A stretch of DNA of 64,000 bases from Herbiconiux sp. SALV-R1. GTDB taxonomy: Bacteria; Actinomycetota; Actinomycetes; Actinomycetales; Microbacteriaceae. The position numbers and the translations under genes are program-made. Positions 1 through 64,000 of the stretch are shown piece after piece. The stretch is taken from positions 62,001 through 126,000 of the forward strand of contig NZ_CP053344.1 of assembly GCF_013113715.1 (NCBI RefSeq), read 5' to 3'. The stretch's first letter is position 1. Each line of letters begins with the position of its first letter. The notes below the pieces were generated by a model. The model did not search any database. It had not been told where the DNA came from and saw only the letters and a list, made by a program, of their open reading frames with translations.

Positions 1-1
1 A

Positions 2-379
2 GACCGGATGGCCCTCGGGCTGCCGGTCGACGTGGCGGCGTTCGTGCTCGCCTGCCACTTCGAGCGGGCCGCCGGGGCGGGCCGGGAGGGCGACGGGCCG
101 GCTGTCGGGGACGGGCCGGCGGTCGGTGACGGGACTGCGGTCGTGGACGGGCCGGCTGTCGGCGACGCGCCCACCGTCGGCGACGGGACAGGTCCGGTCG
201 GCGACGGGCCGGCGGCGGGCGCCGAGGCGGTGCGCGCGGCGCACTTCCTCGGCGACCTCGCCGCCGACCCGCACGTCGTGGCCCTCGTCGCCGCCTACGG
301 CGAGGCGATCCGGGCCGACGGCGTGCGAGCGGTCGTGCGCGACGTCAGCTCCGGGCGACGGCAATCTCGTTCGGAGTGA
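2..379 (+). CDS. C-terminal fragment, probable mannitol dehydrogenase/fructuronate reductase family
   Basis: The frame is open from the left edge, so the start lies outside the window; 125 residues are visible. The last part (FLGDLAADPHVVALVAAYGE followed by an alanine/arginine-rich tail) and the beginning (GLPVDVAAFVLA) resemble the C-terminal helical domain of polyol-specific long-chain dehydrogenases such as mannitol dehydrogenase; this is from memory of the family and not a search. Between the two parts sits a Gly/Asp-rich insertion made of seven 18-21 bp repeats. The 3' end overlaps the convergent aztD gene by 35 bp. No catalytic residues are in view, so the assignment is tentative; it could be another alpha-helical C-terminus. 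Confidence 0.4.
   Translation, partial: DRMALGLPVDVAAFVLACHFERAAGAGREGDGPAVGDGPAVGDGTAVVDGPAVGDAPTVGDGTGPVGDGPAAGAEAVRAAHFLGDLAADPHVVALVAAYGEAIRADGVRAVVRDVSSGRRQSRSE
92..220 (+). repeat. Seven in-frame 18-21 bp tandem repeats (GDGPAV type)
   Basis: Degenerate units start at 92, 110, 128, 146, 164, 182 and 203; six are 18 bp and the sixth is 21 bp. Each encodes a variant of Gly-Asp/Asp-Gly-Pro-Ala-Val. All are multiples of three, so the reading frame of the host gene is kept. They sit inside the probable dehydrogenase C-terminus and look like a slippage-expanded flexible loop. Confidence 0.85.
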
Positions 380-1583
380 CCTCGAGCTCGCCGGTGGCGA
401 CCACCTCACCGGTCGTGAGGTCGACGGCGTGGATGCTGTTCGCCGCCGGCTCGGTGACGTAGGCGAGGTCGCCGGCCACGACGATGGCGGGGTGCGCATC
501 CTGCCACTCCGCAGGGCCGGTCCACGGGTCGATCACCGGGAACTCGCGTTCGATCTCGCCGGTCTCGGGGTCGAGCACGTGGATCGCGCCGTCGGTGGCG
601 AGCACGTAGGCGAGATCGCCGGGGCCGCGGGCCACGTCGCGGAAGGTGTACTCCACCCCCTCGGGCAGCTCGACCACCTCGAGGGTGCCCGCAGCGGTGT
701 CGATGAGGGTGACGGCGTGCAGCAGGTAGCCTTCCGCATCCGGGTCGCTCTTGTAGTCGCCCACCACGATCGGGCTGCTCTCGCTCACGTAGGCGTTGCC
801 CGTGCGGCCGTAGGGCTGGTCGGGGGCGTCGAGCTTGAGGATGGCGCCGTCGCGGTAGACCAGCGCGCCGTTCTCGCAGCCGAACACCACGGCCTCGTCG
901 GCGGCGGTGCCTTCGCCGTGCACGCCGGGGCACTGGTCGCTCGTGGCGATCTCGGCGCCCGAGGCGTCGCGCACCACGATGCCGGTGCGGCCCTCGGCGC
1001 CGCCCACCGTGGTGAGGAAGGTGCCGTCTTCGAGCACGACCGAGACACCGTGGTGCGCCTCGACGCCCTCGATGGTCTCGACCTCGGGAAGGGCATCCGC
1101 GTCGGCGAGCTCGGCGGTGTCGAACACCGTGGTGTCGCTGGTGCCGTCGGCGTAGAGGATGGTCTTGCCCGCGTGCCGCACGACGTGACCCGGGGTGTCG
1201 GCAGCGAAGACGAGCTCGGTGAGCTCCGGGTCGCCGTCGGTGCCGGCGGCGGTGTCGAGCACCTGGAAGCCCTCGCTCATCGTCACCATGACGTGCCGCC
1301 CGTCTCCCGCCGGGTTCAGGCGGGTGAACTCCTCGGAGTCGAGGTCGGCGACGGTGTCGAGCGTGGCGCCGTCGAGCACCAGGATGCCGCCCTCGTAGGA
1401 GACGGCGACTCGCGCTTCGGAACCGGATGCGGTGGGCCGGTCTCCGGAGCCGGTCGCGGTGCCTGCGTCGGAGCCGGTCGCGGTGCCGCTTCCGGTGGCG
1501 GGGGCGGAGCAGGCCGCGAGCGCGAGCGCCGCTCCGGTGGCCAGGGCGGCGAGGCCGGCTCGACGTGCCAGGGATGTTCTCAT
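345..1583 (-). CDS. aztD: Zinc metallochaperone AztD, lipoprotein
   Basis: A 412-residue secreted protein with an N-terminal lipoprotein signal (positive stretch, hydrophobic core, lipobox LAACS with Cys near residue 25) and a Thr/Gly/Ser linker, then repeated beta-strand blades (VLDGATLDTVADLD, VLDPETGEIE, AVDLTTGEVVATG) typical of a beta-propeller. The order and wording match AztD, the periplasmic or surface chaperone that hands zinc to the binding protein AztC. It is the last gene of a leftward operon aztB - aztD-like - aztC - aztD, 32 bp after aztC. Expected to be controlled with the operon from the Fur/Zur-type box at 4862-4884. Role is by family and context; no metal site was mapped here. 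Confidence 0.8.
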   Translation of the reverse strand: MRTSLARRAGLAALATGAALALAACSAPATGSGTATGSDAGTATGSGDRPTASGSEARVAVSYEGGILVLDGATLDTVADLDSEEFTRLNPAGDGRHVMVTMSEGFQVLDTAAGTDGDPELTELVFAADTPGHVVRHAGKTILYADGTSDTTVFDTAELADADALPEVETIEGVEAHHGVSVVLEDGTFLTTVGGAEGRTGIVVRDASGAEIATSDQCPGVHGEGTAADEAVVFGCENGALVYRDGAILKLDAPDQPYGRTGNAYVSESSPIVVGDYKSDPDAEGYLLHAVTLIDTAAGTLEVVELPEGVEYTFRDVARGPGDLAYVLATDGAIHVLDPETGEIEREFPVIDPWTGPAEWQDAHPAIVVAGDLAYVTEPAANSIHAVDLTTGEVVATGELEVTPNEIAVARS

Positions 1584-1615
1584 GGTGTGCTTTCTCTCTT
1601 GTGTGGAATGGGCGC

Positions 1616-2572
1616 TCAGGGCGAGAGCCCGGTGGCGATGCGCTCGGTGTTGACGCGCATCATGGTCAGGTAGTCGGGGGCTCCGCCTTCGGCGGAGGTG
1701 AGCGACTCGGTGTAGAGCTCGACCACGTCGACCTCGAGGTCGGCCTCGCCGGCGAGGGCCTGCATCAGCCGATCGGGCGACGACGACTCCGCGAAGATCG
1801 TGCGCACCCCCGTGGTCTCGATCGCCTCGACCAGCTCGGCGAGGTCGGAGGCGGAGGGTGCGGCGAGCGTGGTGCCGCCGGGGATGACCGCTCCGACGAC
1901 CTCGAAGTCGTAGCGGTCGGCGAGGTAGCCGAAGACGTGGTGGTTGGTGACGAGGGCGCGGCGCTCGGCGGGGAGGGCCCCGAAGGCGGCGGTCATCTCG
2001 GCGTCGAGGTCGTGCAGGGCCTCGCGGTAGTCGTCGCTGTGCGCGGCGATCGCCTCGGCGTCGACACCGTCGACGGCGGCGAGCAGGGGCTCGAGGGCGT
2101 CGACCACGTCGAGCATGCGGGCAGGGTCGGTCCAGAAGTGCGGGTCGGGCAGGCCCGCCGCGTCGCGCGTGCTGTAGTCGAGCACGTCGACGGCGTCGCC
2201 GGCGCGGAACACGGGAACACCGCCGGCCTCCGCCCGGTCGAGGTGCTGCTGCAGCCCCTCCTCGAGCCCGAGCCCGTTCGACACCACGAGGGCGGCCGAG
2301 CCGAGCTGCGCGGCCTCCTGCGCCGAGATCTCGAAGGAGTGCGGGTCGGCGTCGGGTTTCATGAGCGTCGTCACCGTGAGCTGCTCACCGGCGAGTTCGG
2401 CCACCACGTCGCCGAGGATGTTCGTCGTCACGACGACGGAGGGGCGGGCGGGGGTGCTCGGGCCGTCGGCGGTCGCGGTGCATCCGGTGAGCAGCAGGGT
2501 GCTCAGGGCGACGACGGCCGCGAGAGCGGCGGGGGCCGGGCGGTATCGGGAACGGGATCGGGATCGGCGCAT
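1616..2572 (-). CDS. aztC: Zinc ABC transporter substrate-binding protein AztC
   Basis: A 318-residue lipoprotein of the cluster A-I metal-binding family. The lipobox is LLTGC. Candidate zinc ligands are visible in their usual places: His in DPHSFEIS, His in PHFWTDP, His in TNHHVFGYLADRY and the acidic residue near ESSSPD. The long His-rich loop of ZnuA is absent, as expected for AztC, which relies on AztD for metal delivery. The ATG at 2572 was chosen because it starts a clean signal peptide and lies only 2 bp after the stop of the upstream AztD-like gene, suggesting translational coupling. The longer open frame upstream is a shadow of that gene. Confidence 0.88.
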   Translation of the reverse strand: MRRSRSRSRYRPAPAALAAVVALSTLLLTGCTATADGPSTPARPSVVVTTNILGDVVAELAGEQLTVTTLMKPDADPHSFEISAQEAAQLGSAALVVSNGLGLEEGLQQHLDRAEAGGVPVFRAGDAVDVLDYSTRDAAGLPDPHFWTDPARMLDVVDALEPLLAAVDGVDAEAIAAHSDDYREALHDLDAEMTAAFGALPAERRALVTNHHVFGYLADRYDFEVVGAVIPGGTTLAAPSASDLAELVEAIETTGVRTIFAESSSPDRLMQALAGEADLEVDVVELYTESLTSAEGGAPDYLTMMRVNTERIATGLSP

Positions 2573-2574
2573 GC

Positions 2575-3918
2575 TCAGCGTCCTGTCTCGGCCGCGAAGG
2601 CCGGTTCGGTGGAGGTCGGGAAGCTGCGGGCGATTCGGGCGTCGTCGGCGAAGTCGATCTCCCAGAGCATCAGCTCGCTCGGTCCGCTGAGGTAGGCCCG
2701 TTGCTGGTCGGCGACGAGACGCGGGGTCTCGCCGGCCGCGAGCGAGCCGGCGACGAGCGGTTCGGTCTGGGCGAGGAGCGAGCCGTCGGTGCCGTCGATC
2801 ACGAGCATCCGGCCGTCGGTGGAGAGTGCCAGCACGTGCTCCTCCTCGTCGTCGACAGCGGTGACCGCAGCGAGAGAGGTGGGGGCGGGCAGCAGCGACC
2901 ACGATCGTGCGCGGGTGTCGAGCATCCAGATGCCGTCGGAGCCCGCGAGCCCCGCCACGGTGGGGCGGCCCTCCCGGTTGTCGAACGAGGTGGCCGCCGG
3001 GGCGGTGCTCCCGGTGGGGTAGGGGATGCGCTCGAGCACGAGCTCGTCGTCGGCGACAGTGGCGAGGAGGGCGCCGTCGGCGCACCCGATCACGGCGCCG
3101 ACGCGGGTGGTGATGGTGCCGGCGGCGTGAGGGCACGGCTCGGCGAGGCCGGTCGCCTCGCCCTCGGTGGTGTAGGCGGTGACGGTGTCGGCGGGAACGG
3201 CGGATGCGGTGGCCGGGTCTGGCGGGGAGGCCGGGCCCGGTTCGGTCACGAGGGCGTAGGAACCGAGGGGGACGACCATTCCCGCGTGGGGTGTGGTGCG
3301 CATCCGGAACCGCTCGGCGATCTCGCCGCGCGAGAGTGCGGCGGTGTCGAGGAGGACGGCCTCGCCCGACTCGGGGAAGAAGAGGCCGGTGCCGCCGCTG
3401 GTGGAGAGGTTCGTGGTGGCGACGGTCGCGGTGCCTGTGCCTGTGCCTCCAGTGCCCGTGCCGGCGACCGTGCCGAGGAGGCGGGGCTCGGCGCGGTAGT
3501 AGTGGAAGTGGTCGATGTGGTCCCAGGTCCAGACGCCGCTGTCGACGATCTCGACGCCGTCATCGGTGGCGGCGAAGAGGTAGCGGCCGTCGGTGGTGAG
3601 GGCGTGCGGCTCGCCGGTGCGACCGATCGTGGTGACGCTCTCGTCGAGAAGGTCGAGGTGGGTGACGGTGCCGGAGCGGTCGATGGTGGTGAGTGCGAGC
3701 TGGGGTTCGGCGACCTCGGCGGCTCCGGCGACGGCTCCGTGCCCGTCGCCGTCGCCGGAGCCCGTCGCGGGAGCGGGTGCAGCGGTGGCGGGGGACGACT
3801 CGCTGCCCGCCCCGGCACCATCACGCGGGCCGGCGGTCGGCGCGGAGGAGCAGGCCGTGAGGCCGAGGGTGAGGGTGAGGGCCGTCGTCAGGAGGAGTGC
3901 TGCGGGGCGGTGGTGCAC
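2575..3918 (-). CDS. Second AztD-like beta-propeller lipoprotein in the zinc operon
   Basis: A 447-residue lipoprotein starting with GTG at 3918 (AAAGG about five bases upstream); signal peptide ends in LTACS. After a Gly/Ser/Ala-rich linker it has propeller-like blades and an aromatic and histidine-rich patch (DHIDHFHYYRAEPRLLG) about 120 residues in that could bind metal. It resembles AztD in architecture but is clearly diverged from the neighbour at 345-1583. It lies between aztB and aztC, with a 2-bp gap to aztC, so it is very probably made with the importer. I infer a second zinc chaperone or a partner for another metal; its exact function is unknown. Confidence 0.7.
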   Translation of the reverse strand: MHHRPAALLLTTALTLTLGLTACSSAPTAGPRDGAGAGSESSPATAAPAPATGSGDGDGHGAVAGAAEVAEPQLALTTIDRSGTVTHLDLLDESVTTIGRTGEPHALTTDGRYLFAATDDGVEIVDSGVWTWDHIDHFHYYRAEPRLLGTVAGTGTGGTGTGTATVATTNLSTSGGTGLFFPESGEAVLLDTAALSRGEIAERFRMRTTPHAGMVVPLGSYALVTEPGPASPPDPATASAVPADTVTAYTTEGEATGLAEPCPHAAGTITTRVGAVIGCADGALLATVADDELVLERIPYPTGSTAPAATSFDNREGRPTVAGLAGSDGIWMLDTRARSWSLLPAPTSLAAVTAVDDEEEHVLALSTDGRMLVIDGTDGSLLAQTEPLVAGSLAAGETPRLVADQQRAYLSGPSELMLWEIDFADDARIARSFPTSTEPAFAAETGR

Positions 3919-4019
3919 GGGGGCCTTTCGTGGGTGGGTTCGTGATGCTGGGGCTTGGTGTGGTGGTGGGGTGTGGTGGGGTCTGGCCGAAGATGCGTGA
4001 CGACTTGGCGGCGGCGGGG

Positions 4020-4859
4020 TCAGGTGCGGGGCACGCGCGACCGCGCCGCCCACGACAGGGCGGCGATGACGATGGCCGAGAGGGCGACCGAGGCTCCTGC
4101 CGCCGTCGCGGCGTGCCAGGAGATGAGGAGGCCCGTGAAGACGGCGACGGTGCCGAGGGCTGCGGCGAGCAGCATCCGTGTGGCGATGCGGGTGGTCCAG
4201 TGCCCGGCGGCGACCGCGGGCGCGAGGAGGAGGCCGACGACGAGGAGGGAGCCGACCGCCTGGTAGGAGGCGACGACGGCGAGTGTGACCAGCCCGACGA
4301 GCACCGCCTGCGCGAGCCGGGGGGCGAGGCCGAGCACGGCAGCGATGCGCGGGTCGAGCGCGAGTGCCACCAGGGGCCGATGGAAGAGCCAGGCGGCGGC
4401 CACCCCGATGGTCGCGGCGATCGCGAGCATGAGCAGGTCGCCGTGGTCGATGGCGAGGATGTCGCCGAACAGGATGGAGGTGGCGTCGGTGGCGAAGCTG
4501 CCGGAGTGCGAGATGACGATCACGCCGAGGGCCAGCATCGACACGAAGAGCAGGCCGATGCTGGTGTCGTAGCTCAGCCGCCCGCGTCGCTGGAGGGCGC
4601 CGATGCCGAGGCTCATCGCCACGGCGCTCACCGCGCCGCCGGCGAGGGCGGGCAGCCCGAGCAGTGTGGCCGCCGCGACGCCGGGCAGCATGCCGTGGGC
4701 GAGGGCCTCGCCGAGGAAGGCCATGCCGCGGATGACCACCCAGGTCCCCACCACCCCGCACAGCACGGCGACGAGGCTGCCGCCGGCCAGGGCGCGCTGG
4801 AGGAAGTCCAGCGCGAACGGGTCGAGGGCGGAGGCGAGGAGGTGCATGGGTGTCGACAC
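4020..4859 (-). CDS. aztB: Zinc ABC transporter permease AztB
   Basis: A 279-residue integral membrane protein with about eight hydrophobic segments, of the ABC-3 (ZnuB/MntB) permease family; the early motif WVVIRGMAFLGEALAHGMLPG is typical. It should form the channel with the AztA ATPase. Two starts are possible: GTG at 4859 and ATG at 4847. GTG is preferred because a CATTAT box on the minus strand (4870-4865) lies five bases away and neither start has a Shine-Dalgarno sequence, so a leaderless message is likely. About 100 bp without visible signals separate it from the AztD-like gene. First gene of the leftward azt operon. Confidence 0.85.
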   Translation of the reverse strand: MSTPMHLLASALDPFALDFLQRALAGGSLVAVLCGVVGTWVVIRGMAFLGEALAHGMLPGVAAATLLGLPALAGGAVSAVAMSLGIGALQRRGRLSYDTSIGLLFVSMLALGVIVISHSGSFATDATSILFGDILAIDHGDLLMLAIAATIGVAAAWLFHRPLVALALDPRIAAVLGLAPRLAQAVLVGLVTLAVVASYQAVGSLLVVGLLLAPAVAAGHWTTRIATRMLLAAALGTVAVFTGLLISWHAATAAGASVALSAIVIAALSWAARSRVPRT

Positions 4860-4861
4860 TA

Positions 4862-4884
4862 TTGATAATGAGAACGATTATCAA
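4862..4884. promoter_or_regulatory. Fur/Zur-family operator in the divergent azt promoter
   Basis: Perfect 8-bp arms TTGATAAT and ATTATCAA flank seven bases. The core 4864-4882, GATAATGAGAACGATTATC, matches the classic 19-bp Fur-type box at 16 of 19 positions. It occupies the 43-bp gap between aztB and aztA and overlaps the likely core promoters of both, so a bound repressor should shut off both directions. Given the zinc importer on each side, Zur is the likely regulator; the regulator gene is not in the window. Confidence 0.8.
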
Positions 4885-4890
4885 ATGGGA

Positions 4891-4896
4891 TAAGCT
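4891..4896 (+). promoter_or_regulatory. -10 box TAAGCT of aztA, leaderless type
   Basis: TAAGCT ends exactly six bases before the aztA ATG at 4903. Transcription would begin at or next to the start codon. There is no Shine-Dalgarno sequence in this gap. Confidence 0.55.
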
Positions 4897-4902
4897 GGCG
4901 GC

Positions 4903-5595
4903 ATGTCGCCCTCGCTGCACCCTGCGTCGGATGGTCCGTCCTCCGGCTCGGTCGCTTCGCCCGTCGTGCCCGAGCTGCTCGTCTCGCTGCGGGCGGCGCG
5001 GGTCGACCTCGGCGGTCGCACGGTGCTGCATCCTGTCGACATGGAGGTGCGGCGGGGTGAGATCGTCGTGATCGCCGGCGCGAACGGGGCCGGCAAGACG
5101 ACCCTGCTGGAGGTCGTGGCGGGCGTGCGGCCGGTGACGTCCGGCAGCCGCGCGGTCGCCGGGTCGGCGGCGTTCGTTCCCCAGCGCGCGGCGGTCCCCG
5201 ACGACCTGCCCGTCACGGTGCGCGACGTGGTGTCGGTCGGTGCATGGGGGAGGGCGGGTCTGGGGAAGCCGCTCGGCCGTGCCGCGCGGGAGGGGATCGC
5301 CGACGGCTTGCGGCGCCTGCACATCACCTCGCTGGCGCGGCGCCCGTACGCGCGTCTCTCCGGAGGGCAGCGTCAGCGGGCGCTCCTCGCGCAGGCCGTG
5401 GCACGGGGTGCCGACCTGCTCCTGCTCGACGAGCCGACGACCGGCCTCGACGACGAGAGCTCCGCCCGCATCCTCGCCGTTCTGCACGAAGAGGCCGCCC
5501 GCGGCGCGGGAGTGCTCTGCGTCTCACACGACCCCGCCGTCATCGCCGCCGCCGACCGCGTACTCCGACTCGAGGACGGGCAGCTCGCGCCGTGA
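4903..5595 (+). CDS. aztA: Zinc ABC transporter ATP-binding protein AztA
   Basis: A 230-residue ABC ATPase with Walker A GANGAGKTT, signature LSGGQRQRA, Walker B LLLLDEPTTGLD and switch His in VSHDP. It should drive zinc import through AztB. It is transcribed away from the rest of the azt genes but shares the Fur/Zur-type box, giving joint control of both transcripts. The start follows a TAAGCT box by six bases with no ribosome binding site, so the message is probably leaderless. The N-terminus carries about 25 residues rich in Ser/Pro before the first strand, a little longer than usual. Confidence 0.88.
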   Translation: MSPSLHPASDGPSSGSVASPVVPELLVSLRAARVDLGGRTVLHPVDMEVRRGEIVVIAGANGAGKTTLLEVVAGVRPVTSGSRAVAGSAAFVPQRAAVPDDLPVTVRDVVSVGAWGRAGLGKPLGRAAREGIADGLRRLHITSLARRPYARLSGGQRQRALLAQAVARGADLLLLDEPTTGLDDESSARILAVLHEEAARGAGVLCVSHDPAVIAAADRVLRLEDGQLAP

Positions 5596-5653
5596 CGCCT
5601 CGCCGCCGAGTAGCCCGCGGCACCCGCACCGAGGCGCCGCGCCGCGCGCTGGC

Positions 5654-6364
5654 CTACTCGGGGTCGTTGCGGTGGAGGGCGCGGCGGACGCGTTCGACGA
5701 CGGTGGTGGCGGGGGGCTCGTTGTAGGCGCCGGCGAGTTCCTGGCCCGACATGCTGCCGATGGCGGCCATGACGTCGTCGGTGAGGCGACGGCGGGCCCG
5801 GGCTGAACCCGCCTCGCCGTACGGGGCGGGGTCGATGGGCTCGCCGAACTGCACGGTGACGGGGCGGATGCGCGGCACGGTCGCGTCGACCGGCAACAGC
5901 TCCTGGGTTCCGGTGAGGGCGACCGGCACGATCGGGCTCCCGGTGGTGAGGGCGAGCCACGCCACCCCGGTGCGCCCCTTGTAGAGGCGGCCGTCGCGCG
6001 AGCGCGTGCCCTCGGGGTAGATCGCGAAGGCCCCGCTGGCCTCGAGCACCTCGCGGCCGCGATCGAGCGAGTCTTGCGCGGCGGTCGTGCTCGAGCGGTC
6101 GACGGGGATGGCGCCGATCGACTCGAAGAAGAGCTTCGACGCGCGGCCCTTGGCGCCGGTGCCGGTGAAGTACTCCGACTTCGCGAGAAACCTCACGTCG
6201 CGCGGCGCGAGGAGGGTGATCGCGACGCTGTCCATGAAGCTCAGGTGGTTGCTCGCGAACAGCACCGGCCCCGTCAATGGAACGGATGCTCGGCCCAGGA
6301 CGGTAGGCCGGAAGACGACTTTCGAGACGGGCCGAACAAGACCGCGCGCCACCGTCTTGAACAT
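5654..6364 (-). CDS. 1-acyl-sn-glycerol-3-phosphate acyltransferase (PlsC family)
   Basis: A 236-residue membrane-associated acyltransferase. The catalytic block is NHLSFMD (His-x4-Asp) and the substrate-binding block is YPEGTRSRDG, in the order and spacing of the PlsC family. It would place the second acyl chain on lysophosphatidic acid during phospholipid synthesis, though related members modify other lipids. The ATG at 6364 gives the usual length and is preceded by GAGG about eight bases upstream; the longer open frame upstream has no family homology. It stands alone, convergent with aztA and divergent from the DUF3105 gene. Confidence 0.85.
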   Translation of the reverse strand: MFKTVARGLVRPVSKVVFRPTVLGRASVPLTGPVLFASNHLSFMDSVAITLLAPRDVRFLAKSEYFTGTGAKGRASKLFFESIGAIPVDRSSTTAAQDSLDRGREVLEASGAFAIYPEGTRSRDGRLYKGRTGVAWLALTTGSPIVPVALTGTQELLPVDATVPRIRPVTVQFGEPIDPAPYGEAGSARARRRLTDDVMAAIGSMSGQELAGAYNEPPATTVVERVRRALHRNDPE

Positions 6365-6509
6365 CCACCGATCCTCACACGCCGAATATGCCGACGAGGC
6401 TATGCGAAACCTTCCCTGCAAACACAGAGATTTGCCAGGCATCCTGTCAATAGTTGTCGCGTCAACTCCCTTGTCGACCCGCTCAGCACCTTTCCTGCAC
6501 TCCACCGAA

Positions 6510-7220
6510 ATGAGAACCGTGCCGTCCCGTCCCGACTCCTCTTCGCCCGTGCCCCCGAAGGCGAAAGACCAGGCCAAGAAGCTCACCGTCAAGCAGGAGC
6601 GCGACGCGCGCCGTGCCGAGAAGGTGCAGGCCATGCTCGCGCAGCAGAAGCGCCAGCAGCGCAACCGCCGCATCGGCTGGATCGCCGGGCTCGGCGCCGG
6701 AGTGGTCGCCGTGGGTCTCATCGTCGCCTTCGTGGTCTCGAGCGCGACACCGAAGGTCGACCCCGCGTCGATCTCCATCGGCGAGCTCAAGACCTACCCG
6801 GGCCTCACCGCCAACCACGTCACGACCACGGTCGACTACGAGATGACGCCCCCGGCGGGCGGCGACCACAACGCCGTGTGGCTGAACTGCGGCGTCTACG
6901 ACCAGCCGGTGCCGAACGAGAACGCCGTGCACGCCCTCGAGCACGGCGCCGTCTGGGTGACCTACGACCCCGCCCTGGTCGACGACGCCGGCGTGCAGAC
7001 CCTCCGCGACGAGCTCCCCAGCACGTACATCGTGCTCTCGCCGTTCGAGAACCTCGGGGCCCCTGTCGTGGCCTCCGCGTGGGGCAACCAGGTCTTCCTC
7101 GAGGGTGTCGACGACACGCGCCTCACCGACTTCGTGCAGAAGTTCTGGCGCTCCAACGACGCCCCCGAGCCCGGCGCTGCCTGCACCGGCGGCCTGAACG
7201 CCGACGGCAAGGTGGCCTGA
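6510..7220 (+). CDS. DUF3105 membrane protein
   Basis: A 236-residue protein with a cytoplasmic charged N-terminus (KLTVKQERDARRAEK), one transmembrane segment near residues 55-77 (IGWIAGLGAGVVAVGLIVAF) and an outside domain with HNAVWLNCGVYDQPV and HALEHGAVWVTYDP, the hallmark of DUF3105. The His and Cys residues in these motifs suggest a metal or thiol role, but no function is established. Start chosen at 6510; a GTG at 6519 is an alternative and neither has a convincing ribosome binding site. The DUF305 gene follows after 4 bp, so the two are almost surely co-expressed. Confidence 0.8.
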   Translation: MRTVPSRPDSSSPVPPKAKDQAKKLTVKQERDARRAEKVQAMLAQQKRQQRNRRIGWIAGLGAGVVAVGLIVAFVVSSATPKVDPASISIGELKTYPGLTANHVTTTVDYEMTPPAGGDHNAVWLNCGVYDQPVPNENAVHALEHGAVWVTYDPALVDDAGVQTLRDELPSTYIVLSPFENLGAPVVASAWGNQVFLEGVDDTRLTDFVQKFWRSNDAPEPGAACTGGLNADGKVA

Positions 7221-7224
7221 CCCG

Positions 7225-7962
7225 GTGACGTCGGAGGAACCCCGGGCGACCGAGGAGACACGCGCCGCGGAGTCCACCCCGGCGCGCCCCGTCGAGCCCG
7301 CCGCGCCGGGCCCCTCGCGCGGCCGCCTCACCCTCGCGGCGATCGTGGCGGCAGCGGTCGTGGCCCTCGTCGCGTTCTCGGCCGGCTGGCTTGCCGCCCC
7401 GCGCATCCAGACCCCCTCCGACACGAGCGTGGAGGCTGGCTTCGCCCGCGACATGCAGGAGCACCACAACCAGGCTGTCGACATGGCCATGATCGTGCGC
7501 GAGCAGACCGACGACCCGGATGTGCGCCAGCTCGCCTACGACATCGCCACCTCGCAGGCGAACCAGTCGGGCCAGATGTACGCGTGGCTGAACCTCTGGG
7601 GCCTGCCCCAGGCGGCCTCGCAGCCGTCGATGACGTGGATGCTGCAGCCGGTGATCGACGGATCCGACGGCGGCCACGCCCACACCTCCGCCTCGGGCGC
7701 CGGCGACATGGTGCCCGGCGAGCCGATGCCCGGGATGGCCACGGCCGACGACCTCGAGCGGCTGTCGCAGCTGCAGGGCGTCGAGGCCGAGAAGCTCTTC
7801 CTGCAACTCATGATCGCGCACCACCAGGGCGGGGTGGAGATGGCCGAGGCCGTCGAGGCCCGCAGCAGCAACCCGCTCGTGCTCGCCCTGGCGAAGTCGA
7901 TCGTGTTCGCCCAGTCGGGCGAGATCGACTACATGAACGAGCTGCTGGCCGCCCGGCAGTAG
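7225..7962 (+). CDS. DUF305 membrane-anchored protein
   Basis: A 245-residue protein starting with GTG 4 bp after the DUF3105 stop. It has a short cytoplasmic tail, one transmembrane segment (about residues 33-54) and an extracytoplasmic helical domain with the paired DUF305 motifs DMQEHHNQAVDMAM and LMIAHHQGGVEMAEA. The His and Met pairs are reminiscent of copper-binding DUF305 members such as CopM. The middle contains a His/Met-rich loop (GGHAHTSASGAGDMVPGEPM). With the DUF3105 partner it forms a two-gene unit; a role in metal handling at the cell surface is inference. Confidence 0.82.
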   Translation: MTSEEPRATEETRAAESTPARPVEPAAPGPSRGRLTLAAIVAAAVVALVAFSAGWLAAPRIQTPSDTSVEAGFARDMQEHHNQAVDMAMIVREQTDDPDVRQLAYDIATSQANQSGQMYAWLNLWGLPQAASQPSMTWMLQPVIDGSDGGHAHTSASGAGDMVPGEPMPGMATADDLERLSQLQGVEAEKLFLQLMIAHHQGGVEMAEAVEARSSNPLVLALAKSIVFAQSGEIDYMNELLAARQ

Positions 7963-7996
7963 CGGATCGTTGTGGGCCTCCTCTCGAACGGATGCC

Positions 7997-8025
7997 CGGC
8001 GACTGTCGGGTCTCTACAGTCGCCG
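7997..8025. terminator. Hairpin after the DUF305 gene
   Basis: A 10-bp perfect stem, arms 7997-8006 and 8016-8025, with a 9-base loop, lies 35 bp after the DUF305 stop. The flanking GGATGC and GCATCC can extend it with a bulge. There is no T run, so it could be a terminator helped by Rho, or a leader structure for the acyl-CoA oxidase message. Confidence 0.4.
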
Positions 8026-8129
8026 TTCGCGCGCATCCGCTGGCCTTTGTAGGCCGCTCACCGCGTGTTTCCGCCCGGGCAGACCCCTTCGTAGCGTTGA
8101 ATCAGACGCTTTTGACGAAGAGGATCACC

Positions 8130-10319
8130 ATGACGACCACCGTCGACACCACCAGCTCCGACCCGACCCGTGACGCGCGCGACGCGCGCGACGCCCGCGG
8201 GGAGGACGCCGTCGAGCCCGACGCGATCGAGAGCGAGCTCGACCGCTCGACCCGGCCCGAGCGCCGCGCCTCGACGAACGACGTGGTGGTCGCGCGCACC
8301 GACGTGGAGTGGCTCGGCCGGTATCTCCTCGGCACCTGGGCCGAGGTGCGCCTCGGCGCCCGGGAGCTCACCGCCCGCCCCGAGCTGCAACGCATCGAGG
8401 GCCTCGGCCTCGACGAGCACCGCGAGCGCGTCTTCGGCCAGCTGAAGCTCCTGGTCGAGAACGGGCAGGTGCACCGGGCGTTCCCGAAGTCGGTCGGCGG
8501 CGAAGACGACCACGGCGGCAACATCGCGGGCTTCGAGGAGCTCGTCACCGCCGACCCGAGCCTGCAGATCAAGTCGGGCGTGCAGTGGGGCCTGTTCGGC
8601 GCAGCCGTGCTGCACCTCGGCACGAGCTACCACCACGAGACCTTCCTGCCCGGCATCATGAGCCTCGAGGTGCCCGGCGCCTTCGCCATGACCGAGACCG
8701 GTCACGGGTCGGATGTCGCGGCCATCGGCACCACGGCCACCTACGACGAGACCACCCAGGAGTTCGTGATCGACACCCCGTTCCGGGGCGCCTGGAAGGA
8801 CTACCTCGGCAACGCCGCGAAGGACGGCGTGGCCGCCGTGCTGTTCGCGCAGCTCGTCACGAAGAACGTCAACCACGGCGTGCACGCCTTCTTCGTGCCG
8901 ATCCGCGATGCGGCGACCGGCGAGTTCCTTCCCGGCGTCGGGGGAGAGGACGACGGTCTGAAGGGCGGGCTCAACGGCATCGACAACGGCCGGCTGCACT
9001 TCGACGGAGTGCGCATCCCGCGCGTCAACCTGCTGAACCGCTACGGCGACGTCGCCGAAGACGGCACCTACTCGAGCCCGATCGCGAGCCCCGGCCGCCG
9101 CTTCTTCACCATGCTCGGCACGCTCGTGCAGGGCCGCGTCTCGCTCGACGGCGCCTCGACGGCGGCGGCGAAGATCGCCCTGACGATCGCCGTCACCTAC
9201 GGCAACGAGCGCCGCCAGTTCACCGCGGGCAGCGACACCGACGAAGAGGTGCTGCTCGACTACCAGCTGCACCAGAAGCGGCTCATGCCGAAGCTCGCCA
9301 CCACCTACGCCGCGAGCTTCGCGCACGAGCAGCTGCTCACGAAGTTCGACCAGGTGTTCTCGGGCGCCGCCGACACCGACGACGACCGGCAAGACCTCGA
9401 GACGCTCGCCGCCGCCCTCAAGCCGCTGTCGACCTGGCACGCACTCGAGACCCTGCAGGAGGCGCGCGAGGCGTGCGGCGGTGCCGGCTTCCTCGCCGAG
9501 AACCGCCTCGTCGGCCTCCGTGCCGACCTCGACGTGTACGCCACCTTCGAGGGCGACAACCACGTGCTGCTGCAGCTCGTGGCCAAGCGCCTGCTGAGCG
9601 ACTACGGCAAGCGCTTCGCCAAGGCCGACTTCGGTGTGCTCGCCCGGTACGTGGTGGAGCAGGCCGCGGGCCGCACCGTGAACTCGTCGGGGCTGCGCTC
9701 GCTCGGGCAGACCATCGTCGACTTCGGGTCGACCGCACGGTCTGTCGGTCAGCTGCGTGACGCATCCGCTCAGCGTCAGCTGCTCACCGATCGTGTGCAC
9801 ACCATGGTGGCCGAGGTCGCGGGCAAGCTCCGGCCGGCGCCGAAGATGTCGAAGAAGGATGGCGCGGCGCTGTTCAACCAGCACCAGAGCGAGATCATCG
9901 AGGCGGCCAGGGCGCACGCCGAGCTGCTGCAGTGGGAGGCCTTCACGGAGGCGCTCGAGGGCGACCAGGGGCTGGCCTCGGGCATGGACGACAGTACCCG
10001 AGTGGTGCTCACCTGGCTGCGCGACCTGTTCGGGCTCGGGCTGATCGAGAAGCACCTGGCCTGGTACCTCATGCACGGGCGGCTCTCGCCCAAGCGCGCT
10101 CAGGCCGTCGGGCTCTACACCGAACGGCTCTCGGCCCGCCTGCGCCCGCACGCGCAAGACCTCGTCGACGCCTTCGGCTACGGCCCCGAGCACCTGCGCG
10201 CCGCGATCGCCACGGGTGCCGAGAAGGCCCGGCAGACCGAGGCCCGCGAGTACTACCGGGCGGCGCGGGCAGCCGGTACCCTTCCCGCCGAGGAGAAGTC
10301 GCTGGGCAAGAAGGCGTAG
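8130..10319 (+). CDS. Acyl-CoA oxidase / acyl-CoA dehydrogenase family
   Basis: A 729-residue flavoprotein of the long acyl-CoA oxidase type. It carries the FAD-binding motif MTETGHGSDV, the substrate-side segment GNAAKDGVAAVLFAQL, the long middle domain and the C-terminal helical domain with EACGGAGFLAENR and YATFEGDNHVLLQ. It should oxidise fatty acyl-CoA to enoyl-CoA in beta-oxidation; the oxidase or dehydrogenase choice of electron acceptor cannot be told from sequence alone. The ATG at 8130 has AAGAGG six bases upstream. The N-terminus has a small DARDARDAR repeat. It stands alone, ending in a convergent hairpin shared with the ABC permease. Confidence 0.88.
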   Translation: MTTTVDTTSSDPTRDARDARDARGEDAVEPDAIESELDRSTRPERRASTNDVVVARTDVEWLGRYLLGTWAEVRLGARELTARPELQRIEGLGLDEHRERVFGQLKLLVENGQVHRAFPKSVGGEDDHGGNIAGFEELVTADPSLQIKSGVQWGLFGAAVLHLGTSYHHETFLPGIMSLEVPGAFAMTETGHGSDVAAIGTTATYDETTQEFVIDTPFRGAWKDYLGNAAKDGVAAVLFAQLVTKNVNHGVHAFFVPIRDAATGEFLPGVGGEDDGLKGGLNGIDNGRLHFDGVRIPRVNLLNRYGDVAEDGTYSSPIASPGRRFFTMLGTLVQGRVSLDGASTAAAKIALTIAVTYGNERRQFTAGSDTDEEVLLDYQLHQKRLMPKLATTYAASFAHEQLLTKFDQVFSGAADTDDDRQDLETLAAALKPLSTWHALETLQEAREACGGAGFLAENRLVGLRADLDVYATFEGDNHVLLQLVAKRLLSDYGKRFAKADFGVLARYVVEQAAGRTVNSSGLRSLGQTIVDFGSTARSVGQLRDASAQRQLLTDRVHTMVAEVAGKLRPAPKMSKKDGAALFNQHQSEIIEAARAHAELLQWEAFTEALEGDQGLASGMDDSTRVVLTWLRDLFGLGLIEKHLAWYLMHGRLSPKRAQAVGLYTERLSARLRPHAQDLVDAFGYGPEHLRAAIATGAEKARQTEAREYYRAARAAGTLPAEEKSLGKKA

Positions 10320-10339
10320 GCCGCGCCGCGCCACGCGGC

Positions 10340-10372
10340 GACGGGCCCAGCCGGGTAGCGGCCGGGCCCGTC
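10340..10372. terminator. Bidirectional hairpin between convergent genes
   Basis: Perfect 9-bp arms GACGGGCCC (10340-10348) and GGGCCCGTC (10364-10372) lie in the 57-bp gap between the acyl-CoA oxidase and ABC permease ends. No T tract follows on either strand. Confidence 0.5.
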
Positions 10373-10376
10373 GCGC

Positions 10377-11138
10377 TCAGCCGAACCGCTTGCGGTACAC
10401 CACCGTCGCGCCCACCCACGCCGCCACGAGGATGCCGAGGCACCACGCCAGCGCCACCCCGATCTCGCCGCCCACGGGCTGCGACGCGAACAGCGCCCGC
10501 AGCGTGTCGACGATCGAGGTCACCGGCTGGTTCTCGGCGAACCACCTCACCGGCCCCGGCATCGACTCGGTGGGCACGAAGGCCGAGCTCACGAACGGCA
10601 GCAGGATGAGCGGGTAGGAGAACGCACTCGCCCCGTCGACGGTCTTCGCGGCGAGCCCGGCGAGCACCGCGATCCAGGTGAGCGCGAGGGTGAACACCAA
10701 GAGGATGCCGAGCACCGCGAGCCACCCGAGCACGCCGGCGCTCGAGCGGAAGCCCATGAGCAGCGCGACCCCCGTGACGATCGTGACCGACACGAGGTTC
10801 GCGGCGAGCGAGGTGAGCACGTGCGCCCAGAGCACCGAGGAGCGGTCGATGGGCATCGACTGGAAGCGCTCGAACACCCCGCTCTTCAGGTCGCCGAACA
10901 GCCGGAACGCGGTGTACGAGACGCCCGAGGCGATGGTGATGAGCAGGATGCCGGGCAGCAGGTAGTCGACGTAGGCCACCGACCCGGTGTCGATCGCCCC
11001 TCCCAGCACGTAGACGAACAGCAGCATGATGGCGACCGGCATGATCGCCGTCGTGATGACGGTGTCGACGCTGCGGGTGACGTGCCGGAGCGACCTGCCG
11101 AGCAGCACGACGGTGTCGCCGAGAGCGTGCCCGATCAT
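10377..11138 (-). CDS. ABC-2 type exporter permease (DrrB-like)
   Basis: A 253-residue membrane protein with six predicted segments, of the ABC-2/DrrB family; the motifs YVDYLLPGILLITIASGVSY and ERFQSMPIDRSSVLWAH are typical of daunorubicin-resistance type permeases. The start at 11138 overlaps the stop of the ATPase gene by 4 bp (ATGA). It should form an exporter with that ATPase, for a drug or lipid-like substrate not known here. Last gene of the PadR operon. Confidence 0.85.
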   Translation of the reverse strand: MIGHALGDTVVLLGRSLRHVTRSVDTVITTAIMPVAIMLLFVYVLGGAIDTGSVAYVDYLLPGILLITIASGVSYTAFRLFGDLKSGVFERFQSMPIDRSSVLWAHVLTSLAANLVSVTIVTGVALLMGFRSSAGVLGWLAVLGILLVFTLALTWIAVLAGLAAKTVDGASAFSYPLILLPFVSSAFVPTESMPGPVRWFAENQPVTSIVDTLRALFASQPVGGEIGVALAWCLGILVAAWVGATVVYRKRFG

Positions 11139-11896
11139 GCTGCAGCACCTCCCACCAGGGTGAGGAAGACCTCTTCGAGCGTGGGCTGCTTCTCGACGTA
11201 CTCCCGGCGCACCGGCGGCAGGAGTGCCTTGAGCTCGGCGAGCGTGCCCTCCACCAGGATGCGCCCCTCGTGCAGGATCGCGATGCGGTCGGCGAGCTGC
11301 TCGGCCTCCTCGAGGTACTGCGTGGTGAGCAGCACCGTGGTGCCGCGGGCCGCGAGCTCGCGCACCGTCTGCCACACCTCGAGTCGGGCCTCGGGGTCGA
11401 GGCCCGTGGTGGGTTCGTCGAGCACGATCACCGCGGGGTCGCCGACGAGGCTCATCGCGATGTCGAGCCGTCGGCGCATGCCGCCGGAGTAGCTGCCCGC
11501 ACGACGGCCGCCCGCCTCGGTGAGCGAGAACCGCTCGAGGAGGGCGTCGGCGACGGCGCCGGGGTCGGGCAGGTGCCGCAGCCGCGCCACGAGCACGAGG
11601 TTCTCCCGCCCGGTGAGCACCTCGTCGACGGCCGCGAACTGCCCGGTCAGGCTGAGCGCCTGCCGCACCTTCGCGGGCTGGGCGGCGACGTCGAAGCCGG
11701 CCACCTCGGCGCTGCCGCCATCCGCTCGCAGCAGTGTCGACAGGATGCGCACCACGGTGGTCTTGCCCGCGCCGTTCGACCCGAGCAGCGCGAACACGCT
11801 GCCGGGCGCGATCTCGAAGTCGACGCCGCGCAGCACCTCGAGGGCCTTGAACGACTTGCGCAGCCCCTCCACGCGAACAGCGGATGCGGTGCTCAC
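11135..11896 (-). CDS. ABC exporter ATP-binding protein (DrrA-like)
   Basis: A 253-residue ATPase with Walker A LLGSNGAGKTT, signature SYSGGMRRRLDIA, Walker B VIVLDEPTTGLDPEAR and a DrrA-type C-terminal tail (REYVEKQPTLEEVFLTL). Start is GTG at 11896, overlapping the stop of the DUF1048 gene by 4 bp; the downstream permease also overlaps by 4 bp. Such coupling means all proteins are made together. The pair probably exports a toxic compound, with PadR as substrate-responsive repressor. Confidence 0.88.
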   Translation of the reverse strand: MSTASAVRVEGLRKSFKALEVLRGVDFEIAPGSVFALLGSNGAGKTTVVRILSTLLRADGGSAEVAGFDVAAQPAKVRQALSLTGQFAAVDEVLTGRENLVLVARLRHLPDPGAVADALLERFSLTEAGGRRAGSYSGGMRRRLDIAMSLVGDPAVIVLDEPTTGLDPEARLEVWQTVRELAARGTTVLLTTQYLEEAEQLADRIAILHEGRILVEGTLAELKALLPPVRREYVEKQPTLEEVFLTLVGGAAA

Positions 11897-12294
11897 GACA
11901 CCTCCCCGGGGTCGCCACGGTCGCCGGTCGCGCCGGTCGCTGCGGCTGCGCGGTCGACCGCTCGGGTGAGCCGCGCCCGCTCCTTGCTGATCCACTGCGC
12001 CTCCGAGTAGTTCGCGAGGAAGGTCTCGACGAACTCCACCGGGTTCTCGCCCACCACGTCGCGGATCGGGGTGCCGTCGGTGGCGCTCTGCTCGAACAGC
12101 TCGTCGAGGTCGTCGAGCATGCGTACGAGGGTCGCTCCGTCGGAGATGCCGCCCGAGTACATGAGGTACCGCTCCACCGCCTCGGCGGTCTCGCGGTAGG
12201 GCTCGGGCAACTGCTGCACCCGGGCCTTGTGCCGCTTGTAACGGCGTTTGTCGTCGAGCGAGCCCGTGAGCTTCTCGATCCATCCTCCGGCCAT
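11893..12294 (-). CDS. DUF1048 family protein
   Basis: A 133-residue cytoplasmic helical protein (WIEKLTGSLDDKRRYKRHKARV, then LPEPYRETAEAVERYLM). The DUF1048 family is often encoded between a PadR regulator and an ABC exporter, exactly as here. Its function is not known. The start at 12294 is 2 bp after the padR stop and the end overlaps the ATPase start. No catalytic motif is evident. Confidence 0.8.
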   Translation of the reverse strand: MAGGWIEKLTGSLDDKRRYKRHKARVQQLPEPYRETAEAVERYLMYSGGISDGATLVRMLDDLDELFEQSATDGTPIRDVVGENPVEFVETFLANYSEAQWISKERARLTRAVDRAAAATGATGDRGDPGEVS

Positions 12295-12296
12295 GG

Positions 12297-12632
12297 TCAC
12301 TGTCCTTCCTGCTCCGTGCGGAGCTGTTCGAGCCGGTCGACGAGGAAGCCCCAGGTGCTCCAAAACTCGTCGAGCTGACGCCGGCCTTCGGCGTTCAGCG
12401 TGTAGACCTTGCGCGGCGGGCCCTTCTCGGAGGGCACCTTCTCCACGTCGACCAGCCCGCGCTGCTCGATGCGCACGAGCACCGCGTAGACGGTGCCCTC
12501 GGCGATGTCGGTGAAGCCCTGCTCGCGCAGCCACGCCGTGATCTCGTACCCGTGCCCCGAGCGTGCGGCGAGCACCGCCAGCACGATGCCCTCGAGCACG
12601 CCCTTGAGCATCTCGGTCGCCTGCTTGCCCAT
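12297..12632 (-). CDS. PadR family transcriptional regulator
   Basis: A 111-residue repressor with the PadR winged helix: MLKGVLEGIVLAVLAARSGHGYEIT, recognition part EGTVYAVLVRIEQRGLV and wing VPSEKGPPRKVYTLNAEGRRQL. The ATG at 12632 is preferred over a GTG at 12650 because GGAGG lies four bases before it. It heads the operon padR - DUF1048 - ABC ATPase - ABC permease. Autoregulation is likely from the palindrome at 12660-12669, just upstream, with release on binding the exported compound; this is inference from the family. Confidence 0.88.
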   Translation of the reverse strand: MGKQATEMLKGVLEGIVLAVLAARSGHGYEITAWLREQGFTDIAEGTVYAVLVRIEQRGLVDVEKVPSEKGPPRKVYTLNAEGRRQLDEFWSTWGFLVDRLEQLRTEQEGQ

Positions 12633-12659
12633 CCGGCCTCCACTACTCACTGTCGTTGA

Positions 12660-12669
12660 CTACCGGTAG
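12660..12669. promoter_or_regulatory. Palindrome CTACCGGTAG, candidate PadR operator
   Basis: A perfect 10-bp palindrome lies 28 bp upstream of the padR ATG, directly after a TACTAT box read on the minus strand. Its placement over the promoter fits autorepression. Confidence 0.45.
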
Positions 12670-12704
12670 ATAGTAACACTGAATACCGGCTCGTCACCAG
12701 CCCC

Positions 12705-12722
12705 GTGGTACCCGGGTACCAC
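12705..12722. promoter_or_regulatory. 18-bp perfect palindrome in the padR/ABC divergent gap
   Basis: GTGGTACCCGGGTACCAC is self-complementary over all 18 bases. It lies between padR and the rightward ABC operon and could be the binding site of a dimeric regulator for either direction. Confidence 0.5.
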
Positions 12723-12851
12723 AGCTGTCGAGCACGGCCGGGGCGAAGACGGCACCGGCGTCGGATGGGCGGGAGGGCGCGCATCCGTAGCGTGATGGGT
12801 GGCGCAGCACGCGCCCGTCGCACACCACGCAAGGAGTACGGAGACGCACAG

Positions 12852-13778
12852 ATGATCGAAGCGACAACCCTCACCAAACGTTACGGAGCGAAGACCGCGG
12901 TCGACGGCGTGAGCTTCACGGTGCGACCCGGTCTCGTCACCGGGTTCCTCGGCCCGAACGGCGCCGGCAAGTCGACGACCATGCGCATGATCGTGGGCCT
13001 CGACCGGCCCACCAGCGGCTCGGTCACCGTCAACGGCCGCCACTACGCCGAGCACCGCTCGCCCCTGCACGAGGTGGGCGCCCTGCTCGAGGCGAAGGCC
13101 GTACACACCGGCCGCAGCGCCCGCAACCACCTGCGTGCCATCGCGGCCACCCACGGCATCCCGAACCGGCGCGTCGACGAGGTCATCGACCTCACCGGCC
13201 TGCACTCGGTGGCGGGCAAGCGGGTGGGTGGCTTCTCGCTCGGCATGGGCCAGCGGCTGGGCCTCGCAGCGGCGCTGCTCGGCGACCCGGCCACGCTCAT
13301 CCTCGACGAGCCCGTCAACGGGCTCGACCCCGAGGGCGTGCTCTGGGTGCGCGGCTTCGTGCGGGCGCTCGCCGCCGAAGGGCGCACGGTGCTGCTGTCG
13401 AGCCACCTGATGAGCGAGATGGCGCTCACCGCCGACCACATCATCGTGATCGGCAAGGGCAAGGTCATCGCCGACTCCCCGGTGGCCGACATCGTCGGCT
13501 CCACCCAGACCTTCGTGCGGGCCACCAGCCCGCGCATCGACGAGCTCGCCCGGCGGCTCGCCCACCCTGACGTGACGGTCACCAGCGTGGCCGCCGACAC
13601 CGTCGAGGTGCGCGGGCTCGCCGCCGAGGTCATCGGCGACGCCGCGCTCGCCGCCGGGGTCGCCCTGCACGAACTCACCACCGTTCGAGGCTCTCTGGAG
13701 GACGCCTACATGAATCTCACCCGTGACGAAGTCGAGTACCGCACCACGGTCGCTCCGGATGCGGCGGTGGCACGATGA
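12852..13778 (+). CDS. ABC transporter ATP-binding protein
   Basis: A 308-residue ATPase with Walker A FLGPNGAGKSTT, an unusual signature GFSLGMGQRLGLA in place of LSGGQ, Walker B LILDEPVNGLDPEG and His in LLSSHLMSEM. The GMGQR-type signature is normal for the bacitracin/lantibiotic-type exporter subfamily. The ATG at 12852 is followed by the expected strand MIEATTLTKRYG. It overlaps the permease gene by 4 bp. Together with the following permease, histidine kinase and response regulator it makes a four-gene unit, probably an envelope-stress or antimicrobial export module. Confidence 0.88.
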   Translation: MIEATTLTKRYGAKTAVDGVSFTVRPGLVTGFLGPNGAGKSTTMRMIVGLDRPTSGSVTVNGRHYAEHRSPLHEVGALLEAKAVHTGRSARNHLRAIAATHGIPNRRVDEVIDLTGLHSVAGKRVGGFSLGMGQRLGLAAALLGDPATLILDEPVNGLDPEGVLWVRGFVRALAAEGRTVLLSSHLMSEMALTADHIIVIGKGKVIADSPVADIVGSTQTFVRATSPRIDELARRLAHPDVTVTSVAADTVEVRGLAAEVIGDAALAAGVALHELTTVRGSLEDAYMNLTRDEVEYRTTVAPDAAVAR

Positions 13779-14617
13779 GCGCCGCCACGACCGCGGCGCC
13801 CACCCCGGCGCGCGCCTCGCACCAGCCGATCCCCGAACCCCGCCTACGCTTCGGCGGCGTGCTGAAGAGCGAGTGGATCAAGCTCACCACGCTCCGCTCG
13901 ACCATCTGGGCCTACGTCATCCTGGTGGTGCTGCAGGTCGCGATGGGAGTGCTCATCAGCTTCACCATGCCCGAGGCGACCGGAGTCGACGCGACCGGGG
14001 TCGCCGTGCAGAGCGGCGCCAGCGCCGCGGTGTTCGCGGCCACGCTCGGCGTGATGTTCAACCAGCTGGTGATCTCGGTGCTCGGCGTGCTGGTGATCAG
14101 CGGTGAGTACGGAACCGGGCAGATCCGCTCGAGCCTCACGGCGGTTCCCCGCCGCCTGCCCGTGCTCTGGGCCAAGGCGCTCGTGTTCGCCGTCACGAGC
14201 TTCGTGGTGGGGCTCGTCGCCATCGTCATCGCCTACGCCGTCACCGTGCCCCTGCTCGACGCCCGCGGCTACACCTCGTCGCTCCTCGACCCCGAGGTGT
14301 GGGCGCACCTGGTGGGTGCCGCCGGCTACCTGGCGCTCATCGGCCTCGTCGCGTTCTTCCTCGGCGCCGTGCTGCGGCACACCGCCGGCGGGATCGCCGC
14401 GGCAGTGGGGCTGCTGCTCGTGGTGCCGACCGTGCTCTCCTTCATCACCGCGGAGTGGGCGACCGTTCTCGGCCAGTGGCTGCCCGGTGTGGTGGGCCAG
14501 ACACTGTTCTTCGGCGGCAACGTCTTCGAGCCCTGGCAGGCCGTGCTGGTTATGCTCGGGTGGATCGCGGTCGTCGCCACGCCCGCAGCCATCCTGCTCT
14601 CCCGGAGGGACGCCTGA
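13775..14617 (+). CDS. ABC transporter permease (ABC-2 type)
   Basis: A 280-residue protein with six membrane segments and the start motif LKSEWIKLTTLRSTIW, which is typical of actinobacterial ABC permeases in this setting; GEYGTGQIRSSLTAVPRR is another family mark. It should pair with the ATPase just upstream (4-bp overlap). Its stop codon overlaps the likely CTG start of the histidine kinase. The exported substrate is unknown. Confidence 0.85.
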   Translation: MSAATTAAPTPARASHQPIPEPRLRFGGVLKSEWIKLTTLRSTIWAYVILVVLQVAMGVLISFTMPEATGVDATGVAVQSGASAAVFAATLGVMFNQLVISVLGVLVISGEYGTGQIRSSLTAVPRRLPVLWAKALVFAVTSFVVGLVAIVIAYAVTVPLLDARGYTSSLLDPEVWAHLVGAAGYLALIGLVAFFLGAVLRHTAGGIAAAVGLLLVVPTVLSFITAEWATVLGQWLPGVVGQTLFFGGNVFEPWQAVLVMLGWIAVVATPAAILLSRRDA

Positions 14618-15972
14618 CCATCCCCGCCTTCCCGTCCTCGGCATCGACGGCCCGACCCGTCGATGCCGAGGACCTCCAGCTGCCCAAGCCGCCGGGCTTC
14701 ATCCGCAGCTGGCTCGCCCGGCACCCGTGGCTGCTCGACGGCTTCATCGCCGGGGGCTACGCGGTGCCGATGGCCTCGGTCTCCTTCATCGCCTTCGTGG
14801 CCTCGCTGTTCGGTTCGCAGCCGTTCGGCGCCGACCTCCTGCGCTCGAGCCCGGCCTACTGGCTGCTGGTGTTCTACGTCACCTGCGCGGTGACGGTGGC
14901 GCTGCTGTTCCGCCGGCACGTGCCGGTCATCACCGCGTCGATCATCGCCGGGTCGCTGCTGGTCAGCACCATGAGCTCGCTGCAGCTCGACGGGGTGCCG
15001 ATGATGTTCGCGCTCTACGCCCTCGCGGTCTACCGCTCCTCCCGCTCGGCCTGGCTGTTCACGGCCATCGGCGCGGGGGCGGGCTGCCTCTCGCTGGTCA
15101 TCGCCAACCCCGCCGACCTCGCCGGCATCATCGGCTACACGGTGCTGTTCTCGCTGCTGCTCGTCATCTCCACCCTGGTGGGCATCACCTTCGGCAACCG
15201 CCGCCGCTACATCGTCGCCCTGCTCGACCGCGCCGAGCAGCTGGCCCGCGAGCGCGACCAGCGCGCGCAGCTCGCCGCCGCCGCCGAGCGCGCACGCATC
15301 GCCCGGGAGATGCACGACATCGTGGCGCACAGCCTCACCGTCATCGTCGCGTTGAGCGACGGAGCCGAGGCGAGCATCGACCGCTCCCCGGAGTCGGCCC
15401 GCGAGGCCGTGCGCCAGACCGGCATCACCGCCCGCCGCGCGCTCACCGACATGCGGCGCTCGCTCGGCGTGCTGACCGAGTCGACGGATGACGGCACCCC
15501 GACGACCTCGCCCGAGCGTGCCGTGGCAGCCCCGCTCACGCCCCAGCCCGGCGTCGCCGACCTCGCCGAGATGATCGAGTCCTACCGCGTCGCCGGCCTG
15601 CCCGTGCGCTACACGACCGCGGGCGAACCGCCCGCCGACCCGGTGCTGCAGCTCACCGTGTTCCGGGTCGTGCAGGAGGCGCTCACGAACGCGCTGCGCT
15701 ACGCCCTGCAGCCGGGCAAGGTCGACGTGGTGATCGGCTACCGCCCCGACGGCGTCGACGTCGAGATCGTCGACGACGGCGTCGACCCGGCCCGCGGCGC
15801 CCGCTCCACGGGTTCGGGCCGCGGGCTCATCGGCATGCGGGAGCGCGTCGCCCTCCACGGCGGCGCCGTCACCGCGGGGCCGGCGGGCTCCCGCGGCTGG
15901 CGCGTGCGCGCGCACCTCGGCGCCGGAGAGAGTTCAGCCACCGATCCCCGCCCAGAGGAGACCACCCCGTGA
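14614..15972 (+). CDS. NarL-type sensor histidine kinase (probable CTG start)
   Basis: A membrane sensor of about 452 residues with 4-5 hydrophobic segments, a HisKA_3 helix (REMHDIVAHSLTVIV, His near residue 234) and an ATPase domain ending GLIGMRERVALHGG. No ATG, GTG or TTG gives a sensible N-terminus: the conserved RHPWLLDGF segment must be included, and the nearest standard codon is a GTG at 14560, 58 bp inside the permease gene. CTG at 14614 overlaps the permease stop as CTGA and has GGAGG five bases upstream, so it is my best call. The partner regulator gene follows with a 4-bp overlap. Confidence 0.82.
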   Translation: MTIPAFPSSASTARPVDAEDLQLPKPPGFIRSWLARHPWLLDGFIAGGYAVPMASVSFIAFVASLFGSQPFGADLLRSSPAYWLLVFYVTCAVTVALLFRRHVPVITASIIAGSLLVSTMSSLQLDGVPMMFALYALAVYRSSRSAWLFTAIGAGAGCLSLVIANPADLAGIIGYTVLFSLLLVISTLVGITFGNRRRYIVALLDRAEQLARERDQRAQLAAAAERARIAREMHDIVAHSLTVIVALSDGAEASIDRSPESAREAVRQTGITARRALTDMRRSLGVLTESTDDGTPTTSPERAVAAPLTPQPGVADLAEMIESYRVAGLPVRYTTAGEPPADPVLQLTVFRVVQEALTNALRYALQPGKVDVVIGYRPDGVDVEIVDDGVDPARGARSTGSGRGLIGMRERVALHGGAVTAGPAGSRGWRVRAHLGAGESSATDPRPEETTP

Positions 15973-16700
15973 CCGACACCCCGCCCCGCGACCAGGCCGC
16001 GAGCATCCGTGTGCTGCTCGTCGACGACCAGAACCTGATCAGGCTCGGCATGAGGATGGTGCTGGAGTCGCAGCCCGGCATCGAGGTCGTGGGCGAGGCC
16101 GGCGACGGACGCGAGGCCATCGACACCGTCGCGCGGCTGCGCCCCGACGTCGTGCTGATGGACGTGCGCATGCCCGGCCTCGACGGCATCGAGGCGACCC
16201 GGGCGATCGTGGCGGCGAACCCGGCGAGCCGCATCATCATCCTCACCACCTTCGACCTCGACGAGTACGCCTTCGCGGGGCTGAACGCCGGCGCGAGCGG
16301 GTTCCTGCTGAAAGACGCCCAGCCAAACGAGCTCGTGGCAGCCATCAGGGCGGTGGCGTCGGGCGACGCCGCGGTGTCGCCGCGCATCACGCGCAAGCTT
16401 CTCGAGCTGTTCGGGCCCGCGCTGCCGGGGGCGGGCGCGGCGGAGCCCGGCGGCCCGACGCCCGGTGCCCACGGTACCGACCTCGACCCCGCCGACGCCG
16501 CGCGCCTCGCCTCCCTCACCGAGCGCGAGCACGAGGTCCTGGTGGCGATGGCGGAGGGGCTCACCAACACCGAGATCGCCGCGCGGCTGTTCCTCTCGGA
16601 GTCGACGGTGAAGACCCATGTCGGCCGCGTGCTGATGAAGCTCGAGCTGCGCGATCGGGTGCAGGCCGTGATCTTCGCCTACTCGGCCGGGCTGGTGTAG
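15969..16700 (+). CDS. LuxR/NarL family response regulator
   Basis: A 243-residue regulator. The receiver domain has the acidic pair VDDQN, phospho-acceptor Asp65 in VVLMDVRMPG, and Lys in LLKDAQ; the C-terminal LuxR helix-turn-helix is LTEREHEVLVAMAEG then TNTEIAARLFLSESTVKTHV. A Gly/Ala/Pro-rich linker of about 35 residues joins the two. Starts at GTG 15969, overlapping the kinase stop. It most likely controls the ABC genes upstream in the same operon in response to the sensor. Confidence 0.9.
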   Translation: MTDTPPRDQAASIRVLLVDDQNLIRLGMRMVLESQPGIEVVGEAGDGREAIDTVARLRPDVVLMDVRMPGLDGIEATRAIVAANPASRIIILTTFDLDEYAFAGLNAGASGFLLKDAQPNELVAAIRAVASGDAAVSPRITRKLLELFGPALPGAGAAEPGGPTPGAHGTDLDPADAARLASLTEREHEVLVAMAEGLTNTEIAARLFLSESTVKTHVGRVLMKLELRDRVQAVIFAYSAGLV

Positions 16701-16717
16701 GGCGTGCCGCAGGGCCG

Positions 16718-16723
16718 TAGGCT
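16718..16723 (+). promoter_or_regulatory. -10 box TAGGCT of the GH114 gene, leaderless type
   Basis: TAGGCT ends exactly six bases before the ATG at 16730, with no Shine-Dalgarno sequence between. Confidence 0.5.
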
Positions 16724-16729
16724 CGCATC

Positions 16730-17659
16730 ATGAGCAGTCTCGACGCCCCGGCCGGGCGGGGCATCCGCCGCAGCCGGTCACGCCGACTCGCCCTGGCCGG
16801 GGTGGGGCTCGTCTCCGCGCTGGTGCTGGGCGGATGCACGGCCGCCTCCGACGACGCGGGAGCGGATGATGAACCCGGCCCCGCGAGCACCTCCGCCACC
16901 GCGACGCCGACGCCCACCCCGACCCCCACGGCGACGGGCGGGGTGAAGCAGCTGCCGGCGAACCCCGTGTTCGACTACCAGCTCGGCGGCGGTTACGAGC
17001 CGCCGAAGGGCGTCACGGTGGTGGTGCGCGACAGCACCGACAGCCCCGCGGAGGGGCTCTACAACGTCTGCTACGTCAACGCCTTCCAGAGTCAGCCCGA
17101 CGCCACCTGGCCCGACGTGCTCGTGGTGCACGACGCGAAGGGCGAACCGCTGGCCGACGCCGGCTGGCCCGACGAGTACATCCTCGACATCTCCACCGAT
17201 GACAACCGTCAGGCCATCGTCGAACGGCAGGCCGAGACCATCGCCGGATGCGCGGCCGCGGGCTTCGACGCGGTCGAGTTCGACAACCTCGACTCGTACA
17301 CCCGCGCCAAGGGCGCGTTCGGTCTCGAGGCCGCCGTCACCTTCGCCACCTCGCTGGCCGCCTACGCCCACGAGGTCGGGCTCGCCGTCGGCCAGAAGAA
17401 CACGCCGGAGCTCGGAGACCGCGGGGCCACCGAGATCGGCTTCGACTTCGCGGTCTCGGAGCAGTGCGCCCTGTTCGACGAGTGCGCCGCCTACACCGGG
17501 CCCTACGGCGACAAGGTGCTCGACATCGAGTACGCCGACGACCTGCGCGGCACCTTCGACGAGATCTGCGCGAACCCCGCGACGCCGCGGAGCGTCATCC
17601 TGCGCGACCACGACCTCGTTCCGAAGGGCGAGGAAGGCTACGTGTACGAGCGCTGCTGA
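16730..17659 (+). CDS. Endo-alpha-1,4-polygalactosaminidase-like lipoprotein (GH114)
   Basis: A 309-residue lipoprotein: twin positive N-terminus, hydrophobic core and lipobox VLGGC, then a Thr/Pro linker (TPTPTPTPTATG), then a TIM-barrel-like domain. The conserved strings YILDIST, GFDAVEFDNLDSY and VGQKNTPEL are those of glycoside hydrolase family 114, which cuts galactosaminogalactan-like polymers. The acidic residues in EFDNLD are likely catalytic. It may act on fungal or bacterial exopolysaccharide outside the cell. Alone in its transcription unit; start supported by the leaderless-type box. Confidence 0.82.
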   Translation: MSSLDAPAGRGIRRSRSRRLALAGVGLVSALVLGGCTAASDDAGADDEPGPASTSATATPTPTPTPTATGGVKQLPANPVFDYQLGGGYEPPKGVTVVVRDSTDSPAEGLYNVCYVNAFQSQPDATWPDVLVVHDAKGEPLADAGWPDEYILDISTDDNRQAIVERQAETIAGCAAAGFDAVEFDNLDSYTRAKGAFGLEAAVTFATSLAAYAHEVGLAVGQKNTPELGDRGATEIGFDFAVSEQCALFDECAAYTGPYGDKVLDIEYADDLRGTFDEICANPATPRSVILRDHDLVPKGEEGYVYERC

Positions 17660-17806
17660 GCGCCACCCGAGACGCGACCCCGGCTCTTCACCGTTCGTTC
17701 ACCCGACCTTCGTCGACCGTGCCGGGCCGCGGTCACCCGCGGCTTGCGAGGATTGGTCACACCTGGAGCGCGACCGCCAGGGAGCGACAGGACGGTGGGG
17801 CCAGCC

Positions 17807-18442
17807 ATGGGCGAGGGGCGACACGCGGCGGGCCCGCTGACGCGGACCATGGTGCTCTTCGACTGGGGCGACACGGTCGTCATCGACGCCGATCGCGCCC
17901 GGGCCGCGCTCAACGTCGTTCTCGCCCGGCGCGGACTGCCGACGCTCGGCGAGGCCGAGTTCTCGATGCGGTTCCGCCTCCCGCTCGGCGAGCTGTTCGA
18001 GCGCCTGGGCGTGCCGGGCGACGATCGCGCCGCGGCCGAGGCGGAGTGGACCTGCGAGCTCGACGTGGCACGGGCGCACCTGCGCGACGGCGCCGTCGAG
18101 TGCCTCGACGAGCTCTCGCGGCAGGGCGCGTGGCTCGGTGTCGTGTCGGCCTCCTCGGCCTCCGCGGTGCGCTTCGACCAGCGTTCGCTCGCGGTGCCGG
18201 CCGTCTGGAACTCGGTCGACGCCTCGGTTCCCGACAAGTTGGCGCTGCTGCTGCGGCACCGCGCGACGCGGCAGAAGGCCTACTTCGTCAGCGACTCCGC
18301 CGACGACATGCGCTGCGCCTCGGCCGCCGGGTTCACGCCCATCGGGGTGACCGAGGGCGAGGCCACGGCGGGGTCGCTGCGTGCTGCGGGCGCGGTCGAG
18401 GTGATCAGCTCGCTGAGGGAGCTCATCCCGATCGTGAGGTGA
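17807..18442 (+). CDS. HAD superfamily hydrolase
   Basis: A 211-residue protein. Motif I is LFDWGDTVV, where the nucleophile Asp is kept but the usual +2 Asp is Gly; motif II is the Ser in GVVSASSASAV, motif III Lys in VPDKLALLL and motif IV FVSDSADDMRCASAAG. It resembles small-molecule phosphatases of the HAD subfamily I. The Gly at +2 is seen in a branch of the family and may change leaving-group chemistry. Start 17807 chosen by length; 17849 is also possible. The stop lies in a 19-bp tandem duplication. Confidence 0.75.
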   Translation: MGEGRHAAGPLTRTMVLFDWGDTVVIDADRARAALNVVLARRGLPTLGEAEFSMRFRLPLGELFERLGVPGDDRAAAEAEWTCELDVARAHLRDGAVECLDELSRQGAWLGVVSASSASAVRFDQRSLAVPAVWNSVDASVPDKLALLLRHRATRQKAYFVSDSADDMRCASAAGFTPIGVTEGEATAGSLRAAGAVEVISSLRELIPIVR

Positions 18443-18472
18443 GCATCCGATCGTCAGGTGAGCATCCGATCG
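18429..18472. repeat. 19-bp tandem duplication spanning the HAD stop codon
   Basis: Units at 18429-18447 and 18448-18466 differ by one base, with six bases of a third copy. The first unit contains the TGA stop at 18440-18442, so the end of the gene has been copied into the spacer. Confidence 0.8.
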
Positions 18473-18511
18473 CCTGCTGGGCGGCACCGCTCGGGTGGAG
18501 CTGCCCAGCGC

Positions 18512-19258
18512 CTAGGTGAAGCTGCCCGGCATGGTCGCGGCCTGGTAGACGGCGTTGAACACCGCAACGACCACGACGATGCTCACGACCACCGACAGCG
18601 CCATGATGGCGATCGTGGCCCACATCGGCGCGATGCCCCGGCCCGCCCGGCGGCGCACCACGACCGAACGACCGATGGGGTAAACGACGCCGAGGAAGGC
18701 CCAGGCCCAGTGGAACGGGCGGTCGTAGCCGTGGCGGAGGAGCCACTTGCGGTCGAGCACGGCGAACACGATGACCGCGGCGTAGATGAGCCAGCCCGCG
18801 ATGGTGGTGATGGCCTGGGCGGCGAGCCCGGCGGGGCTGTAGCCGCCGTACGGGGAGAGGCCGTACGGGTCGCCATAAGGGTCGCCGGTGTAGGCGATCA
18901 TGCGGTCGACCTCGGTGAGGCTGAGCGGCAGGAGCAGCAGCGACAGCAGGGGGAGGAAGGTGATCACCCAGATGAAGACGTTGTACACCGGGGTGCCGGG
19001 CGGCACGGTGGCGGGAGCCGCGGGCGCGTAGGCGCCGTAGGGCGGGGCCGCTCCGTACGCGGGCGCGGCCGGGGCGTAGCCGCCGTAGGGCGCGGGGGTC
19101 GGAGCCTGCGGCGCGGGGGGCTGTGCGGGTGCCGCGGGCTGGGCGTGCTGAAGGTGCTCCGTCCACTGCGTTCCGTCCCACCACCGCTGGGCGGGCGAGC
19201 CCGCCGGGTCGGGATACCAGCCGGCGGGAGGCGTCGGGGTGCCGTCGGGGAAGCTCAT
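18512..19258 (-). CDS. DUF2510 membrane protein
   Basis: A 248-residue protein. The N-terminus has the DUF2510 tryptophan motif GWYPDPAGSPAQRWWDGTQW, followed by an Ala/Pro/Tyr-rich linker with repeats such as YGAYAPAAPA, then about four transmembrane segments (first NVFIWVITFLPLLSLLLLPL). This architecture is common in Actinobacteria and has no assigned biochemical role; the tyrosine/proline linker probably sits on the cytoplasmic side. AGGAGA lies five bases before the ATG. It is divergent from the mtnA-like gene across 102 bp. Confidence 0.8.
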   Translation of the reverse strand: MSFPDGTPTPPAGWYPDPAGSPAQRWWDGTQWTEHLQHAQPAAPAQPPAPQAPTPAPYGGYAPAAPAYGAAPPYGAYAPAAPATVPPGTPVYNVFIWVITFLPLLSLLLLPLSLTEVDRMIAYTGDPYGDPYGLSPYGGYSPAGLAAQAITTIAGWLIYAAVIVFAVLDRKWLLRHGYDRPFHWAWAFLGVVYPIGRSVVVRRRAGRGIAPMWATIAIMALSVVVSIVVVVAVFNAVYQAATMPGSFT

Positions 19259-19360
19259 GGATCTCCTGATCGTCGCGGACACAGCAAGCATAGGGGTGCG
19301 CCCGCACAGAGCGTCGGCCCGAGCCGGTATCCTCGTGTGGGGGAGATCGACGGGAACCGC

Positions 19361-20425
19361 ATGACCACTGGCACGACCGAGCTCACCCCTCGCGACCACC
19401 CTGTTCTCGACGACTCGGTGAGGGTCGACGGCGGTGTGGTGCGCATCCTCGACCGCCGGGTGTTCCCCGAGCGGGTCGAGTGGGTCGAGGCCGCCGATGC
19501 GGAGCAGGTGGCGGCCGCCATCACCGCGATGGTCACCCAGAGCTCCGGCCCCCTGTTCGCCGCCTACGCCGGCCTCGAGCTCACGGCCCTGCAGGTGCGC
19601 GAGCTGCCCCTCGCGGCGGCGGCCGAGCGGATGCGCGTGGCCGGCACCGCGCTCGAGAACGCCCGCCCCACGAACAACCACCCGCGCGAGGCCGTCGAGC
19701 ACGTGCTCGCCGCCATCGCGCCGGCGACCACCACGCCGGCGCTCGTCGAGGCGGCCGTCGAGGCCGCGCGGGCGGGAGCGCGGTCGTACCGCGACCGCAG
19801 CCACCGGCTCGGCGTCGAGACGGTGGCGCTGCTCGGCGACGGTGCCCGCGTGCTCACCCACTGCTGGATGGACACCTACCTCATCGAACTCGTGCGCGCC
19901 GCCCGCGAGGCGGGCAAGCGGTTCGAGTGGGTCGCCACCGAGACCCGGCCCTACCTGCAGGGCGCCCGGCTCACCTCGCACACGCTCGCCGAGTTCGGCG
20001 AGCGGGTCACGCTCATCACCGACGGCATGGGCGCTGCGGCGCTCGCTCCGGGGTCGACCCTCGGCCGGGTCGACGCGCTCGTCACCGCCGCCGACCGGGT
20101 ATCGCTCGACGGCAGCGTGGTGAACAAGGTGGGCACACTGGGGCTCGCCGTCGCCGCGTCGGCCTTCGACGTGCCCTTCTACGCGCTCGTGCAGGCGCCC
20201 GACCTCGCGGCACCCACCGCCGACGACATCGCGGTGGAGGAGCGCGACCCCGCCGAGGTGCTCCACACGCTCGGGCGGCGCACCGCCTCGACGCTCGTCA
20301 CGGAGGCCTGGTACCCGGCCTTCGACGTCACGCCGGCGCGCTTCGTCACGCGCATCGTCACCGACCGCGGGGCGTTCGAGCCCGCCACCGTGGGCGAGTC
20401 GTACTACGGGGCCGCGGCACGATGA
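19361..20425 (+). CDS. mtnA: MtnA-like S-methyl-5-thioribose-1-phosphate isomerase, divergent
   Basis: A 354-residue protein of the MtnA/eIF2B-alpha fold. Family motifs present: LTHCWMD (catalytic Cys), ETRPYLQGARLTSHTL, LITDGMGAA (catalytic Asp) and VVNKVGTLGLA. The early MtnA motif RGAPAIG is replaced by QSSGPLF, and the segment after RPT (NNHPREAVEHVL) also departs from the usual form. It should convert an aldose-1-phosphate to the ketose-1-phosphate in methionine salvage or the related 5-deoxyribose route. It heads the operon mtnA-mtnK-mtnC-mtnB, all with 4-bp overlaps. A TATCCT box lies at 19328-19333. The substrate could differ from that of classic MtnA. Confidence 0.75.
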   Translation: MTTGTTELTPRDHPVLDDSVRVDGGVVRILDRRVFPERVEWVEAADAEQVAAAITAMVTQSSGPLFAAYAGLELTALQVRELPLAAAAERMRVAGTALENARPTNNHPREAVEHVLAAIAPATTTPALVEAAVEAARAGARSYRDRSHRLGVETVALLGDGARVLTHCWMDTYLIELVRAAREAGKRFEWVATETRPYLQGARLTSHTLAEFGERVTLITDGMGAAALAPGSTLGRVDALVTAADRVSLDGSVVNKVGTLGLAVAASAFDVPFYALVQAPDLAAPTADDIAVEERDPAEVLHTLGRRTASTLVTEAWYPAFDVTPARFVTRIVTDRGAFEPATVGESYYGAAAR

Positions 20426-21711
20426 GCGACGCCCCGGCACAGAGTCCGCTGAGCCCCTACGAGTTGCTGGTCACCGCCGACGACGTGGTGCGGTACCTCG
20501 ACGGGCGAGGGCTTCTCGGGCTGCTCGCCGAGACCGGCTCCGAGGTCGCCGTGCGCGAGGTGACCGCGGGCAACATGAACCGCGTCTTCATCGCCGCAGG
20601 TCCCCGGGGCTCACTCGCGGTGAAGCAGGCTCCGCCGTGGGTGCAGGTGGTGGGTCCGGAGTGGCCGATCGACCCGTCGCGCATCGTGCGGGAGGCGCGC
20701 ACCTACGAGCAGCTGGCCGGCAGCGTTCCCGACTCCATCCCGACGATCGTGAGCTTCGACCCGGAGCGCTACGTGCTGGTGATGGAAGACCTGTCCGACC
20801 TCGTGGTGCTGCGCGACGCGCTCGTCGCCGAGGTCGGGGGCGAGGATGCGGGGGTCGACTACTCCGCACTCGGCCGGGTGGTGGGGCGCTTCGTCGGCGA
20901 ACTGGCCGCGGGCACCTCGGTCGCAGCCCTCGGGCAGCAGGCGCACGGCGAGCTGGTCGAGAGCTCGGCGAACCCCGAGCTCTGCGCGCTCACCCTCGAC
21001 GTCGTGCTCGACGAGCCCTATCGGGAGCACGAGCACAATCACTGGCACCCGGTGCTCGACGAGCGGGTGCGGGGGCTCTATCGAGACGAGGCGGTGCACG
21101 CGGCGGTGGCGCGCATCCGTGCCGCGTTCGAGCAGCGCGAGGAGGCACTGCTGCACGGTGACCTGCACAGCGGGTCGGTGATGGTGGGGCGTCGCGACGG
21201 CGCGCAGCTGGTGAAGGTGTTCGACCCCGAGTTCAGCTTCGTCGGGCCGATCGGCATGGACCTCGGGCTGTTCTGGGCGAACCTCGAGATCGCGGCGCTC
21301 GCGGCCGAGGCCGTCGGCGACCACGAGCTCGCAGCAGCGCGCTACTCGGCCATCGCCGCCTCGCTCGACGCCTTCGCGGCGGCCTGGGGCGACGACGAGT
21401 CGCTCGCGGCGATCGTGAGCGACAGCTGGTCGTTCGCCGGGGTCGAGGGCATGCGCCGCGCCGCCGGGTTCTCCCACGCCGCCGACATCGAGTCGCTTCC
21501 CGAGCCCGCCCGTGCCGCCGCATCGTCGCGACTGTTCGACGTGGCGCGGGAGCACATCCTCTCGGGGGCCGAGGTGGCGCATCCGTTCGCCGCCGCGGCC
21601 GACTCAGCCGCAGCATCCGGGGCTGCGGTCGCACCCGACTCAGCCACCGCATCCGGGGCCGCCGTGCCCGACTCACCCACCGCATCCGACGCATCGAAGG
21701 AACGACCGTGA
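20422..21711 (+). CDS. mtnK: MtnK-like methylthioribose kinase with repeat-rich tail
   Basis: A 429-residue sugar kinase of the APH/choline-kinase fold. The nucleotide and catalytic motifs are VTAGNMNRVFIAA, VKQAP, VMEDLSD, the Brenner loop LLHGDLHSGSVMV and FDPEFSFVGPIGMDLG, all in MtnK form. It should phosphorylate methylthioribose on C1, producing the substrate of the isomerase encoded just upstream (ATGA overlap). The C-terminal 45 residues form an Ala/Ser/Asp-rich tail built from three repeats and are absent from normal MtnK, so likely unstructured. A second, separate mtnK-like gene lies at 26052-27350. Confidence 0.82.
   Translation: MSDAPAQSPLSPYELLVTADDVVRYLDGRGLLGLLAETGSEVAVREVTAGNMNRVFIAAGPRGSLAVKQAPPWVQVVGPEWPIDPSRIVREARTYEQLAGSVPDSIPTIVSFDPERYVLVMEDLSDLVVLRDALVAEVGGEDAGVDYSALGRVVGRFVGELAAGTSVAALGQQAHGELVESSANPELCALTLDVVLDEPYREHEHNHWHPVLDERVRGLYRDEAVHAAVARIRAAFEQREEALLHGDLHSGSVMVGRRDGAQLVKVFDPEFSFVGPIGMDLGLFWANLEIAALAAEAVGDHELAAARYSAIAASLDAFAAAWGDDESLAAIVSDSWSFAGVEGMRRAAGFSHAADIESLPEPARAAASSRLFDVAREHILSGAEVAHPFAAAADSAAASGAAVAPDSATASGAAVPDSPTASDASKERP
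21601..21690 (+). repeat. Three in-frame repeats in the mtnK 3' end
   Basis: Units begin at 21601 (36 bp), 21637 (33 bp) and 21670 (21 bp, truncated). They encode variants of Asp-Ser-Ala-Thr-Ala-Ser-Gly-Ala-Ala-Val-Pro and each carries the word GCATCC. Confidence 0.8.
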
Positions 21712-22442
21712 CCGACACCGCCTCCGCCCCCCTCACCGTCACCGCGCGCTACCTCGTGGTCGACCTGGAGGGCACGACGAGCGCCGCCGGGTTCATCCTC
21801 GGCGACCTCTACGACTACGCCCGCCCCCGCCTCGCGGCCTGGCTCGACGAACACGCGGGCGACCCGGTGATCGCCGAGGCCCGACAGCAGGTCATCCACG
21901 ACGCATCGCTGCCCACCGACGCGTCGACCGACGAGGTCGTCGCCGTGATGCACGAGTGGATGGAGCGCGACGTCAAGGCCACCCCCCTCAAGACCGTGCA
22001 GGGCCAGATCTGGGCCGAGGGCTTCGCGCGCGACGAGATCTCGTCGCACTTCTTCGACGACGTCATCCCGAGGCTGCGCACCTGGCACGCCCAGGGCGTG
22101 GGGCTCGCCGTGTTCTCGTCGGGCTCGGTCGCCTCGCAGGTGCCGTGGTTCAGGCACTCGCCCGACGGCGACCTCACCTCGCTCATCACCGACTACTTCG
22201 ACACCGTGAAGGCGGGCCCGAAGAAGGTCGCGGAATCGTACGAGAAGATCGCGGCGGCGCTCGGCGTTCCCGCCGCCGAGCTGGTGTTCTTCACCGACAA
22301 CCCGGGCGAGGTGTCGGCGGCGCTCGAGGCGGGCTGGCAGGTCGTGGCGTTCTCGCGCGCCGGCGAGCCGTTCTTCGAGGCCGACTTCGGCGGGGCGACC
22401 GTGGTGTCGTCGTTCGACGACGTCGAGGTGGTGGCGCCGTGA
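21708..22442 (+). CDS. mtnC: Acireductone synthase (enolase-phosphatase E1)
   Basis: A 244-residue HAD-family enzyme. The motif VVDLEGTTSAAGFI is the diagnostic E1 form of HAD motif I, FSSGSVASQ is motif II, and KAGPKKVAESY with FFTDNPGEVSAA supply motifs III and IV. It turns 2,3-diketo-5-methylthiopentyl-1-phosphate into acireductone in two steps. GTG start at 21708 overlaps the kinase stop (GTGA), with AAGGA upstream; the following gene also starts within its stop. The full E1 fusion replaces the separate MtnW and MtnX enzymes of Bacillus. Confidence 0.9.
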   Translation: MTDTASAPLTVTARYLVVDLEGTTSAAGFILGDLYDYARPRLAAWLDEHAGDPVIAEARQQVIHDASLPTDASTDEVVAVMHEWMERDVKATPLKTVQGQIWAEGFARDEISSHFFDDVIPRLRTWHAQGVGLAVFSSGSVASQVPWFRHSPDGDLTSLITDYFDTVKAGPKKVAESYEKIAAALGVPAAELVFFTDNPGEVSAALEAGWQVVAFSRAGEPFFEADFGGATVVSSFDDVEVVAP

Positions 22443-23212
22443 GCGCTGGTTCTGTGGGCGCTGCGGGTTCGCCGGCCGCTGCGGGCGGTCCCTCCTCGCC
22501 CGAGCTGCTGCACGGCGACGGCATCGCCCGGTACGCGTTCGGCGACGGCACGGTGACGGATGCGTCGCTCACCGCAGCGGGCGAGGCGCTCGCCGCCGAG
22601 TCGGCCCGGTTCGCCGGCCTCGGCTGGATGCCCGGCACGGCCGGCAACCTCTCCGTGACGCTCGCGCGGTCGCCCCTGCGGCTCGCGGTGACGGCGTCCG
22701 GCCGCGACAAGGGCGAGCTCCGCACGCAGGACATCGTGCTGGTCGACGAGCAGGGCGAGTGGGTGCCCGATGCCGAGTCGGGCTCCGGCGACGTGACCGC
22801 GCGCCTCGGACTCGCGTCGAAGCCCTCCGCCGAGGCAGGGCTGCACGCCCGCATCGCCGCCGTGACGGGTGCGGGGGCGGTCATCCACGTGCACGCGCTC
22901 GCCGCCGTGCGCGCGGGAGCCGCCTGGCCCGGCGGCGTCCAGCTGCGCGATCTCGAGATGCTGAAGGGCATTGGGCACTCGGCGCACGACGAACTCGTGA
23001 CCATTCCGGTCGTGCAGAACCACCAAGACATGCGGGTGCTCGGCGACGACTTCGAGCGCGTCTACGTGCGGGCGACCGCCGAGGTGCGCGAGGTTCCGGC
23101 GCTGGTGGTGGCGAGCCACGGCATCTACGCCTGGGGCTCCGACCTCCGCCACGCCCGCTGGCACCTCGAGCTCACCGAGGCCCTCCTCCAGATCGCCCTC
23201 GCCACGCGCTGA
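22439..23212 (+). CDS. mtnB: Methylthioribulose-1-phosphate dehydratase (class II aldolase family)
   Basis: A 257-residue enzyme. Motifs fit MtnB: GTAGNLSV, TASGRDKGEL, PSAEAGLHARI, the metal-binding VIHVHALAAV, LEMLKGIGH and IPVVQNHQDM. It dehydrates methylthioribulose-1-phosphate to the diketo intermediate used by MtnC. The first 35 residues are Gly/Ala/Ser-rich and probably disordered. GTG start overlaps the mtnC stop. Last gene of the operon; a hairpin follows. Confidence 0.87.
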   Translation: MSAGSVGAAGSPAAAGGPSSPELLHGDGIARYAFGDGTVTDASLTAAGEALAAESARFAGLGWMPGTAGNLSVTLARSPLRLAVTASGRDKGELRTQDIVLVDEQGEWVPDAESGSGDVTARLGLASKPSAEAGLHARIAAVTGAGAVIHVHALAAVRAGAAWPGGVQLRDLEMLKGIGHSAHDELVTIPVVQNHQDMRVLGDDFERVYVRATAEVREVPALVVASHGIYAWGSDLRHARWHLELTEALLQIALATR

Positions 23213-23215
23213 TGC

Positions 23216-23249
23216 GCCGTCGCGAGCTGCGCGCTGGCTGAGCGACGGC
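23216..23249. terminator. Hairpin between mtnB and the convergent cell wall-binding gene
   Basis: Arms GCCGTCGC (23216-23223) and GCGACGGC (23242-23249) with an 18-base loop fill the 39-bp convergent gap. No T run is seen. Confidence 0.4.
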
Positions 23250-23251
23250 CG

Positions 23252-24778
23252 TCAGCGGCAGAGGTACTTGAGCTTGGCGACGTCGTCGTTCAGGGTGTTG
23301 GGGCCGCCCAGCAGGTAGATGTCGATCGGCTCGAGCGCCGAGGCGCTCCGCCACATCGACTCGGGCAGGCAGCCCTTCTGCACCAGGTACAGCGGTGCGT
23401 CGTTGCTCGCCGCCACCGGCCCGCCCGAGAGCGCATCGGCGAAGACCTCGCCCGAGGCGACGTAGATCTTCTCGTAGCTGCCCTCGAAGACCGCCGTGTT
23501 CATCCGTGCCGCCACGTCGTAGCGGTTCGCGCCGCCGAAACGCTCGACCCTGCCGGGCAGCAGCTGCCCGAGCCACCACTCGATCGACCCGCTCACCGAC
23601 GCGCCACCACCCGCGATGGCGGCGTTCAGGGTGCCCAGGCGGCTGAGCAGCTCGCGCGTCGGCATGTCGAGGTCGGATGCGGTGCCCGGCACCAGAAGCA
23701 CCGCACCATCGCGGTGGGCCGCCGCCGGCCCCGCGGCGAGGGCATCGGGGAAGTTCGCGCCCGTGGCGACGAAGACGTTCGTCGCACCGCCGTCGCAGGG
23801 GGTGGCGTCGCGGGGCGCATCCGGAAGCAGTCCGCAGAAGGCGTAGTCGATGACCGCACGCGACGACTCGTAGCGACCGGCGCCCGCGACGCGCAGCGTG
23901 TCGGGCTGCACGGCGGCGAGCTCGGCGAGCACGGAGTCGCTGATGGTGTTGGCGCCGCCCACCACGACGATCTTCTGCGGCTGCAGCTCGGCGAGCGCGG
24001 CGCGGGTGGAGTCGGGGATGCTGTCGCGCAGGGTGAGCAGCAGGCCGCCGCCCTGGTGCGCGGCGGCGGGACCGGCGCTCAGGGCGTCGGGGTAGCTCTC
24101 GCCGCTCGCGACATAGAGCACGGGCACCGGAGCGGAGTCACCGAAGGCGTTCAGCGCCAGGTTGGCGGCGACGGCGTAGCGGTCGGAGCCGCCGAAGCGG
24201 GTGATCCAGTAGAGCTTCGGGTCGAGGTAGGCGGTGTCGAGTTCCGTCGTCTGTCCGTCGACCACGGTGACGAGCGTGGCTTCGTCGCGGTAGATCGCGT
24301 TGTCGTAGTACACGTCGCGCACGGTTGCACCCACGGGCGCCGTGAAGTGAACGAGGTAGTCGCCCGGGGGCAGGAGCTGGCTGGTGAACGACGACGCCAG
24401 CCCAGGGCCGTCCGACGTCGCCGTCGAGACCAGGGTGAACGTTCCGGTGTCGGGGTCGCGGAGGGAGAACTCGACCGTCACGCCCCGCGCCGGGGTGGTG
24501 TCGCCGGCGTCGGGGTCGCGATAGGCGACGGCGCCCTTCACGAAGCCCCCGGTCACCACATCGATGTCGAACGGGACGGGCGCCGGCGCCTCCGACTGCG
24601 CATCGGTGTCGAGCGGCGGCAGATCGCCCGGGCCAGGAACGGGCGTCGCCGACGGCGACGGGTCGGACTCGGCCAGGGCCGATGAGGCGGGCGAAGCCGC
24701 CTGCGCCGGCGCGGCGAGCGCCCCGACGAGGGCGAGTGCGGTCAGTGCCGCCCCCACGGTGATTCTGATCGAACGCAT
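23252..24778 (-). CDS. Secreted protein with three cell wall-binding repeats (CWB2)
   Basis: A 508-residue exported protein: signal peptide ending in APAQA, a Ser/Pro linker, a Cna-like beta domain (about residues 75-180, DPDAGDTTPARGVTVEF), then three CWB2 repeats marked by RFGGSDRYAVAANLA, the middle copy beginning RVAGAGRYESSRAV, and RFGGANRYDVAARMN, each with the A(S/T)GxxFxDALxxGPxA type core. CWB2 triplets anchor proteins to secondary wall polymers. No enzyme domain is present, so it may be a structural or adhesive surface protein. ATG at 24778 follows GGGGGAAG; an upstream ATG at 24796 is less likely. Confidence 0.85.
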   Translation of the reverse strand: MRSIRITVGAALTALALVGALAAPAQAASPASSALAESDPSPSATPVPGPGDLPPLDTDAQSEAPAPVPFDIDVVTGGFVKGAVAYRDPDAGDTTPARGVTVEFSLRDPDTGTFTLVSTATSDGPGLASSFTSQLLPPGDYLVHFTAPVGATVRDVYYDNAIYRDEATLVTVVDGQTTELDTAYLDPKLYWITRFGGSDRYAVAANLALNAFGDSAPVPVLYVASGESYPDALSAGPAAAHQGGGLLLTLRDSIPDSTRAALAELQPQKIVVVGGANTISDSVLAELAAVQPDTLRVAGAGRYESSRAVIDYAFCGLLPDAPRDATPCDGGATNVFVATGANFPDALAAGPAAAHRDGAVLLVPGTASDLDMPTRELLSRLGTLNAAIAGGGASVSGSIEWWLGQLLPGRVERFGGANRYDVAARMNTAVFEGSYEKIYVASGEVFADALSGGPVAASNDAPLYLVQKGCLPESMWRSASALEPIDIYLLGGPNTLNDDVAKLKYLCR

Positions 24779-24893
24779 GTCTTCCCCCAGACTCATCGAG
24801 CGGCCCGTCTCGACGGGTGTCGCTCAGACTGCGATCCTAAGTCACGCGGGGCGCATCCTGAACTCCCGGATACCGGGAGCACGTACAGCCCGC

Positions 24894-25817
24894 TCAGAGC
24901 TGCAGGGCGAAGGCCTCCTCGAACACGGTGACGGTGAAGTCGCGATCGACCGGCATCGCCCGACCGTCGAGCTCGCGCACGGGCGCGATCAGCCTGCCGC
25001 TCGAGAGCAGCCAGAGCCCGTCGGCGGCCGCGAGCCGGTCGGGTTCGATGAGGGCCTCGGCGGTCTCGAAGCCGAGGCGGCCGAGCGCGTCGAAAACGGC
25101 GGCCTGCGTGGTTCCGGCGAGGATGCCGAGGTCGGTGCGCGGCGTGAGGAAGGTGTCGCCCTCGCGCACGACGACCGTCGACGTGGGGCCCTCGAGCACG
25201 ATGCCGTCGCTCGAGACGAAGATGACATCGTCGGCACCGCGGCGGCCCGCCTCACGGAGGGCGGCCTTGTTCACGGCGTACGACAGGGTCTTCGCGCCCT
25301 GCAGCAGCCACGGGGCGGTCTGCGCGATGTCGTGCCGGTAGCCGCGGTCGAGGGTGACCACGCGGATGCCGTCGCGACGGCTCGACCCGTGGTCGGGGCC
25401 GGTGAGCACCTGCACCCAGCCGCTCGCCGCATCCGCACCCTCGATGCCGCGGCTGTAGAGCAGTTTCACGAGCAGCTCGGGCGCCGGCGTGTGGGCGGCG
25501 ACGCCGGCGCGGGCGGCGGCCTCGAAGGCGGCGAGGTCGGGTGCCGGCAGATCGAGCATCGCCGCCGAGTGCGCGAGCCGCGCCAGGTGCCGCTCGAGCT
25601 CGATGAACCGCCCGTCGAGCACGCCGATCGACTCGAACACCCCGTCGCCCCGCGTCACCGCCAGATCGTCGACCCGGATGCGTGCCTCGGCCTGCGAGAG
25701 CACGGTCGGCGCGGCGGGGGCGGGCGGGGTGCCGTGCGCGGTGGCCGGGGCGGCCGCCCGTTCGAGCACGATCACCAGGTCGTCGCCGTCGCTGCCGGGG
25801 GTGGAACTGGCGGGCAT
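24894..25817 (-). CDS. Aminotransferase class IV (possible KMTB transaminase or ADC lyase-like)
   Basis: A 307-residue PLP enzyme. Class IV marks are RGDGVFESIGVLDGR, GAKTLSYAVNKAALREA with the likely PLP lysine, GADDVIFVSSDG and LEGPTSTVVV in place of the usual SN motif, and GTTQAAVFDAL. The family includes branched-chain aminotransferases, D-amino acid transaminases and aminodeoxychorismate lyase. Branched-chain class IV enzymes can convert ketomethylthiobutyrate to methionine, and its place between the two mtn gene groups makes that role attractive, but it is inference. GAGAGG lies about seven bases before the ATG. Confidence 0.75.
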   Translation of the reverse strand: MPASSTPGSDGDDLVIVLERAAAPATAHGTPPAPAAPTVLSQAEARIRVDDLAVTRGDGVFESIGVLDGRFIELERHLARLAHSAAMLDLPAPDLAAFEAAARAGVAAHTPAPELLVKLLYSRGIEGADAASGWVQVLTGPDHGSSRRDGIRVVTLDRGYRHDIAQTAPWLLQGAKTLSYAVNKAALREAGRRGADDVIFVSSDGIVLEGPTSTVVVREGDTFLTPRTDLGILAGTTQAAVFDALGRLGFETAEALIEPDRLAAADGLWLLSSGRLIAPVRELDGRAMPVDRDFTVTVFEEAFALQL

Positions 25818-25945
25818 GGAAGTCCTCTCGGTGCGGGCGCGGGCTCGTCGCCACCACCAGTCTCGCGCATTCGGCTGGGGGTGCCGGTGTGGCGCTGCCG
25901 CGTCGCTCGTGCCGCTGAGCGCGCGGCGGAGACTGAACGGAGGCC

Positions 25946-26098
25946 GGCGAGGGACTCGGCGGGCTGGCGCGGGCCGCGGGCCCTCAGCCGGCGGCGGCCA
26001 GCGCTTGGAGAGCGGCGAGGGGCTCGGCGGGCCTGCGCGGGCCACGCGCCCTCAGCCCGCAGCAGCCACCGAGCGGAGGGCGGCGAGGGACTCGGCGG
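25946..26098. repeat. 68-bp tandem duplication carrying the 3' end of the second mtnK gene
   Basis: Copies start at 25946, 26014 and 26082 (the last partial and inside the gene), exactly 68 bp apart. The stop codon of the kinase is at 26052-26054 in the middle copy. Read on the minus strand the outer copy still spells a decayed version of the C-terminus (PLAALQALAAAG followed by TGA), so the end of the gene and its stop were duplicated into the spacer. The rest of the 234-bp gap has no other feature I can support. Confidence 0.8.
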
Positions 26099-27350
26099 CG
26101 AGCGCGTCGACCGAGTCGATGCCGTGGCGGGTGAGGGCGAGGTTGCGGGCGGCGTGCAGCACTCCGCGGGCGGCGAGCTCGCGGGCGGCGGGCGCGAGGG
26201 TCTCGATGTCGCTGGCCTTAGCGAAGCCGACGATGCGGCGGATGGCCTTGGCCGCCGCGAACACGGCGGCGTCGTCGCGGATCGAGGCGAGCAGCTGCTC
26301 CAGCACCTCGTCGCCCCACACCCGCGGGTCGAGGCGGGTGGGCCACAGCGCGCGGTACTCCGCCTCGAAGGCCGCCCAGAGCCGCCCGGGAAGGCTCATC
26401 ACGAGCTCGGCCCGCTCGCGCTCGCCCAGCGCCGTCGCCCGCGCCGCCGCCAGGATGAAGTTCGCCCACAACGCCCCGAGGTCGAACCCCGTCGGTCCGA
26501 CGAACCCGAACTCGCTGTCGAACGCCCGCACCGACCGCCCGCTCCCGCGAGCATCCGCACCGTCGCCACCCCGCGCATCCGCACCGCCGTCGTCGCCGCG
26601 CGAGCCGTGCGCGCCGCCCGGCGCGGCCGCGTCCCGTACGAACACCGACCCCGTGTGCAGGTCGCCGTGGATGAGCGACTGCGCCGTCGTCATGAACCGC
26701 AGCTTCGCCAGCCCCATCTCGCGCACGAGCGCCCGGTCGGCCCGCAGCGCCGCCACGTCGGGCTCGTTGCCCGGCAGCACGGCGTTGTGTTCGTGCTCGA
26801 TGTAGGGCTCGGTGAACACGAGGTCTTCGGTGATCTGCGCGAGCTCGGGGTTGATCGCCCGCGCCGCGAGCCGCTTGTGCTCGAGCGGATCGAGCCCGAG
26901 CGGCGACGTCGCGAACGCCGTGCGCGCCACGTAGCGTCCGAGTTCGTCGGCCGCGTAGGCGTGCACGCGCCCCTCGTTGAGCTCGTTGCGCCACACCTGA
27001 TGGTCGGAGAGGTTCTCGATCGCCAGCACGTAGTGCTCGGCGTCGAAGTCGTAGAACGCCGGCACGTGCTCGGGGTCGGCCTCGACGTGGGCGCCGAGCA
27101 CGGTGGCCTCGCGCGCCGAGCGCTCCCGCGTCATGGCCCACGACGGGTCGGTGCGCACGTGCGGCAGCGACTGCTTCAGCACCACCGAGGCCCCGTCGAC
27201 GTCGGTGACGATGAACACCAGGTTGAGGTTGCCGTCGCCCACCTCGCGCACCGAGTCGAGGCGCGACGCGTCGAGGCGCCCGGCCAGCGCGGGCCGCGAC
27301 CCGAGGTAGGCGGCGACGGTGTCGATCGTGAGCTGGGTGAAGTCGGTCAT
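26052..27350 (-). CDS. mtnK: Second MtnK-like kinase, in the ABC importer operon
   Basis: A 432-residue kinase of the same fold as the 20422 gene but clearly different in sequence. Motifs: VGDGNLNLVFIV, VVLKQSLPHV, LAIENLSDH, SLIHGDLHTGSVFV and FDSEFGFVGPTGFDLGALW. Between the last two lies a Gly/Asp/Arg-rich insertion of about 35 residues. It is 98 bp downstream of the ABC permease on the same strand, so the imported sugar is probably its substrate; methylthioribose is the natural guess. GGAG is five to six bases before the ATG. The 3' end is tandemly duplicated. Confidence 0.82.
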   Translation of the reverse strand: MTDFTQLTIDTVAAYLGSRPALAGRLDASRLDSVREVGDGNLNLVFIVTDVDGASVVLKQSLPHVRTDPSWAMTRERSAREATVLGAHVEADPEHVPAFYDFDAEHYVLAIENLSDHQVWRNELNEGRVHAYAADELGRYVARTAFATSPLGLDPLEHKRLAARAINPELAQITEDLVFTEPYIEHEHNAVLPGNEPDVAALRADRALVREMGLAKLRFMTTAQSLIHGDLHTGSVFVRDAAAPGGAHGSRGDDGGADARGGDGADARGSGRSVRAFDSEFGFVGPTGFDLGALWANFILAAARATALGERERAELVMSLPGRLWAAFEAEYRALWPTRLDPRVWGDEVLEQLLASIRDDAAVFAAAKAIRRIVGFAKASDIETLAPAARELAARGVLHAARNLALTRHGIDSVDALAAESLAALRSVAAAG

Positions 27351-27366
27351 CGGGGCTCCAGGGTCG

Positions 27367-27427
27367 GGCGACGGATGCGGTGGGCCGGCCCGGCGACGGA
27401 TGCGCGGGCCGGTACGGCGACGGATGC
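27367..27427. repeat. Three 12-bp repeats upstream of the second mtnK gene
   Basis: GGCGACGGATGC occurs at 27367, 27392 and 27416 (periods 25 and 24 bp) in the 98-bp gap between the permease stop and the kinase start. The flanks are also similar (GGGCCGG), so this is a short tandem array of about 24 bp units. Confidence 0.75.
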
Positions 27428-27448
27428 TCGGACCCGTCGCAGCACAGG

Positions 27449-28498
27449 CTACGACGTCGAGGTGGTCGACCCCGCCGTGACGACGGTGCGGCGGCGCGAG
27501 AAGGTGAAGCTGAACAGCAGGGCGATGAGCAGCACGATGCCCTTGCCGAAGTCCTGCATGTAGTAGGGGAGCCCGAGCATGGTGAAGCCGTTCACCATCA
27601 CCGCGATGAGCACGGCGCCGAGCGCGGTGCCCCAGGCGTTGGGCCGCCCGATGCCGAGCACCGACACCCCCACGAGCGCCACGGCGACGGCGTCGAGCAG
27701 CAGCGAGTTGCCGGCGCTCACGTCGCCCTGGCCGATGCGGGCGGCGAGCAGGAGGCCGGCGATCGAGGCGAGCAGACCGCATCCCATGTAGGCGGCGGTG
27801 CGGTACCACTGCACGCGGATGCCCGCGAGCCTCGCCGCCTCGGCGTTCGCCCCCACGGCGAACAGCGCCCGCCCCCAGCGCGTGCGCTCGAGCAGGAACC
27901 ACAGCAGCACCGTGAGCAGGAGGAACAGCAGCACCGGCACCGGCACCGGCCCGATCGCCCCGCGGTCGAGCCAGAGGAAGTCGGCGGTGAACTTGCCGGG
28001 CGCGGTGGTGCCGTTCGACAGGGTCATCTGCGACGAGATCGACTTGCCGTCGACGATGATGAGCTTGAGGCCGACGATGACGAACATCGTGGTGAGGGTG
28101 GCCAGCAGGTCGGGGATGCGCGCCACCACGATGAGGAAGGCGTTCAGCGCCCCGATGAGCAGCCCGCACACCAGCACCACCGAGACGGCGACGCCGCCGA
28201 CCTGGTTGCCGACGACCATGGTCCAGGCGGCGATCGAGACGGCGAAGCCCGCCGAGGCGCCCACCGAGAGGTCGATGCCGCCGACCGTCATCGCGAGCAT
28301 CACCCCGAGGCCCGCGATCGCCGTCGGCGCGATGAACTTGAGCATGCCGAAGACGTTGTCGACGGTGCGGAAGTTGGGCTCCGTGGCGAGGAAGTAGACC
28401 AGGAGCGCCACCGTCACGGCGACGAAGCCCCACTTCACGATGAAAGCGGAGGTGCGTTCGGCGGCGGAACGGGTGGTGAGGGCGCCGGGGCTAGACAT
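27449..28498 (-). CDS. Ribose-type sugar ABC transporter permease
   Basis: A 349-residue membrane protein with 8-10 segments of the RbsC/BPD_transp_2 family; the motifs GGIDLSVGASAG and RWGRALFAVGANAEAARLAGI are diagnostic. It overlaps the end of the ATPase gene by 8 bp. It forms the channel of a pentose-type importer with the ATPase and lipoprotein upstream. The mtnK-like kinase lies downstream and mtnD is divergent, pointing to methylthioribose or another 5-modified pentose as substrate. Confidence 0.87.
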   Translation of the reverse strand: MSSPGALTTRSAAERTSAFIVKWGFVAVTVALLVYFLATEPNFRTVDNVFGMLKFIAPTAIAGLGVMLAMTVGGIDLSVGASAGFAVSIAAWTMVVGNQVGGVAVSVVLVCGLLIGALNAFLIVVARIPDLLATLTTMFVIVGLKLIIVDGKSISSQMTLSNGTTAPGKFTADFLWLDRGAIGPVPVPVLLFLLLTVLLWFLLERTRWGRALFAVGANAEAARLAGIRVQWYRTAAYMGCGLLASIAGLLLAARIGQGDVSAGNSLLLDAVAVALVGVSVLGIGRPNAWGTALGAVLIAVMVNGFTMLGLPYYMQDFGKGIVLLIALLFSFTFSRRRTVVTAGSTTSTS

Positions 28499-30116
28499 GC
28501 GGCTGCCTTTCGGGATGGCTGTCGGGGTTTTCGTGTCGGGTGGGATGGGCGTCGTGCGCGGCGCCGGAGGCGCGGGCGGTGCCGAGGAAGGCGCCGATGA
28601 CCTCGGAGCGGTCGACCTCGTCGGCGTAGCGGTCGAGCGCGATCTCGCCCGCCACCAGCACCACGATGCGGTCGGCCACCTCGAAGATCTCGTCGACGTC
28701 GCTCGAGAGCACGACGGCGGCGGCGCCCGCCGCGGCGAGGGCTCCCAGCCGGGCGCCGATCTCGCGGCGGGCGGCGATGTCGACACCGCGGAAGGGCTCG
28801 TCGAGCAGGGCGAGCCGCGGTCGCGCCGAGAGCCAGCGCCCCACCACCACCTTCTGCTGGTTGCCGCCCGACAGGTCGTCGATCGAGGCGTCGGGCCCGC
28901 TCGTCACGACACCGAGCTCGTCGATGACGCCCGCGGCGCGCTCGCGCTCCCGCCGACGGCTCACGAGGCCCAGCACGCTCGAGGCGCGCAGGAACGGCAG
29001 CGTCACGTTCTGCTCGAGCGACCATCCCGACAGGATCCCCTGCCGCTGACGGTCTTCGGGCACCAGCACGACTCCGGCGGCGATGGCGTCGCCCGGGCGG
29101 CGCGGCGCGTAAGCCGACCCGCCGAGCTGCAGCGACCCCGACAGCGGGGTGGCGAGCCCGCCGAGCAGTTCGGCGATCTCGGTCTTGCCCGCGCCGATCA
29201 GCCCGAGCACCCCGAGCACCTCACCCGCTTTGATGTCGAGGTCGACGGGCGCCGACTCGGGGATCAGCGTCACCCGATCGAGTCGGGCGACGACCTCCGC
29301 ACCGCGGCTCGTCGCCCCGCGGTCGTGATCGAGCTCGGTGGCGCGGCCGAGCATGTCGTGGAGGATGTCGTGCCAGGCGAACGGCCGCGCCGAGTCGCTC
29401 TGCACCTTCCCGTCGCGCAGCACCACGACGCGATCGGCGAGCGCCTCGATCTCGCCGAAGCGGTGGGAGACGTACACGATCGAGAGGCCCGTCGCCCGCA
29501 GCGCCCTGAGCACCTCGAACAGCCGCTCGGCCTCGGCCGCGGTGAGCGCCGAGGTGGGTTCGTCGAGGATGAGCAGCCGGGGCGTTCCGCGCAAGGCGCG
29601 GGCAAGCACGAGCAGCTGCGCATCGGAGATGGCGAGCCGCGCCGCGTCGTGGTTCAGGATGCTGTCCGACCAGTCGAGCCCGAGGGTCGCCAGGGCGGCC
29701 CTCGCATCGGCGAGCGCGCTGCGCGAGGTGCGGAACGGATGACGCGACGCACGGGCCAGATCGTCGAGGGTGAGGTTCTCGGCCACCGAGAGCCCGGGAA
29801 CGATGCCGTCGGCGACCTTCTGGTGCACGGCCGAGATGCCGAGCTGCCGCGCCTGCACGGGCGAGGAGAGGTGCACGGCCTCGCCGGCGACGCTGATCTG
29901 ACCGGTGTAACGCGAGTTGGCGCCCGAGATCGCCTTGATGAGCGTCGACTTGCCCGCCCCGTTCGCGCCGAGCAGCGCCGTGATCTCGCCCGGCGCGAAT
30001 TCGAGGTCGACGTCGCTCAGCACCAGGTTCGAGCCGTAGGCCACAGACACGCCGACGAGGGACACGACGCCGTCGGCGCCGTGTCCCTCGATCGGTGCGG
30101 GAGACGGGTTCGTCAT
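28491..30116 (-). CDS. Ribose-type sugar ABC transporter ATP-binding protein (tandem ATPase)
   Basis: A 541-residue double ATPase of the RbsA type. Domain 1 has Walker A LLGANGAGKSTL, DAQLLVLARAL in the degenerate signature region and Walker B LLILDEPTSAL; domain 2 has GLIGAGKTE, signature LSGGNQQKVVV and LALLDEPFRGVD. The first signature is degenerate and the second is intact, as usual for this family. The ATG at 30116 overlaps the binding protein stop (ATGA). The C-terminal 25 residues are His/Pro-rich and probably disordered. Confidence 0.9.
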   Translation of the reverse strand: MTNPSPAPIEGHGADGVVSLVGVSVAYGSNLVLSDVDLEFAPGEITALLGANGAGKSTLIKAISGANSRYTGQISVAGEAVHLSSPVQARQLGISAVHQKVADGIVPGLSVAENLTLDDLARASRHPFRTSRSALADARAALATLGLDWSDSILNHDAARLAISDAQLLVLARALRGTPRLLILDEPTSALTAAEAERLFEVLRALRATGLSIVYVSHRFGEIEALADRVVVLRDGKVQSDSARPFAWHDILHDMLGRATELDHDRGATSRGAEVVARLDRVTLIPESAPVDLDIKAGEVLGVLGLIGAGKTEIAELLGGLATPLSGSLQLGGSAYAPRRPGDAIAAGVVLVPEDRQRQGILSGWSLEQNVTLPFLRASSVLGLVSRRRERERAAGVIDELGVVTSGPDASIDDLSGGNQQKVVVGRWLSARPRLALLDEPFRGVDIAARREIGARLGALAAAGAAAVVLSSDVDEIFEVADRIVVLVAGEIALDRYADEVDRSEVIGAFLGTARASGAAHDAHPTRHENPDSHPERQPHV

Positions 30117-31210
30117 TCGGAGACTGCAGGCAGCCAATCGGTGACGAGGGTGTCGGAGAGCTCGAGCGACGGCTCCGCCGCACGCAGCTCGATGACGTTC
30201 GTGACCGAGTTGTCGGCGAGGAACTGCTGCGTGATGGTCTTGGCCGGGAACTGCACGTCGGTCTCGTCGAGCTCGCCGGCGAGGCTCAGCGCCAGGGCGC
30301 GCACGACGCCGGCGCCCACGGCGGCGGGGTCGGTGGCCGAGGTGGCGACCCAGGGGCTGCCGTCGGCGGTCATGACCTCGATGTCGGCGTTCGAGATGTC
30401 GATGCCGTAGACCTTCACCTTGTCTTGCAGGTTGTTCTGGATGACGGCCTGCACCGTGCCCTTGGTGATCTCGTCGTAGGGGGCGAAGATGGCCTGCACG
30501 TCGGGGTTCTGCTTCAGCGCGGCGTCGACGAGCGGGATGTTGTCGGTCGCGGTCGACTCGCTCACCTTGCCGGTCGAGAACACGACGTCGAGGTCGTTGT
30601 CGGCGACGTAGTCGTTCCACACCGCCGCACGACGGTCGAGCGCGGCGAAGCCCTCGGCCGAGACGTAGCCGACCTTCGCGCCCTTGCCGACGTCGGCGAT
30701 GAGCTGGTCGAGCACGCCGGAGGCCATCGACTCGTCGGACTGGCTCGAGGTGATGACACCCTCGGAGTCGGTGAGGGCGAGGTCGTAGACGATGATCGGG
30801 ATGCCCGCCTCGACGGCCTCGGTGACGAGCGGCTGCAGGGTGTCGGTCTGCCCGTGGTCGACGATGATGGCGTCGGGCTTCGAGGCGATGGCCTGCTCGA
30901 GGTCGCTGGCGTGCTTCGCGTTGTCGTTGCGCGCATCCGTCACCTGGAGGTCGATGTTGGCGAACTTCGCCTGAGCCTGGGCGCCGGCACCCCAGGCCTC
31001 GAAGTAGTCGCCGGCGCCGCTCTGGCGCACCAGCGAGACCTTCAGCGGCTCGCCGTCGAAGGGGGCGGGGAGGGCGGCGGAGGCGGTGGGGGCGGCGGCG
31101 GCGGTGCTGCCCGACTCGGTGCTGCTGCTCGACTGCGAGCAGGCGCTGAGACCGAGCACGCTCGCGGCGACGAGCGCGGTGAGAACGACGCCTTTTCGGG
31201 TGATGGCCAT
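30113..31210 (-). CDS. Sugar ABC transporter substrate-binding lipoprotein (RbsB-like)
   Basis: A 365-residue lipoprotein (lipobox LGLSACS) with a periplasmic-binding fold of the RbsB type: KVSLVRQSGAGDYFEAWGAG, DAIIVDHGQTDTLQPLV, VGYVSAEGFAALDRRAAVW and VQAIFAPYDEITKG. Sequence differs from ordinary ribose binders in the ligand loops, fitting a modified sugar. It is the first gene of the leftward operon SBP - ATPase - permease - mtnK. GGAG is six bases before the ATG. An inverted repeat at 31233-31271 lies in its leader or promoter. Confidence 0.87.
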   Translation of the reverse strand: MAITRKGVVLTALVAASVLGLSACSQSSSSTESGSTAAAAPTASAALPAPFDGEPLKVSLVRQSGAGDYFEAWGAGAQAQAKFANIDLQVTDARNDNAKHASDLEQAIASKPDAIIVDHGQTDTLQPLVTEAVEAGIPIIVYDLALTDSEGVITSSQSDESMASGVLDQLIADVGKGAKVGYVSAEGFAALDRRAAVWNDYVADNDLDVVFSTGKVSESTATDNIPLVDAALKQNPDVQAIFAPYDEITKGTVQAVIQNNLQDKVKVYGIDISNADIEVMTADGSPWVATSATDPAAVGAGVVRALALSLAGELDETDVQFPAKTITQQFLADNSVTNVIELRAAEPSLELSDTLVTDWLPAVSE

Positions 31211-31232
31211 GGGAGGCTCCTTGTGATTCGGG

Positions 31233-31271
31233 ATCTGAGTGCGTGGGGCAGAGCTGTGACTGCACTCAGAT
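31233..31271. promoter_or_regulatory. 10-bp inverted repeat upstream of the importer operon
   Basis: ATCTGAGTGC (31233-31242) and GCACTCAGAT (31262-31271) are perfect complements with 19 bases between. It starts 22 bp upstream of the binding protein ATG in the divergent gap with mtnD. It could fold as a leader hairpin or act as two half-sites for a regulator of the salvage genes. Confidence 0.6.
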
Positions 31272-31359
31272 TCAAGCCGCTCTGCGTGGCGGGGAACGAA
31301 TCGTGTTTCCCTCTGTTACTTTCCGGGGCTCTCGGAGGGGCTGTGGAGAAGTGGAGGTC

Positions 31360-31365
31360 TAGCAT
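31360..31365 (+). promoter_or_regulatory. -10 box TAGCAT of mtnD, leaderless type
   Basis: TAGCAT ends six bases before the mtnD ATG at 31372. The GGAGG in the gap is only one base from the ATG, too close for normal use, so a leaderless message is likely. Confidence 0.5.
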
Positions 31366-31371
31366 GGAGGC

Positions 31372-31947
31372 ATGACCCTGCTGACCGTGTGGAACGACAA
31401 CGACCCCTCGACTCCCGTGCTCCAGACCCGCGATTTCGACACGATCCGCGAGGTGCTCGCCGGGCTGAACGCACGGTTCAGCCGCTGGGAGCTCAAGGAA
31501 CTCACGCCCGAGGCCACGCAGGAGGAGGTGCTCGCGAAGTACCGCGACGAGATCGACGCGGTGAACGCCGAGCACGGCTATACGCTCGTCGACGTCGTCA
31601 CGCTCACCCGCGCCGACACAGACGAGTACCGTGAGCAGGCCGAGGTCGCGCGCAGCAAGTTCCTCAACGAGCACCGTCACGACGACGACGAAGACCGCTT
31701 CTTCGCCCGCGGCTCCGGCGTGTTCTACCTGCACGCCGACGGCAAGGTGCACGCCGTGTTCTGCGAGGCCGGCGACCTGCTCTCCGTGCCGAAAGACACC
31801 ACCCACTGGTTCGACATGGGCACCACACCCGACTACGTCTCGGTGCGCTTCTTCCACGACGACGACGGCTGGGTCGGCCACTTCACCGGCAGCGACGTCG
31901 CCGCGCAGTTCGCCACCTACGACGAACTCGCCTCCGTCTCGGCCTGA
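31372..31947 (+). CDS. mtnD: Acireductone dioxygenase
   Basis: A 191-residue cupin enzyme. The metal site HRHDDDE (His-x-His-x3-Glu) and the later His in PKDTTHWFDMG are the family ligands, and RFFARGSGVFYLH is the typical strand between them. It cleaves acireductone to the keto-acid precursor of methionine and formate (iron form) or to an off-pathway product (nickel form). It is divergent from the ABC importer operon across 161 bp, and about 8 kb from mtnABC, which strengthens the case for one salvage regulon. Confidence 0.92.
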   Translation: MTLLTVWNDNDPSTPVLQTRDFDTIREVLAGLNARFSRWELKELTPEATQEEVLAKYRDEIDAVNAEHGYTLVDVVTLTRADTDEYREQAEVARSKFLNEHRHDDDEDRFFARGSGVFYLHADGKVHAVFCEAGDLLSVPKDTTHWFDMGTTPDYVSVRFFHDDDGWVGHFTGSDVAAQFATYDELASVSA

Positions 31948-31983
31948 CGGGCTCCGGCCGGCCATCGGCCGCCGCACCGAGCC

Positions 31984-33105
31984 TCACCCCAGGGTCGCGC
32001 CGAAGAGGAGCCCCAAGAGGTAGGTGACCGCTGCCGCGCCGAAGCCGATGGCGAGCTGGCGGAGGGCGCGGCGCAGCGGCGGGCCGCCCGAGAGCAGCCC
32101 GACGACAGCGCCGGTGGCCAGCAGCGCCAGGCCGACGAGGGCGGCGGCGATCGCGACGGCGACGAGTCCGCTGAGGCCGAAGAGGTAGGGCAGCACCGGG
32201 ATGATCGCCCCCGACGCGAAGAAGCAGAACGACGAGAGGGCGGCCTGCCAGGCCGTGCCGATCTCTTCGTGGTCGTCGGCGGTGCCGTCGCGCGCATCCG
32301 TCGACTCGATCTGGGGTGCGGTGATGCCGGCGTCGCCGACGCGCTGGATGCGGATGGCCGAGGTCGTGGTGGTGAGGCCCCCGAAGACGTCGGCGGCCTT
32401 GGCCTCGGCATCGGCCTCGCTCATGCCGCGGGCCCGGTAGACCAGCGCGAGCTCGTTGGCGTCGACGTCGAGGCGGGGCACGGCGGTGTGGGCGTCGGGG
32501 TCGGGGGTCGAGGCGGCGAGCAGCTCCCGCTGCGAGCGCACCGACACGAACTCGCCCGCTCCCATCGAGAGGGCGCCGGCGAGCAGGCCCGCGATGCCGC
32601 TGGCGAGCACCACCGACTGCGAGACCCCGGTGGCGCTCATGCCGAGCACGAGGGCGAGGTTCGAGACGAGCCCGTCGTTGGCGCCGAAGACGGCGGCCCG
32701 GAAGGTGCCCGAGAGGCGGCTGCGGCCGCGGGCGGCGAGACTGCGCACCACCTCGCCGTGGATGCGCTCGTCGGCGGCCATGGCGGGGGTGGCGTCGGCG
32801 TCGCCCTCGTAGGGGGAGCGGGCCTCGGCGCGCTGCATGAGGGCGAGCACGAAGACCGATCCGAAGCGCTTCGCGAGCACGCCGAGGGCTCGGGAGCGGA
32901 GGTCGGCCTTGCGGGGCTTGCCGATGTCGTCGCCGAGCAGCTCGATCCAGTGGTTCTGGTGGCGCACCTCGGCCTCGGCGAGCCCTTCGAGGATCTCGCG
33001 CTCGGCGCCTGAGCGCCGCTGCGCGAGCTCGCGGTACACCTTCGCCTCGGCCCGTTCGTCGGCGAGGTACTGCCGCCACCGTCTCAGCTCCGCCGAAGTA
33101 GCCAT
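31984..33105 (-). CDS. VIT1/CCC1 family transporter with rubrerythrin-like domain
   Basis: A 373-residue protein. Residues 1-140 form a rubrerythrin/ferritin-like helix bundle (LADERAEAKVYRELAQRR, EGLAEAEVRHQNHW) with Glu and His iron ligands; residues 145-373 are a five-helix VIT1 transporter (FGANDGLVSNLALVLGM, SMGAGEFVSVRSQREL). These fusions export Fe or Mn from the cytoplasm. GGAGG is nine bases before the ATG. A large double-palindrome region lies 54 bp upstream and may control it. Confidence 0.88.
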   Translation of the reverse strand: MATSAELRRWRQYLADERAEAKVYRELAQRRSGAEREILEGLAEAEVRHQNHWIELLGDDIGKPRKADLRSRALGVLAKRFGSVFVLALMQRAEARSPYEGDADATPAMAADERIHGEVVRSLAARGRSRLSGTFRAAVFGANDGLVSNLALVLGMSATGVSQSVVLASGIAGLLAGALSMGAGEFVSVRSQRELLAASTPDPDAHTAVPRLDVDANELALVYRARGMSEADAEAKAADVFGGLTTTTSAIRIQRVGDAGITAPQIESTDARDGTADDHEEIGTAWQAALSSFCFFASGAIIPVLPYLFGLSGLVAVAIAAALVGLALLATGAVVGLLSGGPPLRRALRQLAIGFGAAAVTYLLGLLFGATLG

Positions 33106-33158
33106 GCGTCAATCCTCCCACCCTCGGGTGCGGGCTCGTCCCTCGACCTTGCTGCACG

Positions 33159-33214
33159 TTCTTACGGACAAAGTCCGTGATAACCGAGTTCTTCACGGAC
33201 TTTGTCCGTAAGAA
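33159..33214. promoter_or_regulatory. 22-bp perfect inverted repeat made of two operator-like dyads
   Basis: Arms 33159-33180 and 33193-33214 are exact complements with a 12-base loop. Each arm itself contains the 15-bp dyad ACGGACAAAGTCCGT, or its complement, so two identical binding sites face each other. This form is typical of TetR-family operators. It is 54 bp upstream of the VIT gene and just after the end of the monooxygenase gene; it could also form a strong hairpin that ends transcription from upstream. Confidence 0.7.
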
Positions 33215-33230
33215 ATGTGGCGGGAGCCGA

Positions 33231-34451
33231 TCAGCTGTACCCGCTCGGCGTCGGGTAGGCGCCGGTGAGGGCGTGGTCGCCGACCTCCTGCGCCTTGTAC
33301 GCGACGGGGTCGTGCAGGGTGATGGTGCGGGCGTTGCGCCAGAAGCGGTCGAAGCCGTACGACTCGCCCGTGGCACGGGCGCCGGTGAGCTCGAACAGCC
33401 GCGAGGTCACCTCGAGCACCGTCTTCGTGGTGACGACCTTGCCGGCCGCGATCTCGACGGCGACCTCGCCGCGCTCCTCGTCGCCGAGCTCCCACCGGCG
33501 CTCGGCTGCGGCGGAGAGCAGCTCGGTGCCGCGCCAGGTGAGCGCGTCGGCGGCCCGGGTGGCTGCGGTGAGCTCGCCGATGAGCTCGCGGATGTACGGG
33601 TCGTCGACCGCGCGCTCCACCCCGCTCGTCGACCAGGGCGTGGTGGTGGTGCGCACGTAGTCGGCCGCTGCCGCGAGCGCCCCCTCGGCGATGCCGACGT
33701 GGAGGTGGTTCATGGCCAGCTGGAACAGCAGGATCGACAGCGACGCGAACGGCCGGTACCGCGGCCCCGACTGCTCGCCGAAGCCGAGCACGTGGGCGTC
33801 GGGCACGAAGGCGCCCTCGAACGACACCGAGCCCGAGGCCGACAGCCGCTGCCCGATGTTGCTCCAGTCGTCGTGGTGCACGACTCGCGGCTGGGTGGAG
33901 TCGATGATGATGGCGAGCTTCTCACCGGTGTCGACCCGGGTGCCGCTCGCCGTGACGCGGTCGGACACCTGGGCGCCGGTGGCGAAGAACTTGCGCCCGG
34001 TGACGGTGTAGCCGCCCGGCGCGGGCGTGAGCTGCAGCCCGGCGTCGCGCGGGTTGCCGGCGCCGCCCCAGAACAGGTGCTCGGCGGCCAGCTGCCGCTG
34101 CAGGTCGTCGATGACCTGCTGATTCTCGTTGAGCTGCAGCCGCCACGAGTTCACGAAGTGGTAGGCGAAGACGTGCCCGAGCCCGCCGTCGACCCGGATA
34201 ACCGGGCGGAGTGCCCGGAACACCGTCACCCAGTCGAGCCCGCCGCCCCCGAACTCCCGCGGAACCAGCGCGGGAAGGATGCCGGTGGCGCGCAGCCGCG
34301 CCACCTCCCCGAAGGGTGCCGTGCCCTCTCGGTCGCGCTCGACGATCGTCGGCGCGAGCTCGTCGGCCAGGCGGCCGAGCGCCTCGATCGCGCCGTCAGG
34401 GGTCTCGATGACGGCGGGCACGCTCGAGTCAGGGCGAACCGACTCTGTCAT
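33231..34451 (-). CDS. DszC/SfnB-like flavin-dependent monooxygenase (acyl-CoA dehydrogenase fold)
   Basis: A 406-residue protein of the acyl-CoA dehydrogenase fold in its FMN monooxygenase branch: LVPREFGGGGLDWVTV, HFVNSWRLQLNENQQ, LFWGGAGNPRDAG, VTGRKFFATGAQVSD, and RFWRNARTITLHDPVAYKAQEVG at the C-terminus. The last motif is that of SfnB and DszC, which act on sulfones, dibenzothiophene and related organosulfur compounds. It follows the histidine phosphatase gene after 4 bp. A role in sulfur scavenging fits the neighbouring methionine salvage genes but the substrate is unknown. Confidence 0.8.
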   Translation of the reverse strand: MTESVRPDSSVPAVIETPDGAIEALGRLADELAPTIVERDREGTAPFGEVARLRATGILPALVPREFGGGGLDWVTVFRALRPVIRVDGGLGHVFAYHFVNSWRLQLNENQQVIDDLQRQLAAEHLFWGGAGNPRDAGLQLTPAPGGYTVTGRKFFATGAQVSDRVTASGTRVDTGEKLAIIIDSTQPRVVHHDDWSNIGQRLSASGSVSFEGAFVPDAHVLGFGEQSGPRYRPFASLSILLFQLAMNHLHVGIAEGALAAAADYVRTTTTPWSTSGVERAVDDPYIRELIGELTAATRAADALTWRGTELLSAAAERRWELGDEERGEVAVEIAAGKVVTTKTVLEVTSRLFELTGARATGESYGFDRFWRNARTITLHDPVAYKAQEVGDHALTGAYPTPSGYS

Positions 34452-34455
34452 CGCC

Positions 34456-35085
34456 TCACTCCGCCCAGGGCGTGCGGTTCCACACCCGCACCACCTGGTT
34501 GCCGTGCTCGAAGCCGAGCACGCTCACGCTCGCCGTGTCGAGGGCGAAGTGCTCGCCCCCGCTCACCGGCAGCCCTGTCCAGGTGGCGGCCAGCGTGCGG
34601 AGGAAGTGGCCGTGCGAGAACACCAGCACGTCGTCGCCCTGGTTGAGCGCCCGGCGCGCCCGACGGATGACCGCCTCGTCGCGCCGCAGCAGGTCGGCGA
34701 CCTCCTCCCCACGGCCCTCGGAGTCGATCTCGACGCCGTTGCGCCAGAGGTTCCACTCCTCCCCGAAGCGCTCCGAGATCTGGGCGCTGGTGAGGCCTTC
34801 GTAGGCTCCGTAGTCCCACTCGGTGAGGTCGGGCTCGACCTGGGCCTCGACGCCGTACCCCGCGAGCTCGGCGGTGTGCACCGACCGGCGCAGCGGACTC
34901 GTCAGCACCAGCCCGAAGCGGCGACCCCCGAGCGCGCGGCCGACCGCGCGCGCCTGCTCGATGCCGCGCTCGGTGAGCGGGATGTCGGTGCGGCCGGTGT
35001 GCTGGCCGCTGAGGCTCCACTCCGTCTCGCCGTGCCTGACCAGCACGATGCTCGGGGCGGCGCTGGGGGTGCTGCTCTGGCTCAT
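34456..35085 (-). CDS. Histidine phosphatase family protein
   Basis: A 209-residue enzyme with the RHG motif VLVRHGETEWS near the start, second His in VFSHGHFLRTL and Glu in EWDYGAYEGLT, the set of the phosphoglycerate mutase-like phosphatases (GpmB/CobC type). It probably removes phosphate from a small molecule; the target is unknown. The ATG at 35085 is six bases from a TACCCT box on the minus strand, so the message is probably leaderless; the GGAGG next to the start is too close. Operon with the monooxygenase gene. Confidence 0.85.
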   Translation of the reverse strand: MSQSSTPSAAPSIVLVRHGETEWSLSGQHTGRTDIPLTERGIEQARAVGRALGGRRFGLVLTSPLRRSVHTAELAGYGVEAQVEPDLTEWDYGAYEGLTSAQISERFGEEWNLWRNGVEIDSEGRGEEVADLLRRDEAVIRRARRALNQGDDVLVFSHGHFLRTLAATWTGLPVSGGEHFALDTASVSVLGFEHGNQVVRVWNRTPWAE

Positions 35086-35091
35086 GCCTCC

Positions 35092-35097
35092 AGGGTA
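35092..35097 (-). promoter_or_regulatory. -10 box TACCCT of the histidine phosphatase gene, leaderless type
   Basis: Read on the minus strand, TACCCT ends exactly six bases before the ATG at 35085. Confidence 0.5.
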
Positions 35098-35186
35098 TCG
35101 GCCGTTGCGCGCGCCCTGCGCCGAGGCGAAACACCTGTGCAACGAGAGGAAATCTGGGCGCAATGTGGAGAAGTCAGGATGGCCTC

Positions 35187-36599
35187 ATGAAGCTCCTCGT
35201 CGTGAACGCCGTGATCCTCTCGATGGCCGACGAGCAGGACTGGTTCCGGGGATGGCTCTCGGTGGGCGACGACGGGCGCATCGCGGGACTGGGCGAGGGC
35301 GAGGCGCCCGCAGAGCTGCTCGCCGAGGCCCGCACGAGTGACGGCGACGTGCTGCGAGACGTCGCCGGCGCCTTCGTCGCCCCCGGCTTCGTCTCCGCCC
35401 ACAGTCACATCTTCACCAGCGGCATGCGCGGCATGACCCCGGGCGACAACCTCTACGGCTGGGTCGGCGAGCAGAGCGTCTTCATCTCGGGTGCCGACGC
35501 CGACGACATCTACTGGTTCACCCTCCAGGGCTGCCTCGACTTCCTCGCCAACGGCGTCACCTCCGTCTACAACTTCACCGACTCCCGCGTCGTCGGCAGG
35601 TACGACCCCGAGACCGACGCCCGCGAGCTCTACGACATCCGGCCCGAGGAGTACCTCTTCAAGCAGTTCGAGGCGGCGCGCGACGCCGGCATCCGCTCCA
35701 TGAACGCCATCCGCGTCGACAGCGAGTTCCAGCCCGCCGAGGAGGCGCTCGAGGTCTTCGACCGGGCCGTCGCCCACCTCAAGGCCGAGGTGCCGGCCGA
35801 GCTCGACCTGGGCGCCTCGGTGTTCGGGGCGGTGCAGTGGTCGGCGTCGGCGCAGACCGCGCGCGACGAGGTGACGGCGATGGATGCGCACGGCATCGGC
35901 AACCAGGCCCACTTCCTCGAGACCAGCGAGGCGCTCGACCAGCAGCGCGAGAAGTTCCGCTGGTACGAAGAGGCGGGTGCGCTCAGGCCCGGCTTCCTGT
36001 TCGGCCACTTCGTGCATCCCGACAGCTACATGTCGAGGGTCGCCGCCGAGAGGGGAGCGGGGATGGTATGGCAGCCCACCTCGAACGGCAGGCTCGGATC
36101 GGGGGTCGCCGACATCCCTCGCTACCGCCAGCTCGGCATGCCCATCGGAGTGGGTCTCGACGACCAGAGCTGCACCGACGTCTCCGACCCGTTCCAGAAC
36201 ATGCGCATCGGGGCATATACGCAGCGCGCCGTCAACCAGGACGCGTCGATCGTCATGCCGAGGGAGATGCTCCGGATGCACACCCTGGGTTCTGCAGAGG
36301 CCCTCGGCCCCCAGGTGGCCGAGCGGGTCGGCTCGCTCGAGGTGGGCAAGCACGCCGACTTCCTCGTGGTCGACCCGCGCTCACCCGAGTCGGGCCCGGT
36401 GTGGGACGTCTTCGCCCACTACGTCTTCGCGATGAGCCTGCGCAACCTGAAGAGCGTGTTCGTGGGCGGCGAGCTGGTCTCGCAGAACGGCGAGTCGACG
36501 CATCCGCTCGCCTCGCAGGCCTCGGCCGAGCTGCACGCCCGCACCCGCACGGTCGCCTCCCGCACCGCCCCGCGCTCCACCGAGCGCCTCGCCTGGTGA
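35187..36599 (+). CDS. Amidohydrolase family protein (TRZ/ATZ, cytosine/MTA deaminase-like)
   Basis: A 470-residue metal-dependent hydrolase. The metal-binding HxH is in SAHSHIF, further ligand His residues lie in NQAHFLE and GHFVHPD, and the acid in GVGLDDQSCTD; the C-terminal beta strand GSLEVGKHADFLVVD is typical of the TRZ/ATZ branch that includes chlorohydrolases and S-adenosylhomocysteine/MTA deaminases. The exact substrate cannot be read. Start 35187 chosen (AGGA upstream); 35163 is also possible. It is monocistronic and ends at a strong bidirectional hairpin. Confidence 0.82.
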   Translation: MKLLVVNAVILSMADEQDWFRGWLSVGDDGRIAGLGEGEAPAELLAEARTSDGDVLRDVAGAFVAPGFVSAHSHIFTSGMRGMTPGDNLYGWVGEQSVFISGADADDIYWFTLQGCLDFLANGVTSVYNFTDSRVVGRYDPETDARELYDIRPEEYLFKQFEAARDAGIRSMNAIRVDSEFQPAEEALEVFDRAVAHLKAEVPAELDLGASVFGAVQWSASAQTARDEVTAMDAHGIGNQAHFLETSEALDQQREKFRWYEEAGALRPGFLFGHFVHPDSYMSRVAAERGAGMVWQPTSNGRLGSGVADIPRYRQLGMPIGVGLDDQSCTDVSDPFQNMRIGAYTQRAVNQDASIVMPREMLRMHTLGSAEALGPQVAERVGSLEVGKHADFLVVDPRSPESGPVWDVFAHYVFAMSLRNLKSVFVGGELVSQNGESTHPLASQASAELHARTRTVASRTAPRSTERLAW

Positions 36600-36614
36600 C
36601 TCGAGCCGATCGAG

Positions 36615-36663
36615 AGAACGCGATGTGCCCCCTCCCGGCCCGGGAAGGGGCACATCGCGTTCT
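36615..36663. terminator. Strong bidirectional terminator between amidohydrolase and sod
   Basis: Perfect 17-bp arms AGAACGCGATGTGCCCC (36615-36631) and its complement (36647-36663) enclose a smaller 5-bp stem, with TTT following on the plus strand. It fills the convergent gap. Confidence 0.85.
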
Positions 36664-36684
36664 TTCGGCGGGGGAGGCCCCGGC

Positions 36685-37305
36685 CTAGAGGGTGATGAGG
36701 CCCGAGGTGTTCTGGCGGGCGGCGTCGAGGCGGGCTGCGACGTTCTCCCAGTTGGCGATGTTCCAGACGGCCTTGATGTAGTCGGCGCGCACGTTGAGGT
36801 AGTCGAGGTAGTACGCGTGCTCCCAGACGTCGAGCATGAAGAGGGGCACGACGCCGGCGGGGATGTTGCCCTGCTGGTCGAAGAGCTGAAACAGGGAGAG
36901 GTTGCCGCCGATGACGTCGTAGCCGAGCACGGCCCAGCCGGAGCCCTGCACGCCGAGGGCGACGGCGGTGAACGCGGCCTGGAACTTCTCGAACGAGCCG
37001 AAGCGGTCGTCGATGGCGGCAGCGAGTTCGCCTTCGGGGGTCTGGGTGGTGGGGGTGAGGTTGGTCCAGAAGATGGAGTGGTTCACGTGCCCGCCGAGGT
37101 TGAAGGCGAGGTCTTTCTCGAGCTTGTTGACGTTCGCGAGGTTGCCGGTCTCGGAGGCCTCGGTGAGGGCGGCGAGGGCGGTGTTGGCGCCGGCGACGTA
37201 GGTGGCGTGGTGCTTGTCGTGGTGCAGCTGCATGATCTTGCCCGAGATGTGGGGCTCGAGCGCGGCGTAGTCGTAGGGAAGGTCGGGCAGCGTGTACTCA
37301 GTCAT
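36685..37305 (-). CDS. sodA: Superoxide dismutase (Fe/Mn type)
   Basis: A 206-residue enzyme converting superoxide to peroxide and oxygen. Metal ligands sit in LHHDKHHATYV, GGHVNHSIFW and the signature DVWEHAYYLDY; the Gly/Gln pattern GVQGSGWAVLGYD cannot firmly tell Mn from Fe, though Mn is common in Actinobacteria. It is divergent from a SoxR-type regulator, with a SoxR-like operator inside its promoter. The TAACGT box is seven bases from the start codon, suggesting a very short or absent leader. Confidence 0.93.
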   Translation of the reverse strand: MTEYTLPDLPYDYAALEPHISGKIMQLHHDKHHATYVAGANTALAALTEASETGNLANVNKLEKDLAFNLGGHVNHSIFWTNLTPTTQTPEGELAAAIDDRFGSFEKFQAAFTAVALGVQGSGWAVLGYDVIGGNLSLFQLFDQQGNIPAGVVPLFMLDVWEHAYYLDYLNVRADYIKAVWNIANWENVAARLDAARQNTSGLITL

Positions 37306-37312
37306 ACGGTCA

Positions 37313-37343
37313 ACGTTAGAACCTCGACTACCGTTGAGGTCAA
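37313..37343 (-). promoter_or_regulatory. sod promoter with SoxR-like operator in a 19-bp spacer
   Basis: Read leftward, -35 TTGACC (37343-37338) and -10 TAACGT (37318-37313) are 19 bp apart, longer than the normal 17, as in MerR-family activated promoters. The dyad ACCTCGACTACCGTTGAGGT at 37321-37340 covers that spacer; its outer bases match the SoxR consensus (CCTCAAG...CTTGAGG) in length and end sequence. SoxR, encoded 18 bp further right, is the likely activator. Confidence 0.65.
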
Positions 37344-37357
37344 GGAGGTCGCAGCCC

Positions 37358-37813
37358 ATGCCCAGCGTCGATCCGGCCCGCAGTCTGCTGGCCATCGGCG
37401 AGCTCGCAGCTCGCAGTGGCATCACGGTCTCGGCGCTGCGCTTCTACGAGCAGCACGGGCTCATCTCCTCCGAGCGCACGGCGGGCAACCAGCGCCGGTA
37501 CCGCAGGGAGGTGCTGCGGCGGGTGGCGTTCATCCGCACCTCGCAGCGGGTGGGCATGACCCTCGCCGACATCAAGGCGGCACTGGAGTCGCTGCCCGAC
37601 GGGCGCACGCCCACCCGTGCCGACTGGGCCCGCATCTCGGCGGGCTGGCGCAGCCGGCTCGACGCCCGCATCGCCGACCTGCAGCACCTGCGCAGCGAAC
37701 TCGACGGATGCATCGGCTGCGGCTGCCTCAGCCTCACCACCTGCGCGCTCAGCAACCCCGACGACGTGCTCGGCGCCTCGGGCCCGGGCGCGGTGCGCTG
37801 GTCGATCGACTGA
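37358..37813 (+). CDS. soxR: Redox-sensing MerR-family regulator SoxR
   Basis: A 151-residue regulator. The MerR helix-turn-helix is LLAIGELAARSGITVSALRF and the C-terminal cluster motif CIGCGCLSLTTC (Cys-x2-Cys-x-Cys-x5-Cys) holds the [2Fe-2S] centre of SoxR. It senses redox-active compounds and switches promoters with long spacers. The divergent sod promoter has such a spacer and a matching dyad. The start at 37358 has AAGGAGG about 10 bases upstream. Confidence 0.93.
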   Translation: MPSVDPARSLLAIGELAARSGITVSALRFYEQHGLISSERTAGNQRRYRREVLRRVAFIRTSQRVGMTLADIKAALESLPDGRTPTRADWARISAGWRSRLDARIADLQHLRSELDGCIGCGCLSLTTCALSNPDDVLGASGPGAVRWSID

Positions 37814-37821
37814 GCTGTCGC

Positions 37822-37827
37822 TAGGGT
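37822..37827 (+). promoter_or_regulatory. -10 box TAGGGT of the GNAT gene, leaderless type
   Basis: TAGGGT ends exactly six bases before the ATG at 37834. Confidence 0.5.
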
Positions 37828-37833
37828 TCGGGC

Positions 37834-38298
37834 ATGGCCACCACCGTCGTGTCGATCGCCGACTCCGAGCTCGCCTCCTACCTCGCTCACGCCAACGCCG
37901 AGTACCTCGACGAGCGGCTGAAGGCCGGAGACTCCCGCGAGTACGCCGAGCAGCGCGTCGCGGAGTCGAACGAGCAATACTTCCCCGGCGGCCGGCCGGC
38001 GCCGGGCCACCAGGTGCTGCGTGTGCTGCACGATGGCGAGGCGGTGGGGTGGTTGTGGCTTGGGCCGATGGCGGCCGAGCATCCGCTCGACTGGTGGGTG
38101 TTCGACGTCGAGATCGACGAGGAGCATCGCGGCAAGGGTCTCGGGCGCGCGGCGATGCTGCTCGCCGAGGAGGTGGCGCGGGCGGCCGGCGCCGTGAAGC
38201 TCGGCCTCAACGTGTTCGGCCACAACACGGTCGCTCAGCGTCTGTACTCCACACTCGGCTACGAGGTCACGGCTATCAACATGTCGAAGCCTCTCTGA
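37834..38298 (+). CDS. GNAT family N-acetyltransferase
   Basis: A 154-residue acetyltransferase. The acetyl-CoA site is VFDVEIDEEHRGKGLGRAAM (motif A, with R/Q-x-x-G-x-G/A form RGKGLG) followed by LNVFGHNTVAQRLYSTLGYE, the usual C-terminal strand and helix. The acceptor substrate is unknown. The leaderless-type promoter just upstream makes it a separate unit from soxR, whose stop is 20 bp away. Confidence 0.85.
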   Translation: MATTVVSIADSELASYLAHANAEYLDERLKAGDSREYAEQRVAESNEQYFPGGRPAPGHQVLRVLHDGEAVGWLWLGPMAAEHPLDWWVFDVEIDEEHRGKGLGRAAMLLAEEVARAAGAVKLGLNVFGHNTVAQRLYSTLGYEVTAINMSKPL

Positions 38299-38319
38299 GC
38301 GAGCGGATGCTGCGCTCGC

Positions 38320-38325
38320 TAGTGT
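38320..38325 (+). promoter_or_regulatory. -10 box TAGTGT of the PPK2 gene, leaderless type
   Basis: TAGTGT ends exactly six bases before the ATG at 38332. Confidence 0.5.
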
Positions 38326-38331
38326 GAAGCG

Positions 38332-39183
38332 ATGAGCAAGCATTCCACCCCGACGTCGCCCTGGAGCGACCGCCTGCGGGCGAAGACGCCCGTCGAGCTG
38401 GCGGGTCTGCCCACCGCGGCGACGCCCGGAGTCACCGACAAAGACGCCGCCGAGGAGCTCTTCGCCGGCACGGCCCGCTCGCTGGCGAAGCAGCAGGAGA
38501 AGCTGTTCGCCGACAGTCTGTTCGGCGGTCGGCGCTCGGTGCTGCTCGTGCTGCAGGGCATGGACACCGCGGGCAAGGGCGGCGTGGTGAAGCGGGTGGT
38601 CGGCCCGATGGACCCGCAGGGCCTCGCCCACCACGCCTTCAAGAAGCCCACCGACGAGGAGCTCGCGCATCCGTTCCTCTGGCGGGTCGAGAAGCGGTTG
38701 CCGGCGCCGGGGTTCATCGGGGTGTTTGACCGTTCTCACTACGAAGACGTGCTCGTGCCGCGGGTGCACGGGCTGGTCACGCCCGAAGAGCTCGAGTCGC
38801 GCTATGAGCAGATCAACGAGTTCGAGAAGAAGCTCGTCGACTCGGGCACCACCGTGCTCAAGGCCTTCCTGCACCTCGGGCGCGACGAGCAGAAGAACCG
38901 CTTGCTGCGTCGGCTCGAACGCAGCGACAAGCACTGGAAGTTCAGCACCGCCGACGTCGACGACCGTGCACTGTGGCCCTCGTTCCAAGACGCCTACGAG
39001 GTGGCGATCGACCGCACCAGCACCGAGCACGCGCCCTGGCACATCGTTCCGGCCGACCACAAGTGGTACTCGGCCCTCGCGGTGCAGCAGCTGCTGGCCG
39101 AGGCGCTCGGCGCGCTCGACCTCGGGTGGCCCGCTCCCGACTACGACATCGACGAGCAGCGTGCTCGCCTGCTCGGCACGTGA
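38332..39183 (+). CDS. PPK2 family polyphosphate kinase
   Basis: A 283-residue polyphosphate-nucleotide phosphotransferase. Walker A is LQGMDTAGKGGVVK, the Walker B/lid segment FDRSHYEDVLVPRVHG and the second lid LGRDEQKNRLLRRLE; HWKFSTADVDDRALW is also conserved. PPK2 enzymes transfer phosphate between polyphosphate and (d)NDP or NMP. Class I (short, single domain) fits the size. Start supported by the leaderless-type -10 box. No polyphosphatase is nearby. Confidence 0.92.
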   Translation: MSKHSTPTSPWSDRLRAKTPVELAGLPTAATPGVTDKDAAEELFAGTARSLAKQQEKLFADSLFGGRRSVLLVLQGMDTAGKGGVVKRVVGPMDPQGLAHHAFKKPTDEELAHPFLWRVEKRLPAPGFIGVFDRSHYEDVLVPRVHGLVTPEELESRYEQINEFEKKLVDSGTTVLKAFLHLGRDEQKNRLLRRLERSDKHWKFSTADVDDRALWPSFQDAYEVAIDRTSTEHAPWHIVPADHKWYSALAVQQLLAEALGALDLGWPAPDYDIDEQRARLLGT

Positions 39184-39279
39184 GGGATGCGCGCGGCGGG
39201 ATGCGCGGGCCGCGTCGGTCACCGCAGGCGCCGACGACCGACGACCGACGAGCGGCGACCGACAAGAGGGAGGTGACCG

Positions 39280-39708
39280 ATGCCGTGGTGGGCTGAGATG
39301 CTGATCGGCATCGCCATCGCACTCGTGGTCACCTGGGTCGCACTCATCGTGGCGCTGGCGGTGGCACGGCCGAAGGGGCCGCTGCTGCAGGAGGCGCTGC
39401 GTCTCCTGCCCGACCTGCTGCGGCTGTTGCGGCGCCTCGCCGCCGACCCCGAGCTGCCTCGCGGCGTGCGCATCCGACTCGGCCTGCTGATGGTCTACCT
39501 GGCGGTGCCGATCGACCTCATCCCCGACTTCATCCCGGTGCTGGGCTACGCCGACGACGCCATCGTGGTGACGCTCGTGCTCCGCAGCACCGTGCGGCGC
39601 GCCGGGCTCGCCGCGGTGCGCGCGCACTGGCCGGGAACCGACGACGGCTTCGAGGCACTCACCCGCCTCACCGGGCTGCGCCCGGCCGACGCGCAGCCGA
39701 CCCGCTGA
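39280..39708 (+). CDS. YkvA/DUF1232 membrane protein
   Basis: A 142-residue protein: one N-terminal transmembrane segment (MLIGIAIALVVTWVALIVAL) and a DUF1232 domain with the characteristic LMVYLAVPIDLIPDFIPVLGYADDA. Function is unknown; members are common in bacteria and related to YkvA of Bacillus. GGGAGGTG precedes the ATG. The 3' end overlaps the convergent glycosyltransferase gene by 41 bp. The 96-bp spacer upstream holds a short ACCGACG microsatellite-like stretch. Confidence 0.8.
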   Translation: MPWWAEMLIGIAIALVVTWVALIVALAVARPKGPLLQEALRLLPDLLRLLRRLAADPELPRGVRIRLGLLMVYLAVPIDLIPDFIPVLGYADDAIVVTLVLRSTVRRAGLAAVRAHWPGTDDGFEALTRLTGLRPADAQPTR

Positions 39709-40981
39709 GCGACTCGAGCACGGCATCGAGGCCCGCCAGCCCCGGTGAGGCCACGATGTCGCGCCCGATGCGCGCACTTGCCTCGCGGTAGCCCGGGCGG
39801 CCCAGCACCTCCCGCACCGCCGAGCCCACCGCCTCGGCGCTCGGGGTGCTCGTCTTGAGGTTCACCCCCACGCCCGACCACGCCACCCGTGCGGTGACCT
39901 CAATCTTGTCTTCGGTGGTGCCGGCGACGACGAGCGGCACACCGTGCTCCATCGCGTAGTGCACCCCGCCGTAGCCGCCGTTCGTGACGAGCACCGAGGT
40001 GAGCGGGAGTAGCTTGTCGTACGGCAGGTACGAGGCAGCGCGCACGTTCGCCGGCAGCGGGTGCGGCAGCGACCCGACCTCCCGCCCGCCCGTGCTCACC
40101 ACGACGAGCACGTCGTCGTGGGCGAGCCCGGCCATGGCCGGTGCGACGAGCTCGTTCCAGTCGCGGTTCGCCACGGTGCCCTGCGTGACGTGCACGACCG
40201 GGCGCGATCCGTCGACCTCGCCCCACCACTCGGGCAGGGGAGTCGTCGACGGTGCGGTGCGGGCCAGCGGCCCCACGAAGTGCACCGTGTCGGGCAGATC
40301 GCTGCGCGGGTACTCGAACGACGGCACCGTGAACTGCACGATGGCGTCGGCCTGGGCGGGCGTGCTCATGAAGAAGGTCTCGAGCTCGTGCCCCGTGGTG
40401 GCGCGCATCATCTGCTCCGCCGCCTTCTGCACCGGGGCGAAGACGATCTTCTGGGCCACGAACGAGAGCAGACGGTTGCGCACTCGGCCCGCGAAGCCCG
40501 GGCGGGGCGCAATGCCCAGCCCGAACGGCGCGGTGTCGACGCTGTCGAGCGCGAGCGGCACGATGCCGAGGTTCACCACGGGCGGCCTCTGCCCGAGCGG
40601 GCGGTCGAGCAGGGGCAGCGAGCCGAGGAACAGGCTCTCCAGCAGGATGGCGTCGACCGGCTCAGCGGCCAGGGCCGCGTCGATCGCGGCGAGCTGCGCC
40701 GGTGCCGGGCGCAGGAAGATCGTCGCAAGGTCGAAGCGGATGCCCGCCGGCCCCGAGAGCCCCGCACGCTCGGGGAACGAGGCGTTCATGTCGCTGTCGT
40801 CGTAGTCGGCCTCGGCGGGCAGGGGGAGGAACAGCGCTCCGGTCGACTCGACGGATGCGCGGTAGCGAGCACCGGTGAGGAACCGCACGCGGTGGCCGCC
40901 GTCGGCCAGGTGTCGCGCGACGGCGAGCAGCGGCGTGACGTGCCCGTGCACCGGAGTGCTGCAGAGAAGATATGACGACAT
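39668..40981 (-). CDS. MGT-type glycosyltransferase (GT1, UDP-glycosyltransferase-like)
   Basis: A 437-residue cytosolic GT-B enzyme. N-terminal acceptor domain starts STPVHGHVTPLLAVARHL; the C-terminal nucleotide-sugar domain has VHVTQGTVAN, SYLPYDKLLPL and VTNGGYGGVHYAMEHGVPLVV, a close form of the macrolide glycosyltransferase signature. It probably attaches a sugar to a small hydrophobic molecule, either for detoxification or synthesis. The ATG at 40981 follows GAGGTGGGGG. It is divergent from a TetR regulator, which likely controls it. Confidence 0.87.
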   Translation of the reverse strand: MSSYLLCSTPVHGHVTPLLAVARHLADGGHRVRFLTGARYRASVESTGALFLPLPAEADYDDSDMNASFPERAGLSGPAGIRFDLATIFLRPAPAQLAAIDAALAAEPVDAILLESLFLGSLPLLDRPLGQRPPVVNLGIVPLALDSVDTAPFGLGIAPRPGFAGRVRNRLLSFVAQKIVFAPVQKAAEQMMRATTGHELETFFMSTPAQADAIVQFTVPSFEYPRSDLPDTVHFVGPLARTAPSTTPLPEWWGEVDGSRPVVHVTQGTVANRDWNELVAPAMAGLAHDDVLVVVSTGGREVGSLPHPLPANVRAASYLPYDKLLPLTSVLVTNGGYGGVHYAMEHGVPLVVAGTTEDKIEVTARVAWSGVGVNLKTSTPSAEAVGSAVREVLGRPGYREASARIGRDIVASPGLAGLDAVLESLSGSAARRPGAAR

Positions 40982-41024
40982 GGCCCCCACCTCGTGTTCG
41001 TGCCCTAAACTCGGCTATACCGAA

Positions 41025-41038
41025 GTAGTATTCACTAC
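41025..41038. promoter_or_regulatory. Inverted repeat GTAGT-ATTC-ACTAC, candidate TetR operator
   Basis: A short dyad in the 75-bp gap between the glycosyltransferase and TetR genes, 18 bp upstream of the regulator start. Both promoters should overlap it. The arms are only 5 bp, so this is a weak call. Confidence 0.35.
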
Positions 41039-41056
41039 CCCGGAAGGATAGTCAAT

Positions 41057-41752
41057 ATGCCCGATTCACGGAGTTCTGCAGTTCGCCGCCCCGGCGGCCG
41101 CTCGGCCGACGCCGCGCCCCGTAGCTACACCTCGGCCCTCCGGGCGGAGCAGGCGGCGAACACGCGGCAGCGCATCCTCGACGCCGCCGCGTCGTGCTTC
41201 GCAACAAGCGGCTACGCCGGCACGTCGCTCGCCGACATCGCGAGCGCCGCGGGGGTCTCTGTCGAGACCGTCAAGCTGAACGGCCCGAAGCGCGAACTGC
41301 TCATGGGCGCCTTCGAGCAGGCGTTCAGTGGCAGCGAGGGCCGGGAGACGATCGCCGAGCGCGAGGTGGGCCGCGACATCCGTTCCCTCGTCGACGACGA
41401 GGAGTTCCTGCGCGGGTACCTCCACTTCGTGGCGGAGGCGAACCGGCGCACCAGCGGCCTGTGGGCGAGCTTCCTCAGCGCGGCGTCGTCAGACCCGCTG
41501 GTGAAGGAGTCGCTCGACGACCTGCTCGCCCGTCGCCGCAAAGACTTCGCCGCCGCCATCGACGAGCTCGTGCGGCGCGGACTCGTGGCCGCCGATACCC
41601 CGCCCAAACGTCGCGCCGAGCTCGCCGCCGAGCTGTCGTTCCTCGTCTCGCCCGAGAGCCACCAGCAACTCGTGGAGCAGTCGGGCTGGAGCATGAAGCG
41701 CTACGAGCGGTGGCTGCGCGACGTGCTCGGCCGGGTGATCTTCACGGCCTGA
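41057..41752 (+). CDS. TetR family transcriptional regulator
   Basis: A 231-residue regulator. The DNA-binding domain is RILDAAASCFATSGYAGTSL then DIASAAGVSVETVKLNGPKR, standard TetR form; the C-terminal domain is helical and unrecognised. It follows an AAGGA site. By position it probably represses the divergent glycosyltransferase and itself, responding to the glycosylated compound. Convergent with the MFS gene. Confidence 0.87.
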   Translation: MPDSRSSAVRRPGGRSADAAPRSYTSALRAEQAANTRQRILDAAASCFATSGYAGTSLADIASAAGVSVETVKLNGPKRELLMGAFEQAFSGSEGRETIAEREVGRDIRSLVDDEEFLRGYLHFVAEANRRTSGLWASFLSAASSDPLVKESLDDLLARRRKDFAAAIDELVRRGLVAADTPPKRRAELAAELSFLVSPESHQQLVEQSGWSMKRYERWLRDVLGRVIFTA

Positions 41753-41767
41753 CGCCGAGGGCGCACC

Positions 41768-43039
41768 TCACGGCGCCGCGACGGCGGCCTCCGGTGCCCG
41801 CTTCCGCAGGCAGAGCACGAGCAGCACCGCCCCCACGGCCAGGCAGCCGAGGTAGATGAACCCCATCGGCGCCTGGCTCGTGTCGGGCAGCCCCGCGGCC
41901 GAGGCCATGGTGAGCGCCACGAACAGGTAGCAGACCGCACTCGTCAGGCCGCCGATGAGCCCCAGGTTGCGGTCGAAGAGCCCCAGGGCGAGACCGTAGG
42001 CGAGCGGGCACAGCGCGCCGCAGCCGAGCATCACGAAGATGCCGCCGAGCGTGATGAGCACGAGGTCGGGCCCCACCAGCACGCCGCTGAGGGCCAGGAT
42101 GACCGCGCCGACACCGAACGCGGCGAGGGCCGAGAAGCCGAGCACGCGCGACGAGACGCGGGTCGCCAGCGCGCCGGTGGCGAGCTCCCCGGCGAGGTTC
42201 GCGGCGCCCACGAGCAGGGCGATGAGGCCGTAGGCGGCGGCGGGAACGCCCAGGGCGTCTTCGTAGACGAGGGGAGCGATGGTGCCGAACAGCAGCTGGG
42301 CGCTCGCGAACACGGCGAACACCAGCGTCAGTCCGACGAACAGGGTGCGCCCGAAGGCGCTGCCCAGCACGCGGGCGATCACACCGGGCTGCACGGGCGT
42401 CTCCTTGCCCGCGGCGAGGGTCTCGGGCAGCAGCCGCCACACGACGAGCGCGGCGATCACGCCGAGCGCGGCGATCAGCCCGAAGATCACGCGCCAGGAG
42501 ACGAACTGCACGAGCAGTCCGCCGATCGCCGGGGCGATCACGGGCGCGAGGCCCCACGAGGCGCCGAGCCAGCCCGACAAAGAGGTGAGCTGGGGACCGC
42601 GCGAGGTGTCGGCGGCGATGGCGTACACGACGACCATGCACGCGCATCCGCCCAGCCCTTGCACGAAGCGCAGCACGAGCAGCAGCCACACCTCGTTCGT
42701 GACGGCGATGCCGATGCTCGCCAGCACGAGCAGCGCGAGGCAGACCAGCAGGGTGGGCTTGCGCCCGCGCGCGTCGGCGATGATGCCGACCGGCAGGAGG
42801 CCGAGGGCCATGCCCAGCACATAGGCCGAGACGGAGTTCTGGATGAGGGTGTTGCTCGTGCCGAACTCCGCCACCATCGTGGGGATGGCGGGGGTGTAGA
42901 CGTCGATCGGGAACTGGCTGAGCGGGATGACCCCGAGCAGGATCGCGACGAGCAGCCGCCTGCTCGGCGGCCCCGCTCGGCCTCCCCTGGCGCCTCTGCC
43001 GGCCCCTCCGGTGGCGGTGCGTGACGTGTCGGCGCCCAT
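41768..43039 (-). CDS. Bcr/CflA-type multidrug efflux MFS transporter
   Basis: A 423-residue protein with 12 transmembrane segments of the DHA1/Bcr-CflA family: IPLSQFPIDVYTPAIPTM near the start, GLLPVGIIADARGRKPTLL in the 2-3 loop, and GWLGASWGLAPVIAPAIGG in the fifth segment (motif C). It exports drugs in exchange for protons. The ATG at 43039 follows a G-rich site; the longer open frame upstream is a shadow of the SDR gene. Divergent from the SDR across a palindrome. Confidence 0.88.
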   Translation of the reverse strand: MGADTSRTATGGAGRGARGGRAGPPSRRLLVAILLGVIPLSQFPIDVYTPAIPTMVAEFGTSNTLIQNSVSAYVLGMALGLLPVGIIADARGRKPTLLVCLALLVLASIGIAVTNEVWLLLVLRFVQGLGGCACMVVVYAIAADTSRGPQLTSLSGWLGASWGLAPVIAPAIGGLLVQFVSWRVIFGLIAALGVIAALVVWRLLPETLAAGKETPVQPGVIARVLGSAFGRTLFVGLTLVFAVFASAQLLFGTIAPLVYEDALGVPAAAYGLIALLVGAANLAGELATGALATRVSSRVLGFSALAAFGVGAVILALSGVLVGPDLVLITLGGIFVMLGCGALCPLAYGLALGLFDRNLGLIGGLTSAVCYLFVALTMASAAGLPDTSQAPMGFIYLGCLAVGAVLLVLCLRKRAPEAAVAAP

Positions 43040-43081
43040 GGTCTCCCGCCCCCCTCGACTTTGGGCCAGTGTAGTGGTGGT

Positions 43082-43100
43082 GCGTGATGCGGCATCACGC
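43082..43100. promoter_or_regulatory. 19-bp perfect palindrome (9-1-9) in the MFS/SDR gap
   Basis: GCGTGATGC and GCATCACGC flank one central base. It lies 17 bp upstream of the SDR start and 42 bp from the MFS start, a good location for a dimeric regulator of both. No regulator gene adjoins it. Confidence 0.6.
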
Positions 43101-43117
43101 CGATCGAAGGGAATCCC

Positions 43118-43942
43118 ATGGCGCAGAAAGTGTGGTTCATCACGGGCACCTCGCGCGGCTTCGGTCGCGAGTGGGCGACTGCAGCTCTCGAGCGCGGCGA
43201 CAGCGTCGCGGCGACGGCGCGCGACACCGCGACGCTCGACGATCTGGTCGAGCGTTTCGGCGACCGCATCCTTCCTCTGCAGCTCGACGTCACCGACCGC
43301 GAGGCCGACTTCTCGGCGATCGCGCAGGCGGTCGACCGCTTCGGGCGCCTCGACGTGGTGGTGAACAACGCCGGGTACGGCCAGTTCGGCTTCATCGAGG
43401 AGCTCAGCGAGAAGGAGGTGCGCGACCAGTTCGAGACCAACGTGTTCGGGGCGTTCTGGGTGACCCAGGCGGCCCTCCCGGTGCTCCGCAAACAGGGCGG
43501 CGGGCACCTCGTGCAGGTGTCGTCGATCGGCGGCATCTCGGCGTTCGCGAACATCGGCGTCTACAACGCCTCCAAGTGGGCGCTCGAGGGGTTCTCGCAG
43601 GCGCTCGCGCAGGAGGTCGCCCCCTTCGGCGTGAAGGTCACGCTCGTGGAGCCCGGCGGCTTCAGCACCGACTGGGGCGGCGCCTCGGCCAAGCACGCGG
43701 CCGAGCTGCCCGACTACGCCGAGGTGCACGCGGCCTCGGCCGAGGCGCGCCGGTCGCGGGTGGCCTCGCCGGGCGACCCGAACGCTTCGGCGGCCGCCAT
43801 CCTGCGCGTGGTCGACGCCGACGAGCCGCCGCTGCGGGTGTTCTTCGGGTCGAGTCCGATCCGGGTGGCGAAGGCCGACTACGCGAGCCGCCTCGCGGAG
43901 TGGGAGGCCTGGCAGGAGGTCTCCGAGCTCGCGCAGGGTTGA
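43118..43942 (+). CDS. SDR family oxidoreductase
   Basis: A 274-residue short-chain dehydrogenase. The NAD(P) site is FITGTSRGFGREW (TGxxxGxG), NNAGYG is the structural motif, and the catalytic Ser, Tyr and Lys are in QVSSIGG and YNASKWALEG. The Arg in the glycine loop suggests NADPH. Similar proteins act on carbonyl compounds of unknown identity. AGGGA precedes the ATG. Convergent with the thioredoxin reductase-like gene, with 3 bp between. Confidence 0.9.
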   Translation: MAQKVWFITGTSRGFGREWATAALERGDSVAATARDTATLDDLVERFGDRILPLQLDVTDREADFSAIAQAVDRFGRLDVVVNNAGYGQFGFIEELSEKEVRDQFETNVFGAFWVTQAALPVLRKQGGGHLVQVSSIGGISAFANIGVYNASKWALEGFSQALAQEVAPFGVKVTLVEPGGFSTDWGGASAKHAAELPDYAEVHAASAEARRSRVASPGDPNASAAAILRVVDADEPPLRVFFGSSPIRVAKADYASRLAEWEAWQEVSELAQG

Positions 43943-43945
43943 CGA

Positions 43946-45004
43946 TCACGCTCGCTCGGCCGCCTCGACGGCCTGCCGCGTGTCGTCGGCGACGAGGTCG
44001 GCGTTGATCATCGTCGCCGCCATGACTCCCGCCGCCACCGCCACCGGCACGAGTGCGCCAGGGAAGGCGGTGTTGCCCGCCACCCACACGCCGGGCACCG
44101 AGGTGAGCCCGGTGAAGTCGGAGGCGACCCAGTCGCCGTAGGCGTCGCCCTTCGCCGCGCCGAGCTGTTCGAGCAGGGAGTCGTTGTTCACCATGCGCGG
44201 GCCGGCGAACAGCACGTCGAACTCGCGCACCGACCCGTCGCCGAGTCGCAGCCCGACGAGTTCGCCGGCGTCGTCGGCCACCACCTCCTGCAGCTCGGTG
44301 TCGACGATCTCGATGCCCCTGGCCTCGAAGCCACGCCGGGTCTCGGCGTCGAGGCCGGCCGCCTGGGGCCCGATGAACGCGACCTGCGACGACCACTGCC
44401 TGAGCAACGACGCCTGGTGGGCGCTCTGCGGCGCGGTCGCGAGCACGGCGATGCGGGAGTCGCGGTTCTCCCACCCGTCGCAGTACGGGCAGGCGAAGGC
44501 GCCGCGGCCCCACTGCTCGGCGAGCCCGGGAACGGCGGGCAGCTCGTCGGTGAGGCCGGTGGCGATCACGAGCCGGCGGGCGGTGAGGATGCGCGGAGCG
44601 GCGTCGTCGGAGTCCGTCCCGCCGTCTGGGTCCGTCCCGCCGTCCAGGTCCGCCGCGCCGTCCGCGCCCGCCGCGCCGTCCGCGCCGACGACCTTCACCG
44701 AGAACGCCCCCGCGCCGACGACCTTCACCGAGAACGCCCCCGCGCCCCCGCCCACCTCCTCGGCCCGGCCGCGCACGATGGTCGCCCCGTACCCTTCGAC
44801 CTCGGCCCGGCCGAGTTCGAGCAGCTCGAGCGGGGGGATGCCGTCGCGGGTGAGGAAGCCGTGCATGTGCGCGGCGAAGCGGTTGCGGGGGAGGCCGGCG
44901 TCGATCACCGCGACGCGCCTCCTGGCACGGGAGAGCACGAGGGCCGCGCTGAGCCCGGCGGATCCGCCGCCGACCACGATCACGTCGAAATTGTCTTCAG
45001 TCAT
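43946..45004 (-). CDS. NAD(P)/FAD-dependent oxidoreductase, thioredoxin reductase-like
   Basis: A 352-residue flavoprotein. FAD site VIVVGGGSAGLSAALVLSRA at the N-terminus; the CxxC of thioredoxin reductase appears as FACPYCDGWENRD, so a redox disulfide is present; the second dinucleotide motif and the C-terminal GVWVAGNT complete the fold. In the middle is an expanded Gly/Asp/Ala-rich insertion of about 45 residues (residues 90-135), including a perfect 30-bp duplication. It is divergent from an XRE-cupin regulator, a pairing often seen for these enzymes. Confidence 0.85.
   Translation of the reverse strand: MTEDNFDVIVVGGGSAGLSAALVLSRARRRVAVIDAGLPRNRFAAHMHGFLTRDGIPPLELLELGRAEVEGYGATIVRGRAEEVGGGAGAFSVKVVGAGAFSVKVVGADGAAGADGAADLDGGTDPDGGTDSDDAAPRILTARRLVIATGLTDELPAVPGLAEQWGRGAFACPYCDGWENRDSRIAVLATAPQSAHQASLLRQWSSQVAFIGPQAAGLDAETRRGFEARGIEIVDTELQEVVADDAGELVGLRLGDGSVREFDVLFAGPRMVNNDSLLEQLGAAKGDAYGDWVASDFTGLTSVPGVWVAGNTAFPGALVPVAVAAGVMAATMINADLVADDTRQAVEAAERA
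44681..44740 (-). repeat. Perfect 30-bp in-frame tandem duplication
   Basis: Positions 44681-44710 and 44711-44740 are identical and encode the peptide GAFSVKVVGA twice in the oxidoreductase. A shorter Asp/Gly repeat flanks it (44600-44680). The length keeps the frame. Confidence 0.9.
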
Positions 45005-45061
45005 GACTCCACGGTCGCCGAGAGGGTGGCGAACCGCAAAGCTCTGTGCTGAAATGGCAAC

Positions 45062-45646
45062 ATGGATCCGACCCGAGCCGAGCGCATCGGCACCCGCCTC
45101 CGCGCCGCCCGCGTGAACCGCGACGCCACCCTCGCCGAGGTCTCCGGCGAGACGGGCATCTCGGTCAGCACCCTCTCCCGCCTCGAGTCGGGCAAGCGGC
45201 AGCCCAACCTCGACCTGCTCATCCCCCTCGCCTCGGCGCTCGAGGTGACGCTCGACGACCTCGTCTCCGACGCGGTGCCCGACCCTCGCGTCGCGCCCCG
45301 GCACTCCCGGCGGCCCGGGGCGAGCACCTACTGGCTCTCGCGCGAGAACTCGCCCACGCAGACCGTGCGCATGGTGCTCACCCCGGTGGCGGGCGAGGTC
45401 GCGGTGCAGCGCACGCACGACGGCTTCGAGTGGCTCTACGTGCTCTCGGGCAACCTGCGTCTGCTGCTCGGCGACCACGACCTCGTGCTCAAGCCGGGGG
45501 AGGCCGCGGAGTTCGCCACGCGCATCCCGCACTGGCTCGGCTGCGCCGACGACGAGCCGGTCGAGCTGATGTGCATCTTCAGTCGCGACGGCGAGCGCAT
45601 CCACGTGCGCGCCCAGACTGAGCCCGACCGGCGGGTGGGCCGCTGA
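45062..45646 (+). CDS. XRE-family regulator with cupin domain
   Basis: A 194-residue regulator: N-terminal helix-turn-helix (IGTRLRAARVNRDATLAEVS, GISVSTLSRLESGKRQPNLD) and C-terminal cupin barrel (YVLSGNLRLLLGDHDLVLKPGEAAEF). The class senses small metabolites, often repressing a divergent enzyme. Here the divergent flavoprotein gene is 57 bp away. A TGAAAT box six bases before the ATG supports a leaderless start. The next gene overlaps the stop (TGATG). Confidence 0.88.
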   Translation: MDPTRAERIGTRLRAARVNRDATLAEVSGETGISVSTLSRLESGKRQPNLDLLIPLASALEVTLDDLVSDAVPDPRVAPRHSRRPGASTYWLSRENSPTQTVRMVLTPVAGEVAVQRTHDGFEWLYVLSGNLRLLLGDHDLVLKPGEAAEFATRIPHWLGCADDEPVELMCIFSRDGERIHVRAQTEPDRRVGR

Positions 45647-46266
45647 TGCGCCCGGGCGAGGTCAACCGTTTCGACGGCACCATCGTGGGCTTCGGCACCG
45701 CGTCGGGCACCCGCATCGTGGTGGGCCTCTGGCGCACGTCGCCGTTCGGGCGCTTCGCCGACGTGATGCTGCAGGATGCTTCGGGCCACCGTCTCCTCCT
45801 GGCTCCCACGCCCGCCGTCGCCGAGTTCGTCTCCGGCACCTACCGCTTCGACGAGGTGCGGGTGGTGCCGGTGCGCTTCGGCGGCAGGGACAGGCTCATC
45901 ACGGTCGACGCGGGCCCGCTCGCGGTGAGGTTCGCCGTCGGCCGGCCCACCGCGCTCGGGCTCCTGCTGCGCTCGGTGCCCGCCCGGGTGGCGACCGACC
46001 CGCGGTGGCTCGCGGTCATCGACCCCATTGCCGCCGTCGTGATGCCCGGGGTGCACACCGCGGGAACGGCGGGCGGTGACCGCCGCGAGTACTACGGGGT
46101 GACCGCGGTGCGCGAGCTCGGCTGGGCCGAGGCGGTCCTCGACGGGCGCGACCTGGGGGCGTTCGGTCCGCTCGATCCGCCGGTGGGGTTCGGGTTCGGC
46201 TCGGCGCCCCCGCGCCCCTCGGCGGTCGACCTGGTGACGACGATCCGGCAGCGAACGGCTCGCTAG
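45646..46266 (+). CDS. Hypothetical protein
   Basis: A 206-residue protein I cannot assign. Beta-strand rich, with WRTSPFGRFADVMLQDASGHRLLLAP and TYRFDEVRVVPVRFGG as notable segments; no signal peptide or membrane segment. The start overlaps the regulator stop as TGATG, so translational coupling is likely, and its end overlaps the convergent GGCT-like gene by 4 bp. The context suggests cooperation with the XRE-cupin regulator or the oxidoreductase, but this is only position. Confidence 0.7.
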   Translation: MRPGEVNRFDGTIVGFGTASGTRIVVGLWRTSPFGRFADVMLQDASGHRLLLAPTPAVAEFVSGTYRFDEVRVVPVRFGGRDRLITVDAGPLAVRFAVGRPTALGLLLRSVPARVATDPRWLAVIDPIAAVVMPGVHTAGTAGGDRREYYGVTAVRELGWAEAVLDGRDLGAFGPLDPPVGFGFGSAPPRPSAVDLVTTIRQRTAR

Positions 46267-46664
46267 TCCTCGGCCCGCGCCCCGCCGGCGAACACGTAGA
46301 CCCACGCCGATTCGCCCGTGTCGAGGGGCACGAGCACCCGGGTGTAGTCGTCGACCTCGTAGTCGTCGGCGGCCCGCAGCTCGGCGGCCGAGATGCTGAA
46401 GACGGTGCCCTCGACGCCTGCGCCGCGCGTGCCTGTCGCGTCTCCCGGGTCGGCGACGAGCAATGGGTGCCGGTCGCTCCCGCTCGTCGCGACGACCACC
46501 GGGTCGGTGATCGTCAGCCACTCGAGGCGGTAGCCGGCGACCGTCGCCGCGCGGCCCTCGAGCAGCCGACCGAAGGTGGCCAGCTGCACCTCGGGCTGGC
46601 GGAGCGTGCCGTAGGAGAACAGGAGGACGGCATCGGTGCCGTGCACCGCATCCGGGTCGCTCAT
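46263..46664 (-). CDS. Gamma-glutamylcyclotransferase family protein (AIG2-like)
   Basis: A 133-residue protein with the family start LLFSYGTLRQPEVQLATFGR (YGTL motif) and a later acidic residue in DDYEVDDYTRVLV, which lies where the catalytic Glu of these enzymes is found. It probably releases 5-oxoproline from gamma-glutamyl compounds. The -10 box TAGGCT on the minus strand ends six bases before the ATG. Confidence 0.85.
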   Translation of the reverse strand: MSDPDAVHGTDAVLLFSYGTLRQPEVQLATFGRLLEGRAATVAGYRLEWLTITDPVVVATSGSDRHPLLVADPGDATGTRGAGVEGTVFSISAAELRAADDYEVDDYTRVLVPLDTGESAWVYVFAGGARAED

Positions 46665-46670
46665 GCGTCG

Positions 46671-46676
46671 AGCCTA
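46671..46676 (-). promoter_or_regulatory. -10 box TAGGCT of the GGCT-like gene, leaderless type
   Basis: On the minus strand TAGGCT ends six bases before the ATG at 46664. Confidence 0.5.
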
Positions 46677-46717
46677 GCGAGCGCGCCGGGGCCGCGCGCC
46701 GGGCCGGCTCGTGCGGC

Positions 46718-47479
46718 TCAGTAGAAGAGGTCGAAGCTCGCCGCGTAGAGCAGGTTGCCCAGCACGCCGACGACCGCGGCGGCACCCAGGGCCGTGCCGG
46801 CTGCCGCGAGGGCTTTGCCCTGACCGCGACGGGTGAGGGCGATGAGGCCGATGATGAGCGCCGCGACACCGAGCAGTCCGTTGAGCACCGACGCCACGGC
46901 CGACAGGGTGCCGATGGAGTACGGATCGCCGTTCGCGATGAGCGCCGCCTGCGCGAACAGGAAGATCAGGCCGAGCACCGACGGAATCGCTCCGACGATC
47001 AGCGCGACCAGACCGAGCGGGTTGCGGGCGGTGTGGTTCGTCGAGGAGTCGCCCGGCGAACTGCTGAAGGCCGGGGCTCCGGATGCGCGGGTCGCCCCCG
47101 AGGGGTTCGCTCCGTACCCGGGGTGGTGCGGCTGGGCGGGAGTGGCCTGCGTCGCACCGTAACCGGGTTGCTGGGGCTGCGCGCCGTATCCCGGGTGCTG
47201 TGCCTGTTGGCCGTAGCCATAGGGAGGCTGCTGCGGCTGCGCGCCGTATCCGGAATGCTGCCCGGGCGCGCCGTACGCCTGCTGCCCCTGCCCCGCGAAC
47301 TGCGGCGGCTCGGGCGGTGTGCTCGGGGGCGCGGCCGGAGGGGCGGGCGGGGCGCTCGGCGGCGCCGTCGGCGGGTCGGTGGGCGGCGTGCCGGGTGTCG
47401 AGGGCGGTTCGGTCGACAGCGAGGGCGATCCCGCCCCGCCCGCAGTGTCGGGGTGCCGGGGCTCGGTCGGCTGGCTCAT
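46718..47479 (-). CDS. DUF4190 membrane protein with Pro/Gln/Tyr-rich N-terminus
   Basis: A 253-residue protein. About 145 residues of low-complexity Pro, Gln, Gly and Tyr (repeats such as GYGAQPQQPGYGA) precede two DUF4190-type hydrophobic pairs (NPLGLVALIVGAIPSVLGL and GVAALIIGLIALTRRGQGKA). Function unknown; a surface-exposed or cytoplasmic scaffold is possible. The 54-bp spacer to the EamA gene upstream has no visible signal. Confidence 0.8.
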   Translation of the reverse strand: MSQPTEPRHPDTAGGAGSPSLSTEPPSTPGTPPTDPPTAPPSAPPAPPAAPPSTPPEPPQFAGQGQQAYGAPGQHSGYGAQPQQPPYGYGQQAQHPGYGAQPQQPGYGATQATPAQPHHPGYGANPSGATRASGAPAFSSSPGDSSTNHTARNPLGLVALIVGAIPSVLGLIFLFAQAALIANGDPYSIGTLSAVASVLNGLLGVAALIIGLIALTRRGQGKALAAAGTALGAAAVVGVLGNLLYAASFDLFY

Positions 47480-47533
47480 GGAGGCGTCCTTCCTCTGGTC
47501 TACCCCCTGCTCGAGACGGTTCCCTGCCGGGGT

Positions 47534-48520
47534 CTACTCCCTGCCTACTCTCGTCGCGGTCGGATCGGGAAGGGGATCGGGCAGGGCGGGCTCCACCGAG
47601 ACGGCGTCGCGCTGCATCCTCACACACACCACCCCCGCCACGATGAGGGCGCCGCCGAGCGCCTGCACGAGCGTCGGCACCTCGCCGAGCAGCAACCACG
47701 CGAACAGCACGGCGAACAGCACCTCGAGCAGCCCCACGAACGATGCGAGGCGGGAGCCGAGCCGCCCGGCACCGATGAGGCTCGCGAAGTAGGCGAACGC
47801 GGTGGCCACGATCACCACGATGGCCATGGGCACGAACCAGGGCACCTCGCCCAGCCCGGCGATCTCGACCGCGTCGTCCGTGACGGCGAGCGGCACCAGC
47901 CCCGTCGCCCCGACCCCCGCGAGGGCGACCGCGCCCGCGATGAGCCCGACGCTCACCAGGGTCACCGGGGGCAGCTCGCCGGTGGGCAGGGCGGCGATGA
48001 GGTAGTAGCCGGCCAGGCACAGGGCGGCGAGCACGGCGAAGAGGATGCCGAGCGGATGCAACCCCCCGCCCCCCGAGGGATTGATCACCAACGCGAGGCC
48101 CGCCACGCTCAGTACCGCTCCCGCCACGGTCAGCAGCGCCGGCGCGACGCGGCTGCGGGCCCATGCGAGCAGCACCAGCAGGATGGGCGCCGTGTACTCG
48201 ATGAGCAGCGCCACTCCCACCGGCAGGTACTGGATCGAGGCGAAGTAGAACACCTGCGAGCCCACCACGGCGATGACGGCGTAGCCGACGATGAGCTTCC
48301 ACGACCGCAGCAGCAGGTGGTAGCGGCCGCGCAGGGCGATGAGGGCAGGCACGAGCAGCACGAGTCCGCCGGCTCCTGCGCGCACGGCGACCGCGGCGGC
48401 GGGCGACCAGCCCGAGTCGAGCAGCGGCTTCACGAACGGCCCGCTGGTCGCGAAGGCGGCGGCAGCGGCGACGGCGATGAGCAGCCCCGAGGTGCGGTGG
48501 GAGGTGGGGGTGAGTGTCAT
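47534..48520 (-). CDS. EamA/DMT family exporter (RhtA-like)
   Basis: A 328-residue protein with ten transmembrane segments in two EamA repeats; the first half shows SGPFVKPLLDSGWSPAAAVA and the second VPWFVPMAIVVIVATAFAYF. RhtA-type members export amino acids such as threonine and homoserine or drugs. It is divergent from a CGNR-type regulator across a 71-bp gap with a strong palindrome, so probably regulated by it. The first residues MTLTPTSHRTSG are cytoplasmic. Confidence 0.85.
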   Translation of the reverse strand: MTLTPTSHRTSGLLIAVAAAAAFATSGPFVKPLLDSGWSPAAAVAVRAGAGGLVLLVPALIALRGRYHLLLRSWKLIVGYAVIAVVGSQVFYFASIQYLPVGVALLIEYTAPILLVLLAWARSRVAPALLTVAGAVLSVAGLALVINPSGGGGLHPLGILFAVLAALCLAGYYLIAALPTGELPPVTLVSVGLIAGAVALAGVGATGLVPLAVTDDAVEIAGLGEVPWFVPMAIVVIVATAFAYFASLIGAGRLGSRLASFVGLLEVLFAVLFAWLLLGEVPTLVQALGGALIVAGVVCVRMQRDAVSVEPALPDPLPDPTATRVGRE

Positions 48521-48527
48521 GGCGCCG

Positions 48528-48591
48528 GCCTGTCAGGAGTCAACTGCGGTTACACTGCTGACAGTAGTGTTCCCGCCTGTCAGGAGTCAAC
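48528..48591. promoter_or_regulatory. Operator region of the EamA/CGNR pair: 19-bp dyad and 17-bp direct repeats
   Basis: The near-perfect dyad ACACTGCTGACAGTAGTGT (48552-48570; eight of nine arm positions pair) sits between two identical 17-bp direct repeats (48528-48544 and 48575-48591). The heptamer CTGTCAG or its complement occurs three times. The second repeat supplies the ribosome binding site of the CGNR gene (CAGGAG). Confidence 0.65.
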
Positions 48592-49146
48592 ATGGTCTTC
48601 GCCTATGACACTGAAGCGACCCTGGTGTTCGTCGCCGAGCTCGTCAACACCGCGTCCGGCGTCGCCGGGTCGGACGACGACGCCCTCGCCGACGTCGCCA
48701 CGCTGGTGTCGCTGCTCGACGAGCACGACTACTCGGGGCGCCGCGACCTCGACGACGCCGAGCTCCAGGGCGTGCGATCGCTACGGGGCGAGTTCCGCCG
48801 CTTCTGGGAGGTCGACCGCGACGAGGCCGTCGAGCTCGTCAACCGCATGTTGCGCGAGGCCGCCGCCCTTCCCCAGCTGGTGCGGCACGGCGACTGGGAC
48901 TGGCACCTCCACGCGACCGAACCCGACGCACCGCTGGTCACGCGCATCCGGGTGGAGGCGGCGATGGCGTTCATCGACGTCATCCGCAGTGACGAGTACG
49001 ACCGCCTGGGCCTCTGTGCCGCCGACGACTGCACGGGGGTCGTCGTCGACCTCTCGCGCAACCGCTCGAAGCGCTACTGCGACGCCGGCAACTGCGGCAA
49101 CCGGATGAACGTGCTGGCCTATCGCGCCCGGCGCGCGGGGTCGTAA
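48592..49146 (+). CDS. CGNR zinc finger / ABATE domain regulator
   Basis: A 184-residue protein. The N-terminal ABATE helical domain (residues 1-125) is followed by the zinc finger CAADDCTGVVVDLSRNRSKR YCDAGNCGNR, which contains the CGNR signature and four cysteines. Family members are thought to act as stress-type transcription regulators. The CAGGAG site is six bases before the ATG. By position it should control itself and the divergent EamA exporter. Confidence 0.87.
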   Translation: MVFAYDTEATLVFVAELVNTASGVAGSDDDALADVATLVSLLDEHDYSGRRDLDDAELQGVRSLRGEFRRFWEVDRDEAVELVNRMLREAAALPQLVRHGDWDWHLHATEPDAPLVTRIRVEAAMAFIDVIRSDEYDRLGLCAADDCTGVVVDLSRNRSKRYCDAGNCGNRMNVLAYRARRAGS

Positions 49147-49193
49147 GCGGTCGGGCGCCTCGGCGGGACTCGATGTCGGTGGTCCATGATTGA

Positions 49194-50582
49194 GTGAACC
49201 TCATGATCGGCACACGGTGTACCCCCGGGCAGCGGGCCCTCGCGCCCGGCGACGAGTTCGACGTCGTACTCGGCGAGCTGGTCGATCTCGAGCGGGCCAT
49301 CGCCGCAGCCGAAGGGCGCAGGGCACGTCTGCTCGCCCGGGCCGTCGAGCTGGCCGAGGTGATGAACGGGGTCGCAGACGGCGGGGCCGCCGAGGTCGCC
49401 CGGGCCTCAGTGGCGCCCACGCGAGAAGCGGCCCGTCGCTCCCTCGTCGCGGAGGTGGCGTGTGCGACCCGCCGGTCGGAGGGGACGGTGGCGCGCTGGG
49501 TGAACGAGGCGGAGTGCCTCGTTCACGATCTGCCGATGTTCCTCCACGAGGTGGAGACGGGTGCGGTCTCCTACGCTCATGCCCGTCGAGCCGTGACCCA
49601 CGTGCTCAGCCTGCCGCCCGAGGCGCGCTCGTCGTTCGAGGCGCGACTCGTGCCGCTCGCCCACGAGCACACCGCCGCCCGCTTCGACGACCGGGCGCGA
49701 CGGCTGCGCGAGGAGGCGCATCCGGAGTCGATCATCGATCGCTCGCGGCGGGCGCGCGACGGCAGGGGCGTCTGGTTCGAGCCCGAGCCCGACGGCATGG
49801 CCACCCTGCACCATCACCTCCCGGCAGTCGACGCCGTCGCGATCGACGACCTCATCGACCGGGTGGCCCGGTCGCTCCGCGCCGACGACGACCCGCGCAC
49901 CCACGCGCAGCGCCGCTCCGACGCCCTCGCCGACATCGTGCTCGGTGGGCGCGACGGCGCTCGCCGCATCACGCCGACCATCATCGTCACCGTGCCCGCC
50001 GCCACGATCGCGAACGTCTCGCGGGAGCCGGCCGCACTCCACGGCTACGGCCCGATCGATGCCGACACCGCGCGGGCGATCGCCGCCACGGCGCCCACCT
50101 TCCTGCGTGCGCTGGTGCACCCCGACACGGGCGACACCATCTCGGTGCTCCGCCGTCGCTACCGCCCGACGGGCGACCTCCGCACGGCCCTCATCGTCGC
50201 CGACGAGACCTGCCGCTTCCCCGGGTGTGGGCGGCGTGCGTCGCGCTGCGAACTCGACCACACGCGCGACTGGGCGCTCGGCGGAGACACGAGTCCCGCG
50301 AACCTCGCCCACCTGTGCTCGCGCCATCACCACCTCAAGCACGATCACTCCTGGCGGGTCGAGGTGGCGCCCGAAGCCGGCTCGCCCGCCGAGCTGCAAG
50401 GCGACGAGTTCGGTCGCAGGCCGCCCGACCATCTGCTCACCACCGCCGAGACCATGCCGAATTCGCGGAGTCTGCTCTTCACGAGTCCGCGGGGCAACAG
50501 GTACGTGACGCACGCACCGCGGTTCGGTGTGCCGCCGCGCCCACTCGCGCCCGACAACCCCGCTCCGCCGGCACCGTTCTGA
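49194..50582 (+). CDS. DUF222 / HNH endonuclease-like protein
   Basis: A 462-residue protein of the large actinobacterial DUF222 family: an N-terminal helical domain (about 40-330) and a C-terminal HNH nuclease motif, CRFPGCGRRASRCELDHTRD, then NLAHLCSRHHHLKH. Biochemical role unknown; many copies exist per genome and have been compared to group-I-intron or 13E12-repeat proteins of Mycobacterium. The GTG at 49194 or the ATG at 49203 may start it. The stop lies at the start of a hexamer repeat. Confidence 0.82.
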   Translation: MNLMIGTRCTPGQRALAPGDEFDVVLGELVDLERAIAAAEGRRARLLARAVELAEVMNGVADGGAAEVARASVAPTREAARRSLVAEVACATRRSEGTVARWVNEAECLVHDLPMFLHEVETGAVSYAHARRAVTHVLSLPPEARSSFEARLVPLAHEHTAARFDDRARRLREEAHPESIIDRSRRARDGRGVWFEPEPDGMATLHHHLPAVDAVAIDDLIDRVARSLRADDDPRTHAQRRSDALADIVLGGRDGARRITPTIIVTVPAATIANVSREPAALHGYGPIDADTARAIAATAPTFLRALVHPDTGDTISVLRRRYRPTGDLRTALIVADETCRFPGCGRRASRCELDHTRDWALGGDTSPANLAHLCSRHHHLKHDHSWRVEVAPEAGSPAELQGDEFGRRPPDHLLTTAETMPNSRSLLFTSPRGNRYVTHAPRFGVPPRPLAPDNPAPPAPF

Positions 50583-50608
50583 GCCTGAGCCTGAGCCTGA
50601 GCCTGAGC
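50580..50608. repeat. TGAGCC hexamer array beginning at the DUF222 stop codon
   Basis: Four perfect TGAGCC units plus five bases start exactly at the TGA stop (50580-50582). Each unit carries the stop word. It lies in the convergent gap to the DUF1697 gene. Confidence 0.85.
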
Positions 50609-50633
50609 GTGCCCTGCCCGGCCCGGCATGCTC

Positions 50634-51182
50634 TCAGAGCAGCTTGCGCAGCGTGCGGAGGTTGCGCGTGGTGGTCGTCGACTTGAAGCGCGCCTTCGCC
50701 AGGTACTTTGCGAACGGGGTGTCGGTGCTGCTCCCCTTGGCGACCTCCCAGTAGAGCACCCCCTCGCCGGGGGAGGTGCGCTCGGGGCCGCCGGCGCCGG
50801 CGTCGGGTGCGATCGCCCGGCCCTCCTCCGTGATCTCGGTGAGCACGTTCGAGTCGGAGGTGAACACGACGTAGGGCTGCATCCGCTCGGTCTCCTCGAA
50901 GGGGAAGCCGTCGACGATGCCGGCGAGGGCGCCGTGGTCGAGCAGCACGATCCAGGCGTCGTAGCCGAAGCGATCGCCGAGGCCCTTCTCGATGCGCGTC
51001 TTAAGTGCAGCATCCTTCGTCGCAGAGCCGCCCTCGTCGGTCTCGAACAGCACGTTGCCCGAGGCGAGCACCGTCTTCACGCCGTCGAAGCCCAGCTCGC
51101 AGAACAGGGCGCCGAGCTCCGCGCTCTTCACCGTGATGCCACCCACGTTCACGCCCCGCAGCAGGGCCACCCACTTGGTCAT
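50634..51182 (-). CDS. DUF1697 family protein
   Basis: A 182-residue protein with the DUF1697 start WVALLRGVNVGG and the repeated signature LGFDGVKTVLASGNVLFET, then NVLTEITEEGRA and the tail FKSTTTTRNLRTLRKL. Function is unknown in all members. A TACTGT box lies five bases upstream of the ATG on the minus strand, suggesting a leaderless message. Confidence 0.85.
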   Translation of the reverse strand: MTKWVALLRGVNVGGITVKSAELGALFCELGFDGVKTVLASGNVLFETDEGGSATKDAALKTRIEKGLGDRFGYDAWIVLLDHGALAGIVDGFPFEETERMQPYVVFTSDSNVLTEITEEGRAIAPDAGAGGPERTSPGEGVLYWEVAKGSSTDTPFAKYLAKARFKSTTTTRNLRTLRKLL

Positions 51183-51201
51183 GCCTCACAGTAGACCGTG
51201 C

Positions 51202-51948
51202 TCAGGCGGCCCGGCGCTCCCGCCCGGCGGGGCGCGACGTCTCCTGCGCGGTCCGCAGCTCGACCGGCAGCGGGCGTTTCCGGTCCCGTTCACACTCCTC
51301 CCGCCGCACCTCGCCCCACGTCTTCCGGTCGAGCGCGAACTCCACGGCGCCGTCGAGGCGCGAGCGCTCGACGAACCCGAGCCGGGTGGCGAGCGCGACC
51401 GAGCGGCGGTTGCGCGCATCCGTCACCGCCGTCACCTCCCGGGCCTCGAGCCGCTCGAAAGCGAGATCGTGCATGGCGCGGGCCGCCTCTGTGGCGTAGC
51501 CCCTGCCGCCGTGGCCGGGGTGCAGCACCCAGCCCATCTCGAGCGAGCGCTCGGCCCGGGCGACCTTCCGAAGGTGCAGCGACACGTCGCCGATGAGGCG
51601 CCCCTCGAGCTCGACGGCGAGGGCGAGGAAGTCGTCGGCCTGCCACAGCCGCACGTGACGGGTGCGATCGCGCAGGTGCCGCGCCGACTGGCGCCGGTCG
51701 CGCTGCGGCCAGGGCAGGAACTCGGTGACGGAGGGCTGGGCCTGCAGCTCGAACCAGTCGTCGACGTCGCGGGCGGTGGTGCGATGGGGCCGCAGCACGA
51801 GCCGCTCCGTGCGCAGCTCGCAGGCGTCGAACGGATGCTCGGTGCGTTCCCCGCGCAGCACCCTCGGCCGGCGTACACCCGCCGAGGCGAGCGCGTCTTT
51901 CGCGGCACGGAGCGCGCGGCGGGCATCGGAGACGCTGATCTCGATCAT
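51202..51948 (-). CDS. GNAT family N-acetyltransferase (RimJ/RimL type)
   Basis: A 248-residue protein. After about 45 residues, the fold starts LRTERLVLRPHRTTARDVDDW and contains acetyl-CoA motif LEMGWVLHPGHGGRGYATEA (GGRGYA) and VTDARNRRSVALATRLGFVE, both in RimJ/RimL form. A likely target is an amine of a protein N-terminus or small molecule. The C-terminus is basic. The 112-bp gap to the response regulator gene has no clear signal except that described for that gene. Confidence 0.82.
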   Translation of the reverse strand: MIEISVSDARRALRAAKDALASAGVRRPRVLRGERTEHPFDACELRTERLVLRPHRTTARDVDDWFELQAQPSVTEFLPWPQRDRRQSARHLRDRTRHVRLWQADDFLALAVELEGRLIGDVSLHLRKVARAERSLEMGWVLHPGHGGRGYATEAARAMHDLAFERLEAREVTAVTDARNRRSVALATRLGFVERSRLDGAVEFALDRKTWGEVRREECERDRKRPLPVELRTAQETSRPAGRERRAA

Positions 51949-52060
51949 CCGGCAGACCGTACGCCGCGATCTCAGGCGGGTCGTGTGCGATCGTGTGAGG
52001 TCTCTATGAATAGGCATCGATCGGTATCCGGCCCTTGCGCGCGCTCGGAACAATGGGAGG

Positions 52061-52840
52061 ATGGCAAGCTCTCCCGTCTCCGACGAACTCGCGTCTTCGG
52101 GCCGTCGGCGCGCCGTTCTGGCGAAGCTGCCGCGCATGTACCGGCCCGACGGCTCCGCCATCCGGGTCTTGCTCGTCGACGACGAGATGGTGCTCACCAG
52201 CCTCGTCAGCCTCGCCCTCGCCTACGAGGGGTGGACCGTCGACGTCGCCCACGACGGCAGCACCGCCCTGCAGAAGTACCGCGAGGAGCGCCCCGACGTC
52301 GTGGTGCTCGACATCATGCTCCCCGACACCGACGGCATCTCGCTGCTGCGCCAGCTGCGCGAGCTCGAGGGGTCGGCGCCGACGCTGTTCCTCACCGCGC
52401 GCGACTCGGTCGACGACCGCATCATCGGCCTCACCGCCGGCGGCGACGACTACATGACGAAGCCGTTCAGCCTGGAAGAGCTCGTCGCGCGCCTGCGCGG
52501 ACTCCTCCGCCGCTCGATGATGACCACCTCCGACGAGGACTCCCGCATCGTCGTGGGCGACCTCCTGCTCGACGAGTCGAGCTACGAGGTCAACCGCGGC
52601 GGCGACCCGATCTCGCTCACCACCACCGAGTTCGAGCTCTTGCGCTACTTCATGCGCAACCCGCGCCGGGTGCTGTCGCGCGCCCAGATCCTCGACCGGG
52701 TGTGGAACTACGACTTCGCCGGCAAGGCCTCCATCGTCGACCTCTACGTCTCGTACCTGCGCAAGAAGATCGACGCCAACCGGCCCTCGATGATCCACAC
52801 CGTGCGCGGTGTCGGTTACGTGCTGCGGGCGGCGGAGTGA
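52061..52840 (+). CDS. OmpR/PhoB-family response regulator
   Basis: A 259-residue regulator: receiver (LLVDDEMVLTSLVSLAL, phospho-acceptor Asp84 in VVVLDIMLPD, Lys in MTKPF) and winged helix (TTTEFELLRYFMRNPRRVLS, then IVDLYVSYLRKKID, VRGVGYVL). The first 34 residues form an unusual N-terminal extension rich in Ser/Arg. The ATG at 52061 has AACAAT six bases upstream, matching the leaderless pattern; GGGAGG touches the start and cannot serve as ribosome binding site. The partner kinase starts inside its stop (GTGA). Confidence 0.9.
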   Translation: MASSPVSDELASSGRRRAVLAKLPRMYRPDGSAIRVLLVDDEMVLTSLVSLALAYEGWTVDVAHDGSTALQKYREERPDVVVLDIMLPDTDGISLLRQLRELEGSAPTLFLTARDSVDDRIIGLTAGGDDYMTKPFSLEELVARLRGLLRRSMMTTSDEDSRIVVGDLLLDESSYEVNRGGDPISLTTTEFELLRYFMRNPRRVLSRAQILDRVWNYDFAGKASIVDLYVSYLRKKIDANRPSMIHTVRGVGYVLRAAE

Positions 52841-54459
52841 CCACGCGGCGCCGCGCCCGCCGGCCGTGGACGCTGAGGAGCCGCCTCGTCGTGGGCACCG
52901 CCGGCGTGGTGGCCGCGGTGCTCGTCACCGTCGGGGTGGTGAGCAGCGTCACCCTGGCGAGTTCCATCACCCACGTCGTCGACACGCAGCTGAGCGCCTC
53001 GATGTCGTCGTTCACCTACGCCGTGGAGAAGTACCGCTACGGCGTCATGATCGACAGCGGCCGGCACATCGACCCGCACCCCGAGAAGCCCCTCACCGAG
53101 TACACCGGGCAGGCGCCGGGCACGGTCATCGCCCTGCTGGAGGAGGGCGACGGCAGCGGCACCACCGACGGCAGCGGCACCACCGGCGGCGGCGACAGCC
53201 CGACCGTCATCGACTCCGCCCGCTTCTCCGACTCCGACGCCGAGACTCTCCCGCCCGCCGTCATCGCGCAGCTCGAGGCGGCGTCGCTCGAGCCGGGCAC
53301 CCAGCAGACCCTGCAGCTCGACGGTCTCGGCAGCTACCGTGTCGCGGTCGAGCCCGACAGCCGGGGCGACCTCCTCGTCACGGGAATCTCCATGGCCACG
53401 GCCGACGCGGCGGTGCTGCAGGAGACCGTCGTCATGGTCGTGCTAGCCCTCATCGCGCTGCTCGTCATCGTGGTCGGCGTCATCGTCGTGGTTCGGCTTG
53501 CGCTGCGCCCCCTCGACCGGGTGGTGGGCACCGCCGTCGCCGTCACCGACATCCCGCTCGACCGCGGCGACGTGGCCATCACCGCCCGGGTGGGCGAGGC
53601 CGACACCGACCCGCGCACCGAGATCGGCAAGGTGGGCGAGGCCCTCAACCAGCTGCTCGCCCACGTCGACGACGCGCTCGCCGTGCGCGCCGAGACCGAC
53701 CGCCGCATGCGCCGCTTCGTCACCGACGCCAGCCACGAGCTGCGCACCCCGCTCGCGGCCATCCAGGGCTACGCCGAGCTCACCCGGCAAGACGCCGCGT
53801 CGCTCCCCGAGATCACCGAGTACTCCCTCGCGCGCATCGAGTCGGAGGCGAAGCGCATGAACTCGCTGGTGAGCGAGCTGCTGCTGCTCGCCCGCATCGA
53901 CGAGGGCCAAGATCTGCACCTCGACGAGGTCGACCTGGGCGAGGTGGTGCTGAATGCGGTGAGCGACGCCAAGGCCTCCGCCCCCGGTCACCTCTGGTCG
54001 GTCGAGGTTCCGGATGCTCCGGCCCTCGTCACGGGCGACCGCGAGCGCCTGCACCAGGTCGTGCTCAACCTGCTCTCGAACGCTGCCGTGCACACCCCCG
54101 AGGGCACCCGGGTCTCCGCCACCCTGCGCATCGACCCGGCGACCGTCTCGGGCGAGGCGGGCGGCGAGTCGATCGTGCTCGAGGTCGCCGACGACGGCCC
54201 CGGCATTCCCGAGTCGCTGCAGCCCGAGCTGTTCCAGCGTTTCGCCAGGGGCGACTCCTCTCGGTCGCGTCGGGCCGGCAGCACCGGCCTCGGGCTCGCC
54301 ATCGTCTCCTCGATCGTCGAGGCGCACGACGGCACGATCGCGGTGCACTCCACGCCGGAGGGAACCCGCTTCACGGTGCGGTTCGCGCGCGTCGCCGGCG
54401 CGATCGCAGCTCCGCCCGCCGGTCGGGGGCGCCCTCAGGTCATCGAGCCCGCGGGGTAG
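52837..54459 (+). CDS. Sensor histidine kinase (HAMP, HisKA, HATPase_c)
   Basis: A 540-residue membrane kinase. Transmembrane segments at about 20-42 and 200-222 bracket an extracellular sensor of 155 residues with a Gly/Thr/Asp low-complexity loop (GDGSGTTDGSGTTGGGD). A HAMP linker follows, then FVTDASHELRTPLAAIQGYA with the phospho-His, and ATP-binding boxes NLLSNAAVHTP, DDGPGIP and GLGLAIVSSI. It should phosphorylate the regulator just upstream. The 3' end overlaps the convergent TspO-like gene by 20 bp. The stimulus is unknown. Confidence 0.9.
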   Translation: MTTRRRARRPWTLRSRLVVGTAGVVAAVLVTVGVVSSVTLASSITHVVDTQLSASMSSFTYAVEKYRYGVMIDSGRHIDPHPEKPLTEYTGQAPGTVIALLEEGDGSGTTDGSGTTGGGDSPTVIDSARFSDSDAETLPPAVIAQLEAASLEPGTQQTLQLDGLGSYRVAVEPDSRGDLLVTGISMATADAAVLQETVVMVVLALIALLVIVVGVIVVVRLALRPLDRVVGTAVAVTDIPLDRGDVAITARVGEADTDPRTEIGKVGEALNQLLAHVDDALAVRAETDRRMRRFVTDASHELRTPLAAIQGYAELTRQDAASLPEITEYSLARIESEAKRMNSLVSELLLLARIDEGQDLHLDEVDLGEVVLNAVSDAKASAPGHLWSVEVPDAPALVTGDRERLHQVVLNLLSNAAVHTPEGTRVSATLRIDPATVSGEAGGESIVLEVADDGPGIPESLQPELFQRFARGDSSRSRRAGSTGLGLAIVSSIVEAHDGTIAVHSTPEGTRFTVRFARVAGAIAAPPAGRGRPQVIEPAG

Positions 54460-55321
54460 CTCCCGGTCGGGAACCGTCGGCCGTGGCGTTCTCCGTGGCC
54501 GCCGTGGCGAGCCCGTGCGCCGAGCGCTCGCGCCCGACGGCGACCAGACGGATGATCACGGTGGCCACCACGAGCGCCGTCGCGGTGATGACGGCGGCGG
54601 TGGCGACCGGTGCCGAGAGGGTCTCGCCCGTGGTGCGCGAGACCGCGACCCACACCAGGCCCCAGGCCAGCGACGCGGTGGGAGCGAGGCGGCCGACGCC
54701 GAAGACGGCCAGAGCGAGCCCTGCGAGACCGGCGACGACGACGATCGTGACGCCCCACGCATCCGCTGCGATGCCCCAGCCGTCGAACCCGTCGGCGGTG
54801 AGCAGGGCGGTGATGTTCGCGGCGGTCGCGACGCACACCCAGCCCAGGTAGAGGCCCACGGTGCCGTCGATGAGCACCGACTCGACGATGCCCTGGCCCC
54901 GGCGCCGGGTGCGCACCACGAGCACGAAGGTGACGAGCAGCGCCACCAGCAGCACCACGATGACGACGGCGCTCAGCGCGAGCAGTCCCGCCTGCACGCT
55001 GAGGATCCACGCGGCGTTCAGCAGCAGCGTCGCCGCGACGGGATAGCCCAGGGTGCGTTGCCGCCGTGCCGATTCACCGTCGCGCGACTGCGCCGGGAGC
55101 AGCTGCCACACCGCGTAGCCCAGAAGCCCGAGGTAGATGACCGACCAGATCGAGAACGCGGGCCCTGCCGGGGCGAGGAGTGTCGCATCCGCCGACAGTG
55201 CGCCACCGGCCGCGTCTTGAATGGGCGTGCCCCCGGCGGCACCCGACCCCACGAACGCGCCCACGACGGCGAGCACGGCGCAGACGGCGACGACGACACG
55301 GCGTACGAGGTCGGCTCTCAT
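54440..55321 (-). CDS. TspO/MBR-like tryptophan-rich membrane protein, extended
   Basis: A 293-residue protein with about eight hydrophobic segments. The strings PAFSIWSVIYLGLLGYAVWQ, LLLNAAWILSVQAGL and LYLGWVCVATAANITALL resemble TspO/MBR family transport or sensory proteins, which are usually near 160 residues, so this member is nearly doubled in size. ATG at 55321 chosen over a GTG at 55339 by signal-like N-terminus. Its role is unclear; related proteins bind tetrapyrroles or act in stress responses. Confidence 0.7.
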   Translation of the reverse strand: MRADLVRRVVVAVCAVLAVVGAFVGSGAAGGTPIQDAAGGALSADATLLAPAGPAFSIWSVIYLGLLGYAVWQLLPAQSRDGESARRQRTLGYPVAATLLLNAAWILSVQAGLLALSAVVIVVLLVALLVTFVLVVRTRRRGQGIVESVLIDGTVGLYLGWVCVATAANITALLTADGFDGWGIAADAWGVTIVVVAGLAGLALAVFGVGRLAPTASLAWGLVWVAVSRTTGETLSAPVATAAVITATALVVATVIIRLVAVGRERSAHGLATAATENATADGSRPGATPRAR

Positions 55322-55391
55322 GGCCACGACCCTACCCACCTCGGTCGCGCTCCGCCCGGGGCACTCCGCCCGAGGGAGGCAGCCGAGCCGC

Positions 55392-55397
55392 TAGCGT
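55392..55397 (+). promoter_or_regulatory. -10 box TAGCGT, leaderless type, for the DUF3533 gene
   Basis: TAGCGT ends exactly six bases before the ATG at 55404. This spacing favours the ATG over the in-frame GTG at 55398. Confidence 0.5.
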
Positions 55398-55403
55398 GTG
55401 CTC

Positions 55404-56504
55404 ATGGTCTCGCGCAGCATCTCCGCCGCCCGCCGGGTGGTGAGCGGCCCCAACAAGCCCGCCCTCATCGTCTCGCTCCTGGTGTCGCTGTTCGCGGCGC
55501 TGTTCGTCACCTCGTACAGCCTCGCCATGAGCGACCCGCAGCCGCACGACGTGCCCATCGGCGTGGTGTCGCCGGGCGTGACGCCCGAGCAGCTCGACCA
55601 GGCGCTGGAGTCGGTCACCACCACCTCGTTCGACGTCGAACCGTTCGCCACCGAGGCCGAGGCGAAGAACGCCCTCGAGGAGCAGCAGATCTACGCCGTG
55701 CTGGTGACGGATGCGACGGCCGGCTCGTCGACCACCGCCCAGCTGTTCATCTCCAGCGCCTCGGGAGCGTCGATCGCCCGCATCATCGAGGCCGAGGCCG
55801 ACCAGATCGGGCAGAAGCTCGGCATCACCGTCACGGTCACCGACCTCAACCCGCTGAGCCCGAACGACCCGAGCGGGCTCGTGCTGTTCTACCTGGCGCT
55901 CGCCTCCACCATCATCGGCTTCGTCGGAGCCATCCAGACCCGGGTGAACGCGGGCGGCCTCACCCTCGCCGGGGAGCTCGCCTGGGACGCCGGGCGGGCA
56001 GCCCTCGTCGGTCTCGTCATCACCCTCACCACCGGCCCGATCTTCGGCTTCGAGACCTTCCCGTTCTTCCCGGTCTGGGGGGTGCTCTCGGTCGCGGTGT
56101 TCATCGCCGGCGCCGTGTACAGCTTCTTCCGGGTGGTGATCGGCGGGAAGTGGGCGCTCGTGCCCACGTGGATCCTCTTCATCCTCATCAGCAACCCCTC
56201 CTCCGGAGGTGCTGTCGCCCCCGAGCTGCTGCCGCCGTTCTACGAGTTCATGGGCCGCTGGCTGCCCACGGGCGCCACCGTGCGGGCGCTGCGCGACCTC
56301 ACCTACTTCCCGGAGGCGCCGCACGCCGAGCCCTATCTCGTGCTGGGGGCGTGGCTCGTGCTCTCGACCGCCGGGTTCGTCGTCGCGCGCCGCATCAAGT
56401 TCGGGGCGGGGCGGCTCGACCGGGTGGAGACGGTGAAGCCGGATGCGGGCGGGGCGGATGCGCGGACTGCCGAGTCGGAGAAGGACGGTGCGGCGGCGGG
56501 GTGA
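55404..56504 (+). CDS. ABC-2 type membrane protein, DUF3533/YhgE-like
   Basis: A 366-residue protein with an N-terminal transmembrane helix (ALIVSLLVSLFAALFVTSYS), a 150-residue extracytoplasmic domain (GVVSPGVTPEQLDQALESVT and following), then about five membrane segments. This is the layout of the YhgE/Pip and DUF3533 proteins, thought to act in export or phage reception. No ATPase is adjacent. The last 25 residues are charged. The stop region is tandemly duplicated. Confidence 0.78.
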   Translation: MVSRSISAARRVVSGPNKPALIVSLLVSLFAALFVTSYSLAMSDPQPHDVPIGVVSPGVTPEQLDQALESVTTTSFDVEPFATEAEAKNALEEQQIYAVLVTDATAGSSTTAQLFISSASGASIARIIEAEADQIGQKLGITVTVTDLNPLSPNDPSGLVLFYLALASTIIGFVGAIQTRVNAGGLTLAGELAWDAGRAALVGLVITLTTGPIFGFETFPFFPVWGVLSVAVFIAGAVYSFFRVVIGGKWALVPTWILFILISNPSSGGAVAPELLPPFYEFMGRWLPTGATVRALRDLTYFPEAPHAEPYLVLGAWLVLSTAGFVVARRIKFGAGRLDRVETVKPDAGGADARTAESEKDGAAAG

Positions 56505-56540
56505 CGCGCGGCGGCCGGTCGGGTGACGAGGGCGGCCGGG
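56499..56540. repeat. About 22-bp tandem duplication spanning the DUF3533 stop codon
   Basis: GGGTGACG then GGCGGCCGG occurs at 56499-56518 and again at 56521-56540, differing in the short spacer between the two words. The first copy contains the TGA stop (56502-56504). Confidence 0.65.
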
Positions 56541-56549
56541 TGGCGCGCG

Positions 56550-57704
56550 TCAGCGCGGCACGACCGCCCGGGTGCGGGCGCCGCCGAGGGGCGACGGCTG
56601 CAGCTCGAGCCGGCCGCCGATGTGGTCGAGCTGGCGCTGCAGCCGGCCGAGGCCGCTGAGGCCGAGCTCCGACGGTTCGGCGGGGAGCCCGATGCCGTCG
56701 TCGTCGAAGGCGAGCACGAACGAGCCCGAGGCGTCGACCGAGAGCTCGAGCTCGAGCGCCGTCGCGCGACCGTGCTTGAGCGCGTTCGACAGCGCCTCCT
56801 CGACGATGCGCACGATGAGCAGCCTCCGCTCGGCGGGCAGCACGCGGTTGCCCTCGCCCTCCAGCGCGACGACCTCGTCGCTCACCGCGAGCGAGGTCGC
56901 GATCGAGGCGGGGATGCGCTGGAACAGCGCGCGCACGGCAGGCACGGTTCCCTGATCGAGGCGGGCCGGGTAGAGCAGCTCGCTCATCGTGCGCAGGTCT
57001 TGCTGGCGCAGCGACCCGAGGTCGTCACGGATGCTGCGGAGCTCGTCAGCGATCGCCGCCCCGCCCTCGAGCGAGCCGGCCGCGTCGATCGCGCTCTCGA
57101 GCCGGGCGCCGAGCACGATGAAGCGCTGCTGCACCGTTCCGTGGAGTCCGTCGGCGACCTCCCGCCGCACCCGCAGCTCCTCGCCCTGCAGTGCCTCGAG
57201 TGCCGCGGCGGCGCGCACGGTCTGCTCAGCGTAGGCGCGTTCCTCCGTGCGCAAGCGGCGCCGCGCATCCGTCAGCGCCAGCGCGATGGCGAGCGAGATG
57301 CCCACCGCGATGGAGGCGGTGACGATCTCGGCGGTCACCTCCGAGATCTGCGACGGGCTGTAGATGCCGAGGCCGAGCTGCAGCGCGCCGCGCAGGGCCG
57401 CCGCGCCGACGGCGATCACCGCGCCCGTGCCGAGGCGGCCGGCGAGCCGGCGCTCCTGCGGGTCGAGCAGCGCGATGCCGACGAGCCCGAGACCGACCGC
57501 CGCGAAGTTCGCACTGAGCCGCACGGCGAGGTTCAGGGTCTCGGCGACCGGGGTGCCGCCCCGCTGCCACGAGGGCTGGATGCCCAGCACGTAGACCGTC
57601 TGCACCGAGATGCCGACCGCGAAGATCGCCATCACCACCCCGAAGGCGAGGATCGTGACCGTGCGGTCGTCGATCCGGTCGCGCGCCGCGGGGGCGTCGG
57701 TCAC
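56550..57704 (-). CDS. NarL-type sensor histidine kinase
   Basis: A 384-residue membrane kinase with about four to five hydrophobic segments (residues 15-160), a short coiled segment, the phospho-His in VRREVADGLHGTVQQRFIVL (variant DxLHGxxQ of HisKA_3), and an ATPase domain with IVRIVEEALSNALKHG, FDDDGIGLP and GLSGLGRLQRQLDHIGG. Start is GTG at 57704, overlapping the regulator stop. It pairs with the LuxR-type regulator encoded just upstream on the same strand. Confidence 0.85.
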   Translation of the reverse strand: MTDAPAARDRIDDRTVTILAFGVVMAIFAVGISVQTVYVLGIQPSWQRGGTPVAETLNLAVRLSANFAAVGLGLVGIALLDPQERRLAGRLGTGAVIAVGAAALRGALQLGLGIYSPSQISEVTAEIVTASIAVGISLAIALALTDARRRLRTEERAYAEQTVRAAAALEALQGEELRVRREVADGLHGTVQQRFIVLGARLESAIDAAGSLEGGAAIADELRSIRDDLGSLRQQDLRTMSELLYPARLDQGTVPAVRALFQRIPASIATSLAVSDEVVALEGEGNRVLPAERRLLIVRIVEEALSNALKHGRATALELELSVDASGSFVLAFDDDGIGLPAEPSELGLSGLGRLQRQLDHIGGRLELQPSPLGGARTRAVVPR

Positions 57705-58363
57705 GACGCGGCGCTCTCGTCGATGAAGCGCAGCGCGGCGCCCACCCGCGGGTTGGTCACCCCGCCCGAGGCCAGGCCGAGCTCGGCGTAGATGGCGTTG
57801 ATGTGGTTGTCGACCGATCGGGATGCGATGCCCAGCCGGGCGGCGATCCCCGCGTTCGACAGGCCCTGGGCGAGCAGGCGCAGCACCTCGTACTGGCGAG
57901 GGCTGAGTCGCGCCAGGCCGCTGCCGCGGCGCGGACGCCGGCGCTCGACCAGCTCGGGGTCGAGCGCGGTGCGGCCGTCGGCGGTCACCTCGATGGCGCG
58001 CACCACCGAGGCGAGGCTGAGCGCTGAGTCCTTCGAGAGGTAGCTCCAGCCGCGCACGCTCGACCGGGGCAGGTCGAGCAGGGCGTCGAGCGAGTCGGTG
58101 GCCGAGAGCAGCAGCACGCCGAGGCGCGGCAGGGAGCGTCGGAGCTCGAGCCCGAGGTCGATGCCCGAACCGTCGCCGAGCTGGATGTCGAGCACCGCGA
58201 CGTCGGCCTCCGAGTCGGGCACGATGGCCCGTGCGTTCGCGCACGACGACGCCACGGCCACCACCTCGAGCCCCTCGGCGCCGGAGAGAGCGGCCGTGAG
58301 CATCTGCCGGTAGAGGGGCTGGTCTTCGACCACCGCTACCCGGATCTTGCGTCTCTCGGCCAT
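57701..58363 (-). CDS. LuxR-family response regulator
   Basis: A 220-residue regulator: receiver with VVEDQPLYRQML and phospho-acceptor Asp in VAVLDIQLGDGSGIDLG (about residue 59), Lys in YLSKDSAL, and C-terminal helix-turn-helix LSPRQYEVLRLLAQGLSNAG, then GIASRSVDNHINAIYAELGL. The ATG at 58363 was chosen; 58372 is nearly equal. It overlaps the kinase by 4 bp. The regulon is unknown. Confidence 0.87.
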   Translation of the reverse strand: MAERRKIRVAVVEDQPLYRQMLTAALSGAEGLEVVAVASSCANARAIVPDSEADVAVLDIQLGDGSGIDLGLELRRSLPRLGVLLLSATDSLDALLDLPRSSVRGWSYLSKDSALSLASVVRAIEVTADGRTALDPELVERRRPRRGSGLARLSPRQYEVLRLLAQGLSNAGIAARLGIASRSVDNHINAIYAELGLASGGVTNPRVGAALRFIDESAAS

Positions 58364-58442
58364 CACCTCCATAGTGCCGCATGAATCCCGGAGGCCCGAA
58401 CCGGCCGACCGGCGGGTGCGCGGGTCGTTCGCGCTGCCCGGG

Positions 58443-59153
58443 TCAGAGCGTGATCGGCTCGATCAGGGTGGGATCGTCTTTCGGCACGGAGCTGTCTCGC
58501 ACGTTGTTCACCCGTTTCGAGACCGGGTAGGTGGTCATCGTGCGGGCCACGGCGAGCGAGCTGCGATCGAGCAGGGCGACGAGCGACTCCTTCTCACCCG
58601 GCGCCTCCACCTTCATCGGAGAGGTCCAGTCGTCCCAGGTGTCGGGGGTGAGGAAGACGGGCATGCGGTCGTGCACCTCGCCCGAGGCGTCCGCCGCCTC
58701 GCGGGTGATGATCGTGAACGAGAGCGACCACTCGCCGTCGGTCTTCTTGAGTTCGTAGAGGCCCGCCGCCGCCAGAAGGTGCTCGGGGCCGTGGATGTAG
58801 TGCGGCTGCTTGCCGGTCGGAGTCGCCTCCCACTCATAGTAGCCGTTCATCGGCACCAGGCAGCGGCGCTGGGCGAAGGCGCTGCGGAAGAGGCCGTTCG
58901 TCGCCACGCTCTCGAGCCGCGCGTTGATGGGGGCGGGCCCGCCGGGCTTCGCCCAGGAGGGTTTGAGGCCCCATGACGCGCCGTCGATCTCGCGCACGAG
59001 CTCGCCGTCGACCAGGCGGTCGCGCACGATCGGGGCGGTCTCGGTGGGCGCGACGTTGTACGAGGGCGTCCAGTCTTCCGGGCGGCCGCCGCGGGCCACG
59101 AACTCGCTGATGAGCTCATCGGTCTCGGCGCTCATGGTGAATCTGCCGCACAT
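58443..59153 (-). CDS. SRAP family peptidase / abasic site processing protein (YedK/HMCES)
   Basis: A 236-residue protein beginning MCGRFTMS; Cys2 is the catalytic residue that forms a covalent link to abasic sites in single-stranded DNA after removal of Met1. Other family marks are YNVAPTETAPIV, WGLKPSWAK, NARLESVATNGLFR, RRCLVPMNGYYEW and the late HDRMPVFLTP. It protects abasic sites and is often part of the SOS response; no LexA box was recognised upstream. GGAAGGA precedes the start. It is 1 bp from the spermidine-synthase-like gene. Confidence 0.92.
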   Translation of the reverse strand: MCGRFTMSAETDELISEFVARGGRPEDWTPSYNVAPTETAPIVRDRLVDGELVREIDGASWGLKPSWAKPGGPAPINARLESVATNGLFRSAFAQRRCLVPMNGYYEWEATPTGKQPHYIHGPEHLLAAAGLYELKKTDGEWSLSFTIITREAADASGEVHDRMPVFLTPDTWDDWTSPMKVEAPGEKESLVALLDRSSLAVARTMTTYPVSKRVNNVRDSSVPKDDPTLIEPITL

Positions 59154-59154
59154 G

Positions 59155-59952
59155 TCAGGGGGTCCTTCCGGTGAGGGCGGGGGCGAGGTCGTCGGCGTCG
59201 GCAACGGTGCCCGGATGCGGGCCTGCCGTTCTCAGAGCAGGGAGAAGAGTGGCGGGGAGGGCCGTACGGGAGGCGACGACGATGGTGTTGCCGGCGCGAG
59301 CATCCGCCACCGTCGACGTCGGACCCGTGACGGCGAGGCCCGGGAACAGCGGCCGGAGCACGGCGAGCTGGGCGCGCAGGGCGGGCAGCCCGTCGTCGTC
59401 GGCGATGTTCACGGCGAGCAGGCCCCCCGGGGCCAGTAGCTCGGCGACCGAGGCGTAGAAGTCCGCCGACCTCACGTGGGCCGGGGTGGTGGTGCCGCGG
59501 TAGAGGTCGGCGATGACGAGGTCGACCCGGCCGCGGAGCTCGGTGCCGAGCTGCCGCACGTGTTCTGCGGCGTCGCCCGGGTGCACCCGCAGCTCGGTGC
59601 CGGGTGGGAGGGGAAGTGCCTCGAGCACGAAGGGGACCAGAGCGGGCTCGAGTTCGATGACGTGCTGGTGCGACCCCGGGCGGGTGGCCTGGAGGTAGCG
59701 CGCCAGCGTGAGCGCCCCGGCCCCGAGGTGCAGCACGGTCAGCGGTGCGGCCCCGGGCGGCGGCATCGCGTCGATCACGCCGGCGAGGCGGCGCACGTAG
59801 TCGTGACGCAAGGCGGTCGGGTCGACGGGGTCGACGTGCGATTGCGGGTGCCCGTCGACGACGAGCTCGACGGTGGCGGGATCGAGTTCGTCGGGGCGCA
59901 GCTCGGCGACGGGCCCGTCGGGCCGGAGTCGGAAGCGCCGTGGCGTGATCAT
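59155..59952 (-). CDS. Spermidine synthase-like methyltransferase-fold protein
   Basis: A 265-residue protein. The S-adenosyl-binding motif I appears as LTVLHLGAGALTLARYLQA, motif II as HVIELEPALVPFV and a catalytic-region DLVIADLYRGTTTPAHV, close to PMT/spermidine synthase-like proteins of Actinobacteria. Whether it transfers aminopropyl groups or is a methyltransferase cannot be told. Its ATG overlaps the stop of the winged-helix gene (ATGA), so the two are co-translated, and the SRAP gene follows at once. Confidence 0.78.
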   Translation of the reverse strand: MITPRRFRLRPDGPVAELRPDELDPATVELVVDGHPQSHVDPVDPTALRHDYVRRLAGVIDAMPPPGAAPLTVLHLGAGALTLARYLQATRPGSHQHVIELEPALVPFVLEALPLPPGTELRVHPGDAAEHVRQLGTELRGRVDLVIADLYRGTTTPAHVRSADFYASVAELLAPGGLLAVNIADDDGLPALRAQLAVLRPLFPGLAVTGPTSTVADARAGNTIVVASRTALPATLLPALRTAGPHPGTVADADDLAPALTGRTP

Positions 59953-61100
59953 GACGGGTCGCCCGTCGTGATGGTCGCCGGCAGGCCGAGGAACGCGGCG
60001 TAGCGGCGGAGGTCGCGTTCGAGGCCCCGCTGGGCGGTGGCGGAGAGCGGGGCGAAGGGGGTCATGGTGAGCGCGACGGAGCGCGCGCCGACCCGGCGGC
60101 CCCAGGTTCCCACGATCGTGCCGCGCGACACGAGCATCGGCAGGAAGATGCCGTTGCCGCCCGGCACGATGCGCTCGGCGAACTGCGCAGGCAGGGCGGG
60201 GGAGCGGTTGCGGTAGCCGAGGAGGTACTCGTCGAAGCCGGGCAGCGCGTGGTGGCCGGTCGGCGCAGTCGGCGGAGCACCGTCTAGTGGGGCGAACACC
60301 GTCGTGCCATCGACGTCGAGGGTGGCGAGCTGGTCGCGGGCGGCGTCGACGCCCGCGGCGGCTTCGGCCTTGGTGAGCTTCGACCACCAGCAGAAGTCGT
60401 CGACGGTGACCGCTCCGCGCCCCACGGTGTAGCGGAGCACCAGCTCGCCGAGTGCCGCGGCGCGGGCGGCGGCTGTCGAGAGGTCGAGTTCCCGCCCGGG
60501 CGGAGCCCATTCGTCGAGCAGCACCAGCGCCTGCTGCGTGCCGCGGCGCGGACCCCAGCAGACGAGCCCGTCGTGCGCCAGCCACCAGATGAGGTGCATT
60601 CCGCGCTGACCGCCCACCTCGATGCCGCCCGCCGTCAGCTGCGCCAGCAACTCGTCTCTCGACGCGGCCCCGCCACCCGCCAGCTCGACCCGCGCGATCT
60701 CGCGCGCCCGGGCGAAGGTGTCGTCGTCGAGCTCGAGCTGCCGGTGGCGCGCCGCCATGCCGCGCACGGTCTTCGCGGCGGTGAGGGCGAGCATGAGCCG
60801 CAGGTCGTCGGGGGTCGTGACGTGCAGTGTTCCGCGCAGGGGCCACGACCGCACGATGGCGCCCGAGTCGTAGGCGGCGTCGACGTCGGCCATCGTGCTG
60901 CCGGGCGCGCGCGACCCGAGCGCCCAGCACGACTGGGCGAAGTCTTGCGCCTGCATCGCGCCGAGCTGTCGCACCACGTCGACGACGTCGACGCTGCCGG
61001 GCGTGCGCGCCGGCTCGATCCACTGCGCGGCGAGCCTGCGGGCGAGCAGCTCGCGCGCACCGCGGGCCGTCTGCGCTGGAGGACCGCCGACCGCTGTCAT
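59949..61100 (-). CDS. Winged helix DNA-binding protein (HTH_42, AlkX/AlkZ-like)
   Basis: A 383-residue protein of the HTH_42 family, which includes the interstrand-crosslink glycosylase AlkZ/YcaQ. The conserved VRQLGAMQAQDFAQSCWAL (QAQD near residue 50) is the family's Gln-x-Asp-type active site, and RGTLHVTTPDDLRLML and SRGTIVGTWGR are also typical. A DNA repair role is plausible, especially next to SRAP, but many members have unknown targets. A CATACT box seven bases before the start may serve as promoter. Confidence 0.8.
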   Translation of the reverse strand: MTAVGGPPAQTARGARELLARRLAAQWIEPARTPGSVDVVDVVRQLGAMQAQDFAQSCWALGSRAPGSTMADVDAAYDSGAIVRSWPLRGTLHVTTPDDLRLMLALTAAKTVRGMAARHRQLELDDDTFARAREIARVELAGGGAASRDELLAQLTAGGIEVGGQRGMHLIWWLAHDGLVCWGPRRGTQQALVLLDEWAPPGRELDLSTAAARAAALGELVLRYTVGRGAVTVDDFCWWSKLTKAEAAAGVDAARDQLATLDVDGTTVFAPLDGAPPTAPTGHHALPGFDEYLLGYRNRSPALPAQFAERIVPGGNGIFLPMLVSRGTIVGTWGRRVGARSVALTMTPFAPLSATAQRGLERDLRRYAAFLGLPATITTGDPS

Positions 61101-61201
61101 GCGCCCAGTATGCCCCGCCCCTCCGACACCGCGGCGGCAGCTGTGTGGGCGGCGAAGCGCGTCGACGCGTGGTCGACACCGACTCCGCGCGCGGCGCGAC
61201 C

Positions 61202-62095
61202 TCAGAGCCGGATCTGCCCCGGGTCGTCGAGCGTCGTCCACCGCCGCCCCGCGGCTCGCAGCGGCGCGAGGAAGACATCGGCAGCCACGAGCTGCGTCAG
61301 ATCGAAACCGGTGTCGCGCGCGATGTCGGCGATGGGCACCTGGAAGGTGCGGAACCCGGGCAGCGGAGGTGGAGCATCCGTCGCCTGCGCCGACCGCAGG
61401 TCGATGCGGTCGAGCTCGTTCGACTGGTCGAGCAGGAACCCGGCGGCGGCCAGTCGCTCACGGCCCGTGTCGTACCAGGCGGCGATCTTCCAGAACCGCT
61501 TCGGCAGCTGCACCCCGCGGTAGAGCCGGTCGTCGTCGGCGAACACCGCGCCGGTGAACACGTCGAGCCGCAGGCGGTAGGCCTCGGCGTAGGCGAGCAC
61601 GTGGTCTTCGAGGCCGTTCCACAGCTCCTTCGACTGGTTGAACGCGGCGGCCTGCGGGGCGGCGTTGGTGTAGGCGAAGGTGTCGTACTCGGCTCGGGCG
61701 GCCACCGCATCCGTTCCCCACACCGGGTCGCGGCGGCGCACCAGGTGCCCGCGGTCGAGGTCATTGCGGGAGTAGAGCTCGGGGCCCGCTTGCTCCTCGG
61801 CGGGAACGCGCGGGTCGAGGTGCCAGTCGTCGCCGCGCGGCACGTCGCGCAGCAGTCGCCCGTCGATGTTCACGCCCGTGAGCGCGGCGAGCCGCCGCCC
61901 CGTGTCGAGCAGCACGCTGAAGTGCGTGTAGTCGAGCCGCCGGATGCTCCTGCCGGCAGCCGCGTCGGCACGCGCCGGCAGGGGGCAGCTCGGCCCGAGG
62001 AACAGCTCGTCGAAGCCCTCGCTCGCGCCCGTCGTGTGAGTGTGGTCGGATGCGCGGGTGGGGTCGGACGCGGGTGCAGGGTCGCTGGTCACCAT
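61202..62095 (-). CDS. DNA/RNA non-specific endonuclease
   Basis: A 297-residue nuclease of the beta-beta-alpha metal family. The active-site motif DRGHLVRRRDPVWG, then TNAAPQAAAFNQSKELWNGL with the metal-binding Asn, is the NUC1/EndoG form. No signal peptide is obvious, so it is either cytoplasmic or exported by another route. The catalytic His and the Asn are all present. The N-terminal 25 residues are Asp/Thr/Ser-rich. Nothing identifies a partner inhibitor nearby. Confidence 0.85.
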   Translation of the reverse strand: MVTSDPAPASDPTRASDHTHTTGASEGFDELFLGPSCPLPARADAAAGRSIRRLDYTHFSVLLDTGRRLAALTGVNIDGRLLRDVPRGDDWHLDPRVPAEEQAGPELYSRNDLDRGHLVRRRDPVWGTDAVAARAEYDTFAYTNAAPQAAAFNQSKELWNGLEDHVLAYAEAYRLRLDVFTGAVFADDDRLYRGVQLPKRFWKIAAWYDTGRERLAAAGFLLDQSNELDRIDLRSAQATDAPPPLPGFRTFQVPIADIARDTGFDLTQLVAADVFLAPLRAAGRRWTTLDDPGQIRL

Positions 62096-62432
62096 GACCC
62101 CAGTCGAGCACGCCTCGCCCGATGCCACCACAAGGAGCCCGGTCCGGCGGCGAAACGACGGAGCCTCTCTGCCGAACGTAGCTGAAACTCCGTCGTTCGG
62201 CCGGAACCGCCCGATACTCCGTCGTTCGGCGGACGCGGCCGCGCAGAAAGACGGATGCGGGGCCCGCGTTGTCGCCGAGCCCCGCATCGTGTCCCGCCCC
62301 CTGAGGGCGGCAGCCGCACGCAGTCCCGATCTGCTTGCGACTTGAGACTTCAATATCGCATACCCAATTCCCGTTTGCCAACCCCTGACGCCGATTTCCT
62401 CGACAGGTGACGATTGATGATGCGCATGCATG
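62096..62432. other. Gene-free spacer between the endonuclease gene and the tRNA cluster
   Basis: No supported gene lies in this stretch. It holds a small family of repeats: ACTCCGTCGTTCGGC at 62187-62201 and 62216-62230 (period 29) and an inverted relative at 62151-62163, with GCCGAACG (62171-62178) able to pair with CGTTCGGC (62194-62201). The rest looks non-coding, with a drop in GC near 62340-62432. Confidence 0.7.
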
Positions 62433-62459
62433 AAAAAAGCCCCCGGGTGACCCGGGGGC
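62433..62459 (-). terminator. Rho-independent terminator of the tRNA-Phe transcript
   Basis: A stem with arms GCCCCCGGG and CCCGGGGGC (62439-62459, three-base loop) is followed on the minus strand by six T (62438-62433). It lies 2 bases after the tRNA. Confidence 0.93.
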
Positions 62460-62461
62460 GA

Positions 62462-62537
62462 TGGTGGCTCCGACCGGCATCGATCCGGTGACCTTTCGAT
62501 TTTCAGTCGAACGCTCTACCAACTGAGCTACAGAGCC
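62462..62537 (-). tRNA. tRNA-Phe (GAA)
   Basis: A 76-base cloverleaf including an encoded CCA end (62462-62464). Acceptor arms GGCTCTG and CGGAGCC pair with one G-T. Anticodon GAA in the CTGAAAA loop; T arm has GGATCGATGCC. Transcribed leftward and ended by the strong hairpin directly after it. Confidence 0.97.
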
Positions 62538-62577
62538 GAGTGGAGGATGCGCCTGGGCACATCGCGCCGCTCTAGCG

Positions 62578-62603
62578 AAAAGCCCTTCCGTTCGGAAGGG
62601 CTT
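62578..62603 (-). terminator. Terminator between tRNA-Asp and tRNA-Phe
   Basis: An 11-bp stem, arms AAGCCCTTCCG (62580-62590) and CGGAAGGGCTT (62593-62603), followed on the minus strand by TTTT (62581-62578). It ends the Glu-Asp transcript 7 bases after tRNA-Asp. Confidence 0.8.
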
Positions 62604-62609
62604 CGCGCC

Positions 62610-62686
62610 TGGCGACCCTGACGGGACTTGAACCCGCGACCTCCGCCGTGACAGGGCGGCACGCTAACCAACTGCGCTACAGGGCC
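62610..62686 (-). tRNA. tRNA-Asp (GTC)
   Basis: A 77-base cloverleaf with encoded CCA (62610-62612). Acceptor arms GGCCCTG and CAGGGTC; anticodon GTC in CTGTCAC; T loop GGGTTCAAGTCC. Second in the leftward Glu-Asp pair, 66 bases after tRNA-Glu. Confidence 0.97.
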
Positions 62687-62752
62687 TTACTTGTGTTCCT
62701 ATTGTATCTGCTGCCGTTCCGCATCCCGACCCGGATCGCGCCGGAGTCTTCG

Positions 62753-62825
62753 TGACCCCAACGGGATTCGAACCCGTGCTACCGCCGTGAAAGGGCGGCG
62801 TCCTAGGCCGCTAAACGATGGGGCC
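62753..62825 (-). tRNA. tRNA-Glu (TTC)
   Basis: A 73-base cloverleaf without encoded CCA. Acceptor arms GGCCCCA and TGGGGTC; anticodon TTC in CTTTCAC; T loop GGGTTCGAATCC. First of the leftward tRNA group. Confidence 0.97.
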
Positions 62826-62968
62826 GCGGCGACAACTCCACGAGTATGCCACAACCTGCCCACAGGTTCCAATTCGAGGGGCAGTTCTCCACACCCGCCA
62901 CAATGTCCGGGAATCCCCGATGGGTGCTTGTTAGGTTGGCACGGCACGCACGACCAGTTCGAGGAGCC

Positions 62969-64000
62969 ATGCACACCACTCATCCCGCGACGACGCGCAG
63001 CCGCCCCAGACGCCCGAGGAGACGCCTGGGAGCCACGCTCGCCGCCACGGCGTCGCTGGTCGCCGCCGCCGTGTTCTCGGGAGGTCCGGCGTTCGCCGAT
63101 GACTATCCGAGCTGGGACGACGTGAAGAACGCCCAGGCGAACGAGAGTGCGAAGCAAGACGAGATCACCCGCATCGAGGGGCTCATCCAGAGCATCAGCT
63201 CGCAGGTCAGCGCCGCCCAGGCCCTCTCCACCCAGCGGGGCGAGGAGTACCAGGTCGCCCAGACCGCCTTCGACACCGCGAGCTACGTGGCCGACGAGCT
63301 CGAGGCGCAGGCCGAGGAGGCCTCCGCCGAGGCCGAGCGCTCGAATACGCAGGCGGGCCTGCTCGCCGCACAGCTCGCCCGCACCGGCGGCAACGACATC
63401 ACGCTCAACCTCATGGTGGGCGGCGAGCAGTTCTCGAACGACCTGCTCTACCAGCTCGGTGCGATGAGCAAGCTCACCGAGAAGACCGCGCAGATCTACG
63501 CGAAGGCCCAGCAAGACACCAACACGGCGACCGCCCTCACCGCCCAGGCGACCGTCGCGCGCAACGAGCTCAAGGGTCTCGCCGAGGAGGCCCAGCGCCT
63601 GTTCGCCGAGGCCGTCGTCGCCCAGCAGGCCGCCGAGGCGGCGCTGCAGGAGCAGCAAGACCACGAGGTCGAGCTCACCGCCCAGCTCGCGGTGCTCAAG
63701 GAGAACCGCGCCGCCACCGAGGCCGACTACCAGAAGGGCGTCGAGGCGCGCGCCGAAGCCGCCCGCGCCGCCGCGGCGGCGGGTCTGCCGACTCTCCCCT
63801 TCATCGCGGCCAGCGGCTGGGCGAGCCCCTTCCCGGGCTCGTACTCCTCCGACGAGTTCGGCATGCGCGTCAACCCCGTCTCGGGCGCCTACATCATGCA
63901 CTCCGGTCTCGACCTGGTGTACTCCGGCGGCACCTGCGGCGCCTATGTCTACGCCTCGGCCGAGGGCCTCGTCACCTACGCGGGCTGGAACGGCGGCTAC
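62969..64000 (+). CDS. M23 family metallopeptidase (NlpD/EnvC-like), 3' end outside window
   Basis: The frame is open to the right edge, with 344 residues visible and no stop. The ATG at 62969 is next to GAGGAG. A basic N-terminus and hydrophobic core ending in AFA form a signal peptide (about 45 residues). Then comes a long coiled-coil rich in Ala, Glu and Gln (residues 55-280), as in NlpD/EnvC-type activators, followed by the M23 domain: DEFGMRVNPVSGAYIMHSGL with His-x3-Asp (HSGLD), then ASAEGLVTYAGWNGGY. The final zinc His lies beyond the window. It should cut or help cut peptidoglycan at division. Confidence 0.9.
   Translation, partial: MHTTHPATTRSRPRRPRRRLGATLAATASLVAAAVFSGGPAFADDYPSWDDVKNAQANESAKQDEITRIEGLIQSISSQVSAAQALSTQRGEEYQVAQTAFDTASYVADELEAQAEEASAEAERSNTQAGLLAAQLARTGGNDITLNLMVGGEQFSNDLLYQLGAMSKLTEKTAQIYAKAQQDTNTATALTAQATVARNELKGLAEEAQRLFAEAVVAQQAAEAALQEQQDHEVELTAQLAVLKENRAATEADYQKGVEARAEAARAAAAAGLPTLPFIAASGWASPFPGSYSSDEFGMRVNPVSGAYIMHSGLDLVYSGGTCGAYVYASAEGLVTYAGWNGGY

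Follow-up and report, generated by a model that had tools for sequence, protein, structure and literature searches.

A Putative Scavenging Locus for Extracellular 5-Methylthioribose in Herbiconiux sp. SALV-R1

Gene Content of the Locus

The window analyzed here is a 64-kb stretch of Herbiconiux sp. SALV-R1 DNA, for which a preliminary description had proposed a methylthioribose (MTR) salvage locus with its own importer. Gene prediction and family models bore out the gene positions and the operon layout of that description. The features are listed below with their best models.

19361-20425, plus strand: mtnA; NF004326 (241 bits, cut-off 271) and TIGR00512 (191 bits, cut-off 279)
20422-21711, plus strand: mtnK1, MTR kinase (K1) in the salvage operon; TIGR01767 (274.8 bits, cut-off 275)
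21708-22442, plus strand: mtnC, acireductone synthase (enolase-phosphatase E1); TIGR01691 (190 bits, cut-off 128)
22439-23212, plus strand: mtnB, methylthioribulose-1-phosphate dehydratase; TIGR03328 (154 bits, cut-off 137)
24894-25817, minus strand: pabC-like aminodeoxychorismate lyase gene, a neighbour outside the pathway; NF005886 (258.8 bits, cut-off 253)
26052-27350, minus strand: mtnK2, MTR kinase (K2); TIGR01767 (337.5 bits, cut-off 275)
27449-28498, minus strand: importer permease (BPD_transp_2); PF02653 (130 bits), start taken from a simple gene caller
28491-30116, minus strand: importer ATPase with two ABC domains; PF00005 (two stretches)
30113-31210, minus strand: substrate-binding lipoprotein (SBP) of the importer; PF13407 (116 bits)
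31297-31319, minus strand: conserved box GTAACAGAGGGAAACACGATTCG in the mtnD/SBP intergenic region; alignment of 21 intergenic regions
31372-31947, plus strand: mtnD, acireductone dioxygenase; PF03079, Pfam ARD (93 bits)

Overlaps of 4 bp link mtnA, mtnK1, mtnC, and mtnB, although the simple gene caller placed the mtnB start slightly later, at 22454. The SBP, ATPase, and permease genes also overlap one another, mtnK2 follows the permease gene after 98 bp, and mtnD is divergent from the SBP gene. MtnC, MtnB, and K2 scored above their NCBIfam cut-offs, whereas K1 fell just under and MtnA under. The mtnA product gave the single PF01008 match of the genome (157 bits) and scored 144 bits against the ribose-1,5-bisphosphate isomerase model (cut-off 314), and MtnD had no match in an NCBIfam search at E 0.001. 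The locus thereby encodes each of the five enzymes needed to convert MTR to the oxo acid, with MtnA and MtnD identified by their best or only match.

A class IV branched-chain transaminase had been suggested to close the cycle. This reading of the gene at 24894-25817 was rejected, as its best branched-chain transaminase model reached 70 bits (cut-off 363) and its PabC score exceeded the cut-off. With the class IV enzyme assigned to PabC, no aminotransferase for the last step was found at the locus. Eight of 9 named Herbiconiux loci contained the pabC-like gene, which was detected in none of 6 Agreia loci and was absent from Cryobacterium locus L071.

Identity of the Importer

The importer consists of the three components of a CUT2 (RbsABC-type) system, namely, a double ATPase, a BPD_transp_2 permease, and a Peripla_BP_4 lipoprotein. 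The permease was RbsC-like and fell under the cut-off of all 11 models that it matched, the ATPase resembled AraG, YtfR, XylG, and RbsA but was under the cut-off of each, and the SBP scored 61 bits against the RbsB model (cut-off 337). Because no specific curated model was reached, these genes would probably be annotated as a mere sugar importer.

The closest solved relative of the SBP by sequence was 4RY8, the Thermotoga lettingae protein Tlet_1677 (203 bits, full-length match). A Foldseek search with a model of the SBP (pLDDT 81.6) returned 4ry8 chains at ranks 1-3, the first being entitled "5-methylthioribose transporter solute binding protein TLET_1677" (E 5e-27, 37% identity), indicating that the two proteins share the same fold. 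The binding pocket was compared at 13 positions, which we take to be the ribose-contact sites of RbsB, transferred by alignment. At these positions the SBP shared 10 letters with 4RY8 and 5 with the ribose-binding protein 2ioy. It differed from Tlet_1677 by Trp for Tyr at the N190 position, Phe for Tyr at F15, and Val for Ile at F214. All 13 letters were identical in the 15 rows of the window's clade. Taken together with the co-occurrence described below, the 4RY8 match and the pocket letters suggest that the importer very probably carries methylthioribose, the substrate already proposed in the preliminary description.

ABC importers for MTR are already known, and the importer of the window would be a further example. 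In PMC3228920, MtrACB is predicted to transport MTR as an ABC system in Enterobacteria and in Bacillus cereus, and mtnXYZ (PMC4239095) is grouped with it here. Like the locus in the window, Klebsiella locus L053 has a CUT2-type importer near mtnK and mtnA; its SBP, however, shares 31% identity with that of the window and lies on a separate branch. The Klebsiella and Yersinia (5ULB) SBPs differ from the window's SBP at 8 of the 13 pocket positions and have 5 letters in common with 4RY8, implying that the pocket signature marks the 4RY8 branch only and is not general to predicted MTR importers. No literature on Microbacteriaceae and methionine salvage was found, and structure 4ry8 was not mentioned among the literature matches listed; one listed paper, a review of alpha-glucans (PMC11046441), contains both MTR and Thermotoga.

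Co-Occurrence with Methionine-Salvage Genes

We surveyed 219 genomes of the family Microbacteriaceae, 23 of which contained an importer orthologue. An MTR kinase was found in 22 of these 23 genomes versus 2 of the 196 others (Fisher p 7e-27; G029, whose kinase gave E 2e-11, was left out of the MTR-kinase genomes), indicating that the pairing is not due to chance. Counted by genus, an MTR kinase occurred in 12 of 13 importer genera versus 2 of 72 others (p 9e-12), both tests taking no account of relatedness beyond genus. The importer was present in all 14 genomes with MtnD and all 13 with MtnC. Within the stretch read, mtnB and mtnC lay nearby in 15/15 rows of the window's clade and mtnD in 14/15, the exception being Jiangella (L075). 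Some importer-bearing actinobacteria were named for leaf or endophyte origin in their record titles.

Importer homologues without mtn genes were absent at 70% identity or above (0/13 family genomes and 0/22 named loci, the two sets overlapping) but did occur at about 40%. The more distant cases were G152, with an importer at 40% identity and a whole genome devoid of an MTR kinase, and three alphaproteobacterial plasmid loci with relatives at about 40% identity, in which tblastn detected no mtn gene at the locus level. Two of these three alphaproteobacterial relatives retain 9 and 8 of the 13 pocket letters. L079 (22% identity) was left out of the 23 named loci, and for L033, L035, and L036, which have lower GC, the gene content was taken from tblastn matches and plain ORFs.

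MTA Cleavage and the Source of MTR

The absence of an MTA nucleosidase or phosphorylase, noted earlier for the window, holds across the whole genome, as profile searches detected neither enzyme nor SpeD. TIGR01704 had no match in the genome, and the MTAP model gave 77 bits (cut-off 275), only on the genome's purine nucleoside phosphorylase, which is its sole PNP_UDP_1 protein. The lack of both MTA-cleaving enzymes and of SpeD suggests that the MTR input is probably external. With MtnN and MtnP absent as sources of MTR, the enzymes present still fit a pathway from MTR onward.

Neither MTA-cleaving enzyme was found in 148 of the 219 family genomes, with MTAP-like proteins below the cut-off counted as present; the MTAP count used E 1e-59 or better and comprised 50 genomes, G091 alone scoring above the curated cut-off. 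An MTA-cleaving enzyme occurred in 6 of 22 importer-kinase genomes versus 65 of 197 others (p 0.64), indicating that its absence is not enriched with the importer. In the other 16 of the 22, "salvage" may be a nutritional pathway.

Two MTR Kinases

Both kinases resembled the methylthioribose kinase 2OLC (153 bits for K1, 170 bits for K2). In the kinase tree, K1 and K2 lay on opposite sides of one branch (support 100/99), the K2 side being importer-linked. Simple expressions were used to look for the HGDLH, DxEF, and RR kinase patterns. Of 42 kinase rows, 10 gave no match to the RR pattern; most of these were K1, and one (L033) was a fragment.

The preliminary description had assigned one kinase to each module. 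A second MTR kinase does follow the importer, and different substrates for K1 and K2 would be in keeping with the split in the tree, with the retention of both kinases in 10 of 22 importer genomes, and with the restriction of K1 to genomes with MtnD (12/12). However, whole-genome searches revealed the importer and mtnA, B, C, and D with K1 alone in G026 and G122 and with K2 alone in G068, and single-kinase loci recurred in Cryobacterium L071 (K1) and in Microbacterium L073 and L077 (K2). Because three relatives with a full enzyme set have a single kinase, a division of substrates is weakened and we regard it as improbable. K1 and K2 belong to two separate lineages, and either one appears to be enough. 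The natural K1-only and K2-only genomes provide a means to ask why other such loci keep two MTR kinases.

Alternative Back Ends in Relatives

The importer-kinase unit was joined to three back ends: MtnB-C-D, a RuBisCO-like protein with a cupin, and class II aldolases. In five relatives, the unit was followed by mtnA and by genes for a RuBisCO-like protein and a cupin, whose closest PDB matches were 3qfw and Rru_A2000, respectively. Rru_A2000 is identified in part of PMC4958253 as methylthioxylulose-5-P sulfurylase, suggesting that a methylthio sugar is processed by this second back end as well. These loci share mtnA, the RuBisCO-like protein, and the cupin with the MTA-isoprenoid shunt of Rhodospirillum rubrum, as described in sections of PMC4958253 and PMC5893883, whereas the window itself does not have this back end. 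Unlike the R. rubrum shunt, 5 of 6 such loci also carry the importer and mtnK. G159 had mtnA, the RuBisCO-like protein, and the cupin with no importer or MTR kinase, and its MTAP-like protein scored 201 bits (cut-off 275). Among the shunt-type importer genomes, an MTA nucleosidase match was obtained for G072 and G135, and G097 encodes an MTAP-like protein. G173 also has a RuBisCO-like protein but was not counted with these genomes, as its locus match was 29% and a cupin match was lacking.

In G003 and G083, the unit was found with class II aldolases, and no mtnC, mtnD, or RuBisCO-like match was detected in either genome. Their layout resembles, in gene grouping, the E. coli DHAP shunt, for which parts of PMC12632272 list mtnK, mtnA, ald2, and a putative permease; kinase, isomerase, aldolase, and transporter are grouped in both. 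In contrast to the DHAP shunt, G003 and G083 have an ABC importer rather than a single permease and an extra bifunctional aldolase/short-chain dehydrogenase. At roughly even odds, the importer, MTR kinase, and MtnA may constitute a portable entry module for extracellular MTR in Microbacteriaceae and some other Actinomycetota, with at least three alternative back ends, serving in genomes without an MTA-cleaving enzyme as a nutritional pathway for sugar leaked by other organisms.

Interpretation of the Locus

The locus is best explained as a scavenging system for extracellular 5-methylthioribose, a reading that we derive from the sequence and to which we assign a probability of about 0.8. The lipoprotein would bind MTR and the ABC importer would bring it in. 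Judging from family membership, MtnK2 and/or MtnK1 would convert MTR to MTR-1-P, MtnA would isomerise this product, and MtnB, MtnC, and MtnD would yield 4-methylthio-2-oxobutanoate, from which an aminotransferase encoded elsewhere would yield methionine. The input would probably be MTR from outside, for example, that released by other organisms; E. coli excretes MTR according to a portion of PMC3228920.

An ordinary ribose importer standing beside the mtn genes by chance is highly improbable. Its components do resemble those of Rbs, Ara, and Xyl sugar importers, but the missed RbsB cut-off and the 8 of 13 differing letters at the ribose-contact positions led us to reject it, and the presence of an MTR kinase in nearly all importer genera also argues against chance. 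A broader importer of 5-modified pentoses deserves more weight, though we consider it rather unlikely. It would carry both 5-deoxyribose and MTR, the kinases and MtnA would accept both, and the MtnB-C-D branch alone would be specific for the methylthio sugar. According to PMC12632272, both MTR and 5-deoxyribose are substrates of MtnK and MtnA from E. coli, and the aldolase-linked SBPs of G003 and G083 share 10 of 13 pocket letters with 4ry8, equal to the window's SBP. In contrast, the window's clade keeps mtnB, mtnC, and, with one exception, mtnD nearby, and its uniform pocket differs from the aldolase-linked pockets at the R90 and F214 positions.

If scavenging of MTR is correct, this sugar would be a shared sulfur and carbon currency for which actinobacteria have a dedicated uptake route. 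The apparent recycling pathway probably serves to scavenge external MTR, and mtn genes alone are no proof of internal methionine recycling. A candidate substrate can now be assigned to an importer that lies outside all specific curated models.

Regulatory Elements

SAM-riboswitch control was rejected, as Rfam at the gathering cut-off gave three tRNAs only within the window. The box GTAACAGAGGGAAACACGATTCG was clear in Herbiconiux in the intergenic alignment and had one genome site at up to 3 mismatches, compared with 0 for the reversed control, and it is possibly an operator or promoter element.

Organization of the Locus

The genome around the window measures 4.52 Mb in 2 contigs. The salvage operon and the importer run were convergent, and mtnD and the binding-protein gene were divergently oriented.

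19361-23212, + strand: salvage operon mtnA-mtnK1-mtnC-mtnB
between the salvage operon and the importer run: cell-wall-binding-repeat protein, named from its sequence alone
also between these two units: PabC-like gene
31210 down to 26052, - strand: importer run (binding protein, ATPase, permease, mtnK2)

MtnA (241 of 271 bits) scored under its NCBIfam cut-off and the mtnK1 product, K1, just under its own (274.8 of 275 bits), and no match to MtnD was found among the NCBIfam models. The binding protein had 94% identity to one from Herbiconiux moechotypicola, which places the genus at or very close to Herbiconiux. A 23-base box (31297-31319, - strand), occurring once in the genome, separates mtnD and the importer; it was clear in Herbiconiux and resembled more loosely in Agreia and Cryobacterium, and no regulator gene was identified adjoining it. 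Three consecutive tRNA genes (62465-62825, - strand) lie close to the window end.

The class IV aminotransferase, previously linked to the branched-chain transaminases that can close the cycle, scored instead as an aminodeoxychorismate lyase, above the NF005886 cut-off. Of 9 named Herbiconiux loci, 8 had a relative of this gene next to the importer, the exception (L059) being a short contig; none adjoined the importer in the 6 Agreia loci, Cryobacterium locus L071, or locus L050 of genome G155. The PabC-like gene is a neighbour with no pathway role.

Predicted Substrate of the Importer

Among solved proteins, the best sequence match of the binding protein was 4ry8 (203 bits), titled 5-methylthioribose transporter solute binding protein TLET_1677, followed by Yersinia 5ulb (114 bits) and ribose-type proteins (at most 59 bits). 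Three 4ry8 chains also occupied Foldseek ranks 1-3 for the structural model (pLDDT 81.6). Thirteen pocket positions were compared, each a ribose contact of RbsB or adjoining one; at these the window protein shared 10 of 13 letters with 4ry8, whereas it shared 5 of 13 with the ribose-binding protein 2ioy, differing at N13, F15, N64, R90, F164, N190, F214, and Q235 (n = 8). Within the window's clade, all 15 proteins had the same 13 letters. As counter-evidence, the Klebsiella and Yersinia binding proteins shared 5 of 13 letters with 4ry8, although the Klebsiella gene adjoins mtnK and mtnA; the signature is a mark of the 4ry8 branch and not of every predicted methylthioribose (MTR) importer.

Earlier work predicted MTR ABC transporters for Enterobacteria and for Bacillus cereus (MtrACB, PMC3228920) as well as for Proteobacteria (mtnXYZ, PMC4239095), and B. 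subtilis uses a different permease, MtrA/YfnA (PMC5743806). The literature search found nothing linking Microbacteriaceae and methionine salvage. The locus is a further case of the kind already described, the predicted MTR ABC transporters.

Cooccurrence of the Importer with mtn Genes

Binding-protein matches in the 219 Microbacteriaceae genomes split into an importer group of 23 genomes (E 3e-67 or better, at least 40% identity) and a remainder at E 9e-21 or weaker. An MTR kinase (E < 1e-50) was detected in 24 of the 219. Importer and kinase occurred together in 22 genomes; G152 had the importer without the kinase, and G009 and G099 the kinase without the importer, G099 containing the importer permease and part of the importer ATPase at a contig end. 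The 14 genomes with MtnD and the 13 with MtnC fell wholly within the importer genomes. Match coordinates placed a kinase start at most 4 kb behind the binding protein in 20 of 22 genomes (exceptions, G026 and G122).

The species collection, which overlaps the family set, yielded 23 loci, including 22 relatives at ≥70% identity from Herbiconiux, Agreia, Cryobacterium, Microbacterium, Jiangella, Trujillonella, and Blastococcus. Every one of these 22 showed one or more mtn genes; mtnD was seen in 21 (not in Jiangella L075), and mtnB with mtnC in 19 (not in L059, L065, and L074).

The preliminary description had counted close importer homologues without mtn genes against an MTR importer. None was found at ≥70% identity, where mtn genes were present every time, whereas mtn-free relatives were found at approximately 40%. 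These loci, from G152 and three alphaproteobacterial plasmids, showed no mtn gene by tblastn in the stretches read, and sat among the more distant members of the binding-protein tree, so that family membership at approximately 40% identity is an unsafe marker of MTR transport. The window's 13 pocket letters were kept at 9 positions in L055, 8 in L056, and 6 each in L042 (G152) and L054. In L042 (9206-15923), the importer relative (39-49% identity) was accompanied by a short-chain dehydrogenase, a PEP_hydrolase-like protein, and a UPF0261 protein. Its pocket letters are different, and this may be an uncharacterised catabolic locus. The binding-protein relatives on the Rhizobium plasmid (L055, 5902-9536) and the Methylobacterium plasmid (L056, 4598-6945) adjoin acyl-CoA dehydrogenase family genes, and L055 also contains an SfnB sulfur-acquisition gene.

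Two MTR Kinases

One fully supported branch parted K1 from K2, the mtnK2 product, in the kinase tree (root placed for drawing only), and the kinases at other importer loci in the tree were of the K2 kind. The HGDLH, DxEF, and RR motifs were kept in both window kinases; the RR pattern was unmatched in some other kinase rows. Both kinases occurred in 10 of the 22 importer-kinase genomes, K1 alone in 2 (G026 and G122), and K2 alone in 10, including G068, which has mtnA, B, C, and D. Either kinase therefore seems to suffice. The earlier proposal of one kinase per module agrees with the separate lineages but is weakened by the single-kinase genomes G026, G122, and G068. All 12 genomes with K1 had MtnD. 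In G122, mtnK1 and mtnC lie in a single open frame of 695 codons (L044, 14371-16458), a possible MtnK-MtnC fusion.

Source of MTR

The reported lack of an MTA nucleosidase or phosphorylase held genome-wide: the single PNP_UDP_1 protein was a purine nucleoside phosphorylase, which alone matched the MTAP model (77 of 275 bits), and TIGR01704 had no match. SpeD, the MTA source looked for, was not found in the genome. An MTA nucleosidase match and an MTAP-like protein were both lacking in 16 of 22 importer genomes, which argues for an outside source of MTR in these 16. This absence does not set importer genomes apart, since 132 of the 197 others shared it.

Back Ends Joined to the Importer

One front end with three back ends is the aspect worth following. 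In five genomes (G023, G072, G016, G135, and G097), the importer was followed by mtnK, mtnA, and a RuBisCO-like protein (best solved relative 3qfw, 226 bits), with a cupin on the opposite strand whose best solved relative was Rru_A2000 (159 bits), the R. rubrum methylthioxylulose-5-P sulfurylase (PMC4958253). G159, which shares its genus label with G016 and G097, had mtnA, the RuBisCO-like protein, and the cupin without importer or MTR kinase, and an MTAP-like protein at 201 bits (curated cut-off 275). Exchange of importer and kinase for an MTA-cleaving enzyme is not strict, because G097 had importer, kinase, and MTAP-like protein together and G072 and G135 had an MTA nucleosidase match.

In G003 and G083, mtnA stood in front of the importer-kinase unit, and behind the unit came genes for a class II aldolase and for a bifunctional aldolase/short-chain dehydrogenase. 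Approximately 2 kb from the importer-locus mtnA of G083 are genes for a uridine-phosphorylase-like protein and for an adenosine deaminase (L036, 14145-15893). G047 had mtnB-C-D far from the importer, and G213 a mixed gene set; around its importer of the same kind lie an aldolase/short-chain dehydrogenase, a DeoR/LsrR-like regulator, a transketolase part, and a RuBisCO-like protein (L033, 4349-11686). Outside the window and far from the locus, the SALV-R1 genome also encodes a RuBisCO-family protein (G000:C1:3381602-3382414; PF00016, E 3e-70), with a PF00016 score far above those of the shunt-type proteins of the relatives.
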